IMG/VR virus record: IMGVR_UViG_3300042691_030848
Span: 1 to 51,978 of that record
Source of the DNA: a virus
DNA length: 51,978 nt
Strand: one strand, 5' to 3'
Made by a program: the position numbers and the translations under genes. This document shows positions 1 to 51,978 of the stretch, piece after piece. Under the pieces are notes generated by a model. The model was not told the origin of the DNA, did not search any database, and saw only the letters and a list, made by a program, of their open reading frames with translations. Every line of letters begins with the position of its first letter. The first letter of the stretch is position 1.

Positions 1-368
1 ATTCAATGAATAATTAGCCCCTCAAAGCTCTTCGGAGCCGCCAAGGTTAGTTTGAAGTTGATAAATGATAATCGGCCGCCTATGGTCGTTAAATAAACTG
101 GGAAACCAGGATAAAGTGAGCTACTTGACTGAAGTAGTTTGCGGTTCGAAGCAATTTGAACTCGAGTAGGCAAGCGAGATATCATTTGACCTTTAGTATC
201 GAGGGTAACACTGTAGAGAAAATGTGTTGGGTGACTAAGCGATGTGGGTCGTTTAGTTGAGTTCGGAAGAACAATAAGAATAACTCGTAGATATCAAGTA
301 AGAAATGTCGCCATCCAGCTTCATAATTGCGGGTATCAATATAAGAGGGATCTTAAAACCGAAAGGTA

Positions 369-383
369 TGTTAGAGTACAGGT
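369..383 (+). repeat. 15-nt exact repeat, copy 1, in the large ncRNA
   Basis: TGTTAGAGTACAGGT occurs here and again at 799-813. Each copy follows an ACCG (358-361 and 791-794), so ACC can pair with the terminal GGT in both places. The AGUA inside is what one strand of a loop-E (sarcin-ricin) motif looks like. This suggests the same RNA module is used twice. Confidence 0.75.
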
Positions 384-798
384 GGTGCTGTTACTAACCT
401 TGATTCAAGTCTACCAAGACTCGTTTCACGAAGGAATCTTAAAATATGGAGGTGGGGACACTTCAGAGAGTAGTTGAGTATTGACTCGTTCAAAAGATGA
501 GTTAGCTTAGGGTAAGCCACTACTTTCACAATCCACAAGTCAAAACTTAAGGACTTCACTTTTAATGAACAATTCTAAGTAAAAAATTAAGCATAAGCGC
601 TTACCAGTCACGGACGAAAATTGCCTACATAGTATCCGGTTGTCGGGTGCCAGTTTAGACCGCAAGTTTAAATTGATATCTCCGAAAGGTCTATAACACC
701 GCAAGTGTGAATCAGCTCGGCAGGGTTGAGTAGAATAAGTAAGAGGTGAGTAGTCCAAACAAGTGACTTTAAGAGTGGTTCACTTAAATAACCGGCAT

Positions 799-813
799 TG
801 TTAGAGTACAGGT
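799..813 (+). repeat. 15-nt exact repeat, copy 2, in the large ncRNA
   Basis: Second exact copy of TGTTAGAGTACAGGT, about 430 bases after the first and again downstream of an ACCG. An exact 15-mer repeat is not expected by chance in a 900-base stretch. It supports a repeated structural module rather than decayed coding sequence. Confidence 0.75.
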
Positions 814-905
814 CAAAAGCTTGTGGATATAAAGGGAAACAATAATCCGATTAAAGTTCTAACACCAAACGTGTAATCTCAGCGTTTTCTAAAAAACTAA
901 GTTAA

Positions 906-930
906 AGCGGCTTTAAGCCGCTATCTTTAT
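906..930 (+). terminator. Intrinsic terminator at the 3' end of the ncRNA
   Basis: AGCGGCU (906-912) pairs perfectly with AGCCGCU (916-922) around a UUA loop and is followed by the T-rich ATCTTTATT. It is the last GC-rich element before the first gene and plausibly defines the 3' end of the large RNA. Confidence 0.65.
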
Positions 931-996
931 TCTATACAATATTGCTATATAAAATCACAATAAGTCGTTTAACCCCGTTATTTCCCCACTTTAAAC

Positions 997-1005
997 ATAT
1001 TTATA
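997..1005 (+). promoter_or_regulatory. ATATTTATA motif (late-promoter candidate)
   Basis: ATATTTATA begins 12 bases before the ATG at 1009, the same close spacing seen at 7459, 22906 and 29022. If it were a -10-like element the transcript would start inside the gene, so the close class may act differently. The flanking AT repeat makes this copy weaker evidence. Confidence 0.35.
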
Positions 1006-1008
1006 TAT

Positions 1009-1416
1009 ATGGATATAAACAAAATTTTTGAGAATTTTAAACCTGAAGATGAGGTTAATGAAACAACACAAGTAGTTCTAGATGGTCCTATAATGTGGAT
1101 AGGTATGTTTAAAAAACTTATAGTTAACTATGAGATTTTTACTAAACAGATAATTATGTTTTTTAGAATGTCTAATCAAGACCTGGATATGGATGATATA
1201 GAACGAGCTAGTAGTTATATGGTTTATACTAGAGCGTATGATAATCTAACTAAGTTAGACCTTGAAGACTCAATACATTTAGAAGCATTAAAACTTTATT
1301 CAGATGAATCTTTTAGAACTGCTTTAAGAAATGCTCTTAAGTATTTTGAAAGTATTGAAGAATATGAGAAATGTGCTTCCTTAAAGAAAGTTCAAACTGC
1401 TGTGAACTTTTCTTAA
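1009..1416 (+). CDS. Hypothetical protein, helical, 135 aa
   Basis: First real gene after the large RNA. I do not recognise the family. The protein is acidic, has no signal peptide or membrane segment, and looks mostly alpha-helical. Near the C-terminus (about residues 113-129) a stretch reading YFESIEEYEKCASLKKVQ resembles the short UVR/UvrB-C helix-turn-helix repeat (pattern YExAxxL), but one short match is not enough to assign function. The ATG follows an AT-rich leader without a Shine-Dalgarno sequence. An independent promoter begins directly after its stop, so it is probably transcribed separately from the HD-hydrolase operon. Confidence 0.75.
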   Translation: MDINKIFENFKPEDEVNETTQVVLDGPIMWIGMFKKLIVNYEIFTKQIIMFFRMSNQDLDMDDIERASSYMVYTRAYDNLTKLDLEDSIHLEALKLYSDESFRTALRNALKYFESIEEYEKCASLKKVQTAVNFS

Positions 1417-1441
1417 AAGTAACTTGGCTCTAAAGTAACTT
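1416..1441 (+). repeat. Direct repeat AAAGTAACTT flanking a -35 element
   Basis: AAAGTAACTT occurs at 1416-1425 and 1432-1441, so the two copies overlap and follow the TTGGCT -35 box. Each unit contains AAGT and ACTT half-sites, giving partial dyad symmetry. The position fits an operator for the promoter of the downstream operon (inference). Confidence 0.5.
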
Positions 1442-1452
1442 TATAGTATAGT
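1424..1452 (+). promoter_or_regulatory. Host-type promoter P1 (TTGGCT-N17-TATAGT)
   Basis: TTGGCT at 1424-1429 and TATAGT at 1447-1452 are separated by exactly 17 bases. This matches six further promoters in the window. Expected initiation is near 1459, giving a leader of about 43 bases before the ATG at 1502, the longest among the seven. Confidence 0.65.
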
Positions 1453-1473
1453 ATAGATACGGGTTATGACAAA

Positions 1474-1487
1474 AACGTTATAACGTT
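1474..1487 (+). promoter_or_regulatory. 14-bp perfect palindrome, operator candidate
   Basis: AACGTTATAACGTT is a perfect dyad lying between promoter P1 and the start codon at 1502. It could bind a dimeric repressor or form a weak hairpin in the leader RNA. No regulator gene was identified nearby, so the role is inference. Confidence 0.45.
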
Positions 1488-1501
1488 AATAAATTATTAC
1501 T

Positions 1502-1687
1502 ATGAAAAACAGAGACGGAGTACTTAGACAACTAAATAAGATTGAATCAAGTACTAACAAATTAAATTTTTTTGTCAAACAGGGGCAACCAATTGAAGAG
1601 TATATGAAGGTACTTGATGAAATGCGAGAAGCAGTAGATCAAGCTCGTTTATATATTGAAAGTGAACCAATGACTTATAATCAATAA
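1502..1687 (+). CDS. Small coiled-coil-like hypothetical protein, 61 aa
   Basis: A 61-residue, charged, probably all-helical protein of unknown function, with heptad-like spacing of leucines and isoleucines (LRQLNKIESSTNKL, MKVLDEMREAVDQA). It is the first gene behind promoter P1 and its stop is one base before the ATG of the HD-domain gene, so the two are almost certainly co-transcribed. There is no Shine-Dalgarno sequence upstream. Length and position make a small adaptor or regulator plausible, but nothing in the sequence shows which. Confidence 0.7.
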   Translation: MKNRDGVLRQLNKIESSTNKLNFFVKQGQPIEEYMKVLDEMREAVDQARLYIESEPMTYNQ

Positions 1688-1688
1688 T

Positions 1689-2459
1689 ATGAAACTAACA
1701 GCAGAACAAATTTTAGAAAACTGGGAAGAGTTTTTAGGTAATATTGAAGTATATATTACTGGAGATAGAAAAGACCAACTATTAGCTTTCTATGAGAAAT
1801 ACGCTGAACGCATTATGATGATGCCTGCAGCTCATAAAAAAGAATACCACAACTCATTTCCAGGTGGTTACGTTGAACACGTTAACCGAGTAGTTCAAGG
1901 AGCACTTAAATTACATTATGTATGGGAAGAAATGGGAGTAGATACTTCTACTTACACTCTTGAAGAATTAGTATTTTCAGCTTTAAACCATGACTTAGGA
2001 AAAATGGGTGATGAAAATAATGACGCTTATATTCCTCAGGACGACCAATGGAGAAAAGATAAATTAGGTGAAGATTATAAATTCAATGATAAACTTGAGT
2101 ATATGTCTGTACCAGATAGAGGTATTCACCTCTTAATGACTCATGGTATTATGATGTCACGTAACGAGTGGTTAGCAATTAAACTACATGATGGTTTATA
2201 TGATGAAGCAAATAAATCATATTTAATGTCATTTAACCCAGAAACAAAACCTCGTACTTCACTAATTTACATTGTACACCAAGCTGACTTAATGGCAGCT
2301 CGAATTGAATTTGAGCGTGAATGGAACCCTAAACTTAAAAAAGGGAATATTAAAGCTCCAATCAATACTAAAGTAAATGAGAAAAAAGCTCCAATTAAAA
2401 CTAAAGCACTTAGTAATATTAAGAGTGATAGTTTAAAAAATATTTTTGACAAACTATGA
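1689..2459 (+). CDS. HD-domain metal-dependent phosphohydrolase
   Basis: A 256-residue HD-superfamily protein. The metal-binding set is visible: H64 in YVEHV, the doublet H101-D102 in LNHDLGK, further histidines at 152 and 167, and D200 in HQAD. The spacing resembles the HD domain of YhaM-type exoribonucleases and other nucleotide phosphohydrolases, which use divalent metal to cleave phosphoester bonds. The residues after about 215 form a lysine-rich tail with a repeated PI(N/K)TK pattern, perhaps nucleic-acid contacting. It starts one base after the previous stop and overlaps the next gene by four bases (ATGA). The fold is secure; the substrate (RNA, dNTP or cyclic nucleotide) is not determined. 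Confidence 0.8.
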   Translation: MKLTAEQILENWEEFLGNIEVYITGDRKDQLLAFYEKYAERIMMMPAAHKKEYHNSFPGGYVEHVNRVVQGALKLHYVWEEMGVDTSTYTLEELVFSALNHDLGKMGDENNDAYIPQDDQWRKDKLGEDYKFNDKLEYMSVPDRGIHLLMTHGIMMSRNEWLAIKLHDGLYDEANKSYLMSFNPETKPRTSLIYIVHQADLMAARIEFEREWNPKLKKGNIKAPINTKVNEKKAPIKTKALSNIKSDSLKNIFDKL

Positions 2460-2731
2460 TAAGTTTAATAATTATATTAGGTTTAGCGGTCGTGATCTTA
2501 GGATACACGACCTTTAACCTTCTTAAAAAGAATGAGCGTCAAGAAGATATTCTGACCAGTTATATGGTTTATTTAAATAAAATATCTGAGATAATTGAAA
2601 TGTCTGATCAAAAACTTAAAGAAGTAGACGCTCGAGGACATTTCCAAGCAGATGATGAAGTTGGTTTTTTCTTTCAGTCTGTTAAACAAATCCAAGAAGT
2701 ATTAAACAAATTTAAAGTAAAAGATTTATGA
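2456..2731 (+). CDS. Small membrane-anchored hypothetical protein, 91 aa
   Basis: The first ~22 residues (rich in I, L, V, G) form one transmembrane helix. They are followed by basic residues (LLKKNER) and a cytoplasmic helical segment of about 65 residues, which implies an N-out/C-in single-pass inner-membrane protein. It has no lipobox or cleavable signal. It overlaps the HD hydrolase gene by four bases and the sigma-factor gene by four bases, so the three are translationally coupled. Function is unknown. Membrane tethering of a host- or RNA-polymerase-directed partner is one possibility, but that is speculation. Confidence 0.7.
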   Translation: MISLIIILGLAVVILGYTTFNLLKKNERQEDILTSYMVYLNKISEIIEMSDQKLKEVDARGHFQADDEVGFFFQSVKQIQEVLNKFKVKDL

Positions 2732-3432
2732 GTACACCTAAAAAAGGAACTCAATACTTCACTCAGGATACTGAAGATGCTATAGTTCTTTATAACAATA
2801 CTGATGATTCATCTATAAGAAGTAAAATTTATAGTGATAGAATACATTATGCTTTCTTTAAATTAACAGAAAACATAATTCACACTTTTAAATTTTATTA
2901 TACTGAAGTAGATAATATTGAGGATTTACAACATGAGATTATAACTTTTTTACTTACTAAAATACATTTATTTGATCCTAGTAAAGGAGCAAAAGCATAT
3001 TCATATTTTGGTACTATAGTAAAAAGATATTTAATCATTAATAATACTAAAAACTACAAAAAACGAGTTGATAAAGCCCCAGTGACTGAGATTGAAGCTG
3101 ATGATAAATTTAGTTATAGTATATCTGATGTTACTGAACCTACTCAAAATGATAAACTATATATGTTTATGGATGAGTATGTAGAGTATTGTACTAAAAA
3201 CATATACGAATTATTTCCTAAAGAAAACGATGCTAAAATAGCAGATGCTATATTAGAATTATTCCGTAAAAGAGACAATATAGACATTTTCAATAAGAAA
3301 GCGCTATACATTTACATTAGGGAAATTATTGATGTTAAAACCCCTAAAATCACTAAAATAGCAGATAGACTTTATGATATATTTAAAGAACATTATCTTT
3401 TCTATTTAGAAAACGGGTACACAAACTTCTAA
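2728..3432 (+). CDS. 55: Late-transcription sigma factor, gp55-like
   Basis: A 234-residue protein with a sigma region 2-like segment at about residues 40-105: NIEDLQHEI, then FDPSKGAKAYSYFGTIVKRYLI. This is the sigma-70 family pattern DLxQE...FDPxKGxxFxTYxxxxIxRxI. T4 gp55 (185 aa) uses the same domain to direct host RNA polymerase to late promoters. The C-terminal ~110 residues lack an obvious region 4, as in gp55. It sits at the end of the operon beginning at 1502 and directly before the tail block, which fits a factor that switches on structural genes. The best candidate target motif is ATATTTATA, seen upstream of many genes in this window. Assignment rests on region 2 and context. Confidence 0.72.
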   Translation: MSTPKKGTQYFTQDTEDAIVLYNNTDDSSIRSKIYSDRIHYAFFKLTENIIHTFKFYYTEVDNIEDLQHEIITFLLTKIHLFDPSKGAKAYSYFGTIVKRYLIINNTKNYKKRVDKAPVTEIEADDKFSYSISDVTEPTQNDKLYMFMDEYVEYCTKNIYELFPKENDAKIADAILELFRKRDNIDIFNKKALYIYIREIIDVKTPKITKIADRLYDIFKEHYLFYLENGYTNF

Positions 3433-3440
3433 TATTTATA
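3432..3440 (+). promoter_or_regulatory. ATATTTATA motif upstream of the tail block
   Basis: ATATTTATA overlaps the stop codon of the sigma gene and lies 30 bases before the ATG at 3462, immediately followed by a second near-copy (ATTTATT). It is a candidate late promoter for the baseplate genes. Confidence 0.5.
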
Positions 3441-3461
3441 TTTATTACTAAATAACATACT

Positions 3462-3800
3462 ATGAATGGATTAGACAATGTAGTATTTGGTGGTAAAAAA
3501 TTTTCTGATATTTTAGAAGAGATATATAACAATCAAAAGAAAAAAGATAAACAAATCTCTGCTCTTATAGCTGAATTAAAACCACTAGTACAAGAAATAG
3601 GTGACGCTACCTTAATTGTTCCTTTAATTAAAGAATACTTAGAGATAAGTGTTAAAAATGATGAGCAACTAATTAAGATGGCTACTATTATACAACGTAT
3701 TATGAATACAGGCGGTTCTGTAGAAAATGGATTTGGTATTTCTGAAGAAGAAAAAGCCCAACTGTTAGCTGAAATAGATAAGTTTAAAGAAGATAAATAA
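3462..3800 (+). CDS. Hypothetical protein at head of the baseplate operon, 112 aa
   Basis: An acidic helical protein of unknown family. An N-terminal GGKKFSDILEEIYNNQ segment leads into a long helix (roughly 20-75) and a short flexible glycine-containing loop before the C-terminal helix. Its stop overlaps the next ATG by one base, so it is translationally coupled to the baseplate hub-like gene. Because it opens the structural block behind a late-type motif, a small structural or assembly role is likely, but no homologous family is recognised. Confidence 0.65.
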   Translation: MNGLDNVVFGGKKFSDILEEIYNNQKKKDKQISALIAELKPLVQEIGDATLIVPLIKEYLEISVKNDEQLIKMATIIQRIMNTGGSVENGFGISEEEKAQLLAEIDKFKEDK

Positions 3801-5065
3801 TGGCTACATCAAGGTATGGCTTTTCAGCAGCGGTAAATAATTCTGCTCCTAAATTAGACAGAAGAACATCCACTAATAGTACAGTAAGTATTATTTCTAG
3901 TAGGGTGAAGGATATTATCTTAGATAATACTCACCCTCGTTTTGCTGAATTTGGTGAATGGAATGGGATAGGTACTATCTTTATTGAGTCAACTAAAAAC
4001 CCATTATTTTCAGAGCAAATACCTTTAATACCTGCTTATCCTGCTTTTCCTAATATTAAACAATACCCACTAATAAATGAGTTAGTACCTATTGTTTATT
4101 TAACTGACTCAGATGTTACTTCTGACACCACATCAGTATCAGCTTATTATTTACCTCCTATAAATGTTTGGAATAGCCAAGTACATAATGCTATTCCTTC
4201 TTCAAATATTTTACCTGATTCTCAACAAAAAGATTATCAACAAGTAGAAGCAGGATCAGTAAGACGAATAACAGATCAAAGCTCTGAAATTAATTTAGGG
4301 CAAACATTTAATGAAAACAATGTAATTGATATTCATCCTTTATTACCTTATGAAGGTGATATAATTTATGAAGGTCGATTTGGTAACTCTATTAGATTAG
4401 GTTCTACTGTTAGTAATGCTAATATTCCTAATAATTGGTCTTCTGTAGGAGATAATGGTTCACCTATTTTTATTCTTAGAAATGGACAAGGTTCATATAC
4501 TACTGATTCATGGGAACCAGTAACTGAAAATATAAATAATGATAAATCATCTATTTATCTAACTTCAACTCAACAAATTCCTTTAACTCCTATCTCTAGT
4601 ATAGAAGTATCATATGCTAAAAGTACTAGACCTGAAAATATAGGTAAATACTCAGAAGAACAAATAATATTAAACTCAGGTCGTTTAGTATTTAATGCTA
4701 AGAAAGATTCTATAATTTTAGGTTCAGCAAAATCTATACATTTAACAAGTAATACTTCTGTTAATGTAGATGCTGCTAAACAAATAGCTATAGTATCTCC
4801 TAAAGTATATTTAGGCTCAGCTGAAGGGACAGAAGGAACTCAACTTCAATCTTTAGTTTTAGGTGAAAACTTAAATACTTTATTAGGTGAATTATCTGTA
4901 TTTTTAAATACTCTTAATGTAGCGTTCCAAACCGCAACTGATTCTACCTCAGCTCCTATAGTATCATTACAATCTATAGCTAATGATGCTGGACAACTAG
5001 GTAAATCTATTGATAACATAGTTAAAGGTAAAAATTTACTTTCTAAACAAGTAAAAACAATCTAA
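3800..5065 (+). CDS. Baseplate hub / central spike-like structural protein
   Basis: A 421-residue virion protein, rich in S, T, N and beta-prone residues. Residues ~170-230 contain an OB-like segment (LPYEGDIIYEGRFGNSIRLG). Residues ~290-345 contain short strand repeats (LVFNAKKDSIILGSAKSIHL, then SVNVDAAKQIAIVSPKVYLG) typical of the triple-stranded beta-helix needle of VgrG/gp5-type spikes. A helical C-terminus follows. No lysozyme domain is present, unlike T4 gp5. It lies upstream of the gp25 and gp6 wedge genes, the expected neighbourhood for hub and spike proteins. I assign it as the functional counterpart of gp5 with moderate confidence; a tail-fibre-associated protein is the alternative. 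Confidence 0.6.
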   Translation: MATSRYGFSAAVNNSAPKLDRRTSTNSTVSIISSRVKDIILDNTHPRFAEFGEWNGIGTIFIESTKNPLFSEQIPLIPAYPAFPNIKQYPLINELVPIVYLTDSDVTSDTTSVSAYYLPPINVWNSQVHNAIPSSNILPDSQQKDYQQVEAGSVRRITDQSSEINLGQTFNENNVIDIHPLLPYEGDIIYEGRFGNSIRLGSTVSNANIPNNWSSVGDNGSPIFILRNGQGSYTTDSWEPVTENINNDKSSIYLTSTQQIPLTPISSIEVSYAKSTRPENIGKYSEEQIILNSGRLVFNAKKDSIILGSAKSIHLTSNTSVNVDAAKQIAIVSPKVYLGSAEGTEGTQLQSLVLGENLNTLLGELSVFLNTLNVAFQTATDSTSAPIVSLQSIANDAGQLGKSIDNIVKGKNLLSKQVKTI

Positions 5066-5067
5066 CA

Positions 5068-6399
5068 ATGCAAAGATTCACAGGGCAAATAGTTGATGAA
5101 AATGGTAAGAATTTAGAAGGAGCTACAGTTACTCTTAATGGGGGAGATATAACTAAAAAAACAACTACAAATAAAAATGGTTATTATACTATTATTGTAC
5201 CTAATAATGTAGATCCTACTAAAACTACATTAACATATTCTAAATCAGGATTAACTTTAAAAACAATAAAAAATCCTCAACCCACTAGTACTTTCACTCC
5301 ATCACAAGAAAGTCAAATAGATGACCTTTATGGTGGAAGATTAAATTTAAATAACAGTTTTACTAGTGGTAAATACTTGATTACTTCTTTAACTGACCAG
5401 GATAGAAATAATTTAGATTTTGAATTATTTCACTTAAAAGAATTTATTAAATCAAATCCAGGCAATTATAGTATCACTATTAAAGCCTCAGAATCTAAAG
5501 TACCTAACTATGATAGAGAAGAATTTTTAGAAGACGGTTCCCCTAACCCTAATTGGGCAGGACCTGAAGGTGAATTTAGACCTGAAGGCAGAATAGAAGC
5601 TAAAATATTATCCAATAAAAGATTTAATTCTTTAAAAAAATATATAGAAGATTCTTTCAAAGAAGAAGGATTAGATACCCCAATAGTTAAATCAGAAATT
5701 ATTGTTAGTGGTCCAGATTATGATCCTACCATACCTAAAGAAAAATATAAACAATACCAATATGTTAATTTAAACGCCTCTTTAGTGCAAGCAAATTGTA
5801 AAACTAGAACTATAGATGCCGGAGATAAAATATCAGGAGATAAACTATTATATAAACCACCAAAAGCAACCAAAATAACTTTAGATGCTTTTGAAGTACC
5901 TGATAGATTTGGGATTAATAATAAATGGCAAGACTATTATACTCAAAGTATTTCTGCTACAGGTAACCTCTTAACATGGGAATTTATAGTTTATTTATCA
6001 ATTTATGGTACATCTTTAATAAATGATGATACTATTAAAAAAACACCTGTTTTAAAAAGTGATGTAAGAAAATCATTACAAACAGATTTAGATAACAATA
6101 TACCTAGAGTAAAAGTAGAAATTGTACAATTTATTTATAATAGGATATCAAGTAGATTTGGTAAAAAAGGAGCTGATGAATGGCGTAATACAGTAAGTAG
6201 AAAATCAAATGATGAATTAATTAATAATTTATTTGAATATGTTGATACTAATGTGATTGACTATACATTTAAATATCCTATAAAGAGAGAAAATACTGTT
6301 TTATCATTAAATGAAGTAAGTGAATCTTTTATATTAAACCAACGTAAAGGAGCAATAATTTCTCCTTCTGTTTATTCTTTTAATATGTGTGATAGATGA
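5068..6399 (+). CDS. Baseplate protein with carboxypeptidase-regulatory and OmpA-like domains
   Basis: A 443-residue protein. Residues 1-75 match the carboxypeptidase-regulatory (CarboxypepD_reg, transthyretin-like) fold: FTGQIVDENGKNLEGATVTL, then TNKNGYYTI. Residues ~105-235 resemble an OmpA C-terminal peptidoglycan-binding domain, with FHLKEFIKSNPGNYSITIKA (helix then strand, like the LxxNPxxxIxIxGHTD region) followed by LSNKRFNSLKKYIEDSF (like LSxxRAxAVxxYL). The exact glycan-binding aspartate/arginine pair is not clearly conserved. It overlaps the next gene by four bases. Position next to the hub gene suggests a tail-tip or baseplate component that contacts the cell wall. The C-terminal ~200 residues are unassigned. 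Confidence 0.55.
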   Translation: MQRFTGQIVDENGKNLEGATVTLNGGDITKKTTTNKNGYYTIIVPNNVDPTKTTLTYSKSGLTLKTIKNPQPTSTFTPSQESQIDDLYGGRLNLNNSFTSGKYLITSLTDQDRNNLDFELFHLKEFIKSNPGNYSITIKASESKVPNYDREEFLEDGSPNPNWAGPEGEFRPEGRIEAKILSNKRFNSLKKYIEDSFKEEGLDTPIVKSEIIVSGPDYDPTIPKEKYKQYQYVNLNASLVQANCKTRTIDAGDKISGDKLLYKPPKATKITLDAFEVPDRFGINNKWQDYYTQSISATGNLLTWEFIVYLSIYGTSLINDDTIKKTPVLKSDVRKSLQTDLDNNIPRVKVEIVQFIYNRISSRFGKKGADEWRNTVSRKSNDELINNLFEYVDTNVIDYTFKYPIKRENTVLSLNEVSESFILNQRKGAIISPSVYSFNMCDR

Positions 6400-7454
6400 G
6401 TATTGAAAACCAAAATATAATTCCTCCAACTAACTCAAATTATGAGATATCTAGAATAACTCTTAATACTGAGCCAGACATAACAAATGTTGCTACTTCT
6501 AAAATTAATCAAAACATTAATACCCAGAAATTAGGAACAATAACTGGTGTATTAGGTTCTACTATACCTTTTGAAGTTAAAATAACAAATGTTATAAACA
6601 ATAAAAAAGGAGAAATACAATCAAAATTAATACCTTTTGTTGTACAACAATTAACACCTTTTGGAAGTGAAGCAGTACAATTTATTCTTAACAATAAAGA
6701 ATTATTAGATCCTAAAACAGATCCTAGTACTTTAGCACCCTTATTAGTTCAACTTAAACAATATGTTAATTGTCCTAACCAAAATGCTTTATTACAATTG
6801 ATTAGAAAACGTAACAATTTAGCTAATCAAATTAATAAAATGTATAATACAGTTAATACTTTAAATAAAACATTATCTACAACTAATACTATTATTACAG
6901 CAGCCCAAGTAGGGATAGCAGTTATTAAAGCAATTCCTTATCCTGCTACAGGTATTCCTCCAATAGGTTTACCTCCATTAACAACGGGTATTATTGAGAT
7001 AACAGGAGAAGTAGTTAGTAATTTATCTACATTATTAAAAAGAAGTGGTATGGTAGTTAATGCCTTAACATTAGCATCTGCTACTTTTGGAGTATTATTA
7101 GGATCTGTTTTGAGTTTATTAAATATATTAGACACTTTAATACAACAATGTTCTCAAGATCAAAATGTGCCTTTTACAACTATAAACAATGAACTAAATT
7201 TACTAGTTAACCAATCAACAGGTGTTAGTAATAGTACTGTGATAGCAGTTGATAAAACATATAAAGGATTTACTTTAGAAATTAAACTAGACGAAACAAA
7301 TACAACACAATACAAAAAACGATATGCTCAAGCTTTAAGTAAACAAGGAGTACCAGTACTTAGAACAGAATCTTCTTTTGCTTCTGATCCTCAAGTACTA
7401 ATAGATCAACTAAAATTCATAATTGATTCAAATCCTAATTTAACAGCTGAGTAA
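6396..7454 (+). CDS. Baseplate/tail structural protein of unknown family
   Basis: A 352-residue protein coupled by a 4-base overlap to the preceding baseplate gene. The middle (about residues 165-250) is strongly hydrophobic and Gly/Ala/Ile/Leu-rich (TAAQVGIAVIKAIPYPATGI, then LASATFGVLLGSVLSLLNIL). This is unusual for a baseplate protein and could be a membrane-active or tape-measure-like segment used during ejection. The flanking regions are polar and Asn/Thr-rich. No enzymatic motif is seen. The location between the hub-like and gp25 genes argues for a baseplate hub or tail-tip role (inference). Confidence 0.55.
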   Translation: MSIENQNIIPPTNSNYEISRITLNTEPDITNVATSKINQNINTQKLGTITGVLGSTIPFEVKITNVINNKKGEIQSKLIPFVVQQLTPFGSEAVQFILNNKELLDPKTDPSTLAPLLVQLKQYVNCPNQNALLQLIRKRNNLANQINKMYNTVNTLNKTLSTTNTIITAAQVGIAVIKAIPYPATGIPPIGLPPLTTGIIEITGEVVSNLSTLLKRSGMVVNALTLASATFGVLLGSVLSLLNILDTLIQQCSQDQNVPFTTINNELNLLVNQSTGVSNSTVIAVDKTYKGFTLEIKLDETNTTQYKKRYAQALSKQGVPVLRTESSFASDPQVLIDQLKFIIDSNPNLTAE

Positions 7455-7458
7455 TTAA

Positions 7459-7467
7459 ATATTTATT
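7459..7467 (+). promoter_or_regulatory. ATATTTATT motif
   Basis: An ATATTTAT core lies exactly 12 bases before the ATG at 7471, the same spacing as at 997, 22906 and 29022. It fills the only intergenic gap of this part of the baseplate cluster. Confidence 0.35.
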
Positions 7468-7470
7468 ATT

Positions 7471-7806
7471 ATGAAACAGAATGAATTTAAAAAAATGATC
7501 AAAGAAGCTGTTCGAGAAGTATTTCAAGAAGAAATGAAAGAATTACTTTTAGAAGCAGTTAGATCACCTAAAACTGTTGTTACAGAAAACATACAACAAC
7601 CAATCAAACCTAATATCCCAGTAGATATTAAACGTAACTTACGTAGTATGATAGGAGGAGAATTTGACACTACTATTAGTGCCAATTCATCAATGGCCCA
7701 ACCAGCTTATACTCCACCTCCTGTTAGTACAACAGGTGATGGATCAAGTCTTCCTCCAGGTGAAGTTAGTTTAGATCAAATATTAGGTATAATGAATACT
7801 AAATAA
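7471..7806 (+). CDS. Small protein with [I/L]xE helical leader, 111 aa
   Basis: The N-terminus is an amphipathic helix (MKQNEFKKMIKEAVREVFQE, then LLLEA) of the type that recurs in about 16 proteins of this window and ends in an L-x-E motif. The remainder is disordered, rich in Pro, Thr, Ser and Gly. Sitting inside the baseplate operon and overlapping the gp25 gene by one base, it may be a small baseplate assembly factor or a packaged internal protein. No family is recognised. Confidence 0.65.
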   Translation: MKQNEFKKMIKEAVREVFQEEMKELLLEAVRSPKTVVTENIQQPIKPNIPVDIKRNLRSMIGGEFDTTISANSSMAQPAYTPPPVSTTGDGSSLPPGEVSLDQILGIMNTK

Positions 7807-8207
7807 TGGCTGTAAGAATACCAAATCAACATCCTTTAGATATCAACCAACGAGTAGCGGTTGGGGTATCTATTCCTTTTAATGCTCCAGCAGTATTCAA
7901 TTCTACTTATACTACTTTGGATCAGATTAAGTCAAATATGATTAACTATATATTGACTAACACAGGTGAAAGGGTGTTAAATCCTACTTTTGGGGCTAAT
8001 TTAAGAGCACAATTATTTGAACAAATAACACCTAATACATTAAGTGCTTTAGAAATAAAACTAACAAATGATATAAGAAAATATTTTCCATCTGTTAGAA
8101 TTGACCAATTAACTTTATCTCCAATATATGAAGAAAATGCTATACAATTAGTTATAGTATATTCTGTTTTAAACAATGCAACTGAAACGATTACAATTAC
8201 TTTATAA
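7806..8207 (+). CDS. 25: Baseplate wedge subunit gp25
   Basis: A 133-residue protein of the gp25/GPW family (lysozyme-like fold, no lytic activity required). The family pattern is visible: NMINYILTNTGERVLNPTFG (residues ~40-60), then LRAQLFEQ, then the region around IRKYFPSVRIDQLTLSP. These correspond to the conserved xxxILTxxGERxxxPxFGxxLxxxLFE signature. Its usual length is about 130 aa. In T4, gp25 joins gp6, gp7 and gp53 in the wedge and helps trigger sheath assembly. Its stop overlaps the start of the gp6 gene by one base, the conserved gene order. Confidence 0.9.
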   Translation: MAVRIPNQHPLDINQRVAVGVSIPFNAPAVFNSTYTTLDQIKSNMINYILTNTGERVLNPTFGANLRAQLFEQITPNTLSALEIKLTNDIRKYFPSVRIDQLTLSPIYEENAIQLVIVYSVLNNATETITITL

Positions 8208-10078
8208 TGGCAACTGAAAATAGAGATATAAAATATTTAAATAAAGATTTTGGTGAACTAAGAGCAGCACTTGTTGATTTCGCTAAAACTTATTTCCCAA
8301 CAACATATAATGACTTCACACCAGCATCACCTGGTATGATGTTTATGGAAATGTCAGCTTATGTTGGTGATGTGTTGTCTTTTTATCTTGATAATCAAAT
8401 CCAAGAAAACTTTATTCAGTTTGCTAGACAACAAAATAACTTATATACTTTAGCTTATATGTTAGGGTATAGGCCTAAAGTAACAGGAGCTGCTACCACT
8501 ACAATAGATGTATACCAACAAGTTCCATCTTTACTTTCAGGTAGTACTTATGTTCCTGATTTTAGCTATGCTTTACAAATAAAAGAAAATACATCTATTG
8601 CTTCTAATTTAGTTGGTGCTACTAATTTCTTAGTTCAAGATCCAATTGATTTTGCTTTTTCTAGCTCATCTGACCCTACTCAAACTACTATTTACAGTTT
8701 AAATGGAAATGTACCTGAGTTTTTCTTATTAAAGAAATCACGTCAAGCTATATCAGCAAATATACAAAGTAAACAATTTACTTTTGGAGCCCCAGAACGT
8801 TTTACAACTATAGAAATTGATGATTCAAATATTATAGAAATATTAGACATAGTAGATAGTGATGGAAACGAATGGTATGAAGTTCCTTATTTAGCTCAAG
8901 AAACAGTATTTGATACTATTAAAAATACAAATCCAAATGATCCTAATTTTAGTGGGAACAGTGGAGAAGTACCTTATTTATTACAATTAAAAAAAGTACC
9001 TCGTAGATTTACTTCTAGATTTACAACACCTACAAATTTACAAATACAATTTGGAGCTGGAACTAATACTCAAAATAATACTGAAGAAATTATCCCAAAT
9101 CCAGATAATGTAGGTTTAGGTTTACCATATAAAAAATCTAAACTAACAACTGCTTTTTCTCCAGCAAACTTTTTATATACTAGTACTTATGGTATATCAC
9201 CTTCAAATACTACATTAACTGTAAGATATTTAACTGGAGGAGGAGTAACATCTAATATTCCTGCTAATTCATTAACCTCTATAGCTAACTCAGGCACTCA
9301 AGTTAAATTCCAAAATTCTAACTTAGATCCAGTATTAGCTCAAACTGTATTTGATTCTGTGGCAGTTAATAACCCAACAGCGGCCGCTGGAGGTCAAGAT
9401 GGAGATACTAATGATGAAATTAGATTTAACTCAATGGCCACTTTTGCTACACAATTAAGAAGTGTAACTCAAGATGACTATTTAGTTAGAGCTTTAAGTT
9501 TACCTTCACAATACGGAACTATAGCTAAAGCTTATATTGAACCAGAAAAAATATCTAATTTACTTCCAGGTCAAACGCCTTCAGTTTTAGATCTATATGT
9601 TTTAGCATTTGATAACAATAAGCGCCTTAAAACCGCTTCTACCGCGTTAAAACAAAATTTATCTACATACTTATCACAATATAGAGTAATAAATGATGCT
9701 ATTAAAATAAAAGACGCGTTTGTTATTAATATTGGAGTAGAATTTGATTTAATAGTGTTACCTAATTATAATAATAATGAAGTAATATTTAATTGTATTC
9801 AAGCTCTAAAAGATTACTTTGCTATTGATAAATGGTTAATTAATGAACCTATTATGTTAAGAGATTTATATATTCTTTTAGATAAAATAGATGGTGTTCA
9901 AACAATTAAAAAAGTAAACATTACAAATAAAGTAGGAACTAATTTAGGTTATTCACAATATGCTTATGATATTAGTGGAGCAACTCAAAATAATGTTGTT
10001 TATCCTAGTTTAGATCCAATGATTTTTGAGGTGAAATATCCTGATACTGATATAGTAGGTCGTATAGTACCTTTATAA
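8207..10078 (+). CDS. 6: Baseplate wedge subunit gp6 (baseplate J-like)
   Basis: A 623-residue baseplate J/gp6 family protein. Diagnostic features are the N-terminal DIKYLNKDFGELRAALVDFA and PGMMFMEMSAYVGDVLSFYL (residues ~5-65), the central domain, and the C-terminal EIRFNSMATFATQLRSVTQD segment (~395-420) followed by wedge-dimerisation repeats (IDKWLINEPIMLRDLYILL). T4 gp6 (660 aa) forms the ring of the inner baseplate. It is encoded directly after gp25, as in most T4-like genomes. Confidence 0.9.
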   Translation: MATENRDIKYLNKDFGELRAALVDFAKTYFPTTYNDFTPASPGMMFMEMSAYVGDVLSFYLDNQIQENFIQFARQQNNLYTLAYMLGYRPKVTGAATTTIDVYQQVPSLLSGSTYVPDFSYALQIKENTSIASNLVGATNFLVQDPIDFAFSSSSDPTQTTIYSLNGNVPEFFLLKKSRQAISANIQSKQFTFGAPERFTTIEIDDSNIIEILDIVDSDGNEWYEVPYLAQETVFDTIKNTNPNDPNFSGNSGEVPYLLQLKKVPRRFTSRFTTPTNLQIQFGAGTNTQNNTEEIIPNPDNVGLGLPYKKSKLTTAFSPANFLYTSTYGISPSNTTLTVRYLTGGGVTSNIPANSLTSIANSGTQVKFQNSNLDPVLAQTVFDSVAVNNPTAAAGGQDGDTNDEIRFNSMATFATQLRSVTQDDYLVRALSLPSQYGTIAKAYIEPEKISNLLPGQTPSVLDLYVLAFDNNKRLKTASTALKQNLSTYLSQYRVINDAIKIKDAFVINIGVEFDLIVLPNYNNNEVIFNCIQALKDYFAIDKWLINEPIMLRDLYILLDKIDGVQTIKKVNITNKVGTNLGYSQYAYDISGATQNNVVYPSLDPMIFEVKYPDTDIVGRIVPL

Positions 10079-10083
10079 TTTTT

Positions 10084-10092
10084 ATATTTATA
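10084..10092 (+). promoter_or_regulatory. ATATTTATA motif (late-promoter candidate)
   Basis: ATATTTATAAATAAAAG lies in the 22-base gap after the gp6 gene, and the motif begins 17 bases before the ATG at 10101. It also contains TATAAATA, the T4 late -10 consensus, overlapping the motif. Confidence 0.5.
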
Positions 10093-10100
10093 AATAAAAG

Positions 10101-11219
10101 ATGGCAATTTACAAAATATTTCCTGTTAAAGATGCTTCTATATATTCATTATATCCAAGTAGAAATACAGGATTAGATGAAATATTAGAATCATCAACTG
10201 ATCTTAATTCAGCTGGGACAGCTCAAACTAGTAGATTTTTAGTACAATTTGATGATACTGAAATTAATGATATTATCACTAATAAAATTAGTGGTTCTAC
10301 TTGGCAAGCTAATTTTAGAGGATTTGTAGCTAATTTAGATGGTTTAAATCTAACTACAACTCTTGAATTCTACCCAGTTTATGGATCATGGAATATGGGT
10401 ACAGGAAAGTATTTATATAGCCCAGAATACACAAATGGTGTAAGTTGGGCTTGGAGATCATACTCAGGTAGTAATGCTTGGACTACAAGTGGTTTTCCTG
10501 CTTATGTGACTGCATCTTATAATACTGAAGTAGGTGGTGGTGCATGGTATACAAGCTCAGCTAATGCCTTAGTATTACCTATTTACTCTACTCAATCTTT
10601 TTCTTATATTGATTCAGGTGATATTGATGTTAATATCACTAACATGGTAAAAGCATGGTATAGTGGTTCTATTGTTAATAATGGATTTATAGCTAAACAG
10701 TCTGTTGAGTTTGTTGATAGTGAAGATTATCAAATAAACATGAAATTCTTTTCAAGAGATACTCATACTATTTACCCACCACAATTAGAGTTTAGATGGA
10801 GAGATTATACCTTTAATACAGGTTCTTCTACTAATACTATCTTAAACACTCAAACAGCTACAGTTTCACTATCAGAAAATCCAGGTGTTTTCTATTCAGG
10901 AAGTATTAATAAATTTAGAGTAAATAGTAGACCAACATATCCTGCTAGAGTATTTCAAACTGCTTCTCTTTACACTACAAATTATTATTTACCTACGTCT
11001 TCATATTATGCTATAAAAGACTTGGATACTAATGAATTTGTTATAGATTTCGATGATCAATATACTCAATTAAGTGCTGATGGAACTAGTAGTTACTTCA
11101 CACTTTATATGAATGGTTTAGAACCAGAAAGATATTATAAGATTTTAATTAAATCTGTTATAGATGGTTCAACAATAATTTTTGATGATAATTATTATTT
11201 TAAAATAGTTAATGGCTAA
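10101..11219 (+). CDS. Tail/baseplate protein with DNRLRE-like beta domain
   Basis: A 372-residue structural protein. The N-terminal ~225 residues follow the DNRLRE/CBM96-like pattern: IFPVKDASIYSLYPSRNTG (tolerating a D-x-T-I/Y start), then SRFLVQFD, then a strand containing ITNMVKAWYSGSIVNNGFI, and LEFRWRDY. Such jelly-roll domains are common in cell-surface and fibre proteins that bind carbohydrate. The C-terminal part is beta-rich with many Tyr and Ser residues. It overlaps the next gene by eight bases. It is likely a baseplate-attached fibre or adaptor; ligand unknown. Confidence 0.6.
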   Translation: MAIYKIFPVKDASIYSLYPSRNTGLDEILESSTDLNSAGTAQTSRFLVQFDDTEINDIITNKISGSTWQANFRGFVANLDGLNLTTTLEFYPVYGSWNMGTGKYLYSPEYTNGVSWAWRSYSGSNAWTTSGFPAYVTASYNTEVGGGAWYTSSANALVLPIYSTQSFSYIDSGDIDVNITNMVKAWYSGSIVNNGFIAKQSVEFVDSEDYQINMKFFSRDTHTIYPPQLEFRWRDYTFNTGSSTNTILNTQTATVSLSENPGVFYSGSINKFRVNSRPTYPARVFQTASLYTTNYYLPTSSYYAIKDLDTNEFVIDFDDQYTQLSADGTSSYFTLYMNGLEPERYYKILIKSVIDGSTIIFDDNYYFKIVNG

Positions 11220-11580
11220 TTACCCACTAAATAAAATTTCATTTAATAAAGACGCTTATGAGAGAACAATTGATACCTCATTTGCTCAACAACCTCTTCC
11301 TACACCTCCAGCTACTAAAACTACAAGTGTAGAAGAATTTTTTACTTTATATAATGCTTTATTCTATGATATTCCTGTAGATGGTGATACTAACTCACAT
11401 ACTTATCTTTATAGAACAAGTGGAGAATATGCTGGATTAGATAACCCAACAGGTCAAGATGTTCAAGTATTATTAGATGAAATAACAATATTAAGACAAG
11501 ACTTACTAACAGCTAACCAAACTATTTTAACATTACAAACAAATATACCTATAAGTTCTTCAGTTTCTTCTTCAATGTAA
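11212..11580 (+). CDS. Small baseplate-cluster protein, 122 aa
   Basis: A short acidic protein of unknown family starting eight bases inside the upstream gene. The middle (about residues 40-80) reads FFTLYNALFYDIPVDGD...SGEYAG and is followed by a helix (VQVLLDEITILRQDLL) that could form a coiled coil. A Ser-rich tail ends the protein. Similar small proteins often bridge larger wedge or fibre proteins. It ends two bases before the very large structural gene at 11582, suggesting coupled production. Confidence 0.6.
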   Translation: MANYPLNKISFNKDAYERTIDTSFAQQPLPTPPATKTTSVEEFFTLYNALFYDIPVDGDTNSHTYLYRTSGEYAGLDNPTGQDVQVLLDEITILRQDLLTANQTILTLQTNIPISSSVSSSM

Positions 11581-11581
11581 T

Positions 11582-14500
11582 ATGGCTACAATTATAACAA
11601 ATATAGACCCTACAACTCTAGAGGTGCAAAATTATTCACCTCAGGATATAAATCTGATTCCAATTGAAGAAACACCATCTCAATTTAATCCTTTTGAAAA
11701 CTACATAGAGTATACTATTCAATCTATAGATCAGTCATTTCAAGTGACTGACCAGAATTTTATTGATTTTAAAGTAATAAATGATTACTCTCCTACTGAT
11801 AGTTCTGTAATTTATAGTGTAGATTTAGATCCAGAAAAAAATCTACGTGACAGAGGATTTTCAAATGGTGAGTATAATACTATATATAACTTTCTAAATA
11901 ATGAATTAGGTTCTACATCTGAAAATAGAGCATACTATATTAAAGATATTTCAGCGGATAGAACTGAAATTAGAATATCTTCAAATATTCTTTCTAATAG
12001 TGATTTAGAATCATATGTTAATACTTTTAGAACTAAATTAGATAATGCTCCATACTTCCAAGATTTTTATTTAAATTTTGGTAGTAATCAATTAATCATA
12101 GCTAACAATATATTAGTAGATAATACTAAACCTAACTATGAAATATTAATTAATTTATATGAAGCTTTACCTAGTCAATTTAGACTAAAAGATACTCTAT
12201 GGGTTGTTACTCAAGTAGCAGATCCATTAGCATTTAATATACAGTTTCAACCTGAAGTAATTATACCTCAGATCACTAATCCTACTATTAAAGGCCCAAA
12301 TTTTGATTTACCTTTAAAAGATAGAATTAATAATAGTTCAAATTATATAAATTATGAACAACTATTAAACACAGGATTAGCAGCTTCATACCAACAAATA
12401 ACTTCTTATTTAAATGATCCTAGTATAGCTATAGGAGTGGATTATTCTGATTTCTCAGAATTTATACATTTCTCATCTGCTGAGAGTAGAATTGAAAACT
12501 TTTATTATAAAGTTAAATTAATTGAACAATATAATTCAGATATTACTACCTTAAGTACTTCTGATTCATCTTCAATTTCTTCTAGTATTTCTATTTTACA
12601 AGAAAAAGTAGACAATATTATTAAGAATTTTGATGGATATGAATATTGGTTATATTTTGAAACTGGTTCAACAACATATCCTAAAGGTACTACAACTCCA
12701 CCATATGCTCTTTTATATAGTGGTGACTCAACAGTAGTAACTTGGTATAATAATTTAATAGAAAGCGCATCTATATTTGATCAAAATAACCAAGATTATT
12801 TAGTAAATACTATACCTGATTATTTAAGAGATGATCCTCAAAATGATCCCTACAAAGTGTTTATTAATATGACAGGGCAACATTATGATAATATATGGTT
12901 GTACTATAAAGATGTAACTAATAGATATAATGGTGATAACCGTTTAGAATTTGGTATTTCTAAAGATTTAGTGGCTGATGCTTTAAGATCATTTGGTCTA
13001 AAAATATATCAAAATAACTTTAGTACTAATGACTTATACAACGCATTTACCGGATTTAATTACATCCCATCAGCTAGTTTTTCTTCAAGTATTAATGGAA
13101 ATGTCTATGTGACTGGATCATATATTGTGGAATACCCTGAGGTAGGCTATTTCTTAGATGATATCACCTATTACCCAGGCGATCCAACAGAATATATAAC
13201 TAATTTTGTAACTGCTTCTCAAGCTGCTTTATTTACTCCACTAGATGATGTTAATAAGGAAATATATAAACGTTTATACCACAACTTACCTTTATTATTA
13301 AAACAAAAAGGTACAATCGCTGGCCTACGTAACTTAATTAATGTTTATGGTATTCCAGATACTATTTTAAGAATTAGTGAGTTTGGAGGTAGAGATAAAG
13401 ATACTTCTACTTATGATTATTTCCAAAATCAATACAATTATAAAGTAGATATAGATCAAGGTGCTTATGTTGAAACTCCATGGATATTAAACACATCATG
13501 GCCTACTTCTTCATATAATGGATCTGGATCAACAGTTGTTCCTGAAACAGTACAATTTAGATTTAAAAACGTAGATTTAAGAGATTATATCCCATATTCT
13601 CAAAGTGTTTGGACAATTGATAATACTACAGTAGGAGATTCTATATCATTAATATTAACATACACTGGCTCAGCTTATACTAGTGCTTCATACTCAGGAT
13701 CAAATCTTAATCCTTATTACCAATATGCTAAATTAGATTTCATTCCTAGTACCAATTATCCTAATGAATCAGCTAGTTTATATTTGCCATTCTATGATAA
13801 TAACTGGTGGTCAGTGATGGTTACTTGGGATAATACTAATAATTTTACCTTATATGCTGGAAATAAATTACAATATGATGGATATGATGGAAATCAAATA
13901 GGTTTCTTAGCTTCATCTTCTGTAACTAGTTCAGGTAATAATTGGGGAAATAGTTCAACTGATGGTTCATATTTTGGATATAAAAATATTTTATTACCTG
14001 TTGATTATGATTATTTCACAGGTTCATTTCAAGAAATAAGATATTACACTCGTCCTTTAGGAATGGATTCATTTAAAGATTTTGTAATGAATCCTAATTC
14101 TATAGATACTGTAGGAGAAACTACATATGCTGATTATTTAGCTTTTAGAGGTTCATTAGGAGGAGAATTATATACAGGTTCAGTTTCTATTCATCCTAAA
14201 ATAACAGGATCTTGGATTACAACTCAATCATTTAGTACTAATGTTAGTGATTTCATAATACAAGGAGGTCATGGATTTAGTACTAATGTAGAAACTGTAT
14301 TTTTAGATTCACCTATAGCAGGTTTAAGAAATAGAGTAACAGATAAAATACAAATTGTTTCTCAAAGTCTTCCTCAAATAAACTTGGCTTATACTCAATC
14401 TGGTGATACATTATCACAATATAGAAGTATCCAACAACAGTATGTGTCTGAGCAAAGTGAAACACCTGATGTTAATGCTTTAGAAGTAGCTTTCTCACCC

Positions 14501-15283
14501 ACAAACGAAATTGATGATGATATTATTGATTCATTAGGATACTTTAATATAGGTGAATATATAGGTGACCCAAGACAAGTACTTACTTCAGATACATCAT
14601 ATCCTGATTTAGATGCTTTAAGATGGGATTACTTCCAAAAATACACTAGCCAGTATGATTTATTTGATTATATTAGACTAATTAAGTTCTTTGACAATTC
14701 TCTATTTAAAATGATTAAGGATTTTGTTCCTGCAAGAACAAATCTAAGATCAGGTGTAGTTGTTAAGCAACACTTATTAGAAAGAAATAAGTATCCTCAA
14801 CCTCAAGCGAGCTGGGAATATGTCACTTATAGTGGTTCTATATATTCTCAACAAGTTTGGAATCCAATAATTGAAGATACATACGTTTCTTCTTCATTAA
14901 TAGAAAATATATTTGGTAGTACAGGTGGAACATTTAATGAATTTAATACTTTAATAAACCCATATAACACTCAATCTTGGTTAGAATTTACAGTTGGTCC
15001 TACTGGTTCAACTTACTTATCTCAATCATCTCAATATGAGTTTTACAATGGAGAATTACCAGGAACAATAATTGAAGCATCAAATGGAGAATTAAATGAA
15101 GCAAACATATTTAAATATCCATCAACATTAGAAATAGATTATGATATTGTACTTTATAGAAGTAATATAACTTCTTTAGATAATTTTTTAAATTTAAATA
15201 CTTCTCCAAATCAAGGAGAAATATATTTATGGTATGATACAGGAAGTACAACCCAAACATCCCAATATATACCAGAAAGATAA
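11582..15283 (+). CDS. Large baseplate wedge / fibre-base protein, 1233 aa
   Basis: The largest gene of the window. Around residues 564-595 it has LYHNLPLLLKQKGTIAGLRN followed by LINVYGIP. This is the KGTxxGLxxLxxxYGxP pattern of tail protein I-like (Tail_P2_I) baseplate modules. Downstream, roughly residues 610-830, is a concanavalin/LamG-like beta sandwich (VQFRFKNVDLRDYIP, then WWSVMVTWDNTNNFTLYAGN, then a strand with DYFTGSFQEIRYYTRPLG). The C-terminus contains another helical region (YFQKYTSQYDLFDYIRLIKF). Its size and position after gp25/gp6 fit a gp7-like wedge protein that anchors fibres. The combination of a P2-I motif and a lectin-like domain suggests that it links baseplate and receptor binding. 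No enzyme motif is seen. Confidence 0.6.
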   Translation: MATIITNIDPTTLEVQNYSPQDINLIPIEETPSQFNPFENYIEYTIQSIDQSFQVTDQNFIDFKVINDYSPTDSSVIYSVDLDPEKNLRDRGFSNGEYNTIYNFLNNELGSTSENRAYYIKDISADRTEIRISSNILSNSDLESYVNTFRTKLDNAPYFQDFYLNFGSNQLIIANNILVDNTKPNYEILINLYEALPSQFRLKDTLWVVTQVADPLAFNIQFQPEVIIPQITNPTIKGPNFDLPLKDRINNSSNYINYEQLLNTGLAASYQQITSYLNDPSIAIGVDYSDFSEFIHFSSAESRIENFYYKVKLIEQYNSDITTLSTSDSSSISSSISILQEKVDNIIKNFDGYEYWLYFETGSTTYPKGTTTPPYALLYSGDSTVVTWYNNLIESASIFDQNNQDYLVNTIPDYLRDDPQNDPYKVFINMTGQHYDNIWLYYKDVTNRYNGDNRLEFGISKDLVADALRSFGLKIYQNNFSTNDLYNAFTGFNYIPSASFSSSINGNVYVTGSYIVEYPEVGYFLDDITYYPGDPTEYITNFVTASQAALFTPLDDVNKEIYKRLYHNLPLLLKQKGTIAGLRNLINVYGIPDTILRISEFGGRDKDTSTYDYFQNQYNYKVDIDQGAYVETPWILNTSWPTSSYNGSGSTVVPETVQFRFKNVDLRDYIPYSQSVWTIDNTTVGDSISLILTYTGSAYTSASYSGSNLNPYYQYAKLDFIPSTNYPNESASLYLPFYDNNWWSVMVTWDNTNNFTLYAGNKLQYDGYDGNQIGFLASSSVTSSGNNWGNSSTDGSYFGYKNILLPVDYDYFTGSFQEIRYYTRPLGMDSFKDFVMNPNSIDTVGETTYADYLAFRGSLGGELYTGSVSIHPKITGSWITTQSFSTNVSDFIIQGGHGFSTNVETVFLDSPIAGLRNRVTDKIQIVSQSLPQINLAYTQSGDTLSQYRSIQQQYVSEQSETPDVNALEVAFSPTNEIDDDIIDSLGYFNIGEYIGDPRQVLTSDTSYPDLDALRWDYFQKYTSQYDLFDYIRLIKFFDNSLFKMIKDFVPARTNLRSGVVVKQHLLERNKYPQPQASWEYVTYSGSIYSQQVWNPIIEDTYVSSSLIENIFGSTGGTFNEFNTLINPYNTQSWLEFTVGPTGSTYLSQSSQYEFYNGELPGTIIEASNGELNEANIFKYPSTLEIDYDIVLYRSNITSLDNFLNLNTSPNQGEIYLWYDTGSTTQTSQYIPER

Positions 15284-15292
15284 TAATTAAGT

Positions 15293-17656
15293 ATGCCAAC
15301 AGGACAATACGGACAAATTTACGGACAAGGAGTTAAATATCTTAAAGTTAATAGATATGACTCAGGAGGGCTAGATAGATCAAGTTATTTAGGTCAATTA
15401 ACTAATTTAACTATTAACTATAATGATTTAGGTCCTATCCAATATAATATAGTTACTACACAAGAACAAGATACTTATTTTGTTTATGGGATACAGACTA
15501 GGAATCAATCTACTTCTTCTGTAAATTATGAGGTATTAGATTATAATTTTTTAGCTACTTCCGCTAGTAGTTGGACTTGCGGTTTTTCACCTACTTCTAT
15601 ACCTAATGAGTATTTTACTAATAGAGTAGCATCTTACGGAAATATTAATGGAAATACATTAGGATATTTAACCGGATCATCAGGTATATATACAGCAGGA
15701 AATACCCCTAATATATTTTTAAAAGTCCAAATAAGTGGAAGTGGTACTATATCAGCGGGATCTACTAATTTATATGCATATGTAGCTAAAAATGGAGGAT
15801 CAGGAGCTGATGGAGTCCAATCTATTTTAATTAATAATAGTTACACAGGCGGAAATTTTAATACAACTTTATATCTTACTTCATCTTTTTCTATTATAGA
15901 AAATGATCAAATAGGATTTGGATTATATAGAACAGTAGAACTTAGTTTATTAACTATTAGTAACTTTCATGTTAGTTTATCTTTACATTCAGCATCTATT
16001 AATCCTGCAACTTCATCTCTTATAATCTTTAATCCTGAATTTATAGATTGGGATTATAATGATTATAATGCTTTATTAGGTAATGCGGAGACATCTCAAT
16101 TCTCAAATACATTTATGGATGTAGATTATACTTCTACATTCACTACACCTGTAAATTTTGATTTAATAATCTCAGGTACTGCTAATCGAGCTTCAGTTCA
16201 AGACTCAAACTATAATTCTCAAGCATGGTCTAATATTAGATATAACGGAGTAGAAAGTAATTCCCCAGACTTTAACCAATTAACAACAAATGGCGGATAT
16301 GGAGCTTTACCTAATGTTGAACAAAATAAAACATATATAGCTTATTTTGATGGTGTTGGGGGTACAGGTCCTGAAGTTATAAATCAAACAGCCTATTTTA
16401 TTAGGTACATAATCGATGAACAAGGAAATGTTGTTAATCCTGAGCCTGATACTACAGCGTTATATAATTTATTAGATTCATATGAGTCAGGGAAAAATGC
16501 TTTAGTACGATTAATATCTGGAGATCCTACCCAAAATGCTAATCCAAATGATGATACATTAACTGGGTTGCATCCTATAACTTATGTGGGAAGAATTGCT
16601 CCTTTACTTATAAGTGAAACAGGTTCTGGTCTTCAAGATTATAATAGTGTTTTATACTTTAGAGATCTTGATGCATTTAGTACAATAAATACAACTAATT
16701 ATGCTTTTAATGGATCAACACAAACTGACACTAATATAGCAACAGCTGATGCTGCCACTACTATAGTACCAACTAATATAAATTTACCTAACTCTAATTA
16801 TAACTCTGGTACAGGAAGATATACATTTGCTGACAATCCATCATTTTTTAGTAATCGTGTTAATTTTAGAGCTGTAGGAACAATCTTAGGTAGATTTTCT
16901 CCTAGCGCTCCAGCAGGTAGTACATTTGACGCTCCTATTCGTATAATGAAAAACGGTTCTGAATTAGTATCTGACATTTTAACTTTTACTAAAGCAGATC
17001 AATATGTTTTAGAAGATCTTCAATATGTTAATTTACAAACTGGTTTACAAACTTTTACATCAGGTGATTATGTCACTGTAGAAATAGATTTTATAAATCA
17101 ACCTTATATAGCTACAACAGGTCATAAAGTACTAGCAGGATTTCAATTTATAGCTACTCCTGAATATCCAGCTAACTCAGCTACAGCTTCAGGAAATCAT
17201 TGGACAGTAGGTGAATATCTAACAGGTAATAATGTTAGTGTTTTAACTTCTTCATTAGATATATATAACTGGGCTTATAACAATATGATACAATCTCAAT
17301 CTCAAGCTATGGTAGATTTTAATTTTAGCCCATGTATTGAATTTAATCCTGAAGTTGGAGATTGGATACGATTTGAATATAACCCTAATAAAGTATTTAA
17401 TGTCACTAAAGTTGAAGTAGGAACTACAAATTTATTTTTAACAGTAGTGCCTCCTGTTCCTTCAGGCTCAATATTAAATCACTTTGTTTTATATAGATGT
17501 ATTAATGACGGAACATATGTAGTGTTAGATGTTAAAAAACAACAACCTGGTAATTCATTTACAGGTATAATTCAACCACAATATATTTCTCAAACATTAA
17601 AAAACAACTATAACAATATAATTCAAGATCTTACTCAAAAAGGACTAATATCATAA
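15293..17656 (+). CDS. Tail fibre/baseplate structural protein, 787 aa
   Basis: A long beta-rich protein, strongly enriched in Asn, Thr, Ser, Tyr and Gly and free of enzymatic motifs. It begins MPTGQYGQIYGQGVKYLKVN and contains several repeated jelly-roll-like segments, for example an NRVNFRAVGTILGRFSPSAP region near residue 520 and a similar HKVLAGFQFIATPEYPA segment near 610. Composition and position among the fibre genes argue for a receptor-binding or fibre-shaft protein. I cannot assign a family. Confidence 0.6.
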   Translation: MPTGQYGQIYGQGVKYLKVNRYDSGGLDRSSYLGQLTNLTINYNDLGPIQYNIVTTQEQDTYFVYGIQTRNQSTSSVNYEVLDYNFLATSASSWTCGFSPTSIPNEYFTNRVASYGNINGNTLGYLTGSSGIYTAGNTPNIFLKVQISGSGTISAGSTNLYAYVAKNGGSGADGVQSILINNSYTGGNFNTTLYLTSSFSIIENDQIGFGLYRTVELSLLTISNFHVSLSLHSASINPATSSLIIFNPEFIDWDYNDYNALLGNAETSQFSNTFMDVDYTSTFTTPVNFDLIISGTANRASVQDSNYNSQAWSNIRYNGVESNSPDFNQLTTNGGYGALPNVEQNKTYIAYFDGVGGTGPEVINQTAYFIRYIIDEQGNVVNPEPDTTALYNLLDSYESGKNALVRLISGDPTQNANPNDDTLTGLHPITYVGRIAPLLISETGSGLQDYNSVLYFRDLDAFSTINTTNYAFNGSTQTDTNIATADAATTIVPTNINLPNSNYNSGTGRYTFADNPSFFSNRVNFRAVGTILGRFSPSAPAGSTFDAPIRIMKNGSELVSDILTFTKADQYVLEDLQYVNLQTGLQTFTSGDYVTVEIDFINQPYIATTGHKVLAGFQFIATPEYPANSATASGNHWTVGEYLTGNNVSVLTSSLDIYNWAYNNMIQSQSQAMVDFNFSPCIEFNPEVGDWIRFEYNPNKVFNVTKVEVGTTNLFLTVVPPVPSGSILNHFVLYRCINDGTYVVLDVKKQQPGNSFTGIIQPQYISQTLKNNYNNIIQDLTQKGLIS

Positions 17657-17664
17657 TATTTATA
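17656..17664 (+). promoter_or_regulatory. ATATTTATAATAAA motif (late-promoter candidate)
   Basis: ATATTTATAATAAA starts 28 bases before the ATG at 17684, overlapping the preceding stop codon. Spacing and extended match are the same as at 46798, one of the best examples of the putative late element. Confidence 0.55.
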
Positions 17665-17683
17665 ATAAAATTAATAAAAGAAA

Positions 17684-18349
17684 ATGGGATTTCTTAATAA
17701 CTCAATAGTAACCGTAGATGCTATCTTAACAAGAAAAGGTAGAGAATTACTAGCTAAAAATGACGGTTCATTCAGAATTACACAATTCGCTTTATCTGAT
17801 GATGAAATTGATTATACAATGTATAATCCAAATCACCCATCTGGATCAGCTTATTATGGTCAAGCAATTGATGGTATGCCTCTATTAGAAGCATTTCCTG
17901 ATGAAACTCAAATAATGAAGTATTTACTAACTACTTTACCTCGTGGTACTTCAAAATTACCTATTCTAGATCTAGGTTACACTGTAATAACTTTAACCCA
18001 AGGAGCTTCTTTAGCTATAACACCTCAAACATTAAATTATTTAGGTGGAACTCAAACATTTGAATCCTCAGGTTACACAGCTACTATTTCTGATGTTCGT
18101 TTAATGAATACATTTAATGGTGTAGGTATTAATACAACACAAGCTACAGCTTTAAATTCAACAACTACTCTTGGAACTAATGTGTCTAAAACTGTAATTG
18201 GTACTACTATTAACTTAACAGCTACAACACTTAACTTATTATTCCCTAGTGGTGTTGACCAAATATCAACAACATTAACTGTAGTAGGTAGAGATAGTGG
18301 AGCTAGAATAACAGTTCCTGTTCAAATAAACAAAAGTACTAATTGCTAA
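17684..18349 (+). CDS. Conserved-type structural protein of the tail block, 221 aa
   Basis: The N-terminus GFLNNSIVTVDAILTRKGRE, then LLAKNDGSFRITQFALSDDEIDY, is a recognisable opening shared by many uncultured phage structural proteins (TRKGRELLA...FxFALxDDEIDY). The rest is beta-rich with a Thr-rich Ig-like C-terminus (VDQISTTLTVVGRDSGARIT). It has its own late-type motif and opens a three-gene group with the two paralogous proteins that follow. A fibre-tip or decoration role is plausible; the family's function is not known to me. Confidence 0.6.
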   Translation: MGFLNNSIVTVDAILTRKGRELLAKNDGSFRITQFALSDDEIDYTMYNPNHPSGSAYYGQAIDGMPLLEAFPDETQIMKYLLTTLPRGTSKLPILDLGYTVITLTQGASLAITPQTLNYLGGTQTFESSGYTATISDVRLMNTFNGVGINTTQATALNSTTTLGTNVSKTVIGTTINLTATTLNLLFPSGVDQISTTLTVVGRDSGARITVPVQINKSTNC

Positions 18350-18365
18350 TTAATAAAATAAAAAT

Positions 18366-19427
18366 ATGTCTTTTAAAAGATTAGATCCTGAAGATTTTAT
18401 AGTAAGTGCAGATTCAATAACTGCACCTGCTTGGTCTGCATACACACCAACATTATCTCAGATGTATACTTCATCTGTTCAAGCCGCAGGTACTAGTGGT
18501 AATTATTACTTAACTATATATAACACTGCTTCAACAGATGTATCTGCTGAGATTCAATTTAATATAGCTTATGGTAATCAATATGGTTCAGGCTCATTAT
18601 TATATAACGCGGGTATAGATGGTTTATCACCAACAAGAACAATTTACGGACAATTCCGTAACTTAATATATGGTGATGAAAATGCTACATTTACATTTAA
18701 TGGAGTAACACAACCTGATTTTTACGCTTTAACAATTGAAAGATCAAGATACAAACAATCTTTATTCCCAGGTAGCCTAAATTTAACTTTATACTCAGGT
18801 TCATCAGCTATTACTCTTACTGATAATAGTAATGATGTTACTACAATTTCATACTTAGACTGCGGACGAGTATTCCAAATTGTATCAGGAAGTAATGGTT
18901 CAGCTATATCTTTAACAAACAGTCCAGCAAATGCTATCGCGGCCGGTATGACTATCTCTGGTTCATATGGTTTATTCTTACCAGATATTGGAACTATAAT
19001 TTTAAACGCTGCTGCTTTAGATTTAACAAATGCTAATGGTGGTATTAATTTAGAAACCCAAAGAACCTCAAATTCTAATGCAGCTAATACTATTAGATTA
19101 TATCAAACCTCTTCAAACAGAGGATTAGTATCAGGTTCAACAGCTGCTAGTTCATTTGCTTTAAACAGTCAAGAAACTATAACTTCAGATTTTGTGTTTG
19201 TAAGAGCAAGAAATGGTGAATTTAACTACTCAGAAAACCCAAGCTTTATTTCAGGTTCTACTGGTACAATTTTATATGATGCTTTTATTCAGAACCCACA
19301 AACATATATCACTACAGTGGGAATGTATAATGATAATAATGAATTACTAGCTGTGGCTAAATTATCAAAACCACTTAAGAAAGATTTTACTAAAGAAGCA
19401 TTAGTACGTGTTAAATTAGATTTTTAA
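18366..19427 (+). CDS. Tail structural protein, paralogue A, 353 aa
   Basis: A beta-rich structural protein. Its C-terminal ~75 residues (EFNYSENPSFISG, then YITTVGMYNDNNELLAVAKL and a closing basic strand) match the C-terminus of the next gene product, so the two share a terminal module, probably an attachment or trimerisation domain. The central part is Ser/Thr/Asn-rich. The start follows an A-rich leader (AATAAAAAT) without a Shine-Dalgarno sequence. Fibre or receptor-binding component is the likely role. Confidence 0.62.
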   Translation: MSFKRLDPEDFIVSADSITAPAWSAYTPTLSQMYTSSVQAAGTSGNYYLTIYNTASTDVSAEIQFNIAYGNQYGSGSLLYNAGIDGLSPTRTIYGQFRNLIYGDENATFTFNGVTQPDFYALTIERSRYKQSLFPGSLNLTLYSGSSAITLTDNSNDVTTISYLDCGRVFQIVSGSNGSAISLTNSPANAIAAGMTISGSYGLFLPDIGTIILNAAALDLTNANGGINLETQRTSNSNAANTIRLYQTSSNRGLVSGSTAASSFALNSQETITSDFVFVRARNGEFNYSENPSFISGSTGTILYDAFIQNPQTYITTVGMYNDNNELLAVAKLSKPLKKDFTKEALVRVKLDF

Positions 19428-19430
19428 TGA

Positions 19431-20420
19431 ATGAGTGCATTCAAATCCCTTACATCACAAGATGTTATAGTAGTCCCATTTGTTGTAAACAAAAGTTTTA
19501 CTTTTGAGGGGAGTGCATCACTTGTAGAGCCTGATGTTTTTATTGAGAGATTACAAGGTACCAATATTACTAGTACCTTTATCCCTTCAACAGAACCAAT
19601 AACTGGTACTACAGGCTCAAATGGTTACTCATCTTCATATTATCAAAGAGACATTTACAATAGTGTTAAACAACTTTACTATAGTAATGGATTACCTAAT
19701 CCTGAAGGTATTAGAATAACTTATGACTATCAAGGTAATGTAGTCGAAAATAACACTAATACAAATGTCCATAGTAGATTTGATAATTATTTAAATACTA
19801 CATTATCAGGTTCAAGACTTTTCCAAACCCAATCTAATGTTCAAATAGCTGTCATTTCTATTCCTTCACAACTTTACGGAGATTATATAAACCCAGGCAG
19901 TTTTTACTTTAAATGGGCTAAAACTACCCCTACAGGTTCATATTATTATTTAACCGATAATGGAGAAGGATATTTAATAGCCTCTGGTAATTTAGGAGGT
20001 AGCCCACAAGGTATAATATCATATCAACATGGAATAGCTGTAGTGATGGATATGGGATTCTTAGGGGGATTAAATAATTTTACTAGACAACCTAATGTTA
20101 CTTGTAGTTTCCAAAGTTCAAGATTAATTTATGAAACACAATACAAGTGTACTATACGTGAAAATGAGTTCAATTATTCTCTAAACCCAAGTCTTATTTC
20201 AAGTAGTGGTTTATGGACTAATCCTTTAAATTCAACTTGTTCTTTAGATTTAAGAGGCCAAGTGTATGACTTTGTGACAGGATCAAATTGGGCACCTTAT
20301 GTTACTACAGTTGGATTATATAATGAAAATCAAGAATTATTAGCAGTAGCTAAATTGTCACAACCTCTACCTACAAGTAGAACTACTGATACATCAATAT
20401 TAATAAATTTAGATAGATAA
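19431..20420 (+). CDS. Tail structural protein, paralogue B, 329 aa
   Basis: Paralogue of the preceding protein. The C-terminal module EFNYSLNPSLIS, then YVTTVGLYNENQELLAVAKL, then SQPL is nearly identical in pattern, and both proteins begin with an F-K-S/R-L-x-x-(E/Q)-D-(F/V)-IV motif. The centres differ. This is the arrangement expected when fibre or receptor-binding proteins duplicate and diverge while keeping their anchoring domain. The start ATG at 19431 is used here; the overlapping upstream ATG at 19427 is in another frame. The stop overlaps the next ATG by one base. Confidence 0.62.
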   Translation: MSAFKSLTSQDVIVVPFVVNKSFTFEGSASLVEPDVFIERLQGTNITSTFIPSTEPITGTTGSNGYSSSYYQRDIYNSVKQLYYSNGLPNPEGIRITYDYQGNVVENNTNTNVHSRFDNYLNTTLSGSRLFQTQSNVQIAVISIPSQLYGDYINPGSFYFKWAKTTPTGSYYYLTDNGEGYLIASGNLGGSPQGIISYQHGIAVVMDMGFLGGLNNFTRQPNVTCSFQSSRLIYETQYKCTIRENEFNYSLNPSLISSSGLWTNPLNSTCSLDLRGQVYDFVTGSNWAPYVTTVGLYNENQELLAVAKLSQPLPTSRTTDTSILINLDR

Positions 20421-20680
20421 TGAAAAAATTAGAACTAAAACAAATTATACGTGAAGAGTTAACTAAGATATTAGAGGGTAGAAAGCCTGGACCTAAAGAA
20501 CAAAAAAGACGAGAGGTATATAGCTTAGCAGGAAAATACATATATAACAATCAAAAATATAAATCGTTTTCTTTTAATGACGATACTAACGAATTTCATT
20601 TTTATACTTCTGATTGGTCGGTTAGTAATTCTCTACCAGCGTTAACAATAACATATGATGAATTAAAAAGTCTTATATAA
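20420..20680 (+). CDS. Leader-bearing small protein, 86 aa
   Basis: Begins with the basic-acidic amphipathic leader MKKLELKQIIREELTKILEG. This is nearly the same as the starts of the genes at 25684 and 32848 and ends in an [I/L]-x-E-like site, as expected for a T4-type capsid-targeting sequence cleaved by the prohead protease. The mature part (~65 residues) is small and mixed alpha/beta (FSFNDDTNEFHFYTSDW) with no known family. It overlaps the last tail gene by one base. It is likely an internal head protein (inference). Confidence 0.65.
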   Translation: MKKLELKQIIREELTKILEGRKPGPKEQKRREVYSLAGKYIYNNQKYKSFSFNDDTNEFHFYTSDWSVSNSLPALTITYDELKSLI

Positions 20681-20700
20681 ACTTTTTCTCTTTTTAATAT

Positions 20701-21147
20701 ATGTGGAAATATAAAGATAAAACAATTAATAGTCTAGAAGATTTACCTAAAGAAAATATATTTGGGTTCGTCTATATTATAACAAATAAAGAAACAAACC
20801 AATTCTATATTGGTAAAAAGTTTTTATTACATAAGAAAACTAAAAAACTAGGTAAAAAAGCGTTAGCCGCTCAAACAGGTCCAGGTCGTAAGAAACTTAA
20901 AGAAGTAACTTATGCTGAGTCAGATTGGAAAACATATTGGGGTAGTTGTAAACCTTTACTAGAAGATGTTAAAGTATTAGGTGAAGATAAATTTACTAAA
21001 GAAATACTTGAATTTGCTCATAATTCAAAACACTTATCATACTTGGAAGCAAAATATCAATTTGTAACTAATTGCTTAGAAGTAGATAGCTATAACGATA
21101 ATATACAAGGTAGATATTTTAAAAAAGATTTGGCCCCTCAGTCTTAA
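20701..21147 (+). CDS. GIY-YIG-like endonuclease-fold protein, 148 aa
   Basis: Residues 22-40 read GFVYIITNKETNQFYIGKK, which is the GIY-YIG nuclease signature (VY...YIGKK) with the expected ~10-residue spacing. A basic segment follows (LHKKTKKLGKKALAAQTGPG), then WKTYWGS and an acidic helix containing E116 (approximate) in LSYLEAKYQ, a plausible metal ligand. In T4-like phages such stand-alone proteins are Seg-like homing endonucleases or DNA-processing enzymes. There are no NUMOD repeats, unlike the gene at 32185, so a housekeeping DNA-processing role is equally possible. The 3' end overlaps promoter P2 for the primase. Confidence 0.68.
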   Translation: MWKYKDKTINSLEDLPKENIFGFVYIITNKETNQFYIGKKFLLHKKTKKLGKKALAAQTGPGRKKLKEVTYAESDWKTYWGSCKPLLEDVKVLGEDKFTKEILEFAHNSKHLSYLEAKYQFVTNCLEVDSYNDNIQGRYFKKDLAPQS

Positions 21148-21158
21148 TTTATTATACT
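21130..21158 (+). promoter_or_regulatory. Host-type promoter P2 (TTGGCC-N17-TATACT)
   Basis: TTGGCC at 21130-21135 and TATACT at 21153-21158, spacer 17 bases, partly inside the end of the GIY-YIG gene. The expected start point is about 21165, the A of the primase ATG, so the primase message may be leaderless. AAGAT...GTCTT arms flank the -35 box. Confidence 0.65.
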
Positions 21159-21164
21159 GGGAAT

Positions 21165-22097
21165 ATGGTAAATCAAGCTTTAGTTTCAACATTAAACTCT
21201 GTTTTAGGTGTAGGTAAATCAACTTCTAAAGGTAACTACGCCTACCATTGTCCTTTCTGTAATCACCATAAACCAAAATTAGAAATCAATCTAAACGAGA
21301 CTGATAACGGTGAAAATAAATGGCATTGTTGGGTTTGCGATAAACGAGGTAAAAGTATTGTTAAATTATTTCAACTAATCAGTGCCCCTAAAGAAAAGAT
21401 ACTTGAAGTCAAAACTGTAACTAAGTACACATCAGGCAAAATTGAAATTAAGGAAATAGATAAAAAAGTAGAACTACCAGAAGAATTTGTCTCACTATCA
21501 ATCCCAGATAGTAACATTGAGTATAAACACGCTATCAGTTATTTAAAACGCAGACAAATTACCTTAGACGACATTCTAAAGTATAATATAGGTTATTGTA
21601 TTAATGGGAAGTACTCCAACTGTATTGTTATTCCTTCTTATGATAAAGATGGAAATTTAAATTATTTTACAGCTAGGAATTTTGATAAAAACTCATCTGT
21701 GAAATATAAAAATCCAGATGTGTCTAGAGACATAATTCCATTTGAATTATTTATTAATTGGAATTTACCTATTATTTTATGTGAAGGTCCATTTGATGCT
21801 CTGGCTATTAAACGTAACGTGATTCCATTACTAGGTAAAAATATACAAAAAAGTCTAAAGAAAAAATTAGCTAAATCTGAGGTTCAAAAAATATATATAG
21901 CGTTAGATAAAGACGCTATAAAACAAGCTCTCACATTCTGTGAGGAACTAATCAATGAGGGTAAAGAGGTCTACCTCGTAGAAATGAATGGTAAAGATCC
22001 TAGCGAAATGGGATTTGAAAACTTTACTAACCTAATTCAGACCGTTCAGCCATTAACCTTCTCAAATTTATTTGAGAAAAAATTAGAATTAATATGA
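21165..22097 (+). CDS. 61: DNA primase (DnaG/gp61-type)
   Basis: A 310-residue primase. Residues 28-58 form the zinc ribbon (HCPFCNHH...WHCWVCDKRG; C29, C32, C55, C58), which recognises template initiation sites. The TOPRIM catalytic core follows: ILCEGPFDALAIKR (glutamate near residue 206) and IYIALDKDA (aspartates near 246-248), the metal-binding E...DxD set. It is short compared with bacterial DnaG (about 580 aa) but the same size class as T4 gp61 (342 aa). It would synthesise RNA primers for lagging-strand replication together with a gp41-like helicase, which is not in this window. It overlaps the next gene by four bases. Confidence 0.9.
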   Translation: MVNQALVSTLNSVLGVGKSTSKGNYAYHCPFCNHHKPKLEINLNETDNGENKWHCWVCDKRGKSIVKLFQLISAPKEKILEVKTVTKYTSGKIEIKEIDKKVELPEEFVSLSIPDSNIEYKHAISYLKRRQITLDDILKYNIGYCINGKYSNCIVIPSYDKDGNLNYFTARNFDKNSSVKYKNPDVSRDIIPFELFINWNLPIILCEGPFDALAIKRNVIPLLGKNIQKSLKKKLAKSEVQKIYIALDKDAIKQALTFCEELINEGKEVYLVEMNGKDPSEMGFENFTNLIQTVQPLTFSNLFEKKLELI

Positions 22098-22864
22098 GTA
22101 ACATCAAACAATCATATGATCGAATTTTAGAAATATCAAACGATCATAAACAAATAACATTACCTGATTCAAGGTACTATAGACGAAACGGTAAATTTTA
22201 CCCATCAGTAACATTTGTACTACAAATATATCCTAAAGGTAAACAATTTGAAAACTGGTTAAAACAAGTAGGATTTGCCTCTGATTATATTGTTAAAAAA
22301 GCATCTGAAGAAGGAACTCAAGTTCACACTTTAATTGAAAAATATTTAAATGGAGAAGAATTATCATTTTTAAATAAACATGGTAACCCTCAATTTGATT
22401 CTGATGTATGGCAAATGTTCTTAAAATTTGTAGAGTTTTGGGAATTATACAACCCTAAACTAATAGAAACAGAAGTTCATTTATTTTCAGATGAATTAGA
22501 AGTAGCGGGTACATGCGATTTAATTTGCGAAATAGATGGAGAACTTTGGCTTATAGACTTTAAAACATCAAACCAAGTACATTCTACATATGAATTACAA
22601 ACAGCGGTTTATTCTCAATGTTATAAGGAATGTTATGGTAAAGAAATTCAACGTCAAGGAATATTATGGTTGAAATCAACTAAACGTGGTCCTAAAAAGG
22701 ATAAAATGCAAGGTAGAGGATGGGAAATAGTTGAATCAGATCGCACACAAGAAGAAAATTTAGATATTTTTAAAATTGTGAAGCGTTTATTTGACATAGA
22801 AAATCCAGATGCTGCTCCTGTTTACGAAACGTTTAGAACATCTGCAAAACGAAAAGATATCTAA
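22094..22864 (+). CDS. PD-(D/E)XK nuclease, RecB/Cas4-like
   Basis: A 256-residue exonuclease-like protein. The RecB-family active site is visible: H78 (TQVHTLIE), E127 (ETEVHL), D142 (AGTCDLICEIDG), then D155-F-K157 (LIDFKTS) and Q169 (YELQTAVY) of the QxxxY motif. These proteins resect or degrade DNA. In phages they act in recombination-dependent replication or in degrading host DNA. The gene overlaps the primase by four bases, so it is produced with the replication machinery. No Cas4-type iron-sulfur cysteines are seen. Confidence 0.85.
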   Translation: MSNIKQSYDRILEISNDHKQITLPDSRYYRRNGKFYPSVTFVLQIYPKGKQFENWLKQVGFASDYIVKKASEEGTQVHTLIEKYLNGEELSFLNKHGNPQFDSDVWQMFLKFVEFWELYNPKLIETEVHLFSDELEVAGTCDLICEIDGELWLIDFKTSNQVHSTYELQTAVYSQCYKECYGKEIQRQGILWLKSTKRGPKKDKMQGRGWEIVESDRTQEENLDIFKIVKRLFDIENPDAAPVYETFRTSAKRKDI

Positions 22865-22872
22865 TATTTATA
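22864..22872 (+). promoter_or_regulatory. ATATTTATAATAA motif
   Basis: ATATTTATAATAA overlaps the nuclease stop codon and precedes host-type promoter P3 by about 10 bases. The kinase operon may therefore have early and late promoters in tandem. A further ATATTTATA at 22906-22914 overlaps the P3 -10 box. Confidence 0.45.
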
Positions 22873-22874
22873 AT

Positions 22875-22910
22875 AAGAGATTTGGCTTCCCCGGATCTCT
22901 TTATTATATT
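22875..22910 (+). promoter_or_regulatory. Host-type promoter P3 with flanking inverted repeat
   Basis: TTGGCT at 22882-22887 and TATATT at 22905-22910, spacer 17. The -35 box lies in the loop of an inverted repeat, AAGAGAT (22875-22881) and ATCTCTT (22895-22901), followed by a T-rich run. The same bases could thus be the terminator of the upstream operon and the promoter of the next. The predicted start is at about 22917, directly before the ATG at 22918. Confidence 0.65.
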
Positions 22911-22917
22911 TATAAAG

Positions 22918-23718
22918 ATGATAAAACTAACAGATTTATTAAAAGAGGTACAAAATAGACCTAAAGCCATCATTATGGCTGGTGGTGCGTCTGTAGGTAA
23001 ATCAACAGTACTAAACACTCTAAAACCAGTACTTAAAGATTTCGTTAACTTAAACGCTGACAAATATGTTGAAGATAAAGATTCATCAATGTATGGTAAT
23101 TTATCAGCAGCGTCATCTCAAATAAGAAAAGTTGATTTACCTAATGCTATTAATAATAAACAGAATCTTGTTTACGATACTACTGCCTCTAATTTATCCA
23201 CTTTAACTCCAACTTTAGACGAACTTAATAAAGGGGGTTATGATATAGCAATGGTAATGGTTTACGCTCATCCTATTGTTTCATTTTTAAGAAACTTTAA
23301 ACGTGAACGTAAAGTACCAGCAGTAGGTGTTTTAGGTACTTGGGGAAATGTTTATAACTTATTAAATGATTATAAACAATTATTTGGAGATAACTTTATT
23401 TTAGTCTCAACTCCAGCATCTACTCCTGAAGAAAAAGCAGAAATAGATAAATTCAATTCAGCTCTTAAACAAGGAAAATTAAGAGACTATTTTGATAATT
23501 TATTATCATCAGGTGAATTTACTTCTACATTTAGAAAAGATGATTCAAATTTATCACCTGAAGAATTAGCTAAAAAAGAAAAAGAAAGAGCGAAAACAAA
23601 AGAATTATTAGGTAAAAATATAGACAAAATAGCTGATACTTACGAAGAGATCCAGTCTAATTTAAATCCTATTGATATAAAAGAACTACCTAATAAGTTA
23701 AAAGCATTTATAGGATGA
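22918..23718 (+). CDS. Zeta-toxin-like P-loop kinase with capsid-type leader
   Basis: A 266-residue P-loop protein. The start is ATG 22918, not the upstream in-frame TTG at 22882, because that TTG is the -35 box of the promoter. It opens with the leader MIKLTDLLKEV (L-K-E site), also found at 25178 and 33604. Walker A is GGASVGKST at residues 22-30, followed by NADKY (~46-50) and LVYDTTAS (~86), the pattern of zeta toxin/AAA_33 kinases that phosphorylate UDP-GlcNAc sugars or other small substrates. Residues ~200-266 form a charged helical tail. With the leader, it may be packaged and injected (inference); the substrate is unknown. Confidence 0.75.
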   Translation: MIKLTDLLKEVQNRPKAIIMAGGASVGKSTVLNTLKPVLKDFVNLNADKYVEDKDSSMYGNLSAASSQIRKVDLPNAINNKQNLVYDTTASNLSTLTPTLDELNKGGYDIAMVMVYAHPIVSFLRNFKRERKVPAVGVLGTWGNVYNLLNDYKQLFGDNFILVSTPASTPEEKAEIDKFNSALKQGKLRDYFDNLLSSGEFTSTFRKDDSNLSPEELAKKEKERAKTKELLGKNIDKIADTYEEIQSNLNPIDIKELPNKLKAFIG

Positions 23719-25181
23719 ACCCAATATCTAAAGAATTATTAAGATCATTCCTAACTGAAGAAGACTTACAAACTACTGTAGGTGTTTTTGGAGGTGGTTT
23801 TCAGCCTCCTACAAAAGGACATTTAGCGGTTGTTAAACAAGCATTAGAACGTTATCCTTTATTAGATAAATTTATTATTTTTGTAGGTACAGGTGGTGGT
23901 CGCTCTAATATTACTCAAGAACAATCAGTTAAAATTTGGGAAATTTATAAAAAATTACTACCAAATAAAGTAGAAATAGTACCTAGTTCTAACCCAATAT
24001 CTTCAATTTATTCATATACTAAAGGAAATCCAGAAATTAAAGTAAAATGGTTTTTAGGTTCACGTGAAGGTAGAGAAGAAGATTTTACTGAGTTTATTAA
24101 ACGTACTAAATCAGCTGACAAACCTAACTTAGAAGTGATAAATATTATCACCAAAAATGGAGTAAGTGGGACTGCAGCTAGAAAAACATTAGGTGATAAA
24201 GAATTATTTTTTACATTCTTACCTACAGAATTACCAATAGAAGATAAAGAAACAGTTTATAGTATTTTACAAGGAACTATAAAAGAATGGGTTCCTGAAC
24301 CTGAAATTGATGATATTGATGATTATGCTGACAACGCTTTAAGTCCATTGGATTTAAAAATTCCACCTCATTTTGTTGATAGAGTAAATGATAAGCGTAA
24401 CCGTCCTGAAATTGAAGCAGATGAGTTATATGACTTTTTTGATAAACTTTCAGATGAAAAAGATGAGTTAGAAGATATGTTAGATACTGGAGAAGAAGTA
24501 GTAGCAGTTGACTCAGATACTGATATTAATATTCCTTTAGCAAAAGATCGTCGTGATCCAAAAGCAGTAGTAGCTAAAACAATAATGCGTAAAAAGAATT
24601 TCGCCACATCTAATCCAAAACTAGTGTTTGAAGATAATTTCTTTGAACCATTAGATAATGAAGAAATAGACTTTACAGCCCCAGATGAGGATAGAGTAAA
24701 ATTTTATGAAAAATATTATAAAAATTTATCTCCTTCTGATTTTAAAGTTGAAAAACAAAAAGATAAAGTTGTTATATCTAACATAACTAAAAAGAAATTA
24801 GAAAACAATCCTGAATTTACTCAATTATTGGCTTTATTAACAATATCAATGATAGATAATGGTTTAAATATTGAGCCACTTCCAAATATTGAATTTATAA
24901 ATGATGACAATGAAAACGCAGGTAAATTGTTAGGTAAAACAGCTTATTACGATCCAAACAATCAAACTATAGTTTTATATACTTGTAACAGACACCCTAA
25001 AGATATATTACGTTCTTATGCTCATGAAATGATTCATCATATGCAAAATCTTGAAGGTAGAATAAATAATATTCAAGGTGATAATGTAAATGAGGATGAA
25101 TACTTAGCTGAGTTAGAGTTAGAAGCATATAGTAAAGGAAATATGTTATTTAGAAGTTGGGAAAATAGTTTAAAAAAATGA
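23715..25181 (+). CDS. Nucleotidyltransferase fused to HExxH metallopeptidase
   Basis: A 488-residue fusion. Residues 1-16 are a leader ending FLTEE (L-T-E site). Residues 22-190 form a HIGH-superfamily nucleotidyltransferase: GGGFQPPTKGH at 26-36 (T replaces the first histidine of HxGH) and SGTAARKTL at 151-159, equivalent to the ISxTxxR motif of NMN/pantetheine-phosphate adenylyltransferases. Residues ~205-310 carry a middle domain starting HFVDRVNDKRNRP. The C-terminal domain has YAHEMIHHMQNLEG with H437-E438-xx-H441, a gluzincin-type zinc site. It overlaps both neighbours by four bases. Substrates are unknown. The combination of leader, nucleotide transfer and protease suggests an injected or self-processing effector (inference). 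Confidence 0.75.
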   Translation: MNPISKELLRSFLTEEDLQTTVGVFGGGFQPPTKGHLAVVKQALERYPLLDKFIIFVGTGGGRSNITQEQSVKIWEIYKKLLPNKVEIVPSSNPISSIYSYTKGNPEIKVKWFLGSREGREEDFTEFIKRTKSADKPNLEVINIITKNGVSGTAARKTLGDKELFFTFLPTELPIEDKETVYSILQGTIKEWVPEPEIDDIDDYADNALSPLDLKIPPHFVDRVNDKRNRPEIEADELYDFFDKLSDEKDELEDMLDTGEEVVAVDSDTDINIPLAKDRRDPKAVVAKTIMRKKNFATSNPKLVFEDNFFEPLDNEEIDFTAPDEDRVKFYEKYYKNLSPSDFKVEKQKDKVVISNITKKKLENNPEFTQLLALLTISMIDNGLNIEPLPNIEFINDDNENAGKLLGKTAYYDPNNQTIVLYTCNRHPKDILRSYAHEMIHHMQNLEGRINNIQGDNVNEDEYLAELELEAYSKGNMLFRSWENSLKK

Positions 25182-25684
25182 TTAAATTAACAGATTTATT
25201 AAAAGAAGTAGAAGAGCAAAAATATACTGTCTATTGTGATTTAGATGGTGTATTAGCTGACTTTGATAGAGGATATGAAGAGCTTACAGGTATGACTACT
25301 AAAGAAGCAGACGCTAAAGGCCCTGAGTTCTTTTGGAAACCAATATCTGATGCTGGAGCAAGTTTCTGGATTCGTTTAAAATGGATGCCAGATGGTAAAG
25401 AACTTTGGAACTATATTAAACATTTCCAACCATCATTACTTTCAGCTCCATCAAGAGAAGAATCATCTAGAATAGGTAAACGCATTTGGGTTAAACGTAA
25501 TCTACCAGGTGTTAAACTTATTTTAGCAAATGCTTATGATAAACAGAATTATTCTGGAGAAAATCAGATACTTATTGACGATAGAGAGAAGAATATAGAA
25601 CAATGGAGAAGCAAAGGTGGTATAGGTATATTCCACACTTCAGCTGCGGATACTATTAAACAATTAAAAGAATTAGGACTGTAA
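25178..25684 (+). CDS. HAD-family 5'-nucleotidase-like phosphatase with leader
   Basis: A 168-residue HAD hydrolase. After the leader MIKLTDLLKEVEEQ, motif I is YCDLDGVLADFD with nucleophile D21 and general acid D23. Motif III/IV is ILIDDREKNIEQW near residues 131-143, with the aspartate pair that binds magnesium. The size and the DLDGVLADF start are typical of 5'(3')-deoxyribonucleotidases (NT5C-like), which dephosphorylate dNMPs. The leader is nearly identical at DNA level to that of the kinase gene at 22918. It likely acts in nucleotide metabolism, perhaps from the virion. Confidence 0.8.
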   Translation: MIKLTDLLKEVEEQKYTVYCDLDGVLADFDRGYEELTGMTTKEADAKGPEFFWKPISDAGASFWIRLKWMPDGKELWNYIKHFQPSLLSAPSREESSRIGKRIWVKRNLPGVKLILANAYDKQNYSGENQILIDDREKNIEQWRSKGGIGIFHTSAADTIKQLKELGL

Positions 25685-25956
25685 TGAAAAAGTCAGAGTT
25701 AAAGCAAATCATTAAAGAAGAAATTTCTAGAGTATTAAAAGAATCTATTATAAATGATTTTAAAAAAGATGTTGAAGAAGCAGGTGCAAAATATGCTTCT
25801 ATTAGTAGTGATGGGGACAACAGAATTAAAATTTATTTAGATAATGAACCTAATAAAGAAAAAAATATAATTAATAAAGTAGTTAGAAATAAATATATCG
25901 ATAAGCTAACTAAAATACGCTCCGAAGAAGATATAATGATATTTAAAATAAAATAA
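25684..25956 (+). CDS. Leader-bearing small protein, 90 aa
   Basis: Opens with MKKSELKQIIKEEISRVLKE, almost identical to the leaders at 20420 and 32848, with two candidate [I/L]-x-E cleavage sites (IKE, LKE). The remaining ~70 residues are a small alpha/beta domain (AGAKYASISSDGDNRIKIYL, then a basic C-terminus) with no recognised family. It overlaps the preceding stop by one base, so it is coupled to the HAD phosphatase. Likely a packaged internal protein (inference). Confidence 0.65.
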   Translation: MKKSELKQIIKEEISRVLKESIINDFKKDVEEAGAKYASISSDGDNRIKIYLDNEPNKEKNIINKVVRNKYIDKLTKIRSEEDIMIFKIK

Positions 25957-25957
25957 T

Positions 25958-26443
25958 ATGAGTAAATACAGTTTAGTAAAACTGATGGAAAATGATGGTG
26001 AGGAAGATGGTAACTTTTCTTTAGGTAAAGTATCATATGACTTAGTATTAACACCTGAAGGTTCAGTAGATGATACTATAAAAGCATTAGAAGATATATC
26101 TAATTATGGTATGTATGCTTCTAATATTCGTAACACAGCTACCAATAAAGCCACTATTAATAAAGCAGTAGAAGATCATTTTGGTCCTAACATCCCAGCT
26201 AAAAAGAAAGCTTTAGAAAAACAAAGAGGTGTTCCATTTCCACCTAAAACTAAACAAGCTATAGATGATTTTATTAAACAATTTTCATCTAAACCACAGT
26301 TATTATCATATATCGCTAAAGGTAATTCACTTGTTTTTCCACAAAAAGACAACCCAACAAAAGATTTAACTAAAAAGATTATTAAAACTGTACTAGATAA
26401 CGCTGGTATAGGATTTAAGTTATCAGAAAAAGAAGCAATGTAA
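25958..26443 (+). CDS. Hypothetical protein, 161 aa
   Basis: A soluble, mostly helical protein with no recognised family. The first residues, SKYSLVKLMENDG, have a short leader-like helix (L-M-E) but lack the clear [I/L]-x-E leader of neighbours. The central region is lysine-rich (PAKKKALEKQRGVPFPPKTK), which could contact nucleic acid. It is separated by one base from the previous gene and by three bases from the next, within the same cargo operon. Confidence 0.62.
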   Translation: MSKYSLVKLMENDGEEDGNFSLGKVSYDLVLTPEGSVDDTIKALEDISNYGMYASNIRNTATNKATINKAVEDHFGPNIPAKKKALEKQRGVPFPPKTKQAIDDFIKQFSSKPQLLSYIAKGNSLVFPQKDNPTKDLTKKIIKTVLDNAGIGFKLSEKEAM

Positions 26444-26446
26444 GTT

Positions 26447-27016
26447 ATGGCAGATAATGTTTTAAAAAAAGATTTTAAGGAAAAAGATGTTCAACGTTTA
26501 CGTAACTTAGTACAAGGTAAGTACGGTGAAAAAACAACTGTAGGTACAGGTTACACCAAACAAAAAGAATTTCATGAAGAAGGAGATGTTTGGGAAGAAG
26601 ATGGTCGACAATGGACAATAAAAAATGGTATTAAACAGAATATAACAAGATTAGACTCCGCTAAGGAGTCTATTCACTTGCCTTTATTCTGCCCTTGTTG
26701 TAGTGGATTAATGAAAAATCAAAATGATAAGTTATTTTATTTACAATATAAAAGATGTTTTAATTGTCAAGTAGATTTTGAAGTTGATCTTAGAAAGAAA
26801 GGATTATTAGAAGAATACGAAAAATTTGTCACTAATTCTGATATTGATGGAATAATACATGAATTTAATATTTGGATTGATGAAGAAATAAATACATCTA
26901 ATGAGTCTTTTATCACTGAAGCTGGTGATGTAGAGCGTTGGGTAGGTTCCTCAAAGAAAAAGTTATTGGAAAGTAAAGAAGAAACTATTAAATACTTACA
27001 AAGCTTAAAAAAATGA
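26447..27016 (+). CDS. Zinc-ribbon-like hypothetical protein, 189 aa
   Basis: Residues 82-107 contain CPCC...CFNC (C82, C84, C85, C104, C107), a four-cysteine zinc-ribbon-like knuckle pair. The preceding region is basic and mixed alpha/beta (VWEEDGRQWTIKNGIKQNIT). The C-terminal half is helical and acidic, with a final helix rich in lysine. A metal-stabilised nucleic-acid or protein-binding role is likely. The family is not named here because only the cysteine pattern is seen. It overlaps the next gene by four bases. Confidence 0.65.
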   Translation: MADNVLKKDFKEKDVQRLRNLVQGKYGEKTTVGTGYTKQKEFHEEGDVWEEDGRQWTIKNGIKQNITRLDSAKESIHLPLFCPCCSGLMKNQNDKLFYLQYKRCFNCQVDFEVDLRKKGLLEEYEKFVTNSDIDGIIHEFNIWIDEEINTSNESFITEAGDVERWVGSSKKKLLESKEETIKYLQSLKK

Positions 27017-27630
27017 TTATGGAATTATTAGTACCTATTGTGATAGCTATTATTACATCTGTAGTTGGTCCCGCTATAGTTGAATGGGTTAAAAAAAGAA
27101 GAGAAAATAAACCTAAGGACCCATTAGGAGATGCTATACAACATAACGAAGTTATTGAACAACAACTTGATGCTATGTTAAATGAGCTAGATTGTAATCA
27201 AATCTATATAGCTCAATTCCACAATGGTGGACATTTTTACCCTACAGGTAAATCTATTCAAAAATTTTCTATATTCTATGAGGTAACTACTCCAGATGCC
27301 CCATCAATAAAAGGTATTTTTCAAAATATTCCAGCGTCCTTATTTAGCAAACCTTTAGCTTTATTATATGAGAAAGGAGAGATAGCTGTTGAAGATACAA
27401 TAACTATGAGTGCTGATTTAGGGTTAGAATCATTTTGTCCTAATCATACTTATAAATCTGTTTATCTATTAACACTAACTGATTTAGATGGTAGAATTAT
27501 AGGTGTAATGGGAATATATTACACTGAGCGTAAACATAAAATAACTAAAGATGAATGGATATTTATACGCCAGAAAATAGGTGCTATAGGTAATCTATTA
27601 AGTAATTATTTAAATAATAAAAAGAATTAA
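27013..27630 (+). CDS. Membrane-anchored GAF-like protein, 205 aa
   Basis: One N-terminal transmembrane helix (LLVPIVIAIITSVVGPAIV, residues ~5-23) is followed by a basic stop-transfer segment (KKRREN). The soluble domain of about 155 residues has a GAF-like order: a helix (IEQQLDAMLNEL), then IYIAQFHNGG, a mid region, and a closing strand pair (VYLLTLTDLDGRIIGVMGIY). GAF domains bind small ligands or cyclic nucleotides, but no ligand residue can be assigned. Start may be ATG 27013 or ATG 27019. It might sense host state at the inner membrane (inference). Confidence 0.62.
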   Translation: MIMELLVPIVIAIITSVVGPAIVEWVKKRRENKPKDPLGDAIQHNEVIEQQLDAMLNELDCNQIYIAQFHNGGHFYPTGKSIQKFSIFYEVTTPDAPSIKGIFQNIPASLFSKPLALLYEKGEIAVEDTITMSADLGLESFCPNHTYKSVYLLTLTDLDGRIIGVMGIYYTERKHKITKDEWIFIRQKIGAIGNLLSNYLNNKKN

Positions 27631-27631
27631 A

Positions 27632-27994
27632 ATGGAATTTGCTACATTAATATCATATTTACTTCACTCAAGAACTCAAACTCATATCTTTCACTGGCAA
27701 ACAACATCGTTTGCTGAACATACTGCTTTACAATTATATTATGAAGGTATTGTACCTTTAATTGACGGACTAGTAGAATCATATCAAGGTAAAAATGGTA
27801 TAGTGACAGGTTATTCTAATTATAAATTAGTTGAATATAAAGGCAATGGTCAAACAATAGCTTATCTAGAACAGTTATGTAGTGCGGTAGATCAAACATT
27901 TAATTCAATTGAAGACACTTATATACAAAATCAATTGGATACTATAACTGAATTGATTAAATCAACTATTTACAAACTAAAAAACTTAAACTAA
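27632..27994 (+). CDS. Ferritin-like/Dps-like small protein (DUF5856-type)
   Basis: A 120-residue, four-helix-type protein. The N-terminal segment HIFHWQTTSFAEHTALQLYY (H18, H21, H30) followed by LIDGLVESYQG is the signature of a phage ferritin-like family related to Dps, in which HxxHWxT...H...D...E residues bind metal. It is shorter than Dps (~160 aa) and lacks its C-terminal half. Possible roles are metal storage or binding DNA ends. It follows the GAF-like gene by one base and precedes the next by one base, so it is in the same operon. Confidence 0.68.
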   Translation: MEFATLISYLLHSRTQTHIFHWQTTSFAEHTALQLYYEGIVPLIDGLVESYQGKNGIVTGYSNYKLVEYKGNGQTIAYLEQLCSAVDQTFNSIEDTYIQNQLDTITELIKSTIYKLKNLN

Positions 27995-27995
27995 C

Positions 27996-28382
27996 ATGGC
28001 GTTTAAATACAAACTTAAAGAGGTAACCCCTGCGGACATTGAAAAAGCAGCTGATACTGTCGGTCCAGATGTAATGAAAAGAGTAGCCTCTAAACAACTA
28101 AATTATAAAACTTTCAAAGACTTAGAACAAATTTTAGGTCAAGCAGGTATTGAACAAGGTAAAATAGATAAAATTCTTGATATGTGGGCTGAACGACCAT
28201 TATTTGTTAACCCAAATGAAGGTAAAGAAGAGCCAATTCAAACATTTTTAGATAAAAAATTAGCTCAGTGGAATGCTGAAAACCCAGATTATGATCCTAA
28301 TGCTAAAAATACTTTTAAAGATAAAATAAAAGAAGTTATTGCTAAACGTATTAAAAAAGAGCGTGGTACTTCACATTCTTGA
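27996..28382 (+). CDS. Hypothetical helical protein, 128 aa
   Basis: A lysine- and glutamate-rich soluble protein with several predicted helices (DVMKRVASKQLNYKTFKDLE, IDKILDMWAERP) and a very basic C-terminus (KEVIAKRIKKERG). No enzymatic motif or known family is seen. It is the last gene before a new late-type motif at 28394. The basic tail hints at nucleic-acid association, which would fit an internal head protein, but it lacks the leader seen in its neighbours. Confidence 0.6.
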   Translation: MAFKYKLKEVTPADIEKAADTVGPDVMKRVASKQLNYKTFKDLEQILGQAGIEQGKIDKILDMWAERPLFVNPNEGKEEPIQTFLDKKLAQWNAENPDYDPNAKNTFKDKIKEVIAKRIKKERGTSHS

Positions 28383-28393
28383 TCAAAAATCAT

Positions 28394-28402
28394 ATATTTA
28401 TA
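28394..28402 (+). promoter_or_regulatory. ATATTTATAATAAA motif (late-promoter candidate)
   Basis: The extended form ATATTTATAATAAA starts 21 bases before the ATG at 28415. It drives the next set of leader-bearing genes if the late-promoter model is right. Confidence 0.5.
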
Positions 28403-28414
28403 ATAAACATTTAA

Positions 28415-28765
28415 ATGAAAACTACTAAACTAAAATCACTAATAGAAACTATAATCAGAGAAGAGTTTGTTTCTGAAAAGAAAAAAGCTAAAAAATCTGA
28501 AGATATTGATATTGACATTGATATGCCTGCTGATGAACCTGCCGCTGAAGAAGCACCAGTAGAAGAACCAGCAATGGATATTGAACCAGATATGGCTGGT
28601 AGTGATTCAATAGAAAAACAAGTAGGTAAAGGCCTGCAAATGGCTTTAGACGCTGCTAAACAATTACCAGACAACGAAAATAAAAGTAAACTAATAAGAC
28701 AAATCGGAAACACTGCTTTATTCTTCTTGAAGACTCAAATCCCAGGAACCGGAGAGCAGATGTAA
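28415..28765 (+). CDS. Acidic leader-bearing protein, 116 aa
   Basis: The leader MKTTKLKSLIETIIREEFVS ends in an FVSE/IIRE type site. A lysine patch (EKKKAKK) is followed by an acidic, Pro/Ala/Glu/Asp-rich stretch (about residues 30-68; repeats of DI and AEEAPVEEP), then a helical C-terminus of about 45 residues. Such charged, low-complexity proteins are typical of internal head or scaffolding proteins. A prohead-core role is likely but not shown by sequence alone. Confidence 0.65.
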   Translation: MKTTKLKSLIETIIREEFVSEKKKAKKSEDIDIDIDMPADEPAAEEAPVEEPAMDIEPDMAGSDSIEKQVGKGLQMALDAAKQLPDNENKSKLIRQIGNTALFFLKTQIPGTGEQM

Positions 28766-28797
28766 TTTTATATTAACTAAATAAATAAATAAAATCT

Positions 28798-28974
28798 ATG
28801 AACACTCAAGAGTTATTTGAAAATTTGAACGGTTTATGGGAAACTTTTACAGTTAACCATTCTAAGAAAAGCAAAGCCGCTCATGGTCGTGCACGTAAAG
28901 CACTTAGCGAAATTAAGAAAGCTGTAAGCGACTACCGTAAAGCTTCTATCGCTGAGGACAGAGCAGAGAAGTAA
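28798..28974 (+). CDS. Hc1-like histone H1-type DNA-binding protein, 58 aa
   Basis: A short gene starting at ATG 28798. The product begins MNTQELFENLNGLWETF and contains SKKSKAAHGRARKALSEIKK, then DYRKASIAEDRAEK. The AxxRARKxxxEIKKxxxxYRKxS pattern matches the small Hc1-related histone H1-like proteins common in Bacteroidota. These highly basic helical proteins bind and compact DNA. The gene is distinctly richer in G+C than neighbours, consistent with acquisition from a host. It could condense phage DNA in the head or silence host DNA. It is followed by a strong terminator at 28996. Confidence 0.8.
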   Translation: MNTQELFENLNGLWETFTVNHSKKSKAAHGRARKALSEIKKAVSDYRKASIAEDRAEK

Positions 28975-28995
28975 TTTACAAAATTATTGATAAGT

Positions 28996-29020
28996 TAAGG
29001 GGCGGAAGCCCCTTACTTTT
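28996..29020 (+). terminator. Strong intrinsic terminator after the Hc1-like gene
   Basis: UAAGGGGC (28996-29003) pairs perfectly with GCCCCUUA (29008-29015) around a GGAA tetraloop and is followed by CTTTTTAT. This is one of the clearest Rho-independent terminators in the window. Confidence 0.85.
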
Positions 29021-29021
29021 T

Positions 29022-29030
29022 ATATTTATA
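29022..29030 (+). promoter_or_regulatory. ATATTTATA motif after terminator
   Basis: ATATTTATA lies directly after the terminator T-run and 12 bases before the ATG at 29034. A new transcript probably begins around here. Confidence 0.4.
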
Positions 29031-29033
29031 GTC

Positions 29034-29699
29034 ATGCCATACGAAAGAAAAGGAAAATGTATCTATAATAAAGAAACAGGCGAGAAAAAAGGCTGTTCTA
29101 GTTCAATAGGTAAAGCTAAAGCCTATATGAGAGCATTATATGCTTCTGAAAAAGGTAATATGACTGAGGAAGCATCTAAAGCAACTCAAGCTATTTTAGA
29201 TCGAGCAGAAGATATTTATCAAGCGATGAAAAAGTCAGCTGGTAAGAAAGCTGTTTCAAGATACGGAGCAGACGCTGAAGATGTTTTACGTGGCAGAGCA
29301 ATGAATATAGCTAAAAAACAAGTCAAAATGAGCAACGAAGAAAAATTAAAAGAAATCATTAAGAAAAAATTAGCCACACCTCCAGTTGATGAGAAAAAAA
29401 GCTTTCCTGATTTAACAGGTGATGGTAAAGTAACTAAAGCTGATATTTTAAAAGGACGTGGAGTTGAATTAAAAGAAGAAGCTGATTACGAAGGTGAAAT
29501 GGCTAAATCTGAATTATATCGTATCATTGAAAATGCTGAGGAGTTATTCCAGATGTTAGATGATGATACTCAACTAGAAGGATGGGTTCAAAGTAAAATA
29601 ACTAAAGCCGCTGACTACTTAAACTCAGTTACTCAATACTTAAAATATCAATCTGTTAAATCAGGTGTTGATGAAGATTTATATAGCTTAGACAAATAA
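29034..29699 (+). CDS. Hypothetical phage protein with Ca-loop-like motif, 221 aa
   Basis: The first ~40 residues (MPYERKGKCIYNKETGEKKG, then SSSIGKAKAYMRALYA) form a short basic module that recurs in uncultured marine phages. Residues 126-137, DLTGDGKVTKAD, fit an EF-hand/dockerin-type calcium loop (D at 1, 5 and 12, G at 6). A helix NEEKLKEIIKKKLATP upstream looks like the leader helix found at other N-termini. The C-terminal ~75 residues are helical and acidic. Function unknown. Dockerin-like loops usually mediate protein docking, so a structural adaptor is a reasonable guess. Confidence 0.6.
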   Translation: MPYERKGKCIYNKETGEKKGCSSSIGKAKAYMRALYASEKGNMTEEASKATQAILDRAEDIYQAMKKSAGKKAVSRYGADAEDVLRGRAMNIAKKQVKMSNEEKLKEIIKKKLATPPVDEKKSFPDLTGDGKVTKADILKGRGVELKEEADYEGEMAKSELYRIIENAEELFQMLDDDTQLEGWVQSKITKAADYLNSVTQYLKYQSVKSGVDEDLYSLDK

Positions 29700-29701
29700 T
29701 T

Positions 29702-30274
29702 ATGGCAACAAAAGAGGAACTTAAAAATAAAATTGAAACTATAGCTAAACGTGTCTATGCATCTAAAATTAAAAATGATACATTAGACACAGAGGAAGAT
29801 ACTTTAGGTGTTTCACCTGACGATGTTCAGTTAGATAAAGAATTATTTCCTATTTTAACTAAGTTTCCTACATTAAAACATGTAGTTATTAATCTTCTGA
29901 CAAAACAATATGAAGATTTTATTTCAGATATATATTGGGTAGCTCCTCGCCCTACAACATTTAAAATATTATTAGCTAACGGACAATATTTTTATTTAAT
30001 ATATACTGAACGTTCTTGGATAGCTCAAGTAGAAGGTAAAAAATATTATTTACTAAATATAGCTGAAGAAGAACGTGCTGCTGAATCTATATCTCGTATA
30101 TTAATGTATGGTGGAGGTTCAGAACCAGATAAAGAAGCCCCAACTAATACAGTACCAATAGGAGGCGAAACACCAGCAGATGAAACTGTACCTGAAACAC
30201 CAGTAGGTGGAGAAGAAACACCACCAGCAGAAGCAACTCCAACAGAAGAAGTACCAGAAGAATTACCAGCTTAA
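29702..30274 (+). CDS. Hypothetical protein with acidic Pro-rich tail, 190 aa
   Basis: Residues 1-135 are a compact alpha/beta domain (FPTLKHVVINLLTKQYEDFI, then PRPTTFKILLANGQYFYLIY), unassigned. The last ~45 residues are low-complexity, made of E, P, T, A and G (GGETPADETVPETPVGGEET), predicted disordered. The first residues (KEELKNKIETIAKR) resemble the helical leaders but lack a clear [I/L]-x-E end. Placed between two probable virion proteins, it is likely also virion-associated. Confidence 0.6.
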   Translation: MATKEELKNKIETIAKRVYASKIKNDTLDTEEDTLGVSPDDVQLDKELFPILTKFPTLKHVVINLLTKQYEDFISDIYWVAPRPTTFKILLANGQYFYLIYTERSWIAQVEGKKYYLLNIAEEERAAESISRILMYGGGSEPDKEAPTNTVPIGGETPADETVPETPVGGEETPPAEATPTEEVPEELPA

Positions 30275-30275
30275 T

Positions 30276-31478
30276 ATGAATATATTTGAAAAATTTTTAA
30301 ATGATATTTCCTATAAGTTTCCTAAGGGATATCCTGACATGAATAATGAACATGATATTTCTTTGCTTGAATCATTAGTAAGTGAGGTGTTAGATGAGGC
30401 TTTTACTATTTTTCCTAAATCTGAAGATGAAATAGAAAATCCAAAAATACAACAATTATTTTCTATTATAAAATCATACTCTGGATTATCTTTAGAAGAT
30501 CCAATTGTATTAGATTCTAATTCTCCTAACACAGTTAAAATATCTCGCTTATTACAAAGAGATCCTAAATTTATTACTTTCTTATCAGATAAATTAAATA
30601 TTAAATTAAATAATTTTAGTGGAGGAAAATGGGAAGGTATAACTATTAAATGGGGTGAAGGTTCTAGAGGTGGAAGAGGTATTAAATCTAAAGGAATAGG
30701 ATTTGAAGGAGAATTATTATCTGATTTAGAAACACTTCGTGACAATGGTATTGAACAATCTACCTTAGATCAATTTAAATACCCAGATCTAATAATTGAA
30801 ATTTCAAAAGAATTAGATCTTAAACAAGGTAATTTTGATGTTAAATCTGAAGGAGAAAAAAATCAATCTCGTCCTTTAACATTTGAAGGTGGTAATCCAG
30901 TGATAAAATTTTCAAATGTAACCGCCGCAGCTACTTTAACTGATATTACTATAATTAAAGATTCTAAAAATTATTATATCTCAGCTAAATTTGGTTCTAC
31001 TCTAACATTCTTTAACTCAGGAATTACTAAAATTTTACCAGCTAAAGAAATAAAAGAAGGTGAAATTAAAAATCAAGATGGTAAATTATTACTAGAAACT
31101 TTAGGTGTTGATAATAAAACATTTTGTAAAGTATTTAATGACTACCCAGATGCAGATTTTTCAAATATAAATGGTCCTACAACTAAATATAATTCTTCTA
31201 AACTTAAAAACTTAATTAAATCTGGTATAGGTGAAGGATATTACATGGTTAAAGCTGGCGGTAAAGGACATGAGTTTTTTAAAATAGACTCTAAATATGC
31301 TAATTTGTCCTCTGATATTACAGATGCAGTTAATGTATATTATGGTGGAATAGGAGGAACAGGAAAAAGAATTGACATAACTTTTGAATCAGCTTTATAT
31401 AAATTTAAACTTAATATAAGAAATAAAGGTGGTGAGTTATATCCTACTCATATAATGTGTGACTACATTAAAAAATAA
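30276..31478 (+). CDS. Possible PD-(D/E)XK-fold protein, 400 aa
   Basis: The start is ATG 30276 (one base after the previous stop); an upstream in-frame ATG at 30207 would overlap the preceding gene by 68 bases and is rejected. Residues ~142-240 have GFEGELLSDLETL, then TDITIIKDSKNYYISAKFG. This is the E...D...(x)xK arrangement of restriction-endonuclease-like folds, with Ser in place of the usual Asp/Glu (S236-A-K238). The segment FNSGITKIL follows. No other known motif is seen. Nuclease activity is inference; a structural role is possible. Confidence 0.5.
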   Translation: MNIFEKFLNDISYKFPKGYPDMNNEHDISLLESLVSEVLDEAFTIFPKSEDEIENPKIQQLFSIIKSYSGLSLEDPIVLDSNSPNTVKISRLLQRDPKFITFLSDKLNIKLNNFSGGKWEGITIKWGEGSRGGRGIKSKGIGFEGELLSDLETLRDNGIEQSTLDQFKYPDLIIEISKELDLKQGNFDVKSEGEKNQSRPLTFEGGNPVIKFSNVTAAATLTDITIIKDSKNYYISAKFGSTLTFFNSGITKILPAKEIKEGEIKNQDGKLLLETLGVDNKTFCKVFNDYPDADFSNINGPTTKYNSSKLKNLIKSGIGEGYYMVKAGGKGHEFFKIDSKYANLSSDITDAVNVYYGGIGGTGKRIDITFESALYKFKLNIRNKGGELYPTHIMCDYIKK

Positions 31479-31482
31479 ATTT

Positions 31483-32163
31483 ATGAAACAGCAACTAATT
31501 GAAATATTAAAACAGGTTCTTAAAGAACAACCTAAACAAGATTGTGGATGTGGTTGTGATGGAGACTGTAGCAAACCAGTGCGTTTAAATGAATCAAAAC
31601 AATATGACGCCCCAATCTCTGAAGGACTAAGATACCACATAGATAACAAACTTAACTTACAAGAAAGCATATATCGTCCTGGCTCTAAAGCACATATAGA
31701 GTTAATCCACGAGGCAAGATTACTTTGGAAACAAGGAGTGATTAATCTATCAGGTATTGACCAACAATTATTTGAAAACACAGATTTAGGTAAATTTGGA
31801 ATTTATGAATCTGAAGTAGTACCACTTGACTTCCCAATTATGATTCATGAAAATTTAACTGAGGAAGAAATAGAAGAAGAAAAGAAACAACCTGCTTTAG
31901 GAAAACCAAAACGTGGTGGTTCTAAAAAGTTTTATGTTTATGTTAAGGACCCTAAAACCAAACGTATTAAAAAAGTATCATTTGGTATGGCAGGTGGTGG
32001 ATTAAGAGCAAAACTTAATAATTCAAAAGCCAGAGCAGCGTTCTCTAAACGTCATAATTGCCCACAAAAGAAAGATAGAACAAAAGCTAGTTATTGGTCA
32101 TGTCGTCTTCCAAGATACGCGCGTCTGTTAGGGTTCAAAACCACTTTTAGCGGTTATTGGTAA
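31483..32163 (+). CDS. Leader-bearing protein with basic Cys-containing C-domain, 226 aa
   Basis: The start is ATG 31483, four bases after the previous stop; the in-frame ATG at 31459 overlaps the upstream gene. The leader is MKQQLIEILKQVLKEQ (L-K-E site), followed by a cysteine knot DCGCGCDGDCS. The C-terminal ~85 residues are highly basic (KPKRGGSKKFYVYVKDPKTK, then HNCPQKKDRTKASYWSCRLP and RYARLLGF). This module recurs in uncultured phages and looks like a DNA- or RNA-binding domain. Packaging with the genome would fit both the leader and the charge. Function is unassigned. Confidence 0.65.
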   Translation: MKQQLIEILKQVLKEQPKQDCGCGCDGDCSKPVRLNESKQYDAPISEGLRYHIDNKLNLQESIYRPGSKAHIELIHEARLLWKQGVINLSGIDQQLFENTDLGKFGIYESEVVPLDFPIMIHENLTEEEIEEEKKQPALGKPKRGGSKKFYVYVKDPKTKRIKKVSFGMAGGGLRAKLNNSKARAAFSKRHNCPQKKDRTKASYWSCRLPRYARLLGFKTTFSGYW

Positions 32164-32170
32164 ACCCAAT

Positions 32171-32179
32171 ATATTTATT
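32171..32179 (+). promoter_or_regulatory. ATATTTATT motif before the homing endonuclease
   Basis: CCCAATATATTTATTATT lies 14 bases before the ATG at 32185. CCCAATATATTTAT also precedes the gene at 37035, so the two promoters may share extra upstream bases. Confidence 0.4.
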
Positions 32180-32184
32180 ATTGC

Positions 32185-32835
32185 ATGAAAACAATAATAT
32201 ATTATTTACATAGAGGAGACAAGGTCCCATTCTATGTTGGAAAAACTAAAAATCAACCTAATAAAAGAGAAAAATCTCATCAAAAAAGATTAAATGATTA
32301 TTCTATTATATTAGAAGTAATAGATAAAGTAGATGATTGGAGATATTGGGAAAAACATTATATAACTCTTTTTAAAAATTTAGGTCATATATTGATTAAT
32401 CAAAATTCTGGAGGAGGTGGTCCTGAGGTAGTTAAAGATTCTACTAAACAAAAAATTAGCCAAGCTAATAAAGGTACAATCCATCCTATAGAAGGTAGAT
32501 TAGCGGCTAGTCAAAAATTAAAAGGACGTAAACTTTCTCCTGAACAAGTTGAAAAAATTCGTTTAGCCAAAACAGGTAAACCTAATCCTAAAAAAGGTAA
32601 ATCTGATGGTCCTAAACCTAATGTATCTAAAGCTCATAAGGGTAGAGTAAGTCCTAATAAAGGAAAAGGCAACCATGTAGCTTTATATAAAACATCAGGC
32701 GAATATGTTAAAACATACCCTAGTTACTATGATTTAGCTCTTGACTTGCAAATCAACCCAGAAACAGTAAGATGTCAACTTATTGGGAAAGCTCAAACTA
32801 TTAAAAATAAACAATATAGAGCCCAATATGTATAA
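32185..32835 (+). CDS. GIY-YIG homing endonuclease with NUMOD DNA-binding repeats
   Basis: A 216-residue free-standing homing endonuclease. The nuclease domain starts IIYYLHRGDKVPFYVGKTKN (residues 4-23, GIY and YIG strands), with R28 and a HxxR/WEKHYI segment later. Residues ~95-155 contain NUMOD3 repeats (TKQKISQANKG, LSPEQVEKIRLAKTG, then NVSKAHKGRVSPNKGKG). The C-terminus is a NUMOD1-like helix-turn-helix (YPSYYDLALDLQINPETVRC). Such genes move by cutting intron- or gene-less alleles. It interrupts the run of leader-bearing cargo genes, so it is most likely a recent insertion. Confidence 0.85.
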   Translation: MKTIIYYLHRGDKVPFYVGKTKNQPNKREKSHQKRLNDYSIILEVIDKVDDWRYWEKHYITLFKNLGHILINQNSGGGGPEVVKDSTKQKISQANKGTIHPIEGRLAASQKLKGRKLSPEQVEKIRLAKTGKPNPKKGKSDGPKPNVSKAHKGRVSPNKGKGNHVALYKTSGEYVKTYPSYYDLALDLQINPETVRCQLIGKAQTIKNKQYRAQYV

Positions 32836-32847
32836 CAAATTATCATT

Positions 32848-33222
32848 ATGAAAAAATCAGAACTAAAGCAACTAATTAAAGAAGAAATAGCAAAGGTGTT
32901 AATAGAAGGATTTCAAGGAGATGATCCTGAAGGAGATGGATTAAGTGGATTTAGAGGAGCAGGGCAAACCAATAAAAGAGATGGATTAAGTGGATTTAGA
33001 GGTAATTTTACAAATAGTGAAAAATCAGATCCTGAATTTGAGTTAATGCAAAAAAATAGACAAGACCGATTAAAATATTCACTTGAAGGAGTAAGAGGAT
33101 TCATCAAAGGTATAACATTAGATAATAACCCATATAGAACAGGAACATTTGAGTATGATTGGTGGAAAAAAGGATGGGAAGAAGCAGAATTAGCTTCTAT
33201 AAAAAGATATAACAAAAAATAA
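32848..33222 (+). CDS. Leader-bearing protein with DGLSGFRG repeats, 124 aa
   Basis: The leader MKKSELKQLIKEEIAKVLIE ends with I-K-E and L-I-E sites. Two copies of DGLSGFRG follow at about residues 30-37 and 46-53. At DNA level the repeats are near-identical (32936-32958 and 32981-33003). The C-terminal ~70 residues are polar and helical. The LSGFRG repeat with arginine and glycine might bind DNA or another packaged protein. Nothing else is recognised. Confidence 0.65.
   Translation: MKKSELKQLIKEEIAKVLIEGFQGDDPEGDGLSGFRGAGQTNKRDGLSGFRGNFTNSEKSDPEFELMQKNRQDRLKYSLEGVRGFIKGITLDNNPYRTGTFEYDWWKKGWEEAELASIKRYNKK
32936..33003 (+). repeat. In-frame direct repeat encoding DGLSGFRG
   Basis: GATGGATTAAGTGGATTTAG occurs at 32936-32955 and again at 32981-33000, spaced 45 bases apart, an exact multiple of three. 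The repeat is inside the coding frame, so it duplicates a protein motif. Confidence 0.7.
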
Positions 33223-33223
33223 T

Positions 33224-33607
33224 ATGAAACTAACAGATATACTCAAGCAAATTCTTGAAGAGCAAAAGAAAAAAGCAGATCGTTGTAAACGTATTGCTGA
33301 TCGTAAATACGATAAACCTTCTGCTTATAAATCAGGCTCTATTGTCAGATGCCGTCAAGGTAAAATCTGGAAAGATTTAAAAGAAGAAGAATTAACTGAG
33401 GATGAATCACTCCATAAATGGTTCAAACGTAAAGGTGCACCTGGTAAAGAAGGTGGTTGGGTAGATTGTAATACTTGTAGAAATGGCAAATGTAAACCTT
33501 GTGGTAGAAAAAAAGGTGAAAAACGCGCTAAATACCCTTCTTGTCGTCCAACACCATCTCAATGTAAGACAAAAGGTAAAGGTAAAAAATGGGGTAAAAC
33601 AAAATGA
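33224..33607 (+). CDS. Leader-bearing Cys-rich basic protein (DUF5872-like), 127 aa
   Basis: The leader MKLTDILKQILEEQ is related to MIKLTDLLKE. Residues 63-127 carry SLHKWFKRKGAPGKEGGWVD, then C82-x2-C85-x4-C90-x2-C93, and KYPSCRPTPSQCKTKGKGK, the signature of a small phage family with a CNTC...CKPCGR zinc-knuckle-like centre. The domain is very basic and likely binds nucleic acid. It overlaps the next gene by four bases. With its leader it would be delivered in the capsid (inference). Confidence 0.7.
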   Translation: MKLTDILKQILEEQKKKADRCKRIADRKYDKPSAYKSGSIVRCRQGKIWKDLKEEELTEDESLHKWFKRKGAPGKEGGWVDCNTCRNGKCKPCGRKKGEKRAKYPSCRPTPSQCKTKGKGKKWGKTK

Positions 33608-33843
33608 TAAAACTAACTGATTTACTAAAAGAAAATGGAGAAAAATATCCTCCATATATGTTCTCTCCTATAGGATTTGGATGTCATGTATGTGAATATT
33701 ATTATAAAGATAAAAATAAACATATGTGTAGTAACAAAGAGTATCAAAAATATATGGGTACTAATGAGTTAATTGATCCTAAAACTAAAGAACAAATCAA
33801 AGATCCATCAAAATGGTGTAGTAACTGGTTTGAGCCTAAATGA
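33604..33843 (+). CDS. Leader-bearing four-cysteine protein, HiPIP-like pattern, 79 aa
   Basis: The leader MIKLTDLLKEN is the same as in the kinase and HAD genes. The mature part has C27-x2-C30-E-Y-Y, C42 and W71-C72-x2-W. This C-x2-C-x(11)-C-x(n)-WC-xx-W arrangement is the spacing used by high-potential iron-sulfur proteins and similar clusters. A zinc site is the alternative. Such a redox protein in a phage is unusual, and it sits next to a cupin-like gene. It overlaps both neighbours by four bases. Confidence 0.6.
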   Translation: MIKLTDLLKENGEKYPPYMFSPIGFGCHVCEYYYKDKNKHMCSNKEYQKYMGTNELIDPKTKEQIKDPSKWCSNWFEPK

Positions 33844-34103
33844 AACCTTACACAGATTTAGAAATAACAGACAAATATATAATTCGAGAGTTTAATGAAA
33901 ACATTGATCCTCTTGAATTACTTTGGCATCGTGATTTAGAGAATCGTACTGTAGAAATAATAGGAGAAACAGATTGGAAAGTACAACTTGAAGACCAATT
34001 ACCAACTTCTATGAATAAACCCATATTTATATCAAAAGGACAATGGCATCGTCTTATTAAAGGCACTACAGGAACATTAAAATTAAAGATATATAAGTCG
34101 TGA
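33840..34103 (+). CDS. Small cupin-like protein, 87 aa
   Basis: An 87-residue all-beta protein. The segments LLWHRDLENRTVEIIGETDW and KPIFISKGQWHRLIKGTTGT resemble the two cupin motifs (H in strand 3, GxxHxxxNxG-like in the second), though only two histidines (H31, H67 approximate) are present. Small cupins bind metals or sugars. It has no leader. It lies between the Fe-S-like gene and the very long gene, with four-base overlaps on both sides, so it is in the same operon. Confidence 0.58.
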   Translation: MKPYTDLEITDKYIIREFNENIDPLELLWHRDLENRTVEIIGETDWKVQLEDQLPTSMNKPIFISKGQWHRLIKGTTGTLKLKIYKS

Positions 34104-36994
34104 AGAATATTTATAAATTAATAGAACATTTAGTAGAAAATTGGCAAAACAATTTGTTTGAGGCTTTATCTCCAAATGTTAAACAACAACTAATAAAGAA
34201 ATTTAAACAAGAAGCTGATGACTATAATGTTGAGATTACTGATAAACAATTAAGTGATTATATTGATTTCTTTGATTCTAAATTAAAAAATAATCCTAAT
34301 ATCACAAAAAAAGATTTAAATCAATATTCATTACAATCTTTAATTAAACTTGTATCTTCATATAAAGGTTCAACTGAAGAAGAGACAGAAGAAACAGAAA
34401 TTACTCCTGATGTTGTTTATAATGAAAATGGTCTTATTATTTACAATGGTAGTAATGAAGCAAACTGTTTAAATTTTGGTAAAGGAGAAAAATGGTGTAT
34501 CACTAGAGGATCATTTGCTACTTATCGTTATGATTCAAATAGAAAAAACCCAACATTCTATTTAGTAAAAGATACAAATCTACCACCCAATGATAGAAAA
34601 AGTTTCTTTGTTGTTGTGGTTGGTAGTGATAACACATATAAAGTATCAGACCGTTCAAATAATGATGTAGGTGGAAGACAAACAGAATGGGATAGATGGG
34701 AACCATGGTCATTTGTAGAACAAAACTTCCCTTCAATACGTGGGTTACAAAGAATATTCAAATATATTCCTATATCTAAATCAGAAAAATTAAGTCAAGA
34801 ATATAAGAATAAAGCTATAACAGTAGGAGAATGGCTTAAAGCCCCATACTCATTTAAAGAGCAATATCTTGTAGTTAGAAAAGGACAACAAATATTTTCA
34901 GATATAAATAATCAAAATTTTGTAGCTAAGGTATTACCTAAATTACCTCAGATAACTGAAATGATAGCTGAGAATTATGGGTATATAAATATAGATACTT
35001 TACTACAAGAATTTGATTCTTTTGCTCCTAAGTATCAAAAATCAATTATAGCTAACGCTTCTAGATTTACTAAAGTTAACTCTAATATTATAGAGTCAGA
35101 TATTTATCCTTGGTCTGCTAAAAAAGCAGTAGTAAAAGGTAATTTAATACAAATACCAAATGATGAAAGATATACTGTAACTGAGGATGAAAAAGCTATA
35201 GTTAGACTAAAATTTAAGGGTGAAGATATAAAAATGGGTATTTTTACAGAAAATGAATCTTACCCAAATGTAAAAATAAATGAAAGAACAGGTAAAATTT
35301 TAGCATATTATCCTGAATCTGAGTTAAGTAAAATCCCATTTGAAACTATAGTTAAATTAGTATCAGATAATATTTTACCTAAAAGTAAATTAAATAAAAT
35401 TTTAGAAAAAGCTAAAACAGATCCAAACTCTGGTATAATACTTAAAGATACAGATGAAGGTCAAATATTACTTGATTCAAATACTTTTAAAGCTTATAAG
35501 TACGAAGATGATAAATTTAAACTTATACCTTTTGAAGACGACTCAGTACAAAGTATATTAACAAACGAGGAAGGCAATAATAGTTTCCAAGATGGTGTAG
35601 TAAGATTATTATCACAATTTATAAGCATTAATAATGTATCTATATCAAATATAATTCCTATTGTTAATTCTACTCCTTACAATAAAAGAATAATAGTTCG
35701 TAATGGTGATAGTTATGTTCTTTTAGCTGTACCTGAAAATAATAGTATACAAGCTTGGGAATCAAATGAACCTTTAACAAATATATACCCTGAAAAAGCA
35801 TGGTTAAGTGATGGAAGATTTATTGGTTCTACAAAAGCAGTCTCAGAATCATGGAAAGTATTTTTTGAATATTTAAGAAGTCAAAATTTAGCTTACAACA
35901 CTAACCAATTATTAGATGTACTTCAGAGCACATATTATACTGGTGAAAGATTTGCTAAAGCTAACCCACCATTAACTGAGGATAATATTTATAAAATAGT
36001 TGAATATGAGGGAGTAGTATATCTTGTAAATAAAGCTAACTCTAGAGAAAGTAGAAAAATATCTCCTAATAGTGGAAAAGTAATTAGAGCTAGCATAGCA
36101 CCTAATTTAGCTGCTAGAATGTTAGGAGTTGAACCTCCTGCTAGACCTGCGGCCGCCGCTGGTAGAAGAGGAAGAACAGCAGGTACTACTAGACAAGCAG
36201 AACCAGCAGCTGCTCCAGCTCAAGGTGGAGGTCAAGATACTATAGATTTACTTACTCAAGCTGGATTAACTACTGGATTTGACGCTTTACCAACAGGTGT
36301 AAGAAACAGATTAATAAATGGAAGTGTGACCCCAGTTAATACTGATAGAGGAGCTACTCGTAGAAATGGTGCTCTAGGAACTAGAGGTAGAGTAACAGGT
36401 GTTATTACAGCTGGACAAAGTAAATTTTATGTTATTCGTTTAGCTAGTGGTACTACAATAGGTTCAGTAGCTATGCAACCTGATGCTCGACATTATGTTG
36501 TGACTGCTCAAACCGCATTCTCTATACCTAACGCTAACGCTTTAATAAGTGCTTTACAACAACGTAACTTAGCTGAGGAAATGAAAACGCCATTAGTACA
36601 CTTACACGCTTTAGCTTCGCCTCAAGATTTAGAAGAAATAAAACATAAATTAAAATCATTTTCTAATAGAGGAATGTTAAAAGAAGAATCAACTCAATAC
36701 AATATTGAAGGAACACTTCTTACTAACACTGAAGAACGTCCTCAAAAAGACATATTATCCGATATTCGCTCATTACCAGGTATAACAATTGTGTCTTCTA
36801 AAGATATTAATCCAGAAGATACAGCTTTTAATAACCCAAATTATTATACTATACTTAAAATTAAAGTAGATCCTCATCCTTTTACTTCAGGATTTAAAGA
36901 TGAAGATTTACAGCAATTGTTTACAGACATTAGAGCAATTAAAGGTGTAAGAAATTTCAAATTAACACAAAGTATAGAAAAGAAAACAGTTTAA
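34100..36994 (+). CDS. Very large virion-type protein with WCIT motif, 964 aa
   Basis: Translation begins at GTG 34100, overlapping the preceding TGA; no nearby ATG exists. The N-terminal helix (NIYKLIEHLVENWQNNLFEA) is leader-like. Residues ~115-195 contain ANCLNFGKGEKWCITRGSFA, then NPTFYLVKDTNLP and SFFVVVVGSDNTYKVSD. This looks like a module seen in uncultured phage proteins (KYGxKWCIx...FYxxxD). A linker at ~670-710 is Ala/Pro/Arg/Gly-rich (AAAAGRRGRTAGTTRQAEPA), AT-hook-like in its GRRGR core. The C-terminal ~250 residues are mixed alpha/beta. It is probably a large internal head or ejection protein. Confidence 0.55.
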   Translation: MKNIYKLIEHLVENWQNNLFEALSPNVKQQLIKKFKQEADDYNVEITDKQLSDYIDFFDSKLKNNPNITKKDLNQYSLQSLIKLVSSYKGSTEEETEETEITPDVVYNENGLIIYNGSNEANCLNFGKGEKWCITRGSFATYRYDSNRKNPTFYLVKDTNLPPNDRKSFFVVVVGSDNTYKVSDRSNNDVGGRQTEWDRWEPWSFVEQNFPSIRGLQRIFKYIPISKSEKLSQEYKNKAITVGEWLKAPYSFKEQYLVVRKGQQIFSDINNQNFVAKVLPKLPQITEMIAENYGYINIDTLLQEFDSFAPKYQKSIIANASRFTKVNSNIIESDIYPWSAKKAVVKGNLIQIPNDERYTVTEDEKAIVRLKFKGEDIKMGIFTENESYPNVKINERTGKILAYYPESELSKIPFETIVKLVSDNILPKSKLNKILEKAKTDPNSGIILKDTDEGQILLDSNTFKAYKYEDDKFKLIPFEDDSVQSILTNEEGNNSFQDGVVRLLSQFISINNVSISNIIPIVNSTPYNKRIIVRNGDSYVLLAVPENNSIQAWESNEPLTNIYPEKAWLSDGRFIGSTKAVSESWKVFFEYLRSQNLAYNTNQLLDVLQSTYYTGERFAKANPPLTEDNIYKIVEYEGVVYLVNKANSRESRKISPNSGKVIRASIAPNLAARMLGVEPPARPAAAAGRRGRTAGTTRQAEPAAAPAQGGGQDTIDLLTQAGLTTGFDALPTGVRNRLINGSVTPVNTDRGATRRNGALGTRGRVTGVITAGQSKFYVIRLASGTTIGSVAMQPDARHYVVTAQTAFSIPNANALISALQQRNLAEEMKTPLVHLHALASPQDLEEIKHKLKSFSNRGMLKEESTQYNIEGTLLTNTEERPQKDILSDIRSLPGITIVSSKDINPEDTAFNNPNYYTILKIKVDPHPFTSGFKDEDLQQLFTDIRAIKGVRNFKLTQSIEKKTV

Positions 36995-37005
36995 TAAAAC
37001 CCAAT

Positions 37006-37014
37006 ATATTTATA
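37006..37014 (+). promoter_or_regulatory. ATATTTATA motif (late-promoter candidate)
   Basis: CCCAATATATTTATATAC lies in the 40-base gap after the 964-residue gene, 29 bases before the ATG at 37035. It shares the CCCAATAT flank with the motif at 32171. Confidence 0.5.
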
Positions 37015-37034
37015 TACAAATACAAATCAACCCA

Positions 37035-37784
37035 ATGGATAAAATAGAAAAAATACGTTCAATTATACGTGAGTCAATTCAAGACTATATTAAAGAAATT
37101 GACTCAGCAGGTACTACTGCTATGTATGAAGCTAAAATGAAAGCTTGTGATGAAGCAATCGAGAAAAGAATGAAAAAAATCGAAATGGCTGAGTCATTAG
37201 AAGAAATGCAAGGTATGTTTGATGAGTCTAAAATGAAAGACCTTAAAACAGAAATTAAAGCATTAGAAAAACAAAAAGCCAAATATGGTAAAATGCTTGA
37301 AAAGCTTAACAAAGGCAAAGAAGTAGTAACTGAAGAACCAATGGAAGAAACACCTGTTGAAGAATCTGATATCACAGCTGAAATGACCGATGATACTATG
37401 ACTGAAGGTAAGAAGAAAAAAGATAAGAAAGACGAAAAAGAAATGATGAATGAGTCATTCTTAAAAATGCAAAAATTAGCAGGTATTATCACTGAAGCTC
37501 AGTATAATCAGAAAAAAACCTTAGTTGAAAATGAAAACATGACTATAGCTGATTTTTTAAATGCTAATATTGAAGAATTTAAACAAAAAATAGCTAATCC
37601 TGGCTCATCTTTTGAAATTATGGGGGATGCTAAAGTAGCAACAGCTGGAAAAGGTGAAAAGGGTATAGATGTTTCTTTTGATAAAGAACACATGCTTAAA
37701 CTTTTCCCAAAAAATGATCCATATAACCAAGTTGAAGAAGTAGAAATAGCTGGTAAAAAAGTATATTATAATAATTATTTATAA
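37035..37784 (+). CDS. Leader-bearing coiled-coil protein with MQKLAGIITE motif, 249 aa
   Basis: The N-terminus MDKIEKIRSIIRESIQDYIK is a leader-like helix with an I-K-E site. A long charged coiled coil runs to about residue 105, then an acidic stretch and KKKKDKKDEK. Residues ~139-152 contain FLKMQKLAGIITEAQY, matching FKKMQKIAGLITESEY in the gene at 43869; this second leader type also ends in I-T-E. The C-terminal ~85 residues are a globular domain. Scaffold/internal head protein is the likely role; a cleavage at ITE would release the C-domain (inference). Confidence 0.62.
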   Translation: MDKIEKIRSIIRESIQDYIKEIDSAGTTAMYEAKMKACDEAIEKRMKKIEMAESLEEMQGMFDESKMKDLKTEIKALEKQKAKYGKMLEKLNKGKEVVTEEPMEETPVEESDITAEMTDDTMTEGKKKKDKKDEKEMMNESFLKMQKLAGIITEAQYNQKKTLVENENMTIADFLNANIEEFKQKIANPGSSFEIMGDAKVATAGKGEKGIDVSFDKEHMLKLFPKNDPYNQVEEVEIAGKKVYYNNYL

Positions 37785-37841
37785 ATAATGTATAGACAGA
37801 TTCATAGCCTGTCGATTTAAACAAATATTACATGGAGCTGT

Positions 37842-37870
37842 GGCCCAATCCTAAAGATTGGGCCTTCTCT
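37842..37870 (+). terminator. Strong intrinsic terminator before promoter P4
   Basis: GGCCCAAUC (37842-37850) pairs perfectly with GAUUGGGCC (37856-37864) around CUAAA and is followed by TTCTCT. It ends the cargo operon. A weaker hairpin, GACAG/CTGTC, lies just upstream at 37795-37813. Apart from these the 130-base gap holds promoter P4 and no gene. Confidence 0.85.
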
Positions 37871-37878
37871 ATGCTAGT

Positions 37879-37906
37879 TTGGCTTTAAAATATTTTTTAT
37901 TATATT
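37879..37906 (+). promoter_or_regulatory. Host-type promoter P4 (TTGGCT-N16-TATATT)
   Basis: TTGGCT at 37879-37884 and TATATT at 37901-37906, spacer 16. The predicted start is about 37913, two bases before the ATG at 37915, so the oxidoreductase message is nearly leaderless. The promoter lies immediately after a strong terminator. Confidence 0.65.
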
Positions 37907-37914
37907 ATAATTAA

Positions 37915-39231
37915 ATGAGAAGAATGAATAAGAAAATAGTTATTGTAGGTGCCGGAGTAGCGGGTATAAATGCAGCTACTACATTAGTCGATAAAGGCTA
38001 CCCAGGTGAGCTTATCACCATTATAGACAAAGGTAACGATCCATTTGAACGTAAACCTGAGGAAGTAATGACAGGTATGTTAGGAGCAGGTGGATGGAGT
38101 GATGGTAAATTAACTTATCATACGGCAATTGGAGGTCAATTGTCTAAGTATTGTGGTGAAGAAAAAGCAATGAAATTGATGAAACAAGTAGTAGATAACT
38201 TTACTCGTTTTCACCCTAAACCAGAAGAAATATTTTGCTCTGATCCACAAGCAGAACCTGATTTTATTAAACCACATTTTGGTTTGAGACTATTTCCTGT
38301 ATGGCATATTGGTTCAAACTATCTACATGAAATCGCTATCAATTGGTACAATTATCTAGTTGATAAAGGTGTTAAATTTATGTGGGAAACTGAGGTAACA
38401 AATATAAATTTTGATGAACAATCAGTTGAATTTAAAATTGATTTAAAAATACCTTTCCCTAATACATCACATGGTTATGAATTTTATGATAAACTAATAT
38501 TTGCAGTAGGTAAATCAGGTATTGATTTTGCTCAATCACTCTCAGACAATTACCAATTACCTACAGAACCTAAATCAGTACAAATTGGAGTACGTTTTGA
38601 AGCACCACAAAAATACTTCCAAAAACTAATTGATATCAGTTATGATTTTAAATTGTATCAAAAGTTTGATAAGGTATCGTTACGTTCATTCTGTACTAAT
38701 AATAACGCGGCTTACGTAGCAGTAGAGGAAACATATGGTGATATCACTTACAATGGTCACGCTAAGAAAGGTGAACAATTTAGAAACGATATGACTAATT
38801 TTGGCATCTTGATGGAAATTAAAGGTATTGAAAATCCATTTGAGTGGTCTAGAGAAGTTGTTCAAAAGTGTCAAATAAACGGTAAAGGATTATATTACTC
38901 ACCATCTAGAAAAGTATCAACAACTTCTGAAGGTAATGAAGTATCAGCTACTCAAATTATAGATTTATTTCCTGTAAGATCAGCTATGGGAAAATATTTT
39001 AACTATATTGAAGATTTTATTGACCAAATGAATGAAGTATTTGAATTTGGTGATGATTGGGGTGTGTATATTCCTGAAGTAAAATATTTGTCTCCTGAAC
39101 CACTAGTGAACTATAATGATTTAGCATTAGTAGAATATGAAAATGTTCATTTTGTTGGTGATGCGTTGAGTGCTAGAGGAATTACAGTATCCGGTGCTCA
39201 TGGTATATATGTAGCTGAAAGTTTAATTTAA
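37915..39231 (+). CDS. FAD-dependent oxidoreductase
   Basis: A 438-residue flavoprotein. The Rossmann nucleotide-binding motif is IVIVGAGVAGINAA (GxGxxG at residues 12-17) with an acidic residue at the end of strand 2 (IIDKG). GAGGWSDGKL (~56-66) and the C-terminal FVGDALSARGITVSGAHGIY, then VAESL, are the conserved flavin-contact segments of the COG2509-like FAD-dehydrogenase family. Start is ATG 37915 or ATG 37924. The physiological substrate is unknown. In a phage such an enzyme may act on RNA, lipid or cofactor during takeover; no partner in the window reveals which. It ends at a terminator that overlaps promoter P5. Confidence 0.82.
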   Translation: MRRMNKKIVIVGAGVAGINAATTLVDKGYPGELITIIDKGNDPFERKPEEVMTGMLGAGGWSDGKLTYHTAIGGQLSKYCGEEKAMKLMKQVVDNFTRFHPKPEEIFCSDPQAEPDFIKPHFGLRLFPVWHIGSNYLHEIAINWYNYLVDKGVKFMWETEVTNINFDEQSVEFKIDLKIPFPNTSHGYEFYDKLIFAVGKSGIDFAQSLSDNYQLPTEPKSVQIGVRFEAPQKYFQKLIDISYDFKLYQKFDKVSLRSFCTNNNAAYVAVEETYGDITYNGHAKKGEQFRNDMTNFGILMEIKGIENPFEWSREVVQKCQINGKGLYYSPSRKVSTTSEGNEVSATQIIDLFPVRSAMGKYFNYIEDFIDQMNEVFEFGDDWGVYIPEVKYLSPEPLVNYNDLALVEYENVHFVGDALSARGITVSGAHGIYVAESLI

Positions 39232-39254
39232 GATTTTTAACATATTCAAAAATG

Positions 39255-39280
39255 AAAGCTTGGCCTCGCCAGGCTTTCTT
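39255..39280 (+). terminator. Terminator hairpin overlapping promoter P5
   Basis: AAAGCUUGGC (39255-39264) pairs with GCCAGGCUUU (39268-39277) with one G-U pair and a CUC loop, followed by CTTGTT. The -35 box TTGGCC of the next promoter is inside the left arm and loop, so termination and initiation share the same bases. Confidence 0.75.
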
Positions 39281-39288
39281 GTTATATT
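39260..39288 (+). promoter_or_regulatory. Host-type promoter P5 (TTGGCC-N17-TATATT)
   Basis: TTGGCC at 39260-39265 and TATATT at 39283-39288, spacer 17. The expected start is about 39295, giving a leader of about 13 bases before the VWA gene ATG at 39308. Confidence 0.68.
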
Positions 39289-39307
39289 TAAATATAAATT
39301 ATAAAGC

Positions 39308-40489
39308 ATGTCAGCATTACACGACGATCTTAGTAGAATTGGTAAGTTATTAATGTTTAAAGAACCGTTTTATGGTGTGTTTTTGTCTACTCTTAACAAA
39401 GTAGAACGTAAAGATGTACCAACAGCTGGTGTTTGTAAAAACAATATTAACTATCAATTAGCAGTTAACAAAGAATTTTGGGATTCTTTGAAAGGAGACA
39501 ACAATAAAATCGGTCTTTTAAAACATGAGTTGTTACACATATGTTTCAACCACTTAGAAGACCGTGAAAAATTTGATGATCATGAATTGCATAATGTAGC
39601 GGCGGATATTGAAATTAATCAGTATATTGATCCTGCATTTTATCCAACAGATGATATTCTTTTACCAACAACGTTCCCAGAGTTGAATTTGCCTCTTAAA
39701 GCTGGTACTAGAATGTATTATGATTTGTTAAAACAAGCTCAGAAAAATGGTACTAGTCCTAAATTAAATGCATTACTAGATGCTTTAAAAGGAGGTAAAG
39801 GTCTACATCCAACATGGGAAGAATTTGAAAGTTTAACTGACGCTGAAAAGAAATTAGTAGCTAATCAGATTAAACATCAAATTAAAGAAATTGTTGAATC
39901 TAATAAAGAAAAAGGACGTGGATTTATTCCATCAGAGTTAGAGTCAATGATTAATGAATTGTTTGAAGTTGTACCACCTTCATATGATTGGAAGTCATAT
40001 TTTAGACGTTTCTTTGGTACTTCAAATAAAATTTACACTAAGAAAACACGTAGAAAATTAAACAGACGTTTTCCAGGTAACCCAGCTCTTAAAATTAAGA
40101 CTAAAAAACATGTTTTAGTTGGTATAGATACATCTGGTTCTGTTAGTGACGCAGATCTATTAGAATTCTTCAGTGAAATTTATCATATGTGGAAAACAGG
40201 TATTAAAATTACTATCGCTGAATGTGATGCTACTATTCATAGAACTTGGGAATATGATGGAGACATGCCTGAATCAGTACGTGGTAGAGGTGGTACTAAT
40301 ATGAATCCAATTATTGAATATTTTAATGACCAACGTCATTTTAGTAGTTTGATTATTCTAACAGATGGTTTCATCGGTGATAGAACAGTACGTAGTTATA
40401 AACCAACAATGATGGTTTTATGTAAAAAAGGAGCTGATGTTGAAGAAGTTCAAAGCAGTTGGGGTCATACAATCAAAATTCAATATTAA
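39308..40489 (+). CDS. VWA-domain protein with metallopeptidase-like N-domain (DUF2201-type)
   Basis: A 393-residue protein. Residues 71-81 have LKHELLHICFNH, a zinc-binding HExxH motif (H73, E74, H77), followed by HNVAADIEINQ near 95-104 with a third ligand candidate. This is the DUF2201 N-terminal putative metallopeptidase domain. The C-terminal VWA-like domain (about 262-393) has VGIDTSGSVSD (MIDAS D-x-S-x-S near 271-275), GGTN near 333 and LTDGF near 354. In bacteria DUF2201/VWA proteins pair with MoxR AAA+ ATPases, and here the ATPase gene follows immediately under its own promoter. Likely a chaperone/protease-type complex acting on host proteins (inference). Confidence 0.85.
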   Translation: MSALHDDLSRIGKLLMFKEPFYGVFLSTLNKVERKDVPTAGVCKNNINYQLAVNKEFWDSLKGDNNKIGLLKHELLHICFNHLEDREKFDDHELHNVAADIEINQYIDPAFYPTDDILLPTTFPELNLPLKAGTRMYYDLLKQAQKNGTSPKLNALLDALKGGKGLHPTWEEFESLTDAEKKLVANQIKHQIKEIVESNKEKGRGFIPSELESMINELFEVVPPSYDWKSYFRRFFGTSNKIYTKKTRRKLNRRFPGNPALKIKTKKHVLVGIDTSGSVSDADLLEFFSEIYHMWKTGIKITIAECDATIHRTWEYDGDMPESVRGRGGTNMNPIIEYFNDQRHFSSLIILTDGFIGDRTVRSYKPTMMVLCKKGADVEEVQSSWGHTIKIQY

Positions 40490-40490
40490 T

Positions 40491-40519
40491 TTGGCCTCTC
40501 AAAAATTAAACGTTATATT
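40491..40519 (+). promoter_or_regulatory. Host-type promoter P6 (TTGGCC-N17-TATATT)
   Basis: TTGGCC at 40491-40496 and TATATT at 40514-40519, spacer 17, starting one base after the VWA gene stop codon. The leader before the MoxR ATG at 40544 is about 18 bases. Confidence 0.68.
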
Positions 40520-40543
40520 AAAATAAAATAAATAGGTTATAAA

Positions 40544-41743
40544 ATGGCTAAAAAAGCAACTAAAAGTACTGCTTCACGTCAAGTAGATTTGAACGTTAAA
40601 GAAGCAAAAGAATTCTTAAAACACATTATTGATAACAATCGTTATCTACAAAAAACAAACAAACCACCTGTAGCTGTTGAAGTAGTTGGTGATTCAGGTA
40701 TTGGTAAAACATCAACTATTGTTCAATTAGCAAAAGAATTGGATTTGAATTTTGTTAAGTTGAACTTAGCCCAAATTGAGGAATTGGGTGACTTGGTAGG
40801 ATTTCCAATTCGTCAGTTTGAAGTAACTAAAGATGAATCAAAAGTATGGATTGATGAACATGCTGTTGATGAATATACACGTTTAGGTTTCAAATTTACT
40901 GGCAAAAACCGAATGAGTTACTGTCCACCTGAATGGATTAGTGGTAAATCAACTGGAGGTATTTTGCTTTTGGATGACTGGAACCGCGCTGATATTCGAT
41001 TCATTCAAGCTGTCATGGAATTAATTGACCGCCAACAATATATCAGTTGGGAACTACCTAAAGATTGGCATATCATTCTTACAAGTAATCCTGATAATGG
41101 TGATTATTTGGTAAATAGTATTGACAACGCTCAAAAAACACGATTTATTTCAGTTAATTTGAAATTTGATATTAACTGTTGGAGTGAGTGGGCTGAGAAT
41201 GCTCAAGTAGATAGTCGTTGTATCAACTTCTTGTTGAAACATCCAGAGTTAGTTACTACAAATACTAACTCACGAAGTATCACTACGTTCTTCAATTCAA
41301 TTTCATCACTTGATTCATTTGAAACTACATTACCTTTGATTCAGATGATTGGTGAAGGTAGTGTTGGTGGTGAGTTCTCAACTTTGTTCACAATGTTTAT
41401 TAATAACCGTTTGGACAAGATTATTTCACCACAAACTATTTTAACTCATGAAAGTGATGATTATGTAGTTAGTCAATTGAAAAGTACAATTGGTAAAGAT
41501 GATAAATATCGCGCTGACTTAGCGTCAATTATCTCACAACGTATTGTTAACTATAGTTTATTTTATGCTAAACATAATAAAATTGAAAAACCAATTATTG
41601 ATCGTTTAGCAATGTTAATGAATGAAGAATTGTTTGCTGTGGATTTAAAATACAAAATTGTAAAAGAAATTTACAATGGTGACACAGATAATTTCAGATC
41701 ATTAATGTTGAACAAAACACTGTTGAAATTTTTAACTAAATAA
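40544..41743 (+). CDS. MoxR-family AAA+ ATPase
   Basis: A 399-residue AAA+ ATPase. Walker A is GDSGIGKT (residues 49-56), Walker B ILLLDDWNRA (~139-147, with D-D and the R of the MoxR class), and sensor 1 is ILTSNPD (~176-182). A lid with QKTRFISVN and the C-terminal helical region complete the module. MoxR ATPases act with VWA proteins to remodel or activate targets; the partner gene is directly upstream. It has a separate host-type promoter, suggesting that ATPase and VWA subunits may be needed in different amounts. Three bases separate it from the next gene, so the unknown protein there is a probable third partner. Confidence 0.88.
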   Translation: MAKKATKSTASRQVDLNVKEAKEFLKHIIDNNRYLQKTNKPPVAVEVVGDSGIGKTSTIVQLAKELDLNFVKLNLAQIEELGDLVGFPIRQFEVTKDESKVWIDEHAVDEYTRLGFKFTGKNRMSYCPPEWISGKSTGGILLLDDWNRADIRFIQAVMELIDRQQYISWELPKDWHIILTSNPDNGDYLVNSIDNAQKTRFISVNLKFDINCWSEWAENAQVDSRCINFLLKHPELVTTNTNSRSITTFFNSISSLDSFETTLPLIQMIGEGSVGGEFSTLFTMFINNRLDKIISPQTILTHESDDYVVSQLKSTIGKDDKYRADLASIISQRIVNYSLFYAKHNKIEKPIIDRLAMLMNEELFAVDLKYKIVKEIYNGDTDNFRSLMLNKTLLKFLTK

Positions 41744-41745
41744 TC

Positions 41746-42816
41746 ATGGAAGATATAGTTAAGCAATTAGTTGAGAAAAAAGTAAGTTTTACTGAACTAA
41801 ATTTTCGTACTAGTACTGATCATAAAGGTGTAACCAATAGTGCTTTTTATAGATATTATTTATATAAGAGTATATTTATCCCACAAAGCGTAGCTCTCGA
41901 ATATCGAGAGTTACGCAACAAATGGAAAAATAATACTTTAAAAACTAATACTAAAGTATATTCTACTCAGTTATCTCAATTGCCTTCTTTTAAATTAAAG
42001 AATCATATTGAAGAAAATAAATTAGATATTACATTTGGTCGTAAATGGAGAGAAATAGATACTGTTATTATTGGTGATAACTTTATTGAGGAAATGTTTA
42101 GGATTAAAAATGCTCTCACAAATCAATATTATGTTATTCCTACAACTATTTTAAAGAAAAACTTTAGAAAGTATATGCATAAAGGAAATTCACATTGGAG
42201 TGAGGTTAATGAAGAATATGTTTTAATTAAACCAGATGATTTGGAGAAAGCAATTCAAATTGATTCTAATTTTAGTGGTTTAAAATCTAGATGCCCATTA
42301 ATTAATGGAGCTATAATATTTAATGGTCATGGTAATTCTAAAGCATTTTCTCAGTATGAGTTTTTTATGAATTTACCACAAAATATCAGAGATTGGGATC
42401 TAGAAGTTGTGTATGATGATGTACTTGGAGAAGAAGTAAATAAAGGTATGTCATTAGATATTGATATATTCTCAAATCTATTAACTATGGTTGATAGTGA
42501 GGATAAAGAAAACATGAATATGGTTAAGGAGATCATGGCTAATTCAGAATATGAAAGTTCAGAACCATATCTTTCTTATATCTTTAATGTACACCCTAAA
42601 TTGAAAGTAGTTAATGGTAACAACAATTATAAGTTTTTGATAAAAAAACTAGAAAAATTCAAAATAGGCTCACGTTATGATAAATGTACTGTTGATGAAA
42701 TAATTGCTGGTTTAACTAAAGTTGCTCCTCAATATGGTGGTATTTATGCTCAATGTTTAAAAGCTCATCTTAACCATATGATGGGAGGAGAAGTAATTAA
42801 AGAGATAATAGTATAG
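41746..42816 (+). CDS. Hypothetical third component of the MoxR-VWA cluster, 356 aa
   Basis: A soluble 356-residue protein without recognised domains or signal. It contains alternating alpha/beta segments (VIIGDNFIEEMF near 105, GAIIFNGHGNSKAFSQYEFF near 187, and a C-terminal helix-rich part ending HLNHMMGGEVIKEIIV). It starts two bases after the MoxR stop and shares promoter P6. In bacterial MoxR-VWA systems a third gene often supplies the substrate or adaptor. By position this is the obvious candidate, but sequence alone shows no function. Confidence 0.65.
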   Translation: MEDIVKQLVEKKVSFTELNFRTSTDHKGVTNSAFYRYYLYKSIFIPQSVALEYRELRNKWKNNTLKTNTKVYSTQLSQLPSFKLKNHIEENKLDITFGRKWREIDTVIIGDNFIEEMFRIKNALTNQYYVIPTTILKKNFRKYMHKGNSHWSEVNEEYVLIKPDDLEKAIQIDSNFSGLKSRCPLINGAIIFNGHGNSKAFSQYEFFMNLPQNIRDWDLEVVYDDVLGEEVNKGMSLDIDIFSNLLTMVDSEDKENMNMVKEIMANSEYESSEPYLSYIFNVHPKLKVVNGNNNYKFLIKKLEKFKIGSRYDKCTVDEIIAGLTKVAPQYGGIYAQCLKAHLNHMMGGEVIKEIIV

Positions 42817-42818
42817 TA

Positions 42819-42827
42819 ATATTTATG
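42819..42827 (+). promoter_or_regulatory. ATATTTATG motif (late-promoter candidate)
   Basis: ATATTTATGATAAATAAA lies 24 bases before the ATG at 42843. The last base of the 9-mer differs from the consensus, but the downstream ATAAA run fits other extended sites. Confidence 0.4.
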
Positions 42828-42842
42828 ATAAATAAATCATAG

Positions 42843-43316
42843 ATGGCTAGAATAGTACTTTTAAGTTGCACTAAATCAAAGATAGATCGTACGGCTCCTG
42901 CACAGGAGCTGTATTCTGCTTCCCCAATGTTCCAAAAAACTTTAGAGTATGGAAAAAAACTAAAGCCAGATAAGATGTTTATTCTATCTGCTAAGCATCA
43001 CTTGGTACCTTTAACTAAAGAGTTAGCTCCATACGACAAAACTCTTAAAGAAATGCCTAAAGATGAGAAAGAAAAATGGGGTGAGGAAACAGTAAAACAA
43101 ATGAAATCAGCGGGTATAAACCCAGAAAAAGACAAATTCATATTCCTCACCGGCAGCGAGTATCTAAAGCCTTTAACCAAATATATCCCAGAAGAAAACA
43201 TGGAAACACCTATGGAGGGAAAACGATTTGGACAGCGTTTAAAGTGGTTAAACAGTCAGTTAAATGAGATATTTACTAAATTAAAAAATATTATATATGA
43301 AGTTCTCAAAAAGTAA
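42843..43316 (+). CDS. DUF6884-type protein, 157 aa
   Basis: The N-terminus IVLLSCTKSKIDRTAPAQEL, then YSASPMFQKTLEY, and MFILSAKHHLVPLTKELAPY, then DKTL are the diagnostic segments of the DUF6884 family (LxSCxKxK, PAxxLYxSxxF, xxLSAKHxLxxxxxxxxPYDxTL). This fold resembles a Rossmann-type nucleotide- or base-handling domain, but the reaction is unknown. It is followed by a C-terminal helix. The last 20 bases overlap the next gene in another frame. Phage versions may act in DNA modification or defence; not shown here. Confidence 0.75.
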   Translation: MARIVLLSCTKSKIDRTAPAQELYSASPMFQKTLEYGKKLKPDKMFILSAKHHLVPLTKELAPYDKTLKEMPKDEKEKWGEETVKQMKSAGINPEKDKFIFLTGSEYLKPLTKYIPEENMETPMEGKRFGQRLKWLNSQLNEIFTKLKNIIYEVLKK

Positions 43317-43536
43317 AATAAACGAATATATCCAGTTATATTTAAATGATTTAGAAGATTATGGTGATGAGAGTGTGGATTTATTAACAGAAAAACTAAC
43401 TCTTCATAACTTTAGTCAACTTTTAGTTGAGTCTCACCAAGATGTTCCGTCATTATTACGTGAAGCTATCACCAAATCAGGTGAAGAACAACGAAAAGTA
43501 TATGAAAATTTCTTAGAATATTTGGAAAATATATAA
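43297..43536 (+). CDS. Small helical hypothetical protein, 79 aa
   Basis: An acidic helical protein (LNDLEDYGDESVDLLTEKLT, LLVESHQDVPSLLREAITKS) overlapping the previous gene by 20 bases. The unusual overlap length indicates an independently evolved start inside the upstream coding region. The C-terminal part is compatible with a helix pair. No family recognised. Host-type promoter P7 begins nine bases after its stop. Confidence 0.6.
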   Translation: MKFSKSKINEYIQLYLNDLEDYGDESVDLLTEKLTLHNFSQLLVESHQDVPSLLREAITKSGEEQRKVYENFLEYLENI

Positions 43537-43544
43537 CTTTTTAT

Positions 43545-43573
43545 TTGGCTTTACAAGGTTTTGATGTTATATT
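43545..43573 (+). promoter_or_regulatory. Host-type promoter P7 (TTGGCT-N17-TATATT)
   Basis: TTGGCT at 43545-43550 and TATATT at 43568-43573, spacer 17. The leader before the ATG at 43595 is about 15 bases. This and P5 and P6 are the closest to consensus. Confidence 0.68.
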
Positions 43574-43594
43574 CAAATATAAAATAAAAAACAT

Positions 43595-43831
43595 ATGGGT
43601 ATTGATCAAACATTACAAGTAAAGCGTTTTAAGTCACCAGACGGAACAGTACGTTACATGAAAGATGGTAAATTACACAATTGGGAAGGTCCAGCTGTGA
43701 TTCATCCGGATGGAAAAGAAGAATATTTTATTAATGGGTTTGCACATACTAAGGATGAGTGGAAGAAAGCTAAAAAATCAGGTGATGGATTGCCTTGGTA
43801 CAAAAGTGGAGCTGCTAAACAGCGATTCTAA
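43595..43831 (+). CDS. MORN-like small phage protein, 78 aa
   Basis: A 78-residue beta-rich protein. Residues 20-55, GTVRYMKDGKLHNWEGPAVI, then HPDGKEEYFINGFAHTKDEW, show the MORN-variant pattern (DGxLHxxxGPAxxxxDGxxxYxxNGxxHTxxEW) common in phage and bacterial small proteins. Such repeats mediate protein or lipid contacts; no enzymatic residues are seen. It is expressed from its own host-type promoter, implying early or middle expression. The C-terminus is basic. Confidence 0.7.
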   Translation: MGIDQTLQVKRFKSPDGTVRYMKDGKLHNWEGPAVIHPDGKEEYFINGFAHTKDEWKKAKKSGDGLPWYKSGAAKQRF

Positions 43832-43842
43832 TTATATATGGA

Positions 43843-43851
43843 ATATTTATA
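43843..43851 (+). promoter_or_regulatory. ATATTTATAAATAAA motif (late-promoter candidate)
   Basis: ATATTTATAAATAAA lies 26 bases before the ATG at 43869 and includes TATAAATA, the T4 late -10 consensus, on the coding strand. Confidence 0.5.
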
Positions 43852-43868
43852 AATAAAAACATAAAACA

Positions 43869-44117
43869 ATGAATGAAGAATTTAAAAAAATGCAGAAAAT
43901 AGCTGGTTTAATTACAGAATCAGAATATAAAGAAAACATAAATGAAAATATGGCTTCCCTTAGTCAAGAAATATATATGGATTTCTTAAATGAATTATTT
44001 AATGTTCTTGGTAATGGTGCTAACTCATATGATAATAGTACTTGGACTGCTAAAGAAGAAGAATTAGCGCGTGCTATTAATGGAGCTATAGAAGCTGCTA
44101 ATATTGATCTTGTATAA
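43869..44117 (+). CDS. MQKIAGLITE-motif small protein, 82 aa
   Basis: The N-terminus MNEEFKKMQKIAGLITESEY is the second leader type of this genome, shared with an internal segment of the 37035 product. I-T-E is a good match to the prohead-protease site [I/L]-x-E. The remainder is helical and acidic (SLSQEIYMDFLNELFNVLGN, then a C-terminal helix), with no family assignment. It ends before a strong terminator at 44140. Confidence 0.65.
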   Translation: MNEEFKKMQKIAGLITESEYKENINENMASLSQEIYMDFLNELFNVLGNGANSYDNSTWTAKEEELARAINGAIEAANIDLV

Positions 44118-44139
44118 TTTTACAAACATATTTTAAATT

Positions 44140-44164
44140 AGGCTTGCAAATGCAGGCCTTTTTT
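44140..44164 (+). terminator. Intrinsic terminator upstream of the NadR-like kinase gene
   Basis: AGGCUUGC (44140-44147) pairs with GCAGGCCU (44152-44159) with one G-U pair around AAAU and is followed by six T. It closes the 43869 transcript. Confidence 0.85.
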
Positions 44165-44188
44165 ATTACCTTATAAATAAAACAATAT

Positions 44189-44719
44189 ATGAAGATAGGA
44201 TTTTGTGGTACAGTATCTGTAGGTAAAACAACATTAGTTAATGCTTTAAAAGAATTACCTGAATTTAAAGACTATTATTTTGCTACTGAGCGTAGTAAGT
44301 ATTTACGTGATTTAGGTATTCCATTAAATACAGATAGTACATTAAAAGGTCAAACAATATTCTTAGCTGAACGTTGTTCTGAGTTGATGAGAGAAAATGT
44401 TATTACTGATAGAACAGTGATTGATGTTATAGCTTTTGCACATTGTGCTGAGTCTATTGAAGATAATGATAAAGAAGAGTTTATTAATTATGCTTCTGCT
44501 TTTATTCCTGAATATGATTATATATTTTATGTGTCACCTGTAGGAGTGCAAATTGAAAATAATGGAGTTAGAGAAACAAATGCTGATTATCGTGATTTAA
44601 TTGATTTAACTATTAAACATGCTTGTAAAGAAGCATTACCATATATAACTAATTTTGGTATAATTTCTGGTACTACAGAACAAAGAATAGAACAAGTGAA
44701 ATTTTATTTAGGGCTTTGA
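44189..44719 (+). CDS. NadR/AAA_28-like P-loop kinase, 176 aa
   Basis: A 176-residue P-loop kinase. Walker A is GTVSVGKTT (residues 7-15), followed by ATERSKYLRDLGIP (~32-45), NVITDRTVIDVIAF (~70-83) with a Walker B-like D, and ISGTTEQRIEQV near the end. The fold order matches the AAA_28 group that includes the ribosylnicotinamide kinase domain of NadR. The nucleotidyltransferase at 23715 could be the other half of a NadR-type pathway (NMN formation and adenylation), but substrate residues cannot be confirmed here. It lacks the capsid leader. Confidence 0.75.
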   Translation: MKIGFCGTVSVGKTTLVNALKELPEFKDYYFATERSKYLRDLGIPLNTDSTLKGQTIFLAERCSELMRENVITDRTVIDVIAFAHCAESIEDNDKEEFINYASAFIPEYDYIFYVSPVGVQIENNGVRETNADYRDLIDLTIKHACKEALPYITNFGIISGTTEQRIEQVKFYLGL

Positions 44720-44727
44720 TATTTATA
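44719..44727 (+). promoter_or_regulatory. ATATTTATA motif (late-promoter candidate)
   Basis: TGATATTTATATCA is also a 14-base palindrome. It overlaps the kinase stop codon and starts 26 bases before the ATG at 44745, again preceded by a CCCAA-containing spacer. Confidence 0.48.
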
Positions 44728-44744
44728 TCAAAACCCAAATACAA

Positions 44745-45191
44745 ATGAAACGTTCAGATCTAAAAAAACAAATAGAAGAAGTAATCACTGAAATCTTAAG
44801 TGAAGTAGATATCGATAAAACTGCTGGAACGGTAGTAATGAAAAAAACTACTCCCCCTTCAGAAATTAAAAAAGTAACAGCTCAAGGTATTGATGTTGAG
44901 TTAAAAGAAACTGAAGATGACGAATTTGACGCACCTGAAAAAGAACCTTCAAAAGCAGAATTAAAGAAAATTGACAAAGAATTTAATTCAAGCAAATTTG
45001 CTAAAAAATTATCACCAGCTGACAAAGAACGTTTAGACAAAGTTGAAGCAGGTATAAAGAAAAAATTAGCTAATCCAACTAAAGATAATATCGCTATTGT
45101 TAAACAATTAATCAGCAAGCCTGAAATTAAAAAATTGTTCAAAGATGGTGGTAAAGACCTTAAAGCCTTGATATCAGATATCATAGGTTAA
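44745..45191 (+). CDS. Leader-bearing acidic/basic protein, 148 aa
   Basis: The leader MKRSDLKKQIEEVITEILSE has I-T-E and L-S-E sites and is related to MKKSELKQIIKEE. A middle acidic stretch (ELKETEDDEFDAPEKEPSKA) separates it from a lysine-rich helical C-domain (SKFAKKLSPADKERLDKVEA). No family recognised. It precedes the terminase large subunit by 20 bases, where other phages may keep a small terminase; nothing supports that function, and internal head protein is more likely. Confidence 0.62.
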   Translation: MKRSDLKKQIEEVITEILSEVDIDKTAGTVVMKKTTPPSEIKKVTAQGIDVELKETEDDEFDAPEKEPSKAELKKIDKEFNSSKFAKKLSPADKERLDKVEAGIKKKLANPTKDNIAIVKQLISKPEIKKLFKDGGKDLKALISDIIG

Positions 45192-45211
45192 TTTTAACTT
45201 AAAAAGGTTTT

Positions 45212-46798
45212 ATGAGTCAAGACATTAAACAAATTATAAGGGAAGAATACTTGAAGTGTGCCCAAGACCCGGCGCACTTCATGAAAAAATACTGCTATAT
45301 TCAACACCCTACTCGCGGTAGAATTCAATTTAACTTATACCCATTCCAGGAAAAAGTATTACGATTATGGAGAGATAATCCATATGACATAATACTTAAA
45401 TCTCGTCAGTTAGGTATATCCACTTTAGTAGCTGGTTATTCATTATGGTTAATGCTGTTTCAAAAGGACAAAAACGTTCTTTGTATAGCCACTAAGCAAG
45501 AAACAGCTAAGAACATGGTAACGAAAGTTAAATTCATGTTTGAAAATCTTCCTTCATGGTTAAAAATACCAGCGGATGAAAATAATAAACTAACATTACG
45601 ATTAAGTAATGGTTCTCAAGTTAAAGCAGTTTCAGCAGCAGGCGATGCAGGTCGATCAGAAGCAGTATCACTTCTAATTATAGACGAGGCCGCTTTCATT
45701 GATGGTGTAGAGGAAATATGGGCATCAGCTCAACAAACCTTAGCAACTGGTGGTGGAGCAATTGTATTATCTACTCCATATGGTACAGGAAACTGGTTCC
45801 ATAAAACGTGGGTTAAAGCAGAATCTGGTGTAGTTGAAGAAGGAGTACCTAGTTTCTTACCAATAAAATTACCTTGGTATGTTCACCCTGAGCGAGATGA
45901 GAAATGGAGAAAAGCTCAAGACGGATTACTAGGTGATCCAAGATTAGCAGCACAAGAGTGTGACTGTGACTTTAATACTTCAGGTGATACTGTATTTTAT
46001 AACGAACAAATAGAATATATTTCAGCAACTTCTCTTAAAGATCCCGTGGAGAGAAGGGGAGTTGATCGTAACTTATGGGTGTGGGAATCGCCAGATTATA
46101 CTCGTAGTTACATGGTTGTTGCTGACGTAGCTAGAGGTGACGGTAAAGACTCATCTGCATGTCACGTAATTGATATTGAATCAAATACACAAGTAGCTGA
46201 GTATAAAGGACAGTTATCACCTCGTGAATTTGGTTATTTTTTATGTGGATTAGCTACAGAATATAACAATGCTATGTTAGTAGTTGAAAACGCAAATATG
46301 GGTTGGTCAACTATTGAAGCAATACAAGAAAGAGAATATAAAAACTTATATTATTCTACAAAAAGTGACGCGCTAACCGCTGAAAACTATTTAGATAGAT
46401 CAGATGATCCATCAAAAATGGTACCAGGGTTTACAATGTCTTTAAAAACAAGACCACTTGTAATTAATAAGTTTAGAGAATACATAGGTGATAAAAGTGT
46501 TGTCATCAGATCTAAACGATTATTGGAAGAAATGAGAGTTTTTATATGGAAAAATGGTAGAGCTGAAGCTCAATCTGGTTATAATGATGATTTAGTTATG
46601 AGTATGGCAACAGCAATGTTTGTTCGTGATACAGCTTTAAAATTTAAGTCACAAAACATGGATTTAGCTCGAGCTGCTTTAAATAATATACAGGCAGTTC
46701 GCACTCAGCTTAATGGAGCTTATATGCCTAATATGAATCAAAATCCATATAATATCAATATAAACGGAAGAAATGAGGATTTGAGCTGGCTTTTGTGA
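45212..46798 (+). CDS. 17: Terminase large subunit gp17
   Basis: A 528-residue packaging motor. The ATPase part has the Walker A variant SRQLGIST (64-71), Walker B LLIIDEAAF (154-162, catalytic E159) and coupling motif STPYGTGN (187-194). The nuclease part has DVARGDGKD (first aspartate near 304), VVENANMGW (glutamate near 358) and NDDLVMSMA (aspartate near 459), the RNase H-like metal site. Length is close to T4 gp17 (610 aa). It cuts and translocates concatemeric DNA into proheads through the portal encoded next. No separate small terminase was identified in the window. Confidence 0.93.
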   Translation: MSQDIKQIIREEYLKCAQDPAHFMKKYCYIQHPTRGRIQFNLYPFQEKVLRLWRDNPYDIILKSRQLGISTLVAGYSLWLMLFQKDKNVLCIATKQETAKNMVTKVKFMFENLPSWLKIPADENNKLTLRLSNGSQVKAVSAAGDAGRSEAVSLLIIDEAAFIDGVEEIWASAQQTLATGGGAIVLSTPYGTGNWFHKTWVKAESGVVEEGVPSFLPIKLPWYVHPERDEKWRKAQDGLLGDPRLAAQECDCDFNTSGDTVFYNEQIEYISATSLKDPVERRGVDRNLWVWESPDYTRSYMVVADVARGDGKDSSACHVIDIESNTQVAEYKGQLSPREFGYFLCGLATEYNNAMLVVENANMGWSTIEAIQEREYKNLYYSTKSDALTAENYLDRSDDPSKMVPGFTMSLKTRPLVINKFREYIGDKSVVIRSKRLLEEMRVFIWKNGRAEAQSGYNDDLVMSMATAMFVRDTALKFKSQNMDLARAALNNIQAVRTQLNGAYMPNMNQNPYNININGRNEDLSWLL

Positions 46799-46806
46799 TA
46801 TTTATA
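46798..46806 (+). promoter_or_regulatory. ATATTTATAATAAA motif (late-promoter candidate)
   Basis: ATATTTATAATAAA overlaps the terminase stop codon and starts 28 bases before the portal ATG at 46826, the same geometry as at 17656. Confidence 0.55.
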
Positions 46807-46825
46807 ATAAATTTAAAATAATAGA

Positions 46826-48712
46826 ATGGCTGATACAGGCATATTTTCAAGATTACAGAGATTATTCTCTACAGACGTCATAATTAGAAACGCTGGTGGT
46901 AACCAGTTAAAAGTTATGGACGTTAATAGTATCCAATCAACAGGAGAATTTAAAACAAATGCTTTAGTAGACAGATACAGTCGTATTTACTCAAGTAATA
47001 CCACATCATTATATGGTTCACAATTAAATTTAAACTGGAGATACTTACGTACTCAAGTTTACTCAGATTATGATGCTATGGATACAGATGCTATTGTAGC
47101 TTCTGCTTTAGATATTATAGCTGATGAGTGTACTTTAAAAAATGATATGGGAGAAGTACTTCAAATTAGAAGTAGTGATGAAGATACACAAAAAATTCTA
47201 TATAACTTATTCTATGATGTATTAAATATCGAATTTAACTTATGGAGTTGGATTCGTCAAATGTGTAAGTATGGAGATTTTTTCTTAAAACTAGAAATAG
47301 CTGAAAAATTCGGTGTGTATAATGTTATACCTTATACTGCTTACCATATAGCTAGAGAAGAAGGTATTGACCCTAAAAGTCCAGCTGAGGTAAGATATAG
47401 ATACAGCCCAGATGGTTATAGTTCAGGTGTTACAGGTGGATATGGTGGTGTGAATGCTGCTTCTACTTATACTAAAGAAAAACAAGCAGGCACAATTTAT
47501 TTTGATAATTATGAGATGGCTCACTTTAGATTAGTAGCTGACACTAATTATCTTCCTTATGGTCGTTCTTATCTAGAACCAGCACGTAAATTATTTAAAC
47601 AATACATACTAATGGAAGACGCTATGTTAATCCATCGTATTGTTCGTGCCCCAGAAAAACGTATTTTCTATATCAATGTAGGTTCTATTCCACCAAACGA
47701 GGTAGAAAACTTCATGCAGAAGACTATCTCAACAATGAAGAGAACTCCATTTATTGATCCACAAACAGGTGAATATAATCTAAAATATAACTTACAAAAC
47801 TCATTAGAAGATTTTTACATTCCAATGAGAGGTAATGACACAACAACTAAGATTGAGCCTACTAAAGGATTAGAATATACAGCTATTGATGACGTAGTTT
47901 ATTTAAGAGATAAATTATTTGCTGCATTAAAAGTACCTAAAGCGTTCATGGGATATGAAAAAGACTTAACAGGTAAAGCAACTTTAGCAGCAGAAGATAT
48001 TCGTTTTGCTCGTACAATTGATAGATTACAACGTATTGTTCTTTCAGAACTATATAAAATAGCTTTAGTTCACTTATATACTCAAGGTTACAGAAATGAA
48101 AATTTAACTAACTTTGAATTATCTTTAACTACACCTTCTATAATATACGATCAAGAAAGAGTGGCTTTAATGAAGGAAAAAGTGGATTTAGCTCGCAATA
48201 TTATGGAAACTAAATTATTGCCAACAGATTGGATTTACGATAATATATTCCACTTAAGCGAGGATCAATTTGATGAATATAGAGCATTAATAGCCGAAGA
48301 CCAAAAACGTACTTTCAGATTTAAACAAATTGAAAACGAAGGTAACGACCCACTTGAATCAGGTAAATCATATGGTACACCTCATGACTTAGCAGCATTA
48401 TATGGTGCTGGAAGAAATGGAATAGGTGTTCCAGATGGATATGATAAAGATGCTCCTTTAGGTAGACCTGAAGAAAAATCGTCAAATATTAACACTCAAG
48501 GAAATGCTTTTGGTAGAGACAGATTAGGTAAACATGATATGAAAGTAGATGATACTGAAGGTCCAAGCTTAAAACCTAACTATAAAGGTGGTTCACCATT
48601 AGCTATGGAAAGTGCTAAAAAGAACTCTAGATTACTTGAATCATTAGACAAAAAACTAGTATTTAAGAAAGACGATTCTTCACTTTTAGATGAATCACAG
48701 ATACGTGAATAA
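46826..48712 (+). CDS. 20: Portal vertex protein gp20
   Basis: A 628-residue portal protein of the T4 gp20 type (T4 gp20 524 aa). Visible family segments include YSRIYSSNTTSLYGSQLNLN early, MDTDAIVASALDIIADECTL near 90, RIVRAPEKRIFYINVGSIPP near 275, and DVVYLRDKLFAALKVPKAFM near 360. The dodecameric portal docks the terminase and starts head assembly. The C-terminal ~110 residues are polar, disordered and specific to this phage. It directly follows the terminase gene, as is usual. Confidence 0.93.
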   Translation: MADTGIFSRLQRLFSTDVIIRNAGGNQLKVMDVNSIQSTGEFKTNALVDRYSRIYSSNTTSLYGSQLNLNWRYLRTQVYSDYDAMDTDAIVASALDIIADECTLKNDMGEVLQIRSSDEDTQKILYNLFYDVLNIEFNLWSWIRQMCKYGDFFLKLEIAEKFGVYNVIPYTAYHIAREEGIDPKSPAEVRYRYSPDGYSSGVTGGYGGVNAASTYTKEKQAGTIYFDNYEMAHFRLVADTNYLPYGRSYLEPARKLFKQYILMEDAMLIHRIVRAPEKRIFYINVGSIPPNEVENFMQKTISTMKRTPFIDPQTGEYNLKYNLQNSLEDFYIPMRGNDTTTKIEPTKGLEYTAIDDVVYLRDKLFAALKVPKAFMGYEKDLTGKATLAAEDIRFARTIDRLQRIVLSELYKIALVHLYTQGYRNENLTNFELSLTTPSIIYDQERVALMKEKVDLARNIMETKLLPTDWIYDNIFHLSEDQFDEYRALIAEDQKRTFRFKQIENEGNDPLESGKSYGTPHDLAALYGAGRNGIGVPDGYDKDAPLGRPEEKSSNINTQGNAFGRDRLGKHDMKVDDTEGPSLKPNYKGGSPLAMESAKKNSRLLESLDKKLVFKKDDSSLLDESQIRE

Positions 48713-48723
48713 CATTTTCATAT

Positions 48724-48732
48724 ATATTTATA
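48724..48732 (+). promoter_or_regulatory. ATATTTATA motif (late-promoter candidate)
   Basis: ATATTTATA starts 27 bases before the ATG at 48751, within an AT-rich gap of 38 bases. It would serve the prohead-core genes. Confidence 0.5.
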
Positions 48733-48750
48733 GACAAAATAACGATTAGA

Positions 48751-49605
48751 ATGACTATCAAACATTCGAAGTATAAAAATACCGGTATCCTTTTTGAACT
48801 GCTTGTGAGACAAATCACAGCTGACACTTTATCAGGAGCAGAATCACCTGCTACGGGTATATTAAAAAAATACTTTAGTAAAACTGAATTAGGTAAAGAG
48901 TATAAAATATACGAGAGTTTCTTTAAAAATAGAAATACTAGTGAGGCTAAAGCTGATATGGTGATTACTACTCTTATTGAGAGTTCAAAACATTTAAATC
49001 GTACTGCTTTAAAAAGACAAAAGTATAATTTAATTAAAGAAATTAAAGAACATTATAATTTAGAAGAATTCTTTAAAACTAAATTACCTAATTACAAAGC
49101 ACAAGCCGCTTTATTTACACTATTGGAAGTTTATAATAGTGAAAATCTTTCTAATCCTGACCAGATTATAGAAAATAAAACATCTCTTTTAGAATACTTA
49201 ACTTCTAAAACTCAAAATAAAGAAGAAGTAAAAGAAAATATTATAGAAGAATTCAAATCTCAAGACAAAGACGTTCGTATCTTAACTTATAGAGTACTAT
49301 TGGAGAAATTTAATGACCAATATGGAAATCTGAATAATAATCAGAAGAACGTTCTTAAAGAATTTATCAATAGTGTTGATAGTACTCCTAAATTAAAAGA
49401 GTTCTATAACACTAAAATAAATGAAATTAAATCTCACTTATCTAATTTAAATAAACAAGTAACTGATAAAGCTATTCAAATAAAGATAAATGAGATCATC
49501 AATATATTACCTAGTTTAGGTAAAAATGATAAAGTTAATGATGACCATTTAATCAATCTTCTTCAGTATTACCAATTAGTAGAAGAATTAGAAAAGATAA
49601 AATGA
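48751..49605 (+). CDS. Prohead-core-position protein, 284 aa
   Basis: A helical, lysine/glutamate-rich protein without known motifs. It begins TIKHSKYKNTGILFELLVRQ, then helices running nearly the whole length. It lies between the portal and the protease, the position where T4 encodes prohead core proteins gp67 and gp68, but at 284 aa it is longer than either. A scaffold-core role is therefore inference from gene order. It overlaps the next gene by four bases. Confidence 0.65.
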   Translation: MTIKHSKYKNTGILFELLVRQITADTLSGAESPATGILKKYFSKTELGKEYKIYESFFKNRNTSEAKADMVITTLIESSKHLNRTALKRQKYNLIKEIKEHYNLEEFFKTKLPNYKAQAALFTLLEVYNSENLSNPDQIIENKTSLLEYLTSKTQNKEEVKENIIEEFKSQDKDVRILTYRVLLEKFNDQYGNLNNNQKNVLKEFINSVDSTPKLKEFYNTKINEIKSHLSNLNKQVTDKAIQIKINEIINILPSLGKNDKVNDDHLINLLQYYQLVEELEKIK

Positions 49606-50105
49606 GCAAACTTAAAGACATAATACTTAAAAAACTATCAGAAGAAAGCGCCACAGGTACTGGTGCTTCTTTTACTGCAGGTGCGGGTGAAAACTATGCG
49701 ACTCCAGCGGCTTTTAACCCGAATAAAAACGCTAAAGGTGCTAAGAATATATATTACTATAAATTAGGCTTTAAACCAGTTAACCAGAAGACTTTGAATA
49801 AAGCTGCCAAAGGTATTGAAGTAAAACATTTATGGGAAGAAGAAGGTACAGGATTTGATATAGAATCATATTTATCTTCATTGCCAACTGATAGTGAAGA
49901 AATTAAAAAATATATAGCTGGACGTTTAGGTGATTTTGATTTATTATCAAGTAAATTAAAAGAACTTATAAAACTACTTCAAGAAGCTAAAAAAGAAACA
50001 ATAAATAGTTATCGTGAGAATCCTGAATTTAGAGCTGTTTATGGTACAGATTTAGCAGTTTCACTTTTAGATGACGTAATAAAATTATTTAAACAAAATG
50101 AATAA
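49602..50105 (+). CDS. Leader-bearing prohead-core-position protein, 167 aa
   Basis: Begins SKLKDIILKKLSEESATGTG, an [I/L]-x-E leader (L-S-E), followed by a flexible Gly/Ala/Thr region, then a basic segment (AKNIYYYKLGFKPVNQKTLN) and a helical C-terminus. By position and leader it fits a core protein cleaved by the gp21-type protease. It overlaps the next gene by eight bases. The family is not recognised. Confidence 0.65.
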   Translation: MSKLKDIILKKLSEESATGTGASFTAGAGENYATPAAFNPNKNAKGAKNIYYYKLGFKPVNQKTLNKAAKGIEVKHLWEEEGTGFDIESYLSSLPTDSEEIKKYIAGRLGDFDLLSSKLKELIKLLQEAKKETINSYRENPEFRAVYGTDLAVSLLDDVIKLFKQNE

Positions 50106-51435
50106 AACACTACAAGAACAATATAACCTTATTAAAGAAGGTAAAGGTAATAAACAGCAATTCTTTAAATCAGCTCGTCATATATTTCCTGATTTAGTAA
50201 CTCCAGTTAATACTTTTGAGGATGCAGTAGTTATTCTTAAAAACAGAGGTATTATCTCTGAAAGTATAGGTGGTTTAGTGACTAAAGGTACTACTCCTGA
50301 TTGGCATAAAATATTTAGAGAAAATATTACTGAAGAAGCTAAAAAAGTAGTAAACGCTAAACAAAATGGTGACAAATCATATACTGTTGAATATAGTGAT
50401 GGTACTACTAAAAAAATAGCTGTTAGTAATGATGCTTGGGATGAAATAAATGACAAGTACGGTAAATTAACAGAAACTAAAGATTATAAAAAAGGAGATA
50501 AAGTTAAATTTACTAATAAAACTTGGACTGTAACTAATACTTATGTCGATGGTGATGGAGATAAATTTTATGACATTGAATTAAATGGTAAAACACATAA
50601 AGAGGTTCCTGTTACAGCTCTAAAAGAAGCTAAAGAAGCTAAAGCTGAGGAAAAAGAACCTACTAAAGATGTAGTCGATATGGAAACTAAAGGCTACGAC
50701 TATAAAGATAAGAAAAATTACGATAATGTATTTGGTGAAGAATTCTTAAAAGGATTCTATACTGAAATGGGTGACTCTAAAAATGAAGGTAAAACAGTTG
50801 AAGAATTAAGAGCTATTGTAGCTAAAAACTTAGCTAAAGATATTAACCATTATGTTAAAGATGGTCAATTTGGAGTTAAAGGAGTAGGTTACACAACTGA
50901 AGCACCTGGTTTAGGTACTCCAAAAGAAGCTAAAGGTAAACATAAATCTTCAGGATATGGTGATTTAAAAGAAAATAAAGATCCTAAAGCTGAAACTAAG
51001 TTTTATAACTCTCTTAAAACCGGAGACAAAGCTATATATGATGGCCCAGAAAAAAATGGATTTATGAAAGGTGATAAAGTAGAAGTAGTTAGATCTAGTT
51101 CAGGCTCAACTTTTCAAAATACATTAACTGTTAAAAAAGGAGACAAAAAATTAGTAGTAAAAGGACATGGATCTTTAAAACCACTAAATGAATCTAGTCT
51201 TTCCTCTTTAAAAGAATCAGTACTACGTGCTTTAATCTCAGAAATGGTTAAGGAAGTATTAGCTGAAGCTTTAAGACCAGAAGATAAAGAAACATTCTCA
51301 GTTGCAGTAGATGTAGCTGAAAAATTATATGATGAAGAAGGTAGTGTTGAAGCAGCTTTAGCTAAATTACCAGCTGAATATGCTAGTTTTAAAGATGAAT
51401 TAGAACAACATTTAACTCAAAAATTTGAAGGATAA
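50098..51435 (+). CDS. Prohead-core-position protein with SH3-like domain, 445 aa
   Basis: Residues ~135-180 (KKGDKVKFTNKTWTVTNTYV, then DIELNGKTHKEVPVTALKEA) look like a small SH3/KOW-like barrel, and a second related barrel may occur near 310-350 (KTGDKAIYDGPEKNGFMKGD, then KVEVVR). Charged low-complexity stretches (EAKEAKAEEKEPTKD) flank them. Near residue 370 the segment SSLKESVLRALISEMVKEVL, then AEAL, repeats the leader-type [I/L]-x-E pattern internally. It is coupled to the protease gene by a one-base overlap, which argues for a scaffold/core substrate of that protease. Confidence 0.6.
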   Translation: MNKTLQEQYNLIKEGKGNKQQFFKSARHIFPDLVTPVNTFEDAVVILKNRGIISESIGGLVTKGTTPDWHKIFRENITEEAKKVVNAKQNGDKSYTVEYSDGTTKKIAVSNDAWDEINDKYGKLTETKDYKKGDKVKFTNKTWTVTNTYVDGDGDKFYDIELNGKTHKEVPVTALKEAKEAKAEEKEPTKDVVDMETKGYDYKDKKNYDNVFGEEFLKGFYTEMGDSKNEGKTVEELRAIVAKNLAKDINHYVKDGQFGVKGVGYTTEAPGLGTPKEAKGKHKSSGYGDLKENKDPKAETKFYNSLKTGDKAIYDGPEKNGFMKGDKVEVVRSSSGSTFQNTLTVKKGDKKLVVKGHGSLKPLNESSLSSLKESVLRALISEMVKEVLAEALRPEDKETFSVAVDVAEKLYDEEGSVEAALAKLPAEYASFKDELEQHLTQKFEG

Positions 51436-51978
51436 TGAGTAAGCAAATATTAATAGAAACAAGTTTATTTAACGCTAAACCTGCTCGTATTGTAGAAGGA
51501 GCAGATAATAGTAATTTACTTGTTGAAGGAATATTAGCTACAGCTGAAGTTAAAAATGGTAATGGCCGTTACTATTCTAGAGATTTGTGGGAACGTGAGA
51601 TTAAAAAATACATGGATAATGTAAAACATAATAGAGCGTTAGGTGAATTAGATCACCCAGACTCATCTATTATTAACTTAAAAAACGTTTCTCATAATAT
51701 AAAAAGAATTTGGTGGGACGGAGACCATGTAATGGGAGCTATAGAAATATTACCTACACCATCAGGAAACATCTTAAAAGCCTTATTTGAAAACAGAATA
51801 CCAGTAGGTGTATCATCACGTGGTATGGGTTCATTAAGACAAATGGGTGACTTGATGGAAGTACAAGATGACTTTGAATTATTATGTTGGGACTTTGTAT
51901 CAACACCTTCAAATCCAGGTTCATATATGAAAGAAAGAGGTGCAATGAATGAATCTAAAAATAATCAATACAATAAAT
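51435..51978 (+). CDS. 21: Prohead core protease gp21-like (partial, 3' end missing)
   Basis: 181 codons are visible and the gene runs off the window. The S77-type protease fold is recognisable: ILATAEVKNGNGRYYSRDLW near the start, H74 in LGELDHPDSS, and S127/S128 in VGVSSRGMGSL, the His and Ser of the catalytic set, followed by DFVSTPSNPGSY. T4 gp21 (212 aa) cleaves scaffold and internal proteins at [L/I]-x-E. That makes it the expected processor of the leader-bearing proteins of this window. The ATG overlaps the preceding TAA by one base. Confidence 0.88.
   Translation, partial: MSKQILIETSLFNAKPARIVEGADNSNLLVEGILATAEVKNGNGRYYSRDLWEREIKKYMDNVKHNRALGELDHPDSSIINLKNVSHNIKRIWWDGDHVMGAIEILPTPSGNILKALFENRIPVGVSSRGMGSLRQMGDLMEVQDDFELLCWDFVSTPSNPGSYMKERGAMNESKNNQYNK

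Follow-up and report, generated by a model that had tools for sequence, protein, structure and literature searches.

The MoxR ATPase and VWA-metallopeptidase genes of the window (the whole stretch of DNA that was analysed, a 51,978-base record) were accompanied by a third gene, whose product we have designated THIRD. This gene was kept with the pair in three clades and three gene orders, wherever the contig reached far enough. The MoxR-VWA/metallopeptidase pair is already known in phages (PMC7824862, PMC4193335); what is new is the constant third subunit beside it, predicted from structural models to be BRCT-like and ARM/HEAT-like, of which no description was found. We tentatively read the trio as an ATP-driven phage protein-remodelling/proteolytic machine in which THIRD would be the dedicated specificity subunit that selects the target, a reading held with a little less than even confidence.

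The window represents a partial T4-like phage, its terminase, portal and baseplate genes being of the T4 type. As its terminase shared 61% identity with the Flavobacterium phage immuto terminase, the host is likely to belong to the Bacteroidota. The trio was located upstream of the terminase and portal genes and consisted of three co-directional + strand ORFs between 39308 and 42816, exactly as the first-pass annotation had placed them, with intergenic gaps of 54 nt (gene 1/gene 2) and 2 nt (gene 2/gene 3). The gene following the trio encoded a DUF6884 protein that matched a PADLOC candidate family. Trios of this kind were seen in several aquatic phage groups. The features of the locus were as follows:

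39260..39288, + strand: promoter-like TTGGCC-N17-TTATATT upstream of the VWA gene, overlapping a terminator-like stem (39254-39278)
39308..40489, + strand: VWA-metallopeptidase (DUF2201_N + DUF2201), 393 aa, with HELLH at residues 73-77 and MIDAS DTSGS at residues 274-278
40490..40519, + strand: promoter-like TTTGGC-N17-TTATATT upstream of the MoxR gene
40544..41743, + strand: MoxR-type AAA+ ATPase, 399 aa, with Walker A GDSGIGKT and Walker B LLLDD
41746..42816, + strand: THIRD, 356 aa, predicted split BRCT-like domain and ARM/HEAT-like helices
41938..42096, + strand: THIRD residues 65-117, opening portion of the BRCT-like domain and the most conserved region
42097..42396, + strand: THIRD residues 118-217, variable insert
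42397..42444, + strand: THIRD residues 218-233, final strand and helix that complete the BRCT-like domain
42445..42675, + strand: THIRD residues 234-310, armadillo/HEAT-like helices

Analysis of the first two genes bore out the earlier description of an HExxH plus VWA protein and a MoxR ATPase. The gene 1 protein matched PF13203 (DUF2201_N, 'putative metallopeptidase domain', 7e-15) and PF09967 (VWA-like DUF2201, 6e-11), both over the Pfam cut-off, which gives the DUF2201 architecture of an N-terminal DUF2201_N domain with HExxH and a C-terminal VWA domain with a MIDAS. The HELLH motif and MIDAS residues D274, S276, S278, T330 and D353 were invariant among 26 homologues, and HExxH was kept in 81/81 of the clade C homologues checked; the peptidase is presumably active. 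A tblastn search with one gene 1 protein from clade C hit 445 phage records, many of which are labelled 'HNH endonuclease', as is PHROG 1314. This label was ruled out for gene 1, as Pfam detected DUF2201 domains only. The gene 2 protein matched AAA_5 at 23.5 bits (Pfam cut-off 22) and phrog_1297 ('ATPase') at 8e-33. It had a mean column identity of 82% across 23 relatives, in which the Walker A and Walker B residues were invariant or nearly so. The invariant G49, G52, G54, K55, T56, D144, D145 and N182 represent an AAA+ core with Walker A, Walker B and the sensor Asn, the Walker B motif ending in DD and not DE.

The window derives from a tailed phage and has its MoxR and metallopeptidase-vWA genes side by side, a pair of the jumbo/N4 type. 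Iyer and colleagues (PMC7824862) described a MoxR AAA+ ATPase in jumbo phages alongside a fusion protein with a metallopeptidase at the N-terminus and a vWA domain, and the corresponding N4 genes 24 and 25 (gp24/gp25) are core genes (PMC4193335). The jumbo/N4 pair (PHROGs 1297 and 1314; Pfam DUF2201) shares with that of the window the same two architectures, the adjacency of the genes and the presence of HExxH and VWA in one protein, whereas the identity between the pair proteins of isolate phages and the two of the window was only about 20-30%.

The first-pass annotation had made the co-occurrence of the third gene in relatives the test of the set, and co-occurrence was what we found. We scanned 2.9 million viral contigs with the MoxR protein and retained the best 80; THIRD was present in 76 of these. 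The other four, from the clade in which THIRD lies upstream of VWA, were cut on its side, each contig beginning within VWA or MoxR or a short distance ahead of one of them. When the THIRD alignment served as the query, the only contigs with THIRD and no MoxR were those that begin inside THIRD. The total over both scans was 144/148, a count of contigs that are not independent because the loci of the two scans overlap. Clade A has the order VWA-MoxR-THIRD, an arrangement mostly surrounded by FAD, DUF6884 and kinase genes. Clade B has the order THIRD-VWA-MoxR without these neighbours, and its third protein was homologous to THIRD (hhalign 99.2%, E 6e-20). Clade C, whose MoxR identity was 59% and which was represented by 80 further contigs, has the order VWA-MoxR-Ta-Tb. 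The THIRD homologue in this clade is Tb, the second of the two extra genes (99.1%, E 1e-18), and Ta was weakly related to THIRD (75.5%, E 2e-5). Tb was absent in 10 of the 83 clade C loci, all on contigs that end too early to include it. As the gene orders differ among the clades and the homologue is kept, THIRD follows the pair through rearrangement.

No THIRD-like neighbour was detected at the Schitoviridae, cyanophage, Vibrio, Bacillus and Moorella phage loci examined, and a 353-aa gene beside the Moorella pair matched neither the THIRD profile nor Pfam. The pair occurs in many phages that lack THIRD, so some versions of the machine can do without it. A tblastn search of 50,697 phage records with THIRD, Tb and the clade C THIRD of a Campylobacteraceae MAG returned no match. 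One scaffold, labelled 'Bacteriophage sp.' and encoding VWA and MoxR side by side, was dropped as a likely bacterial fragment.

The two host-type promoters reported at the locus stood as a shared motif and not as generic sigma-70 promoters. TTTGGC-N16-18-TTATATT occurred five times in the window, at 39260 (as TTGGCC, without the first T), 40490, 22881, 37878 and 43544, and its strict form was found in 0/60 Markov-simulated sequences. A generic sigma-70 scan gave 43 matches against 38.3 +/- 6.5 in shuffles, which is no enrichment, and the Bacteroidota-type promoter pattern was not found upstream of the trio genes. Among relatives, in which the loci are partly redundant, the motif was present upstream of VWA at 31/122 loci, of MoxR at 52/128 and of THIRD at 0/140. 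As it lacks an upstream motif, THIRD is probably co-transcribed with the MoxR gene.

THIRD had been called an unknown protein, and indeed Pfam, PHROGs and NCBIfam all lacked an above-threshold match for it; annotation pipelines miss the family because it is without a profile in any of the three. A sequence-profile comparison with the PDB revealed no relative, and the Foldseek search suggested for it gave no match in the PDB (best E 0.05, with long unrelated alignments). The BRCT signal for THIRD came only from a second look with VIA-align. AlphaFold2 models of THIRD and Tb (mean pLDDT 88.2 and 88.8), built from input alignments that share no sequence, agreed on a BRCT-like domain, split in both by an insert of approximately 100 residues and followed by armadillo/HEAT-like helices. 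In the VIA-align comparison of the THIRD model, BRCT domains took ranks 1-6, with DnlJ first (Z 5.2, 3.1 Å over 73 residues); for Tb, the 23 best PDB rows were all BRCT, with PARP1 first (Z 7.0, 2.8 Å over 78 residues), both Z values lying below 8, where a match can reflect an ordinary arrangement. The helices after the BRCT-like domain matched ARM/HEAT proteins.

Profile comparisons were negative. An hhalign comparison with 47 bacterial ligase (LigA) BRCTs was not significant and fell within the shuffled null, and Pfam BRCT was seen only below threshold, in 1/40 THIRD and 5/28 Ta proteins, and was absent from Tb members. Because the ligase BRCT test was negative, the fold call is structural only, and given Z values below 8 and the null or sub-threshold results of Foldseek against the PDB, the ligase profiles and Pfam, the domain is termed BRCT-like and is not filed as a BRCT member. 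BRCT domains such as those of PARP1, XRCC1, BRCA1 and LigA gave the best structural rows for both models, with an alignment over the full length of the domain (78 residues to PARP1); unlike them, the BRCT-like domain is split by the insert. A BRCT-like plus armadillo-like architecture would be unusual in phages, and a search for BRCT, bacteriophage and MoxR together found nothing in the open-licence literature.

Comparison with eight clade A relatives (Nei-Gojobori) gave dN/dS values of 0.22-0.69 for THIRD, the highest being rough as they come from comparisons with dS of approximately 1 or above, 0.12-0.20 for VWA and 0.07-0.15 for MoxR. THIRD evolves at approximately two to five times the rate of its partners. 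It is the fastest member of the trio, yet with a gene-wide dN/dS below 1 it is under net purifying selection. Mean pairwise identity within clade A was 57% in the first BRCT-like part, 45% in the ARM/HEAT helices, 29% in the insert and 27% in the N-terminus; Tb had a similar pattern, with the core kept and the insert and N-terminus variable. Two basic residues in the BRCT-like core of THIRD, K83 and K85, were invariant. Rank correlations of identity, which were uncontrolled for phylogeny and are suggestive rather than proof, were 0.50 for THIRD-VWA, 0.34 for THIRD-MoxR, 0.29 for THIRD-DUF6884 and -0.01 for THIRD-FAD.

The closest analogue for the transmission of force is NorQD, in which a VWA finger enters the pore of a MoxR-family hexamer and the partner is strained (PMC13036017). 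By analogy, the MoxR AAA+ ATPase of the trio would form a ring and strain its VWA partner as NorQ strains NorD, driving the VWA-metallopeptidase while THIRD selects or presents the target. As the VWA protein has an intact HExxH, the work may end in proteolysis of that target. The BRCT-like core and helical repeats of THIRD could bind either the pair itself or a ligand with a phosphate (a DNA end or phosphopeptide), and its fast-changing N-terminus and insert may contact a variable target. The three proteins would then probably form a complex. NorQ/NorD and other cellular MoxR-VWA pairs (PMC13036017, PMC9976466) likewise combine an AAA+ ring with a VWA protein. In the publications consulted, however, they target respiratory or metabolic enzymes, whereas the phage VWA protein adds an N-terminal metallopeptidase and the trio a BRCT-like third partner.

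A neighbour as constant as THIRD might instead be what the pair works on: a client that is activated, loaded, unloaded or cleaved by the pair and has DNA or a phosphoprotein as its own substrate. The constant co-occurrence and the probable co-transcription fit this equally well, and in some known MoxR-VWA operons the constant neighbour is the enzyme that is matured, as with NorQD and nitric oxide reductase or CbbQO and Rubisco; NorQD remodels a dedicated target (PMC13036017), and CbbQO acts on Rubisco (PMC4660213). Clients, however, do not as a rule evolve faster than their chaperones, and THIRD is the fastest member; clade C encodes two different third proteins, and no enzymatic family was recognisable in THIRD by Pfam, PHROGs or NCBIfam. 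We consider a client role fairly unlikely, albeit a serious contender, and take THIRD to be more probably an adaptor.

If THIRD is an adaptor, the gene neighbourhoods bear on what it may select. The clade C module lies between DnaB/Sak4/primase genes and a PD-(D/E)XK exonuclease gene, the Schitoviridae pairs adjoin helicase and DNA polymerase genes, and the neighbours in the Moorella phage are replication genes. These three favour DNA metabolism, and the target would presumably be a DNA-associated phage complex. The neighbourhoods of other phages were mixed, with structural or nucleotide-metabolism genes, and for this reason the neighbourhood was rejected as proof of a role in replication. In a narrower and rather unlikely form of the adaptor reading, THIRD or Ta-Tb would use a divergent BRCT fold to recognise DNA ends or phosphorylated proteins and would load the MoxR-metallopeptidase engine onto protein-DNA complexes for stripping or cleaving during phage replication. 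No such arrangement, a BRCT-guided phage AAA+ unfoldase/protease, was found in the literature searched.

The same neighbourhoods weigh on the proposal of Iyer and colleagues for the jumbo-phage pair, with archaeal ATV as the precedent (PMC7824862), that such genes assist virion assembly as a chaperone or peptidase for a structural protein. The position of the trio upstream of terminase and portal agrees with it, as do the structural genes next to the pair in the phages RaK2 and Staphylococcus phage SA1. The replication-gene neighbours in clade C, the Schitoviridae and the Moorella phage do not, N4 gp24/gp25 are middle transcripts (PMC4193335), and a virion factor would not be expected to have a BRCT-like partner; we therefore regard a role in assembly as unlikely.

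The remaining reading, that THIRD recognises a variable host protein or defence which the pair then unfolds or cleaves, draws on the fast evolution of THIRD and its variable insert and N-terminus, on the adjacent DUF6884 gene and on the bacterial MoxR-vWA ternary conflict systems (PMC7159879), but is the least likely, as PADLOC had no match for proteins 1 and 3, gene-wide dN/dS is below 1 and presence throughout whole clades looks like a core function and not like a patchy counter-defence gene. The conflict systems resemble the trio in their three-gene logic of MoxR, vWA and a diversified third protein. They differ in having effector domains fused to vWA and a third protein defined by VMAP-C or iSTAND, and general scans of THIRD gave no Pfam, NCBIfam or PADLOC match pointing to either. 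Membership of the set in an anti-phage system was not supported, the only PADLOC match within the trio being that of protein 2 to 41 residues of DolB. The earlier idea that a phage-borne version could dismantle host complexes likewise gained no support from the results.

For the favoured reading of THIRD as a specificity subunit, the constant third gene offers a handle on the target of a machine whose VWA-metallopeptidase belongs to the core genes of N4-like phages (PMC4193335). In BFVD, THIRD and Tb had significant structural neighbours (probability 1.00) only in four uncharacterised phage proteins: A0A6J5LXR8, A0A8S5QMV2 (crAss-like ctYsL76), and A0A8S5TL70 and A0A8S5TKB2 (podovirus ctz6O13). 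Podovirus ctz6O13 thus encodes two THIRD-like proteins, resembling the Ta-Tb pair of clade C.

The VWA-metallopeptidase of the trio (DUF2201, 39308–40489) and its homologues carry the label 'HNH endonuclease' in PHROG 1314 and in many RefSeq/GenBank phage records, examples of which are the loci L157, L158, L307 and L308. This name looks like a propagated misannotation, because a Pfam search of the DUF2201 protein found no HNH domain. The Walker B motif of the adjacent MoxR-type ATPase was LLLDDWNR (residues 144–145, 40973–40978). The catalytic Glu that is usual in AAA+ proteins at this position was replaced by Asp in the window MoxR and in all relatives checked, across clades.

In the distant clade C (L164–L243), VWA-MoxR was followed by two additional proteins, Ta (~345 aa) and Tb (~385 aa). 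Ta, which was weakly related to THIRD (the 356-aa third protein of the trio), was the more conserved, with a mean pairwise identity of 51% versus 32% for Tb.

The trio is flanked in the window by two genes:
37915–39231, FAD/NAD-dependent oxidoreductase-like gene (phrog_12409 'dehydrogenase', 5e-19)
42843–43316, DUF6884 gene, immediately 3′ of the trio
The former, an uncommon cargo for a phage, was a neighbour of these three genes in the majority of phages of clade A (the group of the window). The latter matched Pfam DUF6884 (5.5e-40) and the PADLOC candidate family PDC-M57A (E 1.4e-47).

A promoter-like motif, TTTGGC-N16-18-TTATATT, was common to several sites 5′ of genes in the window and its relatives:
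22881, 37878, 39260, 40490 and 43544, + strand, TTTGGC-N16-18-TTATATT
The apparent TTG start of the 22882 ORF falls within one copy. The motif is possibly a phage-class promoter.

The peptide NExFxKMQKxAGxITExxY was found twice in the window (at 37449 and 43872, + strand), in ORFs that were unrelated apart from it:
37035–37784, + strand, first ORF with the peptide
43869–44117, + strand, second ORF with the peptide
It may be a targeting or processing signal common to both, and a resembling pattern was present in 55 of the 311 loci examined.
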